28,267 bases of DNA from a virus, in IMG/VR virus record IMGVR_UViG_3300037882_002175, positions 1 to 28,267 of that record. The stretch is one strand, 5' to 3'. This document shows positions 1-28,267 of the stretch, in pieces. Position 1 is the stretch's first letter; each line of letters starts with the position of its first letter. Below the pieces are notes generated by a model that was given only the letters and a program-made list of their open reading frames with translations, had not been told where the DNA came from and made no database searches. The translations under genes and the position numbers were made by a program.

Positions 1-146
1 CAACTAAACAAAAAGATATTGTATATAAGTATTTAAAATATGAAAATATAACAAAAGTTCCTGGTACTGTAAATACTAATAAAGCTAATTTTTTAGTGGC
101 AGTTAGAAATTTAAGAAAAATGGTAAAAAAAACAAATCTTACATAA
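1..146 (+). CDS. 3' end of an unidentified gene (partial)
   Basis: An open frame enters from the left edge (first full codon at base 3) and stops with TAA at 144-146, giving the last 47 residues of a protein. The tail is lysine-rich and ends in KKTNLT. The next gene starts 11 bases downstream on the same strand, so this is probably the preceding member of the same operon. The fragment is too short to recognise a family. Confidence 0.6.
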   Translation, partial: TKQKDIVYKYLKYENITKVPGTVNTNKANFLVAVRNLRKMVKKTNLT

Positions 147-156
147 AGGTAATAAA

Positions 157-357
157 ATGTCATATATAGATAAAGAATTAATAAAAACTGTATATGTTTG
201 CGAAACTGATTGGGAAATTGAGATTGGTGAAACATCTGACATAGTCATTTATCCTTCCATAAAATCTCTAAAAAAACATAGACAGTGTTGGAAAGAATGT
301 GGTATAGTTGAACTTGAGGTTCGTAAAAAGCGTTCGATTAACGATGGAGATTTATGA
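157..357 (+). CDS. Small hypothetical protein, 66 aa
   Basis: A short acidic and lysine-rich protein of unknown function. It has no membrane segment and no motif I recognise; the residues CETDWEIEIGE near the N-terminus suggest a compact beta-type fold, but this is weak. It starts after a modest AAAGGT ribosome site, and its TGA stop overlaps the ATG of the RNA ligase gene (ATGA at 354-357). The two are therefore very likely translationally coupled. Confidence 0.6.
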   Translation: MSYIDKELIKTVYVCETDWEIEIGETSDIVIYPSIKSLKKHRQCWKECGIVELEVRKKRSINDGDL

Positions 358-1397
358 TAAAATACATTATATCGGAACTTTTACAATTAGTGGAACAAGG
401 TTATCTTCGTAAATCAGAAAATGAAGATTTAATTTTATTTAAATACACAGAAAAATGTACGTTTGAAAGATATTGGAATAATCTCACGATGGCTTGTCGT
501 GGATTAGTTTTAGAAAAATCAACAGGACTAGTTGTTGCTAAACCTTTTGAAAAATTCTTTAATTTGAATGAAGTACCACAAAGTGCTTACATTAATTTAC
601 CTAATGAAAGCTATACAATTCATTCTAAGGAAGACGGTAGCCTTGGAATTATTTTTAACTATAAAGGTAAATGGTGTGTCGCGACCTGCGGGAGTCTTAG
701 TTCTCAACAATCACAGGAAGCACAAAAAATGTTATCTCAATATAATCTTGATAATATTCCTAAAAATTATACATTATTGGTGGAGATAATATATCCTGAG
801 AATAAAATAGTGGTTAATTACGGTAATAGACGAGAGTTAATTTTATTGGGTATATTTAATAGGGAAACCGGACAAGAAATACTCAACTTCGATATTTGTG
901 ATATTCCAAAAGCTATTACATTTAATATAACCATAGAAGATGCTATAAAACAACAAAAAACCATATCAAAAGATCAAGAAGGATTTATTGTTCGTTTTAA
1001 TAGTGGACTTCGTGTTAAAATTAAAGGTGAAGAATATGTTAAAATTCATCGTATTATTTCTAATATGTCACCACTTTCTATTTGGGAAGTAATGGAAAAC
1101 GGTAAAGTTGCTCAATCATATATAGAAAATATTCCAGAAGAATATAGAGACGAAATTACTAAAGAATACGTTATACCATTGGAGGATAAATATAAAATCA
1201 TTAAATTAGAAATTAAAGAACAATTACAGTCTTTTTATGAACCAACTATGACAATAAAAGATGTAGCCCTTAGAATGAAGTCTTCACCAGAAATCTTTAC
1301 TCATATGTCAGGAATATTTGCTTTTCTTTCAGGAAAAGGGTATAATAGATATATAATGAATCAAATACGACCAAATGGTAACAAATTAAAGGAGTAA
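354..1397 (+). CDS. RNA ligase, T4 Rnl1-like
   Basis: ATP-dependent RNA ligase of the nucleotidyltransferase superfamily, joining 3'-OH and 5'-phosphate RNA ends. Motif I, the AMP-accepting lysine, is K92 in KEDGS (92-96), as in T4 RnlA. Upstream are the family signatures ACRGLVLE (48-55) and PFEKFFNLNE (64-73); further on come LLVEIIYP (141-148), motif IV EGFIVRF (209-215) and motif V VKIKGEEYVK (221-230). At 347 residues it is close to T4 Rnl1, with an Rnl1-like C-terminal region. Rnl1 of T4 repairs tRNAs cut by anticodon nucleases; that role here is inferred, and no polynucleotide kinase/phosphatase partner is visible in the window. It begins an operon-like run with the small gene at 1403. 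Confidence 0.9.
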   Translation: MIKYIISELLQLVEQGYLRKSENEDLILFKYTEKCTFERYWNNLTMACRGLVLEKSTGLVVAKPFEKFFNLNEVPQSAYINLPNESYTIHSKEDGSLGIIFNYKGKWCVATCGSLSSQQSQEAQKMLSQYNLDNIPKNYTLLVEIIYPENKIVVNYGNRRELILLGIFNRETGQEILNFDICDIPKAITFNITIEDAIKQQKTISKDQEGFIVRFNSGLRVKIKGEEYVKIHRIISNMSPLSIWEVMENGKVAQSYIENIPEEYRDEITKEYVIPLEDKYKIIKLEIKEQLQSFYEPTMTIKDVALRMKSSPEIFTHMSGIFAFLSGKGYNRYIMNQIRPNGNKLKE

Positions 1398-1402
1398 TTA
1401 TA

Positions 1403-1573
1403 ATGTCGAAATTTCATATGGTTTTTTATACAAAAAAATGTTCTCCTGTATTTAAAAAATTTAAATCATTAAAACAACTTGATATATTTATTAAAACGTT
1501 TAAATCTGATGAAGATAATTGGATTTTTTATTCCATTACTAATATTGTTGGAGAATTTAAGGAGTACTCATAA
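1403..1573 (+). CDS. Small hypothetical protein, 56 aa
   Basis: A 56-residue frame begins with ATG at 1403 after a strong AAAGGAG site and ends with TAA at 1571-1573, whose last base is the first base of the next ATG (TAATG). The good ribosome site and the coupling at both ends argue that it is real. The protein is basic and aromatic-rich (MSKFHMVFYTKKCSPVF at the N-terminus). I recognise no family. Confidence 0.6.
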   Translation: MSKFHMVFYTKKCSPVFKKFKSLKQLDIFIKTFKSDEDNWIFYSITNIVGEFKEYS

Positions 1574-1908
1574 TGAGACCATTAGATGAACTTCCGACAA
1601 AATTGAAACCATTAATTAAAAAGCGAGCAAAAGCTTTAGGTATTACAACTAGGGCTAACGTTAGCGAAAAATTTTGTTATTTAATGAAAACCGGCACACA
1701 ATTAGAGGGTAAGTTTAAAACTCCGTTTATGGTTTGTAAAGGTTATCCGAGTTTAATTGGAGATGAAGAGACTGGTAGCGTCTGGATTGCTGTTGTTGGT
1801 TTAAGAGATTGGTTTAAGACTAGTCCTATTATATCATGTAAAACTAAAAAAACGCATATTGAGTTTCAAACTGAAAATTCTTTTTATAGATTAGAGATTG
1901 GAAAATAA
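1573..1908 (+). CDS. Hypothetical protein, 111 aa
   Basis: Unrecognised protein. The first 30 residues are basic and probably helical (KLKPLIKKRAKALGI); the rest looks like a small beta domain (FMVCKGYP, GSVWIAVVGL, THIEFQT, SFYRLEIGK). It is preceded by GGAG at 1561 and coupled to the upstream small gene by TAATG. It lies between the RNA ligase and the NAD-related pair. No catalytic motif is visible. Confidence 0.6.
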   Translation: MRPLDELPTKLKPLIKKRAKALGITTRANVSEKFCYLMKTGTQLEGKFKTPFMVCKGYPSLIGDEETGSVWIAVVGLRDWFKTSPIISCKTKKTHIEFQTENSFYRLEIGK

Positions 1909-1955
1909 CAAGTAAGTATGAAAGCTAGTTGAATATTACTAGTGAAAGGTAAGAG

Positions 1956-2702
1956 ATGTCGATATATCTAAATAATACATTAGTAATCCCTACTATATTT
2001 CCTGACGGAACTTCACAAATATGGAAAATTCCAGAACACACAATTAAGCTTTACTCTGAAGCTAGAGTCGTTTGGAAATTTCAAAACGAAGCCGAATTTA
2101 TACATTTATCACAGTTAAAACATCTATTAGACAGTTATAATATACAAACATTTTTAGAAATACTTTACATGCCTTACGCTAGACAAGATAAGGGAGTTTC
2201 TAATAATTCCACGTTCGCATTATATCCGTTTTGTAAATTATTGAAATCATTAAATTTCCTTCAAATATTCATTCTTGATCCACATAGTAAGACAACATTA
2301 GAATTATTAAACGCTAAGGGTTACTATCCTTCAACGCAAATTACTAATCTATATTTAACTGAAAAATATGACACACTTTGTTATCCAGACAAAGGTGCTG
2401 TTGAAAAATATTCTAAAAAGTATATACAACCATTTATTTACGCAGACAAAATTAGAGATCAACTTAGTGGTAATATTTTAAGTATTGATATTGTTGGAGA
2501 TTGTAAAGATAAAAAAATTTTAATCGTTGATGATATTTGTGATTATGGTAATACTTTCATCAAATTGGCGGAACAATTATATAAGCATGGAGCTAAAGAC
2601 GTTGATTTATTTATAACTCATGGTTTATTTTCTGGAGGCGTGGAAATGGTTAAAAAAAGTGGAATTAAAAATATATATACGCCCGACGGATTACAAAAAT
2701 AA
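1956..2702 (+). CDS. PRPP-synthetase-like enzyme; candidate ADP-ribose pyrophosphate synthetase (NARP1 Adps-like)
   Basis: Member of the ribose-phosphate pyrophosphokinase fold, which transfers pyrophosphate from ATP to the C1 hydroxyl of a ribose. Visible signatures: YARQDK (74-79), DPHS (108-111), PDKGAVEKY (144-152), the phosphoribosyl loop VDDICDYGNTF (191-201) and THGLFSGG (221-228). It has 248 residues, shorter than the usual 310-320 of cellular Prs. In the loop that holds the 5'-phosphate of ribose-5-phosphate, the usual small residues (DTAGT/DGGGT) are replaced by DYGNT. It lies 113 bases upstream of a NAMPT-like gene. Together these match the phage NARP1 pair, in which the Prs-like protein acts on ADP-ribose. 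A conventional PRPP supplier for the NAMPT-like enzyme is the alternative. The start follows AAAGGTAAGAG. Confidence 0.85.
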   Translation: MSIYLNNTLVIPTIFPDGTSQIWKIPEHTIKLYSEARVVWKFQNEAEFIHLSQLKHLLDSYNIQTFLEILYMPYARQDKGVSNNSTFALYPFCKLLKSLNFLQIFILDPHSKTTLELLNAKGYYPSTQITNLYLTEKYDTLCYPDKGAVEKYSKKYIQPFIYADKIRDQLSGNILSIDIVGDCKDKKILIVDDICDYGNTFIKLAEQLYKHGAKDVDLFITHGLFSGGVEMVKKSGIKNIYTPDGLQK

Positions 2703-2773
2703 TTATGAGCAAACCGACAATTTGTCCCGAAAAAAGATTTGATATTTAGAAAAAATAAGATTATAATTAAAAA

Positions 2774-2791
2774 AGAGTAGAATAATACTCT
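2774..2791 (+). other. Small hairpin upstream of the NAMPT-like gene
   Basis: Six-base inverted repeat AGAGTA (2774-2779) and TACTCT (2786-2791) around a six-base loop, in the AT-rich 113-base gap between the Prs-like and NAMPT-like genes. No U-tract follows. It may be an RNA stability or attenuation element; its function is unknown. Confidence 0.3.
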
Positions 2792-2815
2792 AATAAATGT
2801 ATAGGAGATTATACA

Positions 2816-4306
2816 ATGAAAAAAAGACAAACGTTAAATGCTATGTTATTATGTGATTTTTATAAAATTTCACATAGAGAACTTTACCCTCAAGGTATGG
2901 AAATATGTTATTCAACTTGGACGCCGAGAGCATCAAGAATGAACAACGTTAATGACGTTGTTGTATTTGGACAACAAGCCTTTATTAAAAAATATTTAAT
3001 TGATTTTTTTAATGAGGAGTTTTTTCAACAACCAAAAGAACAAATTATTGCGGATTATAGTCGTATTATTAAATACACTTTAGGGGTTCAAGAACCAGAC
3101 GTTAAACATATTGAAGAATTACACGATCTGGGATATCTTCCTCTCGAAATTAAAGCATTACCTGAAGGTTCGGTAGTTCCACTTCGTGTTCCAACAATGA
3201 CAATTCAAAATACCGATAAACGATTTTTTTGGCTTACAAATTATATCGAAACATTAGCTTCTTGTGAATTATGGCAAGCATCAACTTCGGCAACTATTGC
3301 TAGAGAATATCGTAAAATTCTCAATAAAGCAGCAATTGAGACCGTTGGTGATACGGGATTTGTCGGGTTCCAGGGACACGATTTTTCCATGCGGGGACTA
3401 AGTTCCTTATCTTCCTCTATTTCTAGCGGAATGGGACATCTTTTGTCTTTTGTTGGAACAGATACAATTCCGGCAATTCAAGGTGCCGAAGAGTATTATA
3501 ACGCTAATGTTGAAAAAGAACTTATCGGGACATCCATCCCTGCGTCCGAACATAGTATTGAATGTTCCTATGGCGATGATTTAGAATATTTTAGAAAAAT
3601 TATTACTGAAATTCACCCTAAGGGATTAATATCTATGGTTTCAGATGGATATGATTTTTGGAAAGTTATTAGTGAAGTATTACCGGCACTTAAAAGTGAA
3701 ATTATGTCTAGATCTGGAGGTCCTGTCGGTGATAAAGTCGTAATTAGACCTGATAGTGGAGATCCTGTACTTATTGTATGTGGCGATCCTAATGGAAAAA
3801 CTGAACTAGAACGTAAAGGTGCGATAGAAGCACTTTGGGATATTTTTGGTGGAACTGTTACGTCTAAAGGATATAAAGTACTTGATAGTCATATTGGTCT
3901 TATTTATGGAGACGCCATCACTCTTAAGCGTTGTCAGGAAATTTGTGATAGACTTAAACAAAAAGGGTTCGCTTCGACTAATATAGTGCTAGGTATTGGA
4001 AGTTACAGTTACCAATACAATACTAGAGATACATTTGGTTATGCATTAAAATCAACTTATTGTGTTATTAACGGTGACGAAAAACAAATCTTTAAAGATC
4101 CAAAAACTGATAATGGTATTAAAAAATCACAAAAAGGTATGGTTGCTGTATTAAAAAATAATAACACTTTTGTTGTTGTTGATGGACTTAATACTAATTG
4201 TACCATTGCGGGAGACGACGAACTTACGACAGTTTTTAAAGATGGACAACTTTTAGTTGATGATTCTTTTGAAAATATTAGAAATAGACTTGCAATTTTC
4301 AAATAA
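2816..4306 (+). CDS. nadV: Nicotinamide phosphoribosyltransferase family; candidate nicotinamide ADP-ribose transferase (NARP1 Namat-like)
   Basis: Full-length (496 aa) member of the NAMPT/NadV family. NAMPT joins nicotinamide to PRPP to give NMN; the NARP1 homologue joins nicotinamide to ADP-ribose pyrophosphate to give NAD+ directly. Family marks: CDFYKISHRELYP (13-25), HDFSMRGLSS (188-197), GTDTIPA with D216, the catalytic histidine in SEHS (H246), SDGYDFW (276-282) and RPDSGDP (311-317), close in position to H247, R311 and D313 of human NAMPT. The start follows AGGAG. No NMN adenylyltransferase is seen in the window, which favours the one-step NARP1 chemistry with the upstream Prs-like protein over NARP2, but sequence alone cannot separate the two substrates. 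Confidence 0.9.
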   Translation: MKKRQTLNAMLLCDFYKISHRELYPQGMEICYSTWTPRASRMNNVNDVVVFGQQAFIKKYLIDFFNEEFFQQPKEQIIADYSRIIKYTLGVQEPDVKHIEELHDLGYLPLEIKALPEGSVVPLRVPTMTIQNTDKRFFWLTNYIETLASCELWQASTSATIAREYRKILNKAAIETVGDTGFVGFQGHDFSMRGLSSLSSSISSGMGHLLSFVGTDTIPAIQGAEEYYNANVEKELIGTSIPASEHSIECSYGDDLEYFRKIITEIHPKGLISMVSDGYDFWKVISEVLPALKSEIMSRSGGPVGDKVVIRPDSGDPVLIVCGDPNGKTELERKGAIEALWDIFGGTVTSKGYKVLDSHIGLIYGDAITLKRCQEICDRLKQKGFASTNIVLGIGSYSYQYNTRDTFGYALKSTYCVINGDEKQIFKDPKTDNGIKKSQKGMVAVLKNNNTFVVVDGLNTNCTIAGDDELTTVFKDGQLLVDDSFENIRNRLAIFK

Positions 4307-4328
4307 ATGTGATAACTTTGTATTTGAT

Positions 4329-4428
4329 AATAATTAGTAGCGACTTGAAGCATTGCTATAGTCCTAAGGTTGAACCGTAAGGGTTCGAAAAGAAATGAAT
4401 ACGTAGTTTTTTTGTGCTACTAATTATT
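4329..4428 (+). ncRNA. Structured RNA candidate 1 (13-bp closing helix)
   Basis: The 13 bases at 4329-4341 (AATAATTAGTAGC) are the exact reverse complement of 4416-4428. Inside are a hairpin GAACC-GTAAG-GGTTC (4372-4386) and a possible GACT/AGTC stem (4342-4363) enclosing AGC-ATT-GCT. The element is about 100 bases, contains no plausible frame and lies in the 359-base gap after the NAMPT-like gene. The strand is assumed from the neighbouring genes; no known RNA class was recognised. Confidence 0.55.
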
Positions 4429-4451
4429 TAAAAGACAAACTGAACCTATAA

Positions 4452-4527
4452 ATATTACACTGGAGACTAGGAGTTCCTTGTCAGGATGTAACGATAGTCA
4501 TAATTTGACAATTATGAAGTGTAATAT
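4452..4527 (+). ncRNA. Structured RNA candidate 2 (10-bp closing helix)
   Basis: 4452-4461 (ATATTACACT) pairs perfectly with 4518-4527. It encloses GACTA (4465-4469) with TAGTC (4495-4499), a CCT-TGTC-AGG mini-stem inside that, and a perfect 7-bp hairpin CATAATT-TGAC-AATTATG (4499-4516). This gives a 76-base branched fold of tRNA size, but with no TTCGA T-loop or anticodon arm. It is 23 bases from candidate 1 and 9 bases from candidate 3. Confidence 0.55.
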
Positions 4528-4536
4528 GTGTTTTCT

Positions 4537-4633
4537 CACATAAGCGAGAATCTCGTTTCCCAAACCTTGCCTCTGCAATTGAAAAATTGTGAATCGGCTC
4601 GTACAGTTTAATCTCGCTTGTGTGTTTTTTTTT
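4537..4633 (+). ncRNA. Structured RNA candidate 3 with U-tract end
   Basis: 4537-4549 (CACATAAGCGAGA) pairs over 13 positions with 4612-4624 (one G-U pair) and is followed directly by nine T residues (4625-4633), so the element probably ends as an intrinsic terminator on the plus strand. Inside is a CAATT-GAAA-AATTG hairpin with a GAAA tetraloop (4576-4589). A 62-base interior is unusually large for a simple terminator. This suggests a discrete RNA or a terminator fused to a regulatory fold. Confidence 0.55.
4612..4633 (+). terminator. Likely intrinsic terminator of the NAD/RNA block
   Basis: The 3' arm of the 13-bp helix at 4612-4624 is immediately followed by T9. Transcription from the NAMPT-like gene and the RNA elements would stop here. 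The gene at 4666 then needs its own promoter or read-through. Confidence 0.55.
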
Positions 4634-4665
4634 GAGTTATTAGGAAATTCCAAAGAGGTGATTTT

Positions 4666-4896
4666 ATGTATATGAATTTGTTTTTCAACTCAAAATCTAG
4701 AACATGCGAATGTGTTCCGATACCTATTGATGGATATGTTTATGTTTCACAAGAAAATCACAGTGAAAACCGAGCAGGACATGATGTAATTACTAAAAAA
4801 TTTAAATGCGTACAATGTCCTCTTTGTAAAAAAAGATATTCGATTGGTGATTCTCTTGAAACAGAGAAAATATTTATACCATATAACAATGTGTGA
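4666..4896 (+). CDS. Small cysteine-rich protein, probable zinc knuckle, 76 aa
   Basis: The start follows a good AGAGGTGA site. Residues 48-54 contain C-x2-C-x2-C (CVQCPLC) followed by KKRYSIG, with another CEC near residues 14-16, a pattern that could bind one zinc ion. There is no membrane segment. It may bind nucleic acid or a protein; the role is unknown. It is the first gene after the structured-RNA block and its stop is 6 bases from the next start. Confidence 0.6.
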   Translation: MYMNLFFNSKSRTCECVPIPIDGYVYVSQENHSENRAGHDVITKKFKCVQCPLCKKRYSIGDSLETEKIFIPYNNV

Positions 4897-4902
4897 GACA
4901 CA

Positions 4903-5208
4903 ATGAAATATACGAATGACGATATCATAGTTGAAGCTAAACAATATATCGCCAATGGCGATACTAATTACCAATTTTATGAATTGTGTGCTTATTTTGA
5001 TTTCCCTAAAGAAATATATATGTCGGCAGAAGATTGTGAAATATACATTAATGTTGCAGAAGGTGTTCAATTTCACGTTAAGTCTGGCGATTACGTATTT
5101 AAAGATAATAATGGTATTTTTTATTGTCGTAATTATGATGCATTTGAATCGTTATTTAAACCTTTAATTGGCGATTCATTTGAAGAGAAGAAATTGTTTA
5201 TATCGTAG
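4903..5208 (+). CDS. Hypothetical protein, 101 aa
   Basis: An acidic protein with many aspartate, glutamate and tyrosine residues (DDIIVEAKQYIANGD, MSAEDCEIYINVAEG, FHVKSGDYVFKDNNG). It looks like a small alpha/beta protein. I recognise no family. It is tightly spaced after the zinc-knuckle gene, and overlapping frames on both strands are shadows of it. The ribosome site is weak, so it may be translated by coupling. Confidence 0.55.
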   Translation: MKYTNDDIIVEAKQYIANGDTNYQFYELCAYFDFPKEIYMSAEDCEIYINVAEGVQFHVKSGDYVFKDNNGIFYCRNYDAFESLFKPLIGDSFEEKKLFIS

Positions 5209-5313
5209 ACTTATTTTAATGAGTTTACTAAAACTAATATGATAACTTATTGTGGTGGTTTTGAAGTCAAGATTGTTACTGTTGAACTCGAAAAATAATA
5301 GAAAGATGATTTT

Positions 5314-5766
5314 ATGTCAAACGTAATATACATTAAAGGCGATCTTTTCAATGCTACTAAAGGATCAGTATTGGCACATGCTGTAAATGGTCAGGGCGTT
5401 TGGGGATCTGGCATCGCTAAACAATTTAAAGAACATTTTCCTATTTCATTTAATGCATATAAAATGGTGTGTAATACGTTACGAAAAAATAGTATTCCAG
5501 GACTAGCTCTATCATTCGCTAAAGAAAATGGTTACACGGTTTTAGCTTTATTTACAAGTGAAAATTATGGCGATAAAGTTAGTAGTCCTGATGTTATATT
5601 AAGTAATACTTATTCTTGTTTTGAAGATTTGATGGATCATTCGGATATAAGAGAAATTCATATGCCGAAGATTAATAGTGGATTATTTAACGTTCCTTGG
5701 GAATTGACAGAAAAGGTCTTGTTGGAATTTCCGGAAATTACGTTTTACGTTTATAGTCAGGTATGA
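5314..5766 (+). CDS. Macro domain protein (ADP-ribose binding or hydrolase)
   Basis: A stand-alone 150-residue macro domain. Recognisable features are the adenine-contacting aspartate in IKGDLF (D10), the ribose loop AVNGQGVWGSGIAKQF (23-38) and the phosphate-loop region PKINSGLFNVPW (118-129). The short form, with GQGVWGSGIA, resembles the Poa1p/TARG1-like group, whose members dephosphorylate ADP-ribose 1''-phosphate or remove ADP-ribose from proteins or nucleic acids. Which reaction this one performs cannot be read here. Its proximity to a NARP-like pair suggests it may release or recycle ADP-ribose, or reverse ADP-ribosylation by host defence. It is the last plus-strand gene before the head operon arriving from the other side. 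Confidence 0.85.
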   Translation: MSNVIYIKGDLFNATKGSVLAHAVNGQGVWGSGIAKQFKEHFPISFNAYKMVCNTLRKNSIPGLALSFAKENGYTVLALFTSENYGDKVSSPDVILSNTYSCFEDLMDHSDIREIHMPKINSGLFNVPWELTEKVLLEFPEITFYVYSQV

Positions 5767-5813
5767 TTTTCTTTTAATTGGTTTATAGTTTTACAGGTAT
5801 TTTGTGTTTAAGA

Positions 5814-5847
5814 ATAAAAAAAGGGTGTCAACTTTCGCGGACACCCT
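5814..5847 (-). terminator. Intrinsic terminator of the head operon
   Basis: The inverted repeat AGGGTGTC (5822-5829) and GACACCCT (5840-5847) is followed, on the minus strand, by a seven-base U-tract (A-run at 5816-5822 on plus). It lies 40 bases beyond the capsid stop codon. No U-tract exists on the plus side, so it serves the minus-strand transcript. Confidence 0.8.
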
Positions 5848-5886
5848 AATCCTGAGATACCTCTAACTATTTGAAATTGTTAATTA

Positions 5887-6924
5887 TTAGTTAACAATAA
5901 GATTAATTAGAACGTTCTTTCCTGGAGCGTGGCAGAAAAGTGCTTGATCTGTATAGACTCTCATTTCGTAACCTGCATTATCATTTAGCTCTCTAAAGAA
6001 ATCATCTCCTCTTCCTGGTCTCTTAAATGTAACGTCAGAAACCCCAATTCGCATCATTTCATCAAGAGACAACACGTAAGCATAGCTCTCTTTTACGTAG
6101 ATGGAAGGAACGATTTCAATTTTACCATTTTGACCGTGGAACGCTAATTCCTTAGCTCCATTTTCAGACTTAGCTGAAGAATATGATTGGTCGTACATTC
6201 TAAGAGCCGCCTGATCATTAAGTAAATCAGCCCAAGCTTTAGGATTAACTAAAACCATCACTTCGCTATCAAGACCTTTTTCTACAGCGCGAGCAATAGC
6301 GTCTTGGATTTTGTTAAAAGAAAGTGCTGCAGAACCAGCAGAGTAGGTATTACCCTTCCAAAGCGTATATTGTGCTGCATCAATTCCAAACAATGATCCA
6401 GTATTGCTGATAATTTTATGAATTCCAGCAAATTCGTTACCGTATGCACCTTTATGCCAAATAACATCACCAGCAGTCATTGTAAGTGCTGAATTGATTG
6501 TGATTGTTCTAGTATCGAAATCAACCGCAGTAATTGTAACGTTTCCGCGTACAACAGCTCCAGTAGCATCTCGAACTTCGATAGGCATATTTTCTGCACC
6601 ACCCCAAATACCAGGTGCCCATTCTCCAACAGGAATAACGATTGAAGTCGCTGATCCAGTAGAAGTAACAGTTCCGTAACCCATTTGTCCGTAAAGCAAT
6701 TCGATCTCTAATTTCTTAGTGATTGAACGCAACATGTTTCCGATAAGGAATTTAGTTGCTTGTTTAAAAGCTTTAGATCCACCTTCAGCAGAAGCAGCAG
6801 CGGATTTATAACCCAAAGCTGAACGTAAAAGTAGCTGCGTACCACGAACGGTAGCATCTTTAATTTGACCACTGATGGGAGGATTTAGCAAAAATGCATC
6901 GTCTCCACCGGCAGCGAACGTAAC
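5887..6924 (-). CDS. Major capsid protein, exon 2
   Basis: The C-terminal 345 residues of the capsid protein, starting VTFAAGGDDAFLLNPPI and ending NVLINLIVN. The fold resembles the N4 gp56 family of HK97-type capsids (VTFAAGG early; HKGAYGNEFAGIHKI and QDAIARAVEKGLDSEVMVLVNPKAWADLL in the middle). The frame also offers ATG at 6927, but that is not the true start: the N-terminal 56 residues are encoded about 1.1 kb upstream at 8005-8172, separated by a group I intron. Joined, the protein is about 401 residues, the size expected of this family. It is the last gene of the operon. Confidence 0.85.
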   Translation of the reverse strand, partial: VTFAAGGDDAFLLNPPISGQIKDATVRGTQLLLRSALGYKSAAASAEGGSKAFKQATKFLIGNMLRSITKKLEIELLYGQMGYGTVTSTGSATSIVIPVGEWAPGIWGGAENMPIEVRDATGAVVRGNVTITAVDFDTRTITINSALTMTAGDVIWHKGAYGNEFAGIHKIISNTGSLFGIDAAQYTLWKGNTYSAGSAALSFNKIQDAIARAVEKGLDSEVMVLVNPKAWADLLNDQAALRMYDQSYSSAKSENGAKELAFHGQNGKIEIVPSIYVKESYAYVLSLDEMMRIGVSDVTFKRPGRGDDFFRELNDNAGYEMRVYTDQALFCHAPGKNVLINLIVN

Positions 6925-8004
6925 CATTTGTTATCGTAAAGGCTTTTTATCCTCTACTTCTTATAGTTTCCTATAAGTTCAGCATATCTATTCTTCCTCT
7001 ATTTGAGGAGTTGGTGACTCGTGGGAATATTCTATTCTACTTTAGAAGTAGGGTCAATTCCTATGCGTTGCGCGTGTTCAGTGATTTTACTCTCTGTACT
7101 TCCGCTCTGATTGGCTTGTAAATATTCAAATGTCCATCTTTTTGAATGAGATCTTCGTGAAGATTTTTTACATATAGCAACAACATTAGAAGGATTATGT
7201 CCGTCTAATTTAGTTGAATGTGCTGTCTCATATATTTTAACGACATTAGTGTCTAAATTAGTAGCTTTTATTTTTTGTCCACCTAAAGACCTAGAAATTT
7301 GGATACGTTGTTCATTAGAACGAACTTCTCCTCTTCTCTTTAATAACGGTTTTCCTATTTTAGCTTTACTTATTTTCATTCTTAATTCGTCGGAACAAAT
7401 ACCATTCTGATTTCCACCAGCTCTATGATTATATCCATAAGGATGTAAACTATTCATTTCTTTTACAAAATGGACTTCAGATTTATTTAATGTTGTTTGA
7501 TCTAAACAAGAACAAATTACGTCTATTCTAAAATTTTCAATACCATATTGTCTTATAGCATTTGAAATATGTCTATTACGTTTTTCGTTAATATGATTAT
7601 TTAAACGAGAATAAATAGATTGCGTTGTTTGTCCCACATATCTTTTATTATCTTTTAAATTTGTTATCATATAAATTATTCCGTACATATTTCTATTTTA
7701 TCCTACTTTTTAAACATTTTCTATATTTATTTAGCTTTCCAAGTTTTTTCACCAATTTATACACGGCATTATCGTTTACCGTGTTCCATCCCACATTTTG
7801 TTACTCCTTATTTCTAAGGGGAGAAACCTCTTCGGATTTCTCTCTACTCCTTCTTTTGTTATAGAGTAGTTCAGACTATCGCATCTACTTTCGTAGTTTT
7901 CTCACTTAGTCGTTCAGGCTAGCTTTACCCTTGCCCCTTGTTATCCACTTCTGGAACTCCAAGTCAATCAGAGAAAATTTTTTATAGTAGACCCTAGATT
8001 AGTT
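6925..8004 (-). mobile_element. Group I intron in the capsid gene
   Basis: About 1.08 kb separates the two capsid exons. On the minus strand the group I core is visible: P3 TTTTCTC (7977-7971) with GAGAAAA (7903-7897), P7 GACTA (7911-7907) with TAGTC (7878-7874) in the conserved S-like context GATAGTCTGAAC, and P8 CTAC-GAAA-GTAG (7896-7885). P1 can form between exon GTAGTCCTT (8013-8005) and guide AGGGTCTAC (7995-7987), with one mismatch and a U-G pair at 8006/7994. A 7-bp hairpin with a GAAA loop near 6955-6975 resembles a P9 element. A homing endonuclease lies downstream of the core. The boundaries given are those that keep the capsid frame open; the exact splice sites are uncertain by a few bases. 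Confidence 0.85.
7032..7688 (-). CDS. GIY-YIG homing endonuclease (intron-encoded)
   Basis: The 218-aa protein starts MYGIIYMITN with the GIY-like strand, then RYVGQT (16-21), a conserved arginine in SIYSRLNNH (24-32) and a probable catalytic glutamate in NKSEVHFVKE (68-77). Downstream are two NUMOD3-type DNA-binding repeats (SDELRMKISKAKIGK at 99-113 and SNEQRIQISRSLGG at 124-137) and a NUMOD1/IENR1-like segment (about 140-190). This is the standard layout of intron homing nucleases, which cut intronless alleles to spread the intron. It lies wholly inside the capsid intron, 3' of the ribozyme core. No strong Shine-Dalgarno precedes it, as is common for intron genes. Confidence 0.92.
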   Translation of the reverse strand: MYGIIYMITNLKDNKRYVGQTTQSIYSRLNNHINEKRNRHISNAIRQYGIENFRIDVICSCLDQTTLNKSEVHFVKEMNSLHPYGYNHRAGGNQNGICSDELRMKISKAKIGKPLLKRRGEVRSNEQRIQISRSLGGQKIKATNLDTNVVKIYETAHSTKLDGHNPSNVVAICKKSSRRSHSKRWTFEYLQANQSGSTESKITEHAQRIGIDPTSKVE

Positions 8005-8172
8005 AAGGACTACTGGTTGATGATAGAAGTTACCAGGTTGATATTCTTTTTTTGCAAAAGGAATTCTTTGCAAAAGCTTTGTGCCATCCGGTATTAGATC
8101 TTCAAGATCTGAAGCATACGCTTCCTTGAATAACCCGTTTAATGTGTCTAATGTATTAGCTGAACTAGCCAT
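8005..8172 (-). CDS. Major capsid protein, exon 1 (true N-terminus)
   Basis: ATG at 8172 opens a 56-codon frame (MASSANTLDTLNGLFKEAYA at the start, GNFYHQPVVL at the end) that hits a stop at 8001-7999. The sequence matches the N-terminal arm typical of N4 gp56-type capsids: 'NTLDTLNGLFKEAYASDLEDLIPDGTKLL', then a 'QPGNFYHQPV' strand that should continue into 'VTFA', which begins exon 2 at 6924. It is preceded by the purine-rich AAGAAAGAGAAAT and follows the decoration-type gene by 23 bases. Confidence 0.8.
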
Positions 8173-8195
8173 ATATTTCTCTTTCTTTGTTTATA

Positions 8196-8615
8196 TTATT
8201 TGTTTTTATATTCGATTTCGATTGTGCATTGAACTGAAACTGCTGACAAATCTTGGTTGCTATCCATGTTTAAAAGTAAACGTCCACCAGAAGTGATAGC
8301 ACCAGAAATAGTGCAAGTACCAACGTCAGGAGTTACAGATACTTTATAAATTTTATCAACTTGTTCGTCGATAAGAATAGCAAATACTCCAGTAGCATCA
8401 GCAGCCGGTGCAGCAACTTGTGCTGAAACGTCTTCGATTGCATCTGCTTCTGAAACTTTACCTTGAGTCCTCAACACTACGACACCAGGAATGTCGGAAA
8501 TGTGATGCTTTGACGCAGGAACTGCATTAAAAATGACCTTAGCATTGCAAACAAGTCTTTCCTGTTTAAGCAAATGGTCATGCAATTCTGCTTGCTTTTT
8601 AAACATTACGCCCAT
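8196..8615 (-). CDS. Probable capsid decoration/head protein, 139 aa
   Basis: Starts after a strong AAGGAG at 8-base spacing. The N-terminal third is helical and charged (MFKKQAELHDHLLKQERLVCNAKVIF); the rest is beta-rich with small residues (KIYKVSVTPDVGTCTISGAITSGGRLLL, SVQCTIEIEYKNK), as in capsid-surface or Ig-like domains. A position between scaffold and capsid genes is typical of decoration or head-stabilisation proteins. I recognise no specific family, so the role is inferred from position and composition. Confidence 0.55.
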   Translation of the reverse strand: MGVMFKKQAELHDHLLKQERLVCNAKVIFNAVPASKHHISDIPGVVVLRTQGKVSEADAIEDVSAQVAAPAADATGVFAILIDEQVDKIYKVSVTPDVGTCTISGAITSGGRLLLNMDSNQDLSAVSVQCTIEIEYKNK

Positions 8616-8738
8616 TTTATAATCTCCTTAAAGATTAAATTGTTATTGTTAAATCTAGCGTTTATTTTCCAATTTCGATGCCAAGTCATCCATTTAAGGG
8701 TAGAAAAGGGTCTACATTTTTAAACAAAAGCTTACCAG

Positions 8739-8758
8739 CGAAAGGAGTTAACCTTTCG
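8739..8758 (-). other. Hairpin between scaffold and decoration genes
   Basis: Inverted repeat CGAAAGG (8739-8745) and CCTTTCG (8752-8758) with a six-base loop, 11 bases past the scaffold stop codon. On the minus strand it is followed by a mixed sequence with only short T-runs. It may be a weak attenuator or an RNA-stabilising stem that sets the expression step between scaffold and capsid. Confidence 0.35.
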
Positions 8759-8768
8759 TATTTACTTG

Positions 8769-9755
8769 TTAATCATGATAGGAAAAGAGTTTTTTAAAAG
8801 ACTTCTTTTCTTTGACTTCTTCTTTAGGTTTGCTAGTTCCTGTATCTCTAATCATTTGCTTAGGTGTTTCAGTCTTAACTGAGCTTCTAGATGCAGCTAA
8901 TTGCTTCTTGCGATACCTAGCAAGGTTGTCCTTACCTACAAATTCCTCGATTAGATCTTCAGGTGATATATCCATAAATTTTCTAATCTCATCTCGATAT
9001 TGACGCTCAACGATAGGAATAACATCTTTAGGTGTTACATTAGGGTAGCCATTTTTCATGGCAAATAACATATTTTGTCCAATCATCTCGATTACTCTAG
9101 GATTATCTTTAGGTAACTTAGATTTAGTATCTTCCAGTCCCTTCATAATTCCTTCTTGAATTTCCATAGCATGTTGATTACGTTTAGCTTCTAATTCTAA
9201 ACGTTCCTTTTCCTTCTCTTCAGATTCAATACGTTTCTTAAGAGATTCCAGTTCTTTTTGCATTTTTTCTTTTTCAAGTTGTTCTGGGGATTTCTTTAAT
9301 TCTTCAATTTTTTTAGATAGTCGCTTTTCAGACATACTATCGACATCATAACCCATTTCTTCTAATAGAGATTCGGGATCATCTTGCAATCGCTTTAGGA
9401 ACGCATCTACGTTAGTTTTATAACTAGAGAATTCTTTTGAACGTTTATCGAAGGCTTTTGATTTTTGAAGATGCTTCTTTAGACCATCTTCATCATTCCA
9501 ATCAACTTCTTCTTCAATTTCTTCGCCGTCAACTTTTAGTACTAGTTTTTTACGAAGAACTTGAGCTTCTTTTTTACTAATTTCCCCAGCTTGAACTGCT
9601 GCGGCAATATCATCTTCCGATGAAATATCTTGAACATCACCATTAGCCTCGTGAGCTAATTGATCTGCGTCGTTAGATGTTAATGTTGGTGCCTGTTCTT
9701 TAACAGGTTGTGGGCTTCCACCGTTGACAACGGAGGAAATAAAATCATCTGACAT
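8769..9755 (-). CDS. Head scaffold protein
   Basis: 328 residues, strongly charged, with a predicted long coiled coil at about 150-200 (KSPEQLEKEKMQKELESL, KRIESEEKEKERLELEAK) and a lysine-rich C-terminus ending KKLFSYHD. The first 90 residues are acidic and low-complexity (DADQLAHEANGDVQDISSEDD). This composition, together with its place between portal and capsid genes, is characteristic of phage scaffolding proteins, which bind the capsid through a basic C-terminal segment. A strong AAGGAG precedes the ATG. Confidence 0.75.
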   Translation of the reverse strand: MSDDFISSVVNGGSPQPVKEQAPTLTSNDADQLAHEANGDVQDISSEDDIAAAVQAGEISKKEAQVLRKKLVLKVDGEEIEEEVDWNDEDGLKKHLQKSKAFDKRSKEFSSYKTNVDAFLKRLQDDPESLLEEMGYDVDSMSEKRLSKKIEELKKSPEQLEKEKMQKELESLKKRIESEEKEKERLELEAKRNQHAMEIQEGIMKGLEDTKSKLPKDNPRVIEMIGQNMLFAMKNGYPNVTPKDVIPIVERQYRDEIRKFMDISPEDLIEEFVGKDNLARYRKKQLAASRSSVKTETPKQMIRDTGTSKPKEEVKEKKSFKKLFSYHD

Positions 9756-9822
9756 GGTTTCTCCTTTTTGAGACCGTCCTTAATTGGATGGGTCTAAAGT
9801 TAAACGTAATTTTTTAAAAATG

Positions 9823-11859
9823 TTATTTTCTTACTGGTAATCCTGAAACCATTTGCATAGCTTGTTCTGGAGTGTTTGGTTGTGGTATTCCATTTACATC
9901 AGGAGCTTGCGCGGGTTGCGGTAAATTTTGTGGCGTAACACCTTGCTGATCAAGCATAGTTGCTGCAGGTTGTCCTCCCATTACGTTAGGTAATGGTGCT
10001 CCCATTCCGTCCATTTGCCCTTGTTGCTGTGGTGGCGGCTTCATTAAAGGTTGTTGACCTCTAATTTGCAATATATCAGGGTCTGTATATTTAAGTAATT
10101 CAATATGTTCCTGAATGTGAGCTAAGGTTCGTTGAACCAAATCCGTATCAATACGTAATTCGGGATCAGATAACACGCAACCATGTTCTTTGATATGTAA
10201 AGCGTGATCATCAATAAATACAGCAACGACATCGTTTCCGTCAATAAGTCGTTCGTTTTCATCTTTAACTAGAAACAATTGCGATTGAGTGTCTTCGGTC
10301 ATTAAATCTAATTGTCCCGTATTAATGACTGAAAAATAATGTTCTGGAGTTTTTACTGCTCCCATTTGAAGTAGCTGCCCTGCCATTTCGACACGCCCAG
10401 CCGTAGTTGAAGCTAAAGGATTAGCAACATCAACAATAACCCTATTAATTGATGACAAATCGTCGCCGGTAAATTGCTTCATGTTTGTGCGATTAGCTTT
10501 TCCTGCAATCATTGCGACTCTAGGAACTTTAGCATGATCTTTTAGCACATTTATAAGACCAGTTCCAACGTCTTCAATTGCAGCAACATAAGATTGTTGT
10601 AATCCTGACATAAATTGTAAAGTCATTGATTGAACTAAGGCTAAAGCGTTACCTGATCTAAGATTGGCGTCAGGGTTACCTCTAGCTACACTATTAACAC
10701 CAGAAAGAGTTTCAATATCTTTCTTTAAAAGATTAATCATCTCAAAAATTTCTTTAGGTGTGTTGGTTAATTGTAAAGATCTGATTTGTCCTCTAGATTC
10801 GTCAGCTTCAATGTAATGTAGACCACCTTGTAGTTCAGAAACACTAATATCTGCACCCTTTGGACCAATGATGTTTTGAACACCAAAAGCTGTTTGATTT
10901 GTTGCCGCAGTACTATACAAAGAATTTAATAAATCCTGAAGTGGTAATAGATCAAATAGATTACTATAGCCGTATGCCGTTCCTAATATATGTGAAGGAG
11001 CTATTTTATATATTGGTAAAGATCTATAAGGCATTGGCGTATCTAATAAAGTTACATCTTCTGAAAGAAATAACATATATCGACCATCGGGCATAGCTTC
11101 ACTTCGTTTATGATAAAATTCATATATAGGAATTAAATCTGTATCGTTAAACATACAACTAGAAAAATTAAAATGTTCATATTGATTTTTAGATGGTAGT
11201 TTTAAAATTAATTCTTCAAATTCTGGATATTTTGCAATTAAATCGTATCTATTTTTAAAAGACCTACATAAAAGCCAATCATGCTTATCGTCTTCTCTAT
11301 TACAATCAAAGAAAACGTCAAAAGCTGAAAGATTAGAAAACTCTATATCACCCTCTTTAATGGGAATATTTAATTCCTCATCAAAATCAACTTCTTCTCC
11401 GCCAGTAGCATTCCACTCAAGTTTAATATAACCTGAACCCAAAACAATTGCATGTTCTACCGCTACTCTTAAATAATTCTCCAACCGTTTATCTCGCAAA
11501 AAATAATCCAATAATCCGTTAGCTAATTTAGTTTGAACTATAGATTTATAATCTGTATTAGTTGAACGAGCTTGCATTGCCGGTCTAGTTGATGTAATAT
11601 AAACCAACATATGCTGAGCAACGTTACGAATTTCATTAACGGCAACTTGAACTAATTCGCCTTGTTCTCCACCAAAAGAAATTTGATGACCATTAGAACT
11701 ATCGGTATAGTATGCTCCATGATAAGCCGCCCACATTGTTTTTAATTTATCTAAATAACCGTTAGATTCCATACTAAGAAACCATTTATGTGCTTTACCT
11801 AGTAAAATTCCGGCAGTCTTATCAGCTTCTTTAGCTGCAAAATATTTATTTTCAATCAT
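9823..11859 (-). CDS. Portal protein
   Basis: 678 residues, in the size range of podovirus-type portals. The middle contains typical portal elements: EHAIVLGSGYIKLEWN (about 134-149), DVFFDCNREDDKHDWLLCR, and the long helical stretch around GVNSVARGNPDANLRSGNALALVQS, which resembles the portal stem/crown region. The last 70 residues are rich in proline, glutamine and glycine and probably disordered. It follows the terminase by 20 bases with GAGGT as ribosome site and precedes the scaffold gene, the standard head-module order. Portal identity rests on length, context and these patterns. Confidence 0.8.
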   Translation of the reverse strand: MIENKYFAAKEADKTAGILLGKAHKWFLSMESNGYLDKLKTMWAAYHGAYYTDSSNGHQISFGGEQGELVQVAVNEIRNVAQHMLVYITSTRPAMQARSTNTDYKSIVQTKLANGLLDYFLRDKRLENYLRVAVEHAIVLGSGYIKLEWNATGGEEVDFDEELNIPIKEGDIEFSNLSAFDVFFDCNREDDKHDWLLCRSFKNRYDLIAKYPEFEELILKLPSKNQYEHFNFSSCMFNDTDLIPIYEFYHKRSEAMPDGRYMLFLSEDVTLLDTPMPYRSLPIYKIAPSHILGTAYGYSNLFDLLPLQDLLNSLYSTAATNQTAFGVQNIIGPKGADISVSELQGGLHYIEADESRGQIRSLQLTNTPKEIFEMINLLKKDIETLSGVNSVARGNPDANLRSGNALALVQSMTLQFMSGLQQSYVAAIEDVGTGLINVLKDHAKVPRVAMIAGKANRTNMKQFTGDDLSSINRVIVDVANPLASTTAGRVEMAGQLLQMGAVKTPEHYFSVINTGQLDLMTEDTQSQLFLVKDENERLIDGNDVVAVFIDDHALHIKEHGCVLSDPELRIDTDLVQRTLAHIQEHIELLKYTDPDILQIRGQQPLMKPPPQQQGQMDGMGAPLPNVMGGQPAATMLDQQGVTPQNLPQPAQAPDVNGIPQPNTPEQAMQMVSGLPVRK

Positions 11860-11879
11860 TTAAACCTCATATTAACTTG

Positions 11880-14453
11880 TTATTTACGTCTGAATGTCGA
11901 TTTTAACTTAAATTGTTCAACAATTTTATTTAAACCTTTGTCGTTAATTTCAGCAACATAATTAGGATTATGAAATAAATCGGAATGTCGTCCTAACATA
12001 TTATGTCTGTAACCTTTAGGGTACGGATTTCTAGATCTATCGATATTTCTAACTAAATACACACAACAATCAAGAAAATCGTAATGTCCGTTATCAGCAC
12101 TTCGACTATAATCTTTTCTATCTTTTTTCCATGTTGCATTTTTTAAATGACTAATTACGGTTTTACATCTAGGGTGTATAATAATCTCTCTATTACTAAT
12201 CATCATCCTTAAATGATTAATTTGTGCCTCTTTATTGTCTTTTAATGTTGGAAGAAACGTGATGTTATGTAAACGCATCAAATCGTTTAATAAAATAGGA
12301 TTATTATCACTAATTCTACGATATGGGGTTTGTTGTTCTCCAGTTAAAGAACTAGTCCATAATTGAGCTTCTTTATCTTTTATTAGTTTAGCCAAATAAT
12401 CTGTTGTCATTTTAGGACCATTAATAGTTATTTCATCTTCTATAACTAAAACTCCATTATCAAAATCATAGTAACCAAAAATCACAGCAGTTAAATCTTT
12501 AAATCCTATATCCATTGATATGTAATTATCGGCAAACGCAGGTCTAACCCATTCGCAAACGATATCTTTTTCTACGTCGGTAAATTCTGGAATAACAGAA
12601 AATGATGAATTAGTTAAACGTTTACATAGAAATTCCAATTGGAATTCTTCACTATCTCTACCGAAATGATAAGTTTTTTCTATATCAGCAACAATTTCTG
12701 CGGTTATTCTAGGATTAGCTTGACCTATGTTATCCTCAACCGCATCGTAAATGGTTTTAACTATTAGGGAACCCTTTATTTCTGCATTATCCGCATACTT
12801 TAAAAACTCGTGATCAGGATTCGGTGGAGTTGTTGAAGATAATAATATGCGACCTTTAGTTAATGTTGTTGTTGGAACTAATATAGAGTTAACTAAATAT
12901 TTTAAATCAGAACAAAATCCAGCTTCATCGACAATAGCAACCCAAGTGTCACCACCACGCATTTTTTCAGCATTACCATTATCGCTTCCGGCTAATTGTA
13001 ATTGTGAACCGTTAGAGAATAAATAAATATTATCCATTTTATCAAATCTAGGTTTTAGATTTTTAGGACAATCTTTTAATATTTTTTCCATGATTGGACG
13101 AATATTAACTCTGATCATTTTTTGTTCAGGTTGACACATTTTTACAATACAATTAGGAGTTTTTAAACATTGTTCTACAGCCATTAACGTTAATAAAAAA
13201 CTATTATGAGTAACTAAACCGTTGGCAGTTAAATACATATGACTGTCGTTATCAATTGTAATATCGTATGTTTTGGTTATACGTTTTTCTTTAGATACTT
13301 TAACGCCCATGAAGTCTGGAGTTGTATTGTTTTCTAATAGATTTTCATAATGATTAAACCATTTTTTTCTAGGAGTTTGAATATATTGATCTAATTCCTT
13401 TAAAATTCGCTTACAGATTAAATTATTTTTTAACGAAAGTTGATAAAATTGACCATTAACATATTTGTCTCTTTTATCGATAATAATTTTAACTTTATAT
13501 TGATATAAATAATGAATTAAATATTGAAATGCCTCTATTAATGATTTAGATTGGGAACCGAATTGAATATTTAGACAACGATCAGTTTTAGTAACACCAA
13601 TGGAACCATCAGTATCAATTAAACCAGCTAATAATGCGCACATTGATTGTCTATTCCAAGTTTTAACAACTTCTAAATCTATAATCTTTTCATGTGCATA
13701 ACGATCTTTACACCAATTATCGTAATAATTACAATTCAATCTTACATTTGAATGTGTGTAGCTTTTTATTTTTTTATTACTTAACGTCCAAGTATAATTT
13801 TTAGGATTTTGTTTTCTAAAATGACAATTTAAAATTTTCGCAATTTCTTTTGGAATAACATCACTTTCACTGGAGATATGAATATCATTAATTCCCTGTC
13901 TACTACAACCATCACCTAATAAACAACCAATTGCGTATGCGTGAGGTTCATAAAATTTACCACCTGGGGTATTTATAAATATTCTTCGTATTTTATCTAC
14001 AGTATTAAAAGCTTTAACTGTCTTTTCTTCTAATTTGTGTCGCTTATTATTACCAACTAACCATTTATGATCTTCAGTACAACTACCAACAATTTTACCA
14101 TTATTTACTAAATCGACAACTTCTTTTTCACCTTGATACTCGACAGCAATAACGTTAGTTAAAGAAACATCATTAGTTTGATAATTATAGCCATAAACTT
14201 TATCGCCGATTTTAATATCTTTAATTGGAACCAATCCTCTATCGGTAATGATAAGTTCGTTTTCTTCTAGACATTTTCCTAAACGACGAGAACAATTAAC
14301 TACAACAATTTTTTCAGGAGAATTATAAAACGAATCGTAAATTTTTTTTTGCGTTATATCCAATTTCCACGACAACTCACCCATAGACCAAAGCTTACGT
14401 CTGGCTTCCTTAACTTCTGATGCTAATAATAATTCAATGTTATTATCCTGCAT
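11880..14453 (-). CDS. terL: Terminase large subunit, interrupted by an intein
   Basis: 857-residue precursor. The host protein (about 500 residues after splicing) is the packaging ATPase-nuclease: the Walker A motif NCSRRLGK-S is split by the intein after K60; Walker B is VDEA (508-511 of the precursor); the coupling motif is SSTTPP (539-544). The C-terminal RNase H-like nuclease shows D648 in YISMDIGF, D716 in ISDNNP and the HYDFLD acid cluster (790-795). It starts by TAATG overlap with the upstream coiled-coil gene. Without intein removal the P-loop cannot form, so activity should depend on protein splicing. Confidence 0.93.
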   Translation of the reverse strand: MQDNNIELLLASEVKEARRKLWSMGELSWKLDITQKKIYDSFYNSPEKIVVVNCSRRLGKCLEENELIITDRGLVPIKDIKIGDKVYGYNYQTNDVSLTNVIAVEYQGEKEVVDLVNNGKIVGSCTEDHKWLVGNNKRHKLEEKTVKAFNTVDKIRRIFINTPGGKFYEPHAYAIGCLLGDGCSRQGINDIHISSESDVIPKEIAKILNCHFRKQNPKNYTWTLSNKKIKSYTHSNVRLNCNYYDNWCKDRYAHEKIIDLEVVKTWNRQSMCALLAGLIDTDGSIGVTKTDRCLNIQFGSQSKSLIEAFQYLIHYLYQYKVKIIIDKRDKYVNGQFYQLSLKNNLICKRILKELDQYIQTPRKKWFNHYENLLENNTTPDFMGVKVSKEKRITKTYDITIDNDSHMYLTANGLVTHNSFLLTLMAVEQCLKTPNCIVKMCQPEQKMIRVNIRPIMEKILKDCPKNLKPRFDKMDNIYLFSNGSQLQLAGSDNGNAEKMRGGDTWVAIVDEAGFCSDLKYLVNSILVPTTTLTKGRILLSSTTPPNPDHEFLKYADNAEIKGSLIVKTIYDAVEDNIGQANPRITAEIVADIEKTYHFGRDSEEFQLEFLCKRLTNSSFSVIPEFTDVEKDIVCEWVRPAFADNYISMDIGFKDLTAVIFGYYDFDNGVLVIEDEITINGPKMTTDYLAKLIKDKEAQLWTSSLTGEQQTPYRRISDNNPILLNDLMRLHNITFLPTLKDNKEAQINHLRMMISNREIIIHPRCKTVISHLKNATWKKDRKDYSRSADNGHYDFLDCCVYLVRNIDRSRNPYPKGYRHNMLGRHSDLFHNPNYVAEINDKGLNKIVEQFKLKSTFRRK
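13203..14273 (-). mobile_element. Intein with LAGLIDADG homing endonuclease in TerL Walker A
   Basis: A 357-residue in-frame insertion (precursor residues 61-417). It begins with the nucleophile cysteine in CLEENELIITDRGLVPI, has block B GSCTEDHKWL (intein 63-72), two LAGLIDADG-type helices (AIGCLLGDG at 114-122, LLAGLIDTDG at 214-223), block F TKTYDITIDNDSHMYLTANG and block G VTHN, followed by serine as the +1 extein residue. All splicing residues (C1, block B TxxH, HN terminus, S+1) are present, and both endonuclease helices keep their acidic residue. It therefore looks active for splicing and probably for homing. Confidence 0.93.
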
Positions 14454-14950
14454 TATTCGTCGTCACCACTTAAATTATTAGATTGATCGTCCGATATAAC
14501 CGTAGCGGCTAGCGTTAGTAATTTATTCTTATTATTATAAGATCTAGTAACGTCTTTAATCTCACCATTAGACGTTGAGGCTCCTTGAGCTAAACGTTTA
14601 TTTTTAACCAATAAATCAAATTTTTTGACTTCTTCTAAAGTTAATTCACTTATTTTTGCTTTTTGTTTTAATCGGTCTAATTGTTGTTCTGCGATAATTT
14701 CTTCATCACTTAACGCTTGATTTGGGGAATTAGGTGAATGTAGTAATGGAATTGACGCACCTAACATTGACTGTAAATGTCGAATTTCGTCGTCTTTTTT
14801 AGAAAGTTCGGATGTAAATTTATCGAGAGTTAATTGCAAAGCGACATTATGCTTTTCCAATTCAGCAACACGTCGTCTTAACACATTTACATCAATACTA
14901 TCAATAACTTGAGAAATATTAGAAATACCGTCCTGGTTGCTTTTGCTCAC
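14453..14950 (-). CDS. Coiled-coil protein, candidate small terminase subunit
   Basis: The best start is GTG at 14950, because GGAGG at 14963-14959 lies 8 bases before it; the frame is open further upstream from a TTG at 14965, which would place the Shine-Dalgarno inside the gene. This gives about 165 residues. Residues 25-65 form a coiled coil (LRRRVAELEKHNVALQLTL). The segment LSDEEIIAEQQLDRLKQKAK then leads into ELTLEEVKKFDLLVKNKRLAQG. Position directly before terL with TAATG coupling suggests a small terminase or packaging accessory. The family is not certain. It overlaps the upstream membrane gene by 32 bases. Confidence 0.6.
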   Translation of the reverse strand: MSKSNQDGISNISQVIDSIDVNVLRRRVAELEKHNVALQLTLDKFTSELSKKDDEIRHLQSMLGASIPLLHSPNSPNQALSDEEIIAEQQLDRLKQKAKISELTLEEVKKFDLLVKNKRLAQGASTSNGEIKDVTRSYNNKNKLLTLAATVISDDQSNNLSGDDE

Positions 14951-15239
14951 CTGAAGATCCTCCAACTTTTCTTGTTACCATACCTTGCGCAAGTTTTATT
15001 GATTGTAATGAATTACGAAGATCATCAATATCTTTTCGTAAAACTTCTAAATCGCTTACTTTGTTTTTGTTAAGATAGGCAAAAAATCCAAGAATGGATA
15101 CAAATGAAATGAGCGCAATCGCATCACCAATTTGGGCACCATAAACAACTAATCTCGCACTAAACGCTAGAAAAATTAGTGTAGGTAAGCCTTTTTTTAC
15201 CGATAATAACGCTGATTTGACATTATTAAGGTCTGGCAT
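14919..15239 (-). CDS. Small membrane protein with coiled-coil tail, 106 aa
   Basis: First gene of the head operon. Two likely membrane segments (about 18-34, LPTLIFLAFSARLVVYG, and 39-54, DAIALISFVSILGFFAY) are followed by a charged helix (NKVSDLEVLRKDIDDLRNSL) and a basic, glycine-rich tail. This layout fits a holin-like or other inner-membrane phage protein, but no family is recognised. The ATG follows GGAGAATAT. Its 3' end overlaps the next gene, which argues for co-translation. Confidence 0.6.
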   Translation of the reverse strand: MPDLNNVKSALLSVKKGLPTLIFLAFSARLVVYGAQIGDAIALISFVSILGFFAYLNKNKVSDLEVLRKDIDDLRNSLQSIKLAQGMVTRKVGGSSGEQKQPGRYF

Positions 15240-15416
15240 ATATTCTCCGTATGTTTTTAAGAGTCTTTTAATGTTGCCGTGAGGATATATATTTTATTTG
15301 CTCATTGTGAGCGTCATCCGTTGGCTAACGTATAACAGTATCTCTTATCTTTACTTGTTAGAAAGTTCTTGCTTTTTAAAATTTGTTGTGTTATTCTTGT
15401 TTTTATAAGGAGTTAC
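15240..15416. promoter_or_regulatory. Divergent intergenic region between head operon and plus-strand block
   Basis: 177 bases between two divergent starts, so it should hold promoters in both directions. It contains the short hairpins GCTCA-TTG-TGAGC (15300-15312) and CGTT-GGCT-AACG (about 15322-15333) and AT-rich stretches, including ATATATATTTTATTT on the plus strand. I see no convincing -35/-10 pair; late promoters of a phage-specific type are possible. The frame open from an ATG at 15369 has no ribosome site there. Confidence 0.4.
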
Positions 15417-16838
15417 ATGCTTAAAAATTTATATATTAAATATATAGAATTAATTTGTTTAACAAAACCACCTAAGTACTTAAAAGTATTACGTTTTATT
15501 TTACATTGGTTAACTATTCCCATTAAATTAATGGTCATCGGAAGTATGGGAACTTACCAAATTATTAGACAAGAATTCTTTACAAAAAGACGTAAAGTTC
15601 CACCATTGCCATCACATGAAATTAAACTTGAATACTTTAATTCAATTAAATCCAAATTACCAGTTCTTAAAACTGCAGAACTAGAACTTTACGTTAATAG
15701 AGTTCCATATTATGAACAACCTCAAAAATGGAATTTTAATAGTGATCATCAAGCATCTAGACATGGAGTGTATTGTTTTTTAAATGGTATTCTAGGAACT
15801 AGAGTGATAGAACAAGACGTTGCACTATGTAAACATTTAGTTATGGGTCAATTGGCTCGAGGTTATAAATGGAATCCATTTGAAAGTATGCAAATTGTTT
15901 ATAATCAAGGTTCAGTATCTGGGGATATGCTTATTGGTGTGTCATTAGCTATGACAAATCTGATCAAAGAAAAAATTGAAGAAGGAACACACATTCAAGG
16001 ATATAACGGATTTTTAAAAGAACGTTATGATGAAATGTTATATAATATTATTGAAAACGATTATTCATTACTAGAATACGTTAGACCTGATAAAGAAGAT
16101 CCTCAACAAGCTTTATGGGATAAAGCTCAAATTCATAACGAAAAAGCTATACCATCACAACACATTAAAATTAAATCAATTAGGGGTATGTGGCAACCTG
16201 GACTAGAAACCGTCGGAGCGCAAGCGCTAACAATCTTAGCGGCATTAAGAATTGGTGATAAAATTTTAGGAGCATCTTATGCTAAAAAAGAATATCGTCG
16301 CATGTTATTTAGATATGGTTATGGTTTACTTAGTTTATTCCCTACAGCATTTGTTAAATCTCAACGTGGGTACTTTAATGATCATAACTGTATTACCAGC
16401 CTTTATATATTATCTAGTCTTGCTGAAACTAAACTCGGTAGATTTTTCTGGAAAATTCCTATGCTTTATACATGGATGCTTAGTCGCACTTGGTATAACG
16501 GTTATTTTACTGGGCTTGTAGAAAAAGCACATCCTGGAACTATTTCACAATCTTATTTAGACAAATGTAAAGCTTATCTTTATGAAGATAAACCGTTAAC
16601 ATATAGTTACGCACAATCGGCGTCATTACCAGCGAACGAATACCCTGTAAAATTTAACGATATGAGTCAAGATGAGTTTTATCCAGATATGCCACACGAA
16701 CTTCTAGTTCCTACAGATTTAGATGATGAATCTAAACGACAAGTGTTGTCTGGTATTGAGAAATATAGAAGTGGGTTGGGATGGTTAGCTTGTGCGGTTT
16801 TATTAGAAAAGGACGCTAAAAATGTATTTAATACTTAA
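15417..16838 (+). CDS. Membrane-anchored protein of unknown function, 473 aa
   Basis: The start at 15417 is chosen over the upstream in-frame ATG at 15369 because TAAGGAG lies just before it. An N-terminal hydrophobic region (about 25-50, VLRFILHWLTIPIKLMVIGSM) could anchor it in the membrane. The remainder is rich in helices with recurrent aromatic and glycine turns (SRHGVYCFLNGILG, NQGSVSGDMLIGVSLAMTNL, PGLETVGAQALTILAAL, RGYFNDHNCITSLYIL), a pattern seen in alpha/alpha toroid enzymes and lipid or glycan-acting proteins. I could not assign a family. The next gene, a secreted protease, overlaps its 3' end by 17 bases, so the two are coupled. Confidence 0.65.
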   Translation: MLKNLYIKYIELICLTKPPKYLKVLRFILHWLTIPIKLMVIGSMGTYQIIRQEFFTKRRKVPPLPSHEIKLEYFNSIKSKLPVLKTAELELYVNRVPYYEQPQKWNFNSDHQASRHGVYCFLNGILGTRVIEQDVALCKHLVMGQLARGYKWNPFESMQIVYNQGSVSGDMLIGVSLAMTNLIKEKIEEGTHIQGYNGFLKERYDEMLYNIIENDYSLLEYVRPDKEDPQQALWDKAQIHNEKAIPSQHIKIKSIRGMWQPGLETVGAQALTILAALRIGDKILGASYAKKEYRRMLFRYGYGLLSLFPTAFVKSQRGYFNDHNCITSLYILSSLAETKLGRFFWKIPMLYTWMLSRTWYNGYFTGLVEKAHPGTISQSYLDKCKAYLYEDKPLTYSYAQSASLPANEYPVKFNDMSQDEFYPDMPHELLVPTDLDDESKRQVLSGIEKYRSGLGWLACAVLLEKDAKNVFNT

Positions 16839-17499
16839 TATATTTATTACATTACTCACAATAACAAATGTTAACGCTAAACCTATAAAAATTGCAGTAA
16901 TGGATAGCGGAATTAATTCATATTATAAATTTCTACACGAAAAAACCTGTGAATTTGAAAATTTTACAAATTCGGTTGAGGACGACCTGAAGCATGGAAC
17001 AAACGTCACAGGTTTAATTTTTAATGAATTAAAAGATGCTAAAATTGATTATTGTTTTGTTGTTATTAAAATTTTTCCAACAAATGACGCAGCAGAAAGT
17101 ATTTATAAAGCGTTAGAATTCGTTTCAAATAGTAAAGACATTGACTATTTAAATTTAAGTTTGGGCGGATACGGTAATTTAATAAGGGAAGGAAAACTAC
17201 TAGAAAAAATTGCCAATAATGGTGTTAAAATTATTGCTGCAGCCGGTAATAATAGTCATAATTTAGATGAATCTTGTAATTTCTTTCCGGCTTGTTATGA
17301 TAAGGTAACGGGTATATATATTATAGGTAATGGATTTTCACTCGATAATAGATCCAAAACTAGTAATTATGGTAGTAGGGTTACTGCGTGGGTCGATGGT
17401 CAACAAAAATGTTTTTATGATATATGTATGTCTGGAACGTCACAAGCTACAGCAATATTTACAGGTCAATTAGTAAAACAACATAAAGGAAAAAAATAA
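16822..17499 (+). CDS. Subtilisin-like serine protease with signal peptide
   Basis: 225 residues. A hydrophobic N-terminus (LILNIFITLLTITNVNA) looks like a cleavable signal peptide ending at about residue 19. The S8 catalytic triad is complete: D28 in IAVMDSGI, H58 in KHGTNVTG and S207 in SGTSQAT; the oxyanion asparagine is N143 in AAAGNN. The canonical proline after GTSxA is absent (GTSQATAI). It is a minimal subtilase without a pro-domain or C-terminal extension. Export to the periplasm or envelope is inferred. Secreted subtilases are unusual in phages; possible roles are lysis, cleavage of envelope or surface proteins, or superinfection exclusion. The upstream membrane protein is coupled to it. 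Confidence 0.88.
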   Translation: MYLILNIFITLLTITNVNAKPIKIAVMDSGINSYYKFLHEKTCEFENFTNSVEDDLKHGTNVTGLIFNELKDAKIDYCFVVIKIFPTNDAAESIYKALEFVSNSKDIDYLNLSLGGYGNLIREGKLLEKIANNGVKIIAAAGNNSHNLDESCNFFPACYDKVTGIYIIGNGFSLDNRSKTSNYGSRVTAWVDGQQKCFYDICMSGTSQATAIFTGQLVKQHKGKK

Positions 17500-17501
17500 A
17501 T

Positions 17502-17831
17502 ATGACTCAACCACTAACTGGCGATAGACAAATGGAATTAATGACTCAATTGGGTGATATTGCTCTAGAGTTAGGATGGGTTATTGCTATTCCACCAACT
17601 GACACGACTGAAGGTATTATAATGGGAACACTAAATTATGTCGCTTCGATAGACGAACTTCTTCCTGAAGAAGAAAAATTAGATATATTAATAAATGATG
17701 AGCAAATGGGTGAAATTCAAGATGAACTAGATTCAGTTCAATCTAGTGTAAATTTAGATGATAAATTAATCTCAACTAACGTTATTCCTAAGTCAACAAT
17801 ACCAAAAAAGGGTGGGTATAATGTCCACTAA
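17502..17831 (+). CDS. Hypothetical acidic protein, 109 aa
   Basis: An acidic protein with a leucine- and methionine-rich first half (RQMELMTQLGDIALELGWVI) and an aspartate/glutamate-rich middle (DELLPEEEKLDIL, QMGEIQDELDSV). No motif is recognised. It follows the protease stop by two bases with AAGGA upstream, and the next gene starts inside its last codons, so it belongs to the same operon. Confidence 0.6.
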   Translation: MTQPLTGDRQMELMTQLGDIALELGWVIAIPPTDTTEGIIMGTLNYVASIDELLPEEEKLDILINDEQMGEIQDELDSVQSSVNLDDKLISTNVIPKSTIPKKGGYNVH

Positions 17832-18051
17832 CGACATTATTATATTCGTGTTAATGTGTATATTTTCTTTATATATTGGATTTAAATTAGGGAGAGAATT
17901 TACTACAAATACATCAACATTAGTTTTTAATAAATTAATGGAAAATTTAGTATCTAAAGGTTTTGTAACTAAAGATCAATTTAAAGAAGCGTTTTATGCT
18001 TCTTCTTATACTTTACTTAAAGATTTGAAATCCAATAAGAATACACAATAA
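17821..18051 (+). CDS. Small single-span membrane protein, 76 aa
   Basis: The ATG at 17821 is preferred to a GTG at 17812 because a GGGTGG purine run precedes it. It overlaps the preceding gene by 11 bases in another frame. Residues 5-21 (DIIIFVLMCIFSLYIGF) form one membrane span near the N-terminus, followed by a basic/polar helix (LVFNKLMENLVSKGFVTKDQFKEAF). The size and single span are compatible with a holin/antiholin or spanin-like role next to a protease, but this is only positional inference. Confidence 0.6.
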   Translation: MSTNDIIIFVLMCIFSLYIGFKLGREFTTNTSTLVFNKLMENLVSKGFVTKDQFKEAFYASSYTLLKDLKSNKNTQ

Positions 18052-18156
18052 TATAAAATTTATAATATTCCAATTAGCATAATATAGTTTATAAGACAAT
18101 TTATAAACTACAGTTTTTTTATGTTCTTTAATTTCTACAGGTTTTAATTTAGCCAT
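18013..18156 (-). CDS. Possible 47-aa membrane peptide, antisense to a plus-strand gene end
   Basis: ATG at 18156 on the minus strand opens a 47-codon frame to TAA at 18015-18013. AGGAAG lies about 12 bases upstream, and the start is only 8 bases past the preceding minus-strand gene. The product is basic at its N-terminus and ends in a hydrophobic segment (INFILLCILIGFQIF), like a tail-anchored membrane peptide. It overlaps the last 39 bases of the plus-strand gene at 17821-18051 and reads through the plus-strand terminator stem. Plausible but unproven. Confidence 0.35.
   Translation of the reverse strand: MAKLKPVEIKEHKKTVVYKLSYKLYYANWNIINFILLCILIGFQIFK
18085..18120 (+). terminator. Intrinsic terminator of the protease operon
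   Basis: A perfect 10-bp stem, TAGTTTATAA (18085-18094) and TTATAAACTA (18101-18110), with loop GACAAT, then CAG and T7 (18114-18120). It lies 33 bases after the last plus-strand stop codon. Confidence 0.75.
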
Positions 18157-18163
18157 ATTGTTA

Positions 18164-18838
18164 TTAACTTCCTAAATTTATTATAGCTTTCATAACTTTA
18201 TCTTTATTCTGTAACAATTCATCAGAAGGTTTAACCTTTAGTTTTTCATTTAAACTGTCTAAAGCTTTTTTAAGAGCTTGTAAATTGTCATTTGTTGTTT
18301 TTTTAGGTAAAATATCTGGAGTTATTACTTTACCAAATTGGTCTTTTTTACTAGCCATATATGTAGAATTAGCTAAAATGTTATCAACTAAACTTTGTTG
18401 TAACATTTCACCATTTAATTTAAATTTTGTAATATCTTCAGGTGAAGTCGCTTTACCCATAAGATCTGCGTTACTTTTAATTTTATTAGAAACATTAGAA
18501 ATAAAGGCTTCAGAACTAGGTGGATTAAAATTTTTAAAACCTTGACCTGTATATTGTTCGGCTCTAACTCGACCTAATTCTGTCGGTAATGTATCTCGAA
18601 AAAATTCAGCAGTATTTTGTCTAGTTTTACCCACAATACCACCAACATTAGCCATAGACTGAGCGTCACTAACGTGACGATTTAATTCATCCATTTCTTT
18701 GTGATTCATAGGTAAACCTACGTTTTGAATTGAAGGTATATCTGTATATTCAGGGTAAGGAATTTCTTTTCCTGTACCTTGAGTTAATTGTGGACCGCCC
18801 ATTTTATTATGTAAAGATTTGAATCTGTTATTATCCAT
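18164..18838 (-). CDS. Hypothetical protein, 224 aa, probable virion-associated
   Basis: A polar, helical protein rich in lysine, asparagine and glutamine (VSNKIKSNADLMGKATSPEDI, DNLQALKKALDSLNEKL). The N-terminal part has proline/glycine-rich turns (KEIPYPEYTDIPSIQNVG). No family is recognised. It overlaps the peptidase gene upstream by 8 bases in the minus-strand structural block, so it is probably made late with the virion proteins. Confidence 0.55.
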   Translation of the reverse strand: MDNNRFKSLHNKMGGPQLTQGTGKEIPYPEYTDIPSIQNVGLPMNHKEMDELNRHVSDAQSMANVGGIVGKTRQNTAEFFRDTLPTELGRVRAEQYTGQGFKNFNPPSSEAFISNVSNKIKSNADLMGKATSPEDITKFKLNGEMLQQSLVDNILANSTYMASKKDQFGKVITPDILPKKTTNDNLQALKKALDSLNEKLKVKPSDELLQNKDKVMKAIINLGS

Positions 18839-19340
18839 ATATATTCTCTAGTAATTCATTTAAATCTGAAGGAGTTATATAATCTAAATTCCCTGGTATA
18901 TCTAATCCATATATTTTACAAACATTAGCTGCTAATTCCGAACAAATAAAACTATTATCAGCGTTATTATGTTTATTTAATTCTAAACGTAATAATTTTT
19001 TTAAACCTATCCAAAATAATTGAGTAAAGGAATAAGGTTTCCCTAAATTTTTTCTTAAAAATGTTATAATTGATATAAATTGTTCTTGAGTTGCATCTAA
19101 AATATATTCTTTAACTATAATATTATGCTCTAGAAATACATCTTCAAGCATTTCATTTACAAGACCGTGACTGGCTTGTGATATAATATTTAAATCAGTT
19201 AAGCTATCTTTATATTTAATGTAAACGTGAGAAAAATCCCTTTTTTCTACATTTTTAATAAACACGCTACCAATTTTAAATTGACTCTTAGCTCTGGAAA
19301 ATCCTATAACAATGTTTGTATATTTTAATTGTACCGACAT
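18831..19340 (-). CDS. Permuted NlpC/P60-like cysteine peptidase (YiiX/C92-type)
   Basis: 169 residues with the two hallmarks of the permuted papain-like group: a histidine in FSHVYIKY (H38) ahead of a cysteine in FICSELAANVCKIYG (C132), followed by ITPSDLNELL, a common end of this family. Such proteins cleave amide bonds in peptidoglycan peptides or lipids and are frequent in phage structural modules. A virion-borne or lysis-associated hydrolase is the likely role, but enzymatic activity is inferred. It is separated from the next upstream gene by a single base. Confidence 0.65.
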   Translation of the reverse strand: MSVQLKYTNIVIGFSRAKSQFKIGSVFIKNVEKRDFSHVYIKYKDSLTDLNIISQASHGLVNEMLEDVFLEHNIIVKEYILDATQEQFISIITFLRKNLGKPYSFTQLFWIGLKKLLRLELNKHNNADNSFICSELAANVCKIYGLDIPGNLDYITPSDLNELLENIYG

Positions 19341-19341
19341 A

Positions 19342-19665
19342 TTAAGTGTTTACCAATAATTGTTGCTGGCGTATCACGGATAAAATACCAACCATTAATG
19401 ACTGCAAATTGGTACTAGCACCTAAAGGTTCACCAGTTGATGGATCAATTAAAGGTATAGGAACTAACGCGTTAGTTGCTAAATTTAAAGTAAAAGAAAA
19501 TGACGCCTTGGGATTAATTTCAACAATTGTGTTATCAGCTAATTTAACTGCCATTGCTTGAGAAATGGTCACAACAGGTAAACTATTTGTTGGATATTCA
19601 ATTGTTATATTATTGGCTCGCACATAAGGTACCCCAATCTGAGTTGAATTATAATTAACTGACAT
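19342..19665 (-). CDS. Probable virion protein, 107 aa
   Basis: A beta-rich protein (NNITIEYPTNSLPVVTISQAM, FSFTLNLATNALVPIPLIDP) ending in a helix (LQSLMVGILSVIRQQQLL). No family is recognised. The composition and its place 24 bases after the large repetitive fibre gene suggest a structural or attachment component. It starts after an AAGGAG-type site (AAAAGGAG on the minus strand). Confidence 0.55.
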   Translation of the reverse strand: MSVNYNSTQIGVPYVRANNITIEYPTNSLPVVTISQAMAVKLADNTIVEINPKASFSFTLNLATNALVPIPLIDPSTGEPLGASTNLQSLMVGILSVIRQQQLLVNT

Positions 19666-19688
19666 AAAAACTCCTTTTAATAATGTTA

Positions 19689-21794
19689 TTAATATTCGTA
19701 ACCTAAAATTGAAACTTTAGCGTGTCCCGCTGCGGCGGCGACACCTGTAGCATTTACGCCTAATAAAGAAATACCAATACCAGTTCCTGCTGAGAAAATT
19801 AAACCTTCAGGTAAAGTCAAAATCATAACATGTGACGTTCCTGCCGTTGCTACCCTTGAACCGACCAACCAAGAATTTACTAATGGTGAACCAATAGCAA
19901 CAACACCGGCAGTGTTAGCCCTTAAACTAATTTGAATAGAACCAATAGCGGCAACGGCAACATGAGTAACCACTATTTGTGTTATTCTATAGAATTTTGT
20001 CGCTGTAACAACGGCAGGTGTTGTTGTTGCTGCAACCGCTGCATTATTTTTGTAACCAGTTAATGATAATAATGTATCGGTTACTGTGGATAAAACTTGT
20101 CCTGCAGTAAAATAATTAGTCACAACTCTTCCTGCATCATGTAAATCTTGAACCATGAAACCTGTAGTACCTTGAGTTCCCTTTGTTATAGCTATGGGAT
20201 TAGATTCACTTCGCAATAATCCTGTTGTAGTTAAAGATAAAGGTGATGTTTGTGCTGTTGTATATGCTGGAGCAGCAGTTGTTACCGCCCCCATCTGAAG
20301 TTGACCCGATTGTCCTGCTGTTGTTGAAGCTTGCGATACGATTAAACCTGTAGTATTTGTTACAATAGACGATAACGATGTGTTGCCTGTAGTTTGAAGT
20401 GCCGAAGTTGACGCTCCGGTCGGTAAAGACACCGTTCCTGAAATATTAGAAATTGAACCTATAGTGTTTGATCCTGTCGGTAGTGGATTTGTTATTGAAC
20501 CTAAAGTTGTGACAGCACTTAAAGTTTGTGCCGCAGCAATTGATACTGTAGCGTTCAAATTAGACGCAGTAGATTGTGCTACAGTAAAACTCCCAGTGCC
20601 GGCATTTGCTGTAACTTGTCCTATGGAATTTGTACCTGTAGGTAGTGCGGTTGATACGGTAACCGCTCCTGTATTCACCGCGGTAACTTTAACATTTAAC
20701 GCGGAGAGTGTCGCTTCGGTGGAAGCACCGGAAGGTAGAGGTAATGATGATGCACTTACGGGTTGAGTTACACCACTTCCATCAACTTGTAAACGATTTG
20801 CTGTAACAGTTAAATTTGAAGGAATTTTTACATTGATTGCAGATTGTGTTGATTCTAAATTTAATGCTGAAGTGTTAAGATTCGTTCCGGCATTCGCTGT
20901 AACAGTTCCTGAAATTGGTTGAGTCGCAGGAAAGTTAGAAACCGAAACCGATCCTATTGCATTACTTCCTGTTGGTAATGAAGGTAAACTGTCAATAACT
21001 GTATGTAAATTAGTTCCGGTAGCTTGAGTTACCGTTACCGTAGACAATGGAGTTAACGTCGTTAACTGTGCTGCAGGTAAAACTACAGGTACGGAAGCTG
21101 AAGATAGAGCTTGACCTAACGATGGAGTTTTTACATCAATTGAAGATAATGAAGTATTCCCTGTAGTTTGTAATGCTGACGTTGCAGCGCCTGACGGCAA
21201 AGGTAAACTGACAGCACTAACCGCTTGTGTTGCAGGAAAATTAGAAACAGATACACTGCTTAATGGAGTAAGTGTTGATAATTGCGAAGAAGTTAAAACG
21301 ACAGGAACTGAGGCGGCAGCTAACGCTTGACCTAATGCTGGTGTCTTATTATCTATAGATGTTAGTGATGCGTTTCCGCTTGTCTGTAATGCTGACGTTG
21401 CCGCACCACTCGGTAAAGGTAATGTGCTGGCTGAAACATTAAATGTTCCCGATCCTGCATCAGCAACTACAGTCCAAGAACCAGATTGAGAACTAGGGAT
21501 TGAGGTTTGATTTGATGCAATAACGACAGGCACGGAAGCTACCATAGTAGCTTGTCCTAAATTTGGAGCCTTACCGTCCAATGACGCTAAACTAGAATTC
21601 CCAGTAGTTTGTAATGCTGACGTTGACGCCCCTGAAGGTAAACTTATTGGTAATGGATTACTAGACGACACATCGCCGTCATTTGAACCGTCAGCACCTA
21701 ATGTTAATTTAATTCTTTGATGTAACGCTCCAGCAATTTCGTCGGCGGCAATTACCGCACCTACACCTGGAGTCACATTTATATTATCTGCCAT
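19689..21794 (-). CDS. Repetitive phage appendage/fibre protein, 701 aa
   Basis: Low-complexity Ser/Thr/Ala/Val-rich protein with tandem modules: LPSGAxTSALQTxGNxSLxSxD occurs at about 52-73, 128-147 and 200-220 with a further partial copy near 450, each followed by a VPVV strand; VSVSNFPATQ recurs at about 181-190 and 283-292. The C-terminal 150 residues are non-repetitive (TKFYRITQIVVTHVAVAA to ILGYEY) and probably form a globular beta domain. This matches the tail/head-fibre-like proteins of many phages; which appendage it builds is not decidable here. It lies in a block with two smaller related proteins. Confidence 0.7.
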   Translation of the reverse strand: MADNINVTPGVGAVIAADEIAGALHQRIKLTLGADGSNDGDVSSSNPLPISLPSGASTSALQTTGNSSLASLDGKAPNLGQATMVASVPVVIASNQTSIPSSQSGSWTVVADAGSGTFNVSASTLPLPSGAATSALQTSGNASLTSIDNKTPALGQALAAASVPVVLTSSQLSTLTPLSSVSVSNFPATQAVSAVSLPLPSGAATSALQTTGNTSLSSIDVKTPSLGQALSSASVPVVLPAAQLTTLTPLSTVTVTQATGTNLHTVIDSLPSLPTGSNAIGSVSVSNFPATQPISGTVTANAGTNLNTSALNLESTQSAINVKIPSNLTVTANRLQVDGSGVTQPVSASSLPLPSGASTEATLSALNVKVTAVNTGAVTVSTALPTGTNSIGQVTANAGTGSFTVAQSTASNLNATVSIAAAQTLSAVTTLGSITNPLPTGSNTIGSISNISGTVSLPTGASTSALQTTGNTSLSSIVTNTTGLIVSQASTTAGQSGQLQMGAVTTAAPAYTTAQTSPLSLTTTGLLRSESNPIAITKGTQGTTGFMVQDLHDAGRVVTNYFTAGQVLSTVTDTLLSLTGYKNNAAVAATTTPAVVTATKFYRITQIVVTHVAVAAIGSIQISLRANTAGVVAIGSPLVNSWLVGSRVATAGTSHVMILTLPEGLIFSAGTGIGISLLGVNATGVAAAAGHAKVSILGYEY

Positions 21795-21806
21795 GTTACT
21801 ATCCCC

Positions 21807-22118
21807 TTACGTCAATATAATTCTGACTGTCGTATTATTTAATGTTCTATAACTCAATCTATAATCAAAAGTTTCGGGAGTTGTTAATGCTAACAATAAA
21901 CCAAAAGGTGATCCTGCTGGTAAAATTACATTTCTTAATACCCAAGTATCTCCAGGTGTAGGACTTACTGGATCTGAATTTAGTTCGGGTATATTAAATC
22001 CTGAAGATGATGTAGCTTCCTCAATTGCGTCTTGTACATTTGTAGCAACGAATCCATTAGTTGAGTTATCAAATGGTGTACTTTTAGCTACATTAGTTAC
22101 TGCTATTTTATTTATCAT
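21807..22118 (-). CDS. Small fibre/attachment-type structural protein, 103 aa
   Basis: The N-terminus carries the widespread phage-fibre motif PFDNSTNGFVATNVQDAIEEA (about 16-36, split here), seen at the base of tail and head fibres. The remainder is beta-rich (GDTWVLRNVILPAGSPFG, FDYRLSYRTLNNTTVRIILT). It is coupled to the upstream gene by TAATG and lies 12 bases before the large repetitive fibre gene, so the three are probably parts of one appendage. Confidence 0.6.
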   Translation of the reverse strand: MINKIAVTNVAKSTPFDNSTNGFVATNVQDAIEEATSSSGFNIPELNSDPVSPTPGDTWVLRNVILPAGSPFGLLLALTTPETFDYRLSYRTLNNTTVRIILT

Positions 22119-22861
22119 TATGCTGACTCCGTAATTCTGGCGTTTTTAGTTGCCATAGTACTATAAAGAAATATTTTAGCCGTATTACTTCTGTCTAATT
22201 CAAATGTAATAAATTGATTTTTAAAAAGAGGAGTTCCTGTTGTGTTAGTTACTGTGTTGTCATATCCCCAGTACATATCACCATCAGTAGGCATAACAGT
22301 AACAATAGATCTGTTAGTTAAAGGTGACCCACCAATTTTTACTTCATAAGCTGTATTAGCTAAAGTTAAACTTAGATTACCTTGAAGCCCACCAGTCTTT
22401 ATGCCAATACCACTAGCTATATTAACATCCAAAGCTCCACCTAATGATGTTAAATTGTTTCCGCTACTGTCTTTTATTAAAGATGAAACCGAATCAGTTG
22501 AAGATGAAAGATTTCTAATATCCAAATCTACGGCATCAACAGTTAAGGAACTGCCGTTGTCCGTAATATTTATCGAACCATCAATGTTCACATCTAAAGA
22601 ATTAGTTCCGGTTACATCTTTGATGGATATATTATCACCATCTGCTGCATCAACTTCAATAGATATAGGATTAATTAAATTTACATTTAATGAACCATCA
22701 GTATTTACGTTTAATAAATCACCTGCAGGATCTTTTATTACAACTTCACCTAACGAAGCTGTAACTGCTGCATCAACTCTAATGCGTTTAGAGCTGTCAT
22801 CATACGACTCCTTAAGTACTTGATTACCGTCTAATTTTGTACCAATAGATGACATATTCAC
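22118..22861 (-). CDS. Beta-rich virion appendage protein, 247 aa
   Basis: First gene of the minus-strand appendage operon. Repeating beta strands with alternating aspartate/asparagine (IKDPAGDLLNVNTDG, DNISIKDVTGTNSLDVNIDG, SLIKDSSGNNLTSLGGALDVNI) suggest a repetitive beta-helix or beta-roll, followed by a globular C-terminal domain (SIVTVMPTDGDMYWGYD). Similar strings occur in fibre-like phage proteins. The start follows AAAGGTGA. No receptor-binding motif can be identified. Confidence 0.6.
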   Translation of the reverse strand: MNMSSIGTKLDGNQVLKESYDDSSKRIRVDAAVTASLGEVVIKDPAGDLLNVNTDGSLNVNLINPISIEVDAADGDNISIKDVTGTNSLDVNIDGSINITDNGSSLTVDAVDLDIRNLSSSTDSVSSLIKDSSGNNLTSLGGALDVNIASGIGIKTGGLQGNLSLTLANTAYEVKIGGSPLTNRSIVTVMPTDGDMYWGYDNTVTNTTGTPLFKNQFITFELDRSNTAKIFLYSTMATKNARITESA

Positions 22862-22910
22862 CTTTGAATGTATTAAAATTATTAAATCTTCTCTATATCA
22901 CTTGTTATTA

Positions 22911-22937
22911 TTGACATTTTTAAAAAACTCTGATAAT
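22911..22937 (+). promoter_or_regulatory. Candidate sigma-70-like promoter for the 22949 gene
   Basis: TTGACA (22911-22916) is a perfect -35. GATAAT (22932-22937) follows at a short 15-base spacing, or TAATCT (22934-22939) at 17. The start codon lies only about 11 bases downstream and no Shine-Dalgarno is present, so the transcript would be leaderless or nearly so. Confidence 0.5.
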
Positions 22938-22948
22938 CTACTTTTTAT

Positions 22949-23419
22949 ATGTCATTCAAAAGATTTTTAAAACAAATATATAGAGTTATTAGATTTATTC
23001 CTGTTGTCTGGAGAACTTTTCCGTACGACCACAGCAGTTGCTTAGAATTATATAAAGAAGGATTAAAAGATCTTAAATTTGAAATTGTGAATGGTTATGG
23101 TGCTAATGGTAAAAAACTAGGTCACAAGATCGACATTATGATTAATCTTATTAATCGTATTAATAACGAATGGGAAACATACTCAGAATTTCGTTATAAT
23201 CTTCTTAATAAGGAATTTGGACCATCGGAACGTTCATTTACACCTTTACCAAATAAACCAGGATTTTCTTCTTGGGATCAAAATAATCAAAGACGTAATA
23301 CGCCACAATTTAAAAAACGTGTTCTTCAACACATTAAAGAAGAAGCTTATTTACAAGAACAGGATATTCGTATGTTAGCTAATATGATCGCTAAAAACCA
23401 TGCAAGGTTGTGGGATTGA
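22949..23419 (+). CDS. Hypothetical protein, 156 aa
   Basis: The N-terminus is basic and hydrophobic (KRFLKQIYRVIRFIPVVWRTFPYD), then a helical region with YKEGLKDLKFEI and INLINRINNEWETY, a proline-rich linker (RSFTPLPNKPGF) and a helical end. Small phage proteins with this 'aromatic-basic start then FPYDHSSCLELYKEGLK' layout are common but uncharacterised. Possibly membrane- or nucleic-acid-associated. There is no ribosome site; a -35/-10 pair sits immediately upstream. Confidence 0.55.
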   Translation: MSFKRFLKQIYRVIRFIPVVWRTFPYDHSSCLELYKEGLKDLKFEIVNGYGANGKKLGHKIDIMINLINRINNEWETYSEFRYNLLNKEFGPSERSFTPLPNKPGFSSWDQNNQRRNTPQFKKRVLQHIKEEAYLQEQDIRMLANMIAKNHARLWD

Positions 23420-23503
23420 GTCTTCCTTGACTCATGATTGTCCTGACATTGGACTAAATACCCGACATTTCAACTTGTTAAGGAATCTAAACACTGGAGA
23501 ATT

Positions 23504-23701
23504 ATGAAAGTTAAAATTAAAGGTATTGATAATTTACAGGATGTTATCGCATGGAGTAGTCAAACTATTTCATCTACAGACAAGCCAGGAATGTTCGGAA
23601 CGATCAAAGACATGATAGTTCCTGTTGTCATCATAGTAGTAAGAGGAACAACTAAAGTTGCTGTACATCCAGTACATGATATAGAAGAACTACATAAATA
23701 G
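23504..23701 (+). CDS. Small hypothetical protein, 65 aa
   Basis: A good GGAG site precedes the ATG. The protein is a small alpha/beta candidate with a hydrophobic strand (MIVPVVIIVVRG at 37-48) between polar ends. The hydrophobic core is probably a buried strand rather than a membrane span. No family is recognised. A hairpin TGAGTC-TTCCTT-GACTCA (23417-23434), covering the end of the previous gene, separates the two. Confidence 0.5.
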   Translation: MKVKIKGIDNLQDVIAWSSQTISSTDKPGMFGTIKDMIVPVVIIVVRGTTKVAVHPVHDIEELHK

Positions 23702-23863
23702 CTCAGGATATACATCCTTCGCTCGTCTCGAAGCAAAGCTTCTCGTTTATGTAAGGAATAGAGAAGGGGCACGACGTTACAAACATTCATAGTATTACGT
23801 CATATTGGTCAGTATTATAGACAAGTTACAAACGACAACTAAATTTAAGAAGAACAGGATTGT

Positions 23864-24079
23864 ATGCAAATAACGAGAGCTAAATACGAGATTTATCCAA
23901 GCAGCGAAACGTCACATGCACTCATAGTAAAAGAGGGAAAATTGGCAAAGAAGATAAACAAACTACTAAAGTACTATTATCCTGCAGATACTAAGTTTAC
24001 AGACGAAGAAGAACCTATGTTTAAATTTGACAATAAACAACTTTTAATGGTCAAGGTAGCCTTAGGTATCAAGGACTAG
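23864..24079 (+). CDS. Small hypothetical protein, 71 aa
   Basis: A lysine-rich protein with a basic helix (KEGLAKKINKLLKYYYP-like composition at 23-40) and an acidic patch (FTDEEEPMFKFD). No motif is recognised. The ribosome site is weak (AGGA). The 162-base gap before it holds a GAAGC-AAA-GCTTC hairpin but no frame I would support. It is convergent with the zinc-ribbon gene. Confidence 0.45.
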   Translation: MQITRAKYEIYPSSETSHALIVKEGKLAKKINKLLKYYYPADTKFTDEEEPMFKFDNKQLLMVKVALGIKD

Positions 24080-24117
24080 CATTTCGTTCGTGTTTTACCC
24101 CAAATTGACATGTCAGC

Positions 24118-24414
24118 TCAACTACGTTTGATTTGACGCCTCTCTTTTGCGACCATCACCTTTCTTATATTTCTACATTTTAAGGAACAGACGACTTGAT
24201 CAGCTTTAGCGGTTGAAAAAGACTTCTTGCATACCAGACAGGATTTCTCCATCTGATCCTTTCTGCATTGCTCATTGTGGCAAACTGGGCATATCTTACC
24301 CCACCACTGTTTAAGATCACCATCAAGATAAATATACTTATCAACTCCTGTATCGGTTTTAACGACACGCATTGTCTTTGTGATGTCTTTATTACAGGAT
24401 TTACAAATAGCCAT
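24118..24414 (-). CDS. Zinc-ribbon protein with two treble-clef-like Cys clusters, 98 aa
   Basis: The start is set at the second ATG (24414) because GGAG lies six bases before it, inside what would be codons of an upstream ATG at 24426. Cysteine pairs C-x2-C occur in AICKSCNK and KICPVCHN (first zinc site, with a WW-containing loop between), and in KSCLVCKK with VCSLKCRN (second site), the latter typical of short zinc ribbons such as those in phage nucleases or transcription factors. The C-terminus is very basic (KERRQIKRS). A nucleic-acid-binding role is inferred. Confidence 0.65.
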   Translation of the reverse strand: MAICKSCNKDITKTMRVVKTDTGVDKYIYLDGDLKQWWGKICPVCHNEQCRKDQMEKSCLVCKKSFSTAKADQVVCSLKCRNIRKVMVAKERRQIKRS

Positions 24415-24438
24415 AAATTTCTCCATTTCATTATTTGG

Positions 24439-24729
24439 TTACCACCTATCTTCGTAGTTACTTGTTAGCTTCGAGATTAACAAGTATTCATAGTAGTTAA
24501 AAACTGTGCGTAAAAGTGACACTCTAAACCAAATATCACCTACCCACCGACCAGCACCCCTGGCATGGCATTTGATTTGCACACCAATTAACATCAATAC
24601 ACTATATAATATAATTGAGCATAATCCTGTTACTATATAATCGAGTCCATTATAGTGATGGGAAGGTTGTGTAAGTTGTGTGTAAATGAGAATGATTATC
24701 AAGTGGAGTGGATGTATACTACTAAACAT
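24439..24729 (-). CDS. Possible small membrane protein, 96 aa
   Basis: A frame on the minus strand with two hydrophobic stretches (LIIILIY near the N-terminus and LCSIILYSVLMLIGVQI at 36-52), followed by RGAGRWVGDIWFRVS. Its stop is close upstream of the zinc-ribbon gene, which suggests an operon. No Shine-Dalgarno is visible at the first ATG and codon use is not diagnostic; an internal start is possible. Doubtful but not dismissable. Confidence 0.35.
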   Translation of the reverse strand: MFSSIHPLHLIIILIYTQLTQPSHHYNGLDYIVTGLCSIILYSVLMLIGVQIKCHARGAGRWVGDIWFRVSLLRTVFNYYEYLLISKLTSNYEDRW

Positions 24730-24774
24730 ACTATTAAATCATATTAAATCATACTAAACATACTAAGCATACTA
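24727..24774. repeat. Five clustered CATACTA-type repeats
   Basis: CATACTA occurs at 24727, 24750, 24759 and 24768, with the variant CATATTA at 24740, at spacings of 13, 10, 9 and 9 bases, close to one helical turn. The surrounding 24730-25009 is AT-rich and otherwise empty of supported genes. It may be a binding array (operator or replication iterons). Confidence 0.45.
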
Positions 24775-24963
24775 CTATCCATAACATATTTACATATAAC
24801 CTACATATATCTCATAACATAACGTCAACAATCTTAGCATGACTATAAGATATACAAACTCATAACTTATTGATTTTACTACTACTCACGTCAATACTAC
24901 ATTTTATGTCTATAAGTTTTACACTTTCACAGTTTGAGACACCAATCAATTCAACTACTTACG

Positions 24964-24992
24964 TTGGCACACCAACTGCAATAGTATATAAT
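24964..24992 (+). promoter_or_regulatory. Strong sigma-70-type promoter for the early gene run
   Basis: TTGGCA (24964-24969), a 17-base spacer and a perfect TATAAT (24987-24992). The -35 is embedded in a GTTGG-CACA-CCAAC inverted repeat (24963-24976), which could be an operator or hairpin. A predicted start near 24999 falls at the end of the AAGGAG ribosome site (24995-25000), so the site may be truncated in the RNA. Confidence 0.65.
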
Positions 24993-25009
24993 TCAAGGAG
25001 ACACACAAA

Positions 25010-25210
25010 ATGAACAACACAAAAAGACAAGAAGTTAACAGGATCATAGATTTAATTAACACTAAATTAACGTGGTCACAATTCATTCAATACCGAGACA
25101 TTCAAGCTGGTGACCTTAAGTATACCACTAAGATTCAAGCTATCAGACAAGTTACTAAGTCTAAGACTATATTAAGTCTAGTTAATGAACTAGAAAGGCT
25201 GGTAGCATAA
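25010..25210 (+). CDS. Small hypothetical protein, 66 aa
   Basis: First gene after the TTGGCA/TATAAT promoter. A basic helical protein (RQEVNRIIDLINTKLTWSQF at the start; LSLVNELERL at the end), compatible with a small DNA-binding or regulatory protein, but no motif is recognised. AAGGAG lies 9 bases before the ATG. Its stop overlaps the next start (TAATG). Confidence 0.6.
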   Translation: MNNTKRQEVNRIIDLINTKLTWSQFIQYRDIQAGDLKYTTKIQAIRQVTKSKTILSLVNELERLVA

Positions 25211-25359
25211 TGAATAAGCAAAACTTAATTAACCTTTGGCTTTCAAAGGGTTTTTCAATGAAAGCACTAAAGTATCAAAAAGTTATAGCATATCAAAATA
25301 ATACATATATATTTTTAAATAAAAAACATGGATTGTTAACTTACATAAAGGAACTATAA
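25210..25359 (+). CDS. Small hypothetical protein, 49 aa
   Basis: An in-frame 49-residue gene joined at both ends by TAATG overlaps (25208-25212 and 25357-25361), a signature of translational coupling that strongly supports it despite its size. The protein is basic with an amphipathic start (MNKQNLINLWLSKGFSMKAL) and a beta-like end (NNTYIFLNKKHGLLTYI). No family is recognised. Confidence 0.6.
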   Translation: MNKQNLINLWLSKGFSMKALKYQKVIAYQNNTYIFLNKKHGLLTYIKEL

Positions 25360-26018
25360 TGCGTCAACTTTTAAGTCAAAATTCAAAAATGCGAAAATCG
25401 TCTCAAAATGGTATTCACGTTTATAACTTTACTTTGCCAGCACTTAAAACGTGTCCCAATGCTGGAAAATGTGCCATTGACTGCTATGCTCGTCAAGGTG
25501 CTTATATCTGGTCTATGGTGAAAGCTAAGCACGAATGGAATCTCGAAATGACAAAAAAAGACAATTTTACCTTAATGATGACACAAGAACTTGATAATAA
25601 ATTAAAACGTCTCAAACTTGGACATAAACTGATCATTAGAATACATGATAGTGGCGATTTTTATTCAATAGATTATTTTAATAAATGGAATGAAATTTTT
25701 CTATTGTTTCAATTTCATTCAAACATTCAATTTTATGCTTATACTAAACAGGTGAAAATGTTTCAATCGTTAACTTTGCCTATCAATTTTCAAACTATTT
25801 TTTCCTATGGGGGAAAACAAGATGCTTTGATTCGAGACAAGGACAGACATGCTTTGGTGTTTGAAAATGAAACAGACTTAGCTAAGGCTGATTATATCGA
25901 TGCGTCTCAAGATGATATGGTCGCTTTAAATAAAGACAACCACAAAATAGGTCTAACGTATCATGGTGTGAAAAATCAATCTGAAAAAGGCTTTAAAACC
26001 GTTAGAAAGGCTTCATAA
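25359..26018 (+). CDS. Gp88-family phage protein with conserved cysteine cluster
   Basis: 219 residues matching the phage 'gene product 88' type: TCPNAGKCAIDCYARQG (31-47) supplies C32, C38 and C42; RIHDSGDFYS (94-103) and a YTK strand (128-130) follow, then a core SYGGKQD. The C-x5-C-x3-C arrangement with downstream RxHxSGDF is reminiscent of Fe-S proteins distantly like radical-SAM TIM barrels, but the function of the family is not established. It is coupled to both neighbours by TAATG overlaps. Early position suggests a host-takeover or metabolic role. Confidence 0.75.
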   Translation: MRQLLSQNSKMRKSSQNGIHVYNFTLPALKTCPNAGKCAIDCYARQGAYIWSMVKAKHEWNLEMTKKDNFTLMMTQELDNKLKRLKLGHKLIIRIHDSGDFYSIDYFNKWNEIFLLFQFHSNIQFYAYTKQVKMFQSLTLPINFQTIFSYGGKQDALIRDKDRHALVFENETDLAKADYIDASQDDMVALNKDNHKIGLTYHGVKNQSEKGFKTVRKAS

Positions 26019-26416
26019 TGAAACAATTCGAAAAATCATTTAAAGTGTTTCCTTGTGAACATAATGAGACAATCAATATTGAATTGATTAAATCTCAAGG
26101 TGATACGGTCAAGGATTTAATTGAATCAATTGAAATATACGCCTCAGATTGGAACGGAAATGAAGTATCTCTTGACTTTGAATCTTTATCAACCAAGGAC
26201 TATGATTATATCCTGTCTTTATTTGAATCATTTTCAATTGAAAGTATCATCGAAGTTATCCAGTTCCATAGTCCTAAACATATTAATGAAGTGGATCAAA
26301 AATGGACAAGAAAATTAAAACCTGGACAAAAACCACAAATTGGGCATTGTGCGTATCGTATTGAAACGAATGGCAACTTAACATTAATTGCAACTAATTA
26401 TGATTCGAGTGACTGA
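26018..26416 (+). CDS. Hypothetical protein, 132 aa
   Basis: An acidic alpha/beta protein (TVKDLIESIEIYASDWNGNE, YDYILSLFESFSIESIIEV) with a basic loop (KWTRKLKPGQKPQIGHCAYR). No family is recognised. It starts in TAATG overlap with the Gp88-type gene, so the two are probably functionally or at least translationally linked. Confidence 0.6.
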   Translation: MKQFEKSFKVFPCEHNETINIELIKSQGDTVKDLIESIEIYASDWNGNEVSLDFESLSTKDYDYILSLFESFSIESIIEVIQFHSPKHINEVDQKWTRKLKPGQKPQIGHCAYRIETNGNLTLIATNYDSSD

Positions 26417-26556
26417 AAATGATACATATAAAATATTTACATACTTGGTGTTTCTTTTTGATAATCTGGATCTCTTTTGCTTGTTTTTATTAAAAAATAT
26501 GTAACAATTAAAACATGAGAGTCAATCAAGACAATCATAAAAACTTAGGAGTATTT

Positions 26557-27369
26557 ATGCAAAATTCAACTTTACAACAAATGACAATTGACAACCAATC
26601 TCGTTATGAGCCAACAACCAGTGACTCTTATAAGGTTGTTTCAACTAAAGACTTAGTTGCGCACATTGAAAGTCAAGGCTTTGAAAAACGCCAAGTGCAA
26701 GTGACTCAAAGTCGAGACAAGGCAAGACAAGGCTTCACTAAACACTTAGTTCGCTTCACACCAAAGGACCTGTCAAGCCTAAACGTCGGTGATAGCGTTC
26801 CTGAGATCGTTCTAAGAAATTCACACGACGGCAAGCAAGCACTTGAAATTATAACAGGTGTATTCAGGTTAGTGTGTGCTAACGGCATGATGGTTGGTAG
26901 TAGCTTTGGAAACGTCAAGGTTAGGCATTCAGGTGATACGTTAACTAAGGTCAACGAAGGTATAAAAAAGACTTTGGGCGTGTTTCCTTTGGTTGCTCAA
27001 AAAATAGGCACTTTCAAAGAAAAACAATTGACTCAAGATGAAACACAATACTTTTTACGTGAAGCAAGTCAATTGATCGTCCCATCAGAAAATGCAAAAC
27101 TTCTAGATATACAGTCCTTAAATCACGTGCGTAGACAAGCAGACGAAGGACAAAGCTTGTGGTTAACATTCAATCGAGTACAAGAATCTTTACTTAGAGA
27201 TTCACACAAAGTCTTAGTCTCAACCTTAAATGAATCTACTGGACTAAAAGAACGATCATTATCATTCATTAAATCTATTGAAGGTAGTGACAAGAAGCGT
27301 CAAAATATTGACCGAATTGTTAACATAAACAGACAATTATGGGACATCGCAAGTTCACTGGTAGCATAA
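26557..27369 (+). CDS. DUF932-like phage/plasmid protein
   Basis: The start is chosen at 26557 because TAGGAG lies six bases before it; an earlier in-frame ATG at 26515 has no ribosome site. The product is 270 residues. The segment LVRFTPKDLSSLNVGDSVPEIVL, RNSHDGKQALEIITGVFRLVCANGMMVG and VRHSG is the signature of the DUF932 (phage/plasmid-like) family, found beside mobile-element replication and anti-defence genes. The molecular function is unknown. Two hairpins follow it and may end the transcript. Confidence 0.75.
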   Translation: MQNSTLQQMTIDNQSRYEPTTSDSYKVVSTKDLVAHIESQGFEKRQVQVTQSRDKARQGFTKHLVRFTPKDLSSLNVGDSVPEIVLRNSHDGKQALEIITGVFRLVCANGMMVGSSFGNVKVRHSGDTLTKVNEGIKKTLGVFPLVAQKIGTFKEKQLTQDETQYFLREASQLIVPSENAKLLDIQSLNHVRRQADEGQSLWLTFNRVQESLLRDSHKVLVSTLNESTGLKERSLSFIKSIEGSDKKRQNIDRIVNINRQLWDIASSLVA

Positions 27370-27375
27370 TACTCT

Positions 27376-27430
27376 AAACGTCGTTTATAACGACGTTTAC
27401 ATGGAAGGGTATATGTAGGGTATACCTTTT
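27376..27430 (+). terminator. Tandem hairpins after the DUF932-like gene
   Basis: A 9-bp stem AAACGTCGT/ACGACGTTT (27376-27384, 27390-27398) has no U-tract. A second stem pairs 27404-27413 with 27421-27430 over ten positions (two G-U pairs near its base plus one more), with T4 at its 3' edge. A transcription pause or terminator, or a processing site. Confidence 0.4.
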
Positions 27431-27497
27431 CAATTATCTCTCGTCGAACAGTTAAATATGGCACTTTAAAACGATTATAGACGACTAGGCGGTCATT

Positions 27498-27665
27498 ATG
27501 TTAACAGTTCAGGATATCAAGAAACAACTTATAAACATTGATTCACAAATATTGATAGAACGTCGCGCTGATAGGCTTATTGACCTTATAACAGTCAAGT
27601 CTATTCTTTTGCAAGAACTAGTTAATTTACTTGAAAACAACATTCAAACCAAGAAAGTGAGCTAA
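27498..27665 (+). CDS. Small hypothetical protein, 55 aa
   Basis: ATG at 27498 after AGGCGG opens a frame to TAA at 27663-27665. The product is almost entirely helical with heptad-like leucine/isoleucine spacing (IKKQLINIDSQILIERRADR, SILLQELVNLLENNI), like a short coiled-coil or dimerising regulator. The next gene begins three bases later. Confidence 0.55.
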   Translation: MLTVQDIKKQLINIDSQILIERRADRLIDLITVKSILLQELVNLLENNIQTKKVS

Positions 27666-27668
27666 ACT

Positions 27669-27941
27669 ATGAGTAAATATACAGGAATACAGAAAAATTA
27701 TGTTAACATAGCCTTATCAGCTAAGGATTGGACACGTATTTTAAAGTCAAATAATTCATTACAATGGACTAATGTGAAAAAAGAAACAGGACAACTAGTT
27801 TATGGTTTTAAAACTGGATACATTGTTGTTGACGACGATCCGTTATTCCTACGTAAAGAATTTATTTCCACTTTACGTATTGTAGGAACGAGTTCATTCA
27901 AAAAATCTATAAGTGGTTATATAGAAAGACATGGTAAATAG
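27669..27941 (+). CDS. Hypothetical protein, 90 aa
   Basis: A basic protein with alternating strands (YVNIALSAKDWTRIL, QLVYGFKTGYIVVDDDP) and a positively charged end (SFKKSISGYIERHGK). No family is recognised. It sits three bases after the helical small gene and one base before the hexapeptide-repeat gene. Confidence 0.55.
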   Translation: MSKYTGIQKNYVNIALSAKDWTRILKSNNSLQWTNVKKETGQLVYGFKTGYIVVDDDPLFLRKEFISTLRIVGTSSFKKSISGYIERHGK

Positions 27942-27942
27942 T

Positions 27943-28267
27943 ATGAAATATAAATTTACAGGTGAGACTAAGACTCTAGTCAATGGCATCGTCGTTAACA
28001 GAATTCAAAGACTAAGGGATGGCTTAGTCGGGGGCTGGATTGAGTCTGAGGCTAACTTAAGTCAAGATGGTAGGTGTTTTCTTTATGGTGAGGCTCTAGT
28101 CTATGGTAAGGCTAAAGTCTATGGTGAGGCTCAAGTCTCTGGTAAGGCTCAAGTCTCTGGTAAGGCTCAAGTCTATGGTGAGGCTCTAGTCTATGGTAAG
28201 GCTAAAGTCTCTGGTAAGGCTAAAGTCTCTGGTAAGGCTCAAGTCTATGGTGAGGCTCAAGTCTCTG
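27943..28267 (+). CDS. Hexapeptide-repeat (YdcK-like) protein, 5' part
   Basis: The open frame runs off the window. The N-terminal domain (KFTGETKTLVNGIVVNRIQR, GGWIESEANLSQDG) is the known leader of a phage/bacterial family that continues into a left-handed beta-helix of 6-residue repeats. From about residue 49 the repeats are G-[EK]-A-x-V-[YS] (YGEALVYGKAKVYGEAQVSG and so on), at least ten copies by the right edge. The function of the family is unresolved. The repeats are nearly identical at the DNA level (see the repeat entry). Confidence 0.75.
   Translation, partial: MKYKFTGETKTLVNGIVVNRIQRLRDGLVGGWIESEANLSQDGRCFLYGEALVYGKAKVYGEAQVSGKAQVSGKAQVYGEALVYGKAKVSGKAKVSGKAQVYGEAQVS
28088..28267 (+). 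repeat. 18-bp tandem repeats inside the hexapeptide gene
   Basis: About ten consecutive 18-base units of the form GGTRAGGCTMWAGTCTMT (R is A/G, M is A/C, W is A/T), running to the window edge. They encode the hexapeptides. Near identity of third codon positions indicates recent expansion or frequent slippage/recombination. Confidence 0.8.

Follow-up and report, generated by a model that had tools for sequence, protein, structure and literature searches.

A structured RNA region between NAD genes and accessory genes of an uncultured virus: its first unit has a covarying relative in a phage groEL leader

Positions 4329-4633 of the window, the whole 28,267-bp record of an uncultured virus that was analysed here, form a real and partly validated structured RNA: three successive units, each closed by a long helix, followed by a run of nine thymidines (T9; Table 1). 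The first of them, unit 1, represents a new orphan RNA family that is absent from Rfam; its relative in a second phage shows compensatory base changes and lies in the 5' leader of a groEL gene. As a tentative reading, held at a little less than an even chance, the region would be a cis-acting plus-strand leader between NAD genes and downstream accessory genes, with unit 1 as its recognition element and unit 3 and T9 as its terminator.

Results

Genomic setting

The portal protein of the window is P22-like. Its gene for nicotinamide phosphoribosyltransferase (NAMPT) is complete up to the usual end of the protein, and the 359 nt between it and the 76-aa open reading frame contain no plus-strand gene; as the original prediction had it, the region is without an open frame, since plus-strand frames of at least 60 aa are absent from 4307-4665. 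Unit 1 lies on the strand of both flanking genes. The 76-aa protein has no match in Pfam, PHROG or PADLOC and no relative was found; the 101-aa protein had no match in a tblastn search against phages and likewise no relatives.

In two relatives of the same portal group (L037 and L047), the macro-domain gene directly follows NAMPT and the RNA block is missing, so that the block looks inserted in the window; in a third (L045), another gene follows NAMPT after a short gap. The window thus seems to have gained approximately 1 kb, consisting of the RNA block and the two small orphan genes. None of the 293 relatives obtained from a four-member portal alignment carries the block RNA.

Several other elements of the window were recorded. 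A probable group I intron in the capsid region (6922-8007, minus strand) carries a GIY-YIG endonuclease (7032-7688), and the gene for the terminase large subunit (11880-14453, minus strand) contains an intein with a LAGLIDADG domain at approximately residues 75-417. The intergenic stretch 27370-27490 holds two strong hairpins, AAACGTCGTT-TAT-AACGACGTTT and AAGGGTATA..GGTATACCTTT (z -5.6). A canonical intrinsic terminator, GGGTGTC...GACACCC-T7, is located at ~5846-5816 on the minus strand.

Table 1. Positions in the window of the structured RNA units, their component helices and the neighbouring genes.
Feature	Position	Strand	Description
RNA ligase gene	354-1397	+	
Ribose-phosphate pyrophosphokinase gene	1956-2702	+	
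Promoter-like site	2739-2767		upstream of NAMPT
NAMPT gene	2816..4306	+	upstream neighbour; PF04095, PF18127
Unit 1	4329..4428	+	member of two-member orphan RNA family; relative in G002; covarying pairs
Unit 1 closing helix P1	4329-4341/4416-4428	+	AATAATTAGTAGC/GCTACTAATTATT; 13 Watson-Crick pairs
Unit 1 helix P2	4342..4363	+	GACT 4342-4345 / AGTC 4360-4363
Unit 1 conserved core	4347..4388	+	GAnGCATTGCTAnnGnCCTAAGGTnnAACCnTAAGGGTTnGA; ungapped local alignment with G002; includes hairpin P3 (4370-4376/4382-4388)
Unit 2	4452..4527	+	two competing interior folds, one with hairpin CATAATT-TGAC-AATTATG
Unit 2 closing helix	4452-4461/4518-4527	+	ATATTACACT/AGTGTAATAT; 10 pairs
Unit 3	4537..4624	+	closing helix around 62-nt branched interior
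Unit 3 closing helix	4537-4549/4612-4624	+	CACATAAGCGAGA/TCTCGCTTGTGTG; 13 pairs including one G-U
Alternative 7-bp hairpin	4542..4558	+	AAGCGAG-AAT-CTCGTTT; competes with 5' arm of unit 3 helix
T9 run	4625..4633	+	probable terminator tail, directly 3' of unit 3; equal-longest plus-strand T-run
76-aa orphan protein gene	4666..4896	+	downstream neighbour; CxC and CxxC cysteines
101-aa orphan protein gene	4903..5208	+	downstream neighbour; weak phrog_1810 match only (2.6e-4)
Macro-domain protein gene	5314..5766	+	downstream neighbour; PF01661

Closing helices and folding statistics

All three predicted helices and the T9 run are present, and the suspicion that chance is unlikely to produce such a succession was borne out: none of 60 dinucleotide-shuffled versions of the window placed three non-overlapping helices, each with 10 or more Watson-Crick pairs, inside 320 nt, a comparison that is slightly strict in that it counts Watson-Crick pairs and the real third helix has one G-U. 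Single 10-bp helices are common in the window (9 observed, 5.2 expected from shuffles); 13-bp helices are rare, with 0.15 per shuffled window. When one G-U pair was allowed, the only non-coding clusters of three disjoint helices among ~170 related loci were the block described here and an array shared by the loci L042, L043 and L046.

Folding energies, computed within boundaries that were chosen post hoc, gave z scores of -4.05 for unit 1, -3.32 for unit 3 and only -1.42 for unit 2, whose fold barely beats its shuffles; the whole 359-nt region, also delimited post hoc, reached -3.27. Fixed 100-nt windows showed no excess of folding stability. The signal thus resides in the closing helices and not in general stability, and the interiors of all three units are less certain than the helices that close them. 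Within unit 1 the hairpin at 4370-4388 is solid whereas a second helix is weaker, and one hairpin in the interior of unit 3 has a probability of ~0.85. The three units have no sequence similarity to each other.

Comparison with known RNA classes

The original prediction saw neither a tRNA nor any known RNA class in the region, a view with which the searches agree. ARAGORN found 0 tRNA or tmRNA genes in the window, RF00005 gave no match within 4250-4700 at E values up to 10, and Rfam 15 gave no match in the window at gathering thresholds; permissive thresholds added only chance matches (E 4.5 and 6.4). Two individual resemblances were rejected as well. Mimicry of 23S rRNA domain IV (CCTAAGG, TTCCTTGTC and GTAACGAT) yielded scores of 19-23 when the units were aligned with an actual 23S gene, for each unit no better than shuffled controls, and tRNA or tmRNA remnants received no score from ARAGORN or RF00005. 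A group I intron is less readily judged: the core-like pair GACTA/TAGTC stands without supporting scaffold or exons, the flanking genes are unsplit, and the block has no Rfam group I match, although the Rfam group I model also missed the probable intron at 6922-8007.

A covarying relative of unit 1

A covariance model built from the single unit 1 sequence and run against 49 whole phage records returned one full-length match, at positions 76442-76349 (minus strand) of the uncultured 86.9-kb phage IMGVR_UViG_3300037222_000084, hereafter G002 (36.3 bits; E 2.6e-6 for the G002 record). The NAMPT of G002 is the second closest to that of the window, with 72% identity, and the two phages also share genes for ribose-phosphate pyrophosphokinase, a macro-domain protein and gp88. 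The conserved core aligns without gaps over 42 nt, 33 of them identical (79%); its score of 44 compares with a maximum of 23 in 500 shuffles against the G002 element; when nearly the whole of G002 was compared on both strands, 60 shuffles reached at most 34.

Compensatory change in homologous phages had been proposed as the decisive evidence, and it was found, for unit 1 only: 8 of 24 base pairs differ on both sides between the two phages (five in P1, two in P2 and one in P3), P2 reading GTCC/GGAC in G002 with two of its four pairs changed. In the alignment, which was made with the structure-blind program MAFFT and comprises two sequences only, 93.8% of cells are paired, vs. 23-48% when the partners are slid by 1-3 columns. 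The ends of the G002 element were set by the covariance model, which favours P1; P2 and P3 lie inside the ungapped core. The free fold of the longer G002 leader prefers another partner for P1. The covariation identifies the plus strand as the functional one.

The exact closing helix of unit 1 occurs 0 times in 2.9 million viral contigs, and the core pattern GCATTGCTAnnnnCCTAAGG was recovered there from G002 only; 12 bacterial contigs with the same pattern do not fit the unit 1 model, and a 25-bit match in a Chitinophagaceae genome is without the core. No third member emerged from ~100 phage records or the collected loci with one- and two-sequence models, nor, with model R3 and stricter filters, from 398 genomes in the phylum to which a Thiotrichaceae MAG belongs or 395 in that of a Saprospiraceae MAG. 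BLAST-type searches of phages, plasmids and 40 records of NAMPT phages revealed no DNA-level relatives of the whole block above chance. Either the unit 1 family is rare or narrowly spread, or most of its members have diverged in the core. Conservation was observed for unit 1 only; a covariance model of unit 3 found no relative in the 49 phage records, and none was found for unit 2, which was searched by sequence.

Position of the relative in G002

The G002 element forms the 5' leader of a groEL gene (590 aa, Cpn60, PF00118) and is encoded on the groEL strand. A near-consensus promoter (TTGACA-17-TATAAG) is followed by the element, an AAGGAG site and the ATG; the element begins a few nucleotides past the promoter and ends ~30 nt ahead of the groEL start codon, and no terminator was seen between element and gene. 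The G002 element thus occupies the promoter-to-start interval, the 5' UTR location of a riboswitch-like leader; covarying stems around conserved nucleotides, a further mark of such leaders, are found in unit 1 only, on the basis of two sequences. In the window, the 3' end of unit 1 lies 237 nt ahead of the next start codon, and upstream of it there is a weak TTGCAA-15-GATAAC with extended -10 and no strong promoter.

Unit 3 and T9

Unit 3 with T9 has the stem of an intrinsic terminator, 13 bp with 6 G-C pairs directly followed by T9; its loop of 62 nt exceeds the 3-8 nt of the short-loop type, which is why the terminator scan did not list unit 3 and T9. It is probably a long-loop intrinsic terminator at which read-through would be possible. 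Since AATCTCGTTT and AATCTCGCTT are near-repeats, the 5' arm of unit 3 can first pair with the sequence just behind it; the resulting alternative hairpin has a computed energy of -5.0 kcal/mol, vs. -19.9 for the full unit 3 helix, and a folding switch in unit 3 would be possible.

Structured RNA at other loci

Structured RNA was also observed at further loci. Four closed-helix RNAs follow one another in G002 at 64854-65240 (L213 4854-5240); an RNA-ligase gene lies upstream of them, and the last outer stem is followed by T7. The first of these RNAs is tRNA-like (RF00005, 36.6 bits) and was missed by ARAGORN; it has a 9-bp acceptor-like stem, TGG at the anticodon position and an odd T loop. Downstream of NAMPT in a 264-kb phage (L042, IMGVR_UViG_3300038393_000804, 6160-7300), a tandem array of structured RNA units without Rfam match extends over more than 1 kb and recurs in identical form in L043 and L046; its type X units have different but matching closing stems (CACATAGA/TCTATGTG, CCATGTGTA/TACACATGG and CATCCAG/CTGGATG), and its type Y units close with TTCTATTT..AAATAGAA. 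In L005, a tRNA with incomplete anticodon sits directly downstream of NAMPT (5570-5680) inside a longer outer helix (GAGAGCGG/CCGCTCTC), and a second structured stretch after it shares CGGTTACTTCATT. The loci L174-L177 (G066, G067) encode an 812-aa NAMPT whose homology is split by ~900 nt in frame, which suggests an intein. Within 500 nt downstream of NAMPT in ~70 phage loci, 23% of non-coding windows have z < -3, vs. 6% elsewhere in the same loci, an excess that is based on small numbers and may be explained by terminators.

Discussion

Of the roles originally suggested for the region, a composite regulatory leader is best supported, because the sole relative of unit 1 is a groEL 5' leader behind a promoter; decoys, sponges and RNA-ligase substrates found no direct support, although the window does have an RNA-ligase gene further upstream. 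In a composite leader, unit 1 would be the part that is recognised and would stand for a new and rare family of phage RNAs, in which the long closing helix, P2 and P3 would hold the nucleotides GCAUUGCUA, CCUAAGG and nUAAG in place; these are constant where the stems vary, which points to a ligand or protein as their probable reader. Unit 3 and T9 would act as an intrinsic terminator whose loop is unusually long. Most transcripts would then end at ~4633, and the 76-aa, 101-aa and macro-domain proteins would be made only by read-through past T9, to an extent set by the fold of the leader or by the binding partner of unit 1. Unit 3 is most simply explained if transcription stops at T9 and in part reads on into the accessory genes; its 62-nt loop, far above ordinary terminator loops, counts against this. 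The leader reading itself is weakened by a unit 1 family of two members in unrelated gene contexts: these contexts share nothing, so that no ligand can be named, and with no terminator before groEL in G002, terminator control cannot be the mechanism common to both. Two further points tell against it: unit 1 has no strong promoter directly ahead of it in the window, and P1 prefers another partner in the free fold of the longer G002 leader. Orphan structured 5' UTR leaders, the riboswitch candidates, offer the nearest parallel, in that the G002 element, directly upstream of groEL, is a closed RNA of junction type that combines covarying stems with fixed nucleotides; they differ from the unit 1 family, which has no Rfam match, two members, and neither a common downstream gene nor a shared expression platform.

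The main rival, which we consider less likely, holds that the units are separate trans-acting small RNAs, cut or trimmed at their closing helices from one transcript with T9 as the shared 3' end, which might, for instance, draw off host nucleases or RNA-binding proteins in the manner of decoys or sponges. This reading accords with the succession of three self-contained units that closes with a T-run, with the array of more than 1 kb downstream of NAMPT in the 264-kb phage, and with the closed-helix run in G002 with its tRNA-like first member, upstream RNA ligase and terminal T7; yet the sole relative of unit 1 sits in a groEL leader and lacks its own terminator, no relatives of units 2 and 3 were found, and the three units are unlike in sequence. 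Phage clusters of tRNAs and small RNAs near RNA ligase are comparable in that the block is a closed-helix run among genes for RNA ligase and NAD metabolism, and in that G002 supplies a tRNA-like example; in contrast to such clusters, units 1-3 lack tRNA arms and any score from ARAGORN or RF00005. Phage NAD and RNA-repair networks have been reviewed (PMC9503650), and the portions of the review drawn on here make no mention of RNAs of this type.

It is improbable that unit 1 works as HK022 put does, as an antitermination element close to the promoter whose nascent RNA would bind RNA polymerase and let it read through unit 3/T9 and later terminators. Both would be cis-acting phage RNAs near a transcript 5' end with a terminator downstream: the G002 element begins a few nucleotides after its promoter, a terminator-like structure follows unit 1 in the window, and an element directed at the polymerase would explain why the gene behind it can vary. 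The put RNAs of HK022, however, comprise two stem-loops in ~70 nt (PMC9378689), whereas unit 1, at 94-100 nt, is a closed arrangement in which a single closing helix surrounds two inner elements, and no strong promoter precedes it in the window.

Still less probable is that the region is the degenerate leftover of a self-splicing or tRNA-like RNA and no longer has a function. The phage does harbour the intron-like GIY-YIG element of the capsid region and the terminase intein, and the GACTA/TAGTC pairs of the units recall group I P7; but NAMPT runs on to its usual end, the searches for tRNAs and introns gave no score (with the reservation that Rfam also missed the probable capsid intron), and a remnant is unlikely because the stems of unit 1 have been kept by compensatory change. 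An RNA antitoxin with terminator ahead of a toxin gene (type III or AbiF-like), with the 76-aa or 101-aa protein as the putative toxin, is the least plausible reading: the order of RNA, T9 and small same-strand gene recalls AbiF/RCd22, in which a terminator ahead of the gene halts most transcription (PMC12373285), but neither protein belongs to a recognisable toxin or defence family, the units do not repeat a single motif in tandem as antitoxin RNAs do, and the relative of unit 1 precedes groEL and not a toxin.

In a bolder reading, on balance a rather improbable one, the unit 1 RNAs of the two phages may be the founding pair of a new class of cis RNA sensors or polymerase-modifying elements, portable before unrelated phage genes (groEL in one case, an NAD/ADP-ribose accessory block in the other), which in the window would form one composite switch together with a long-loop terminator and two more domains.

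What began as a guess from raw sequence has led to a covarying RNA, absent from Rfam, that is common to two NAD-salvage phages and stands ahead of different genes in each. Should it act in cis, phages would possess in it a portable control module, and the fixed core of unit 1 offers a concrete target for ligand- or protein-binding assays; if it is a free small RNA, it would be among the few non-tRNA phage RNAs with comparative support.
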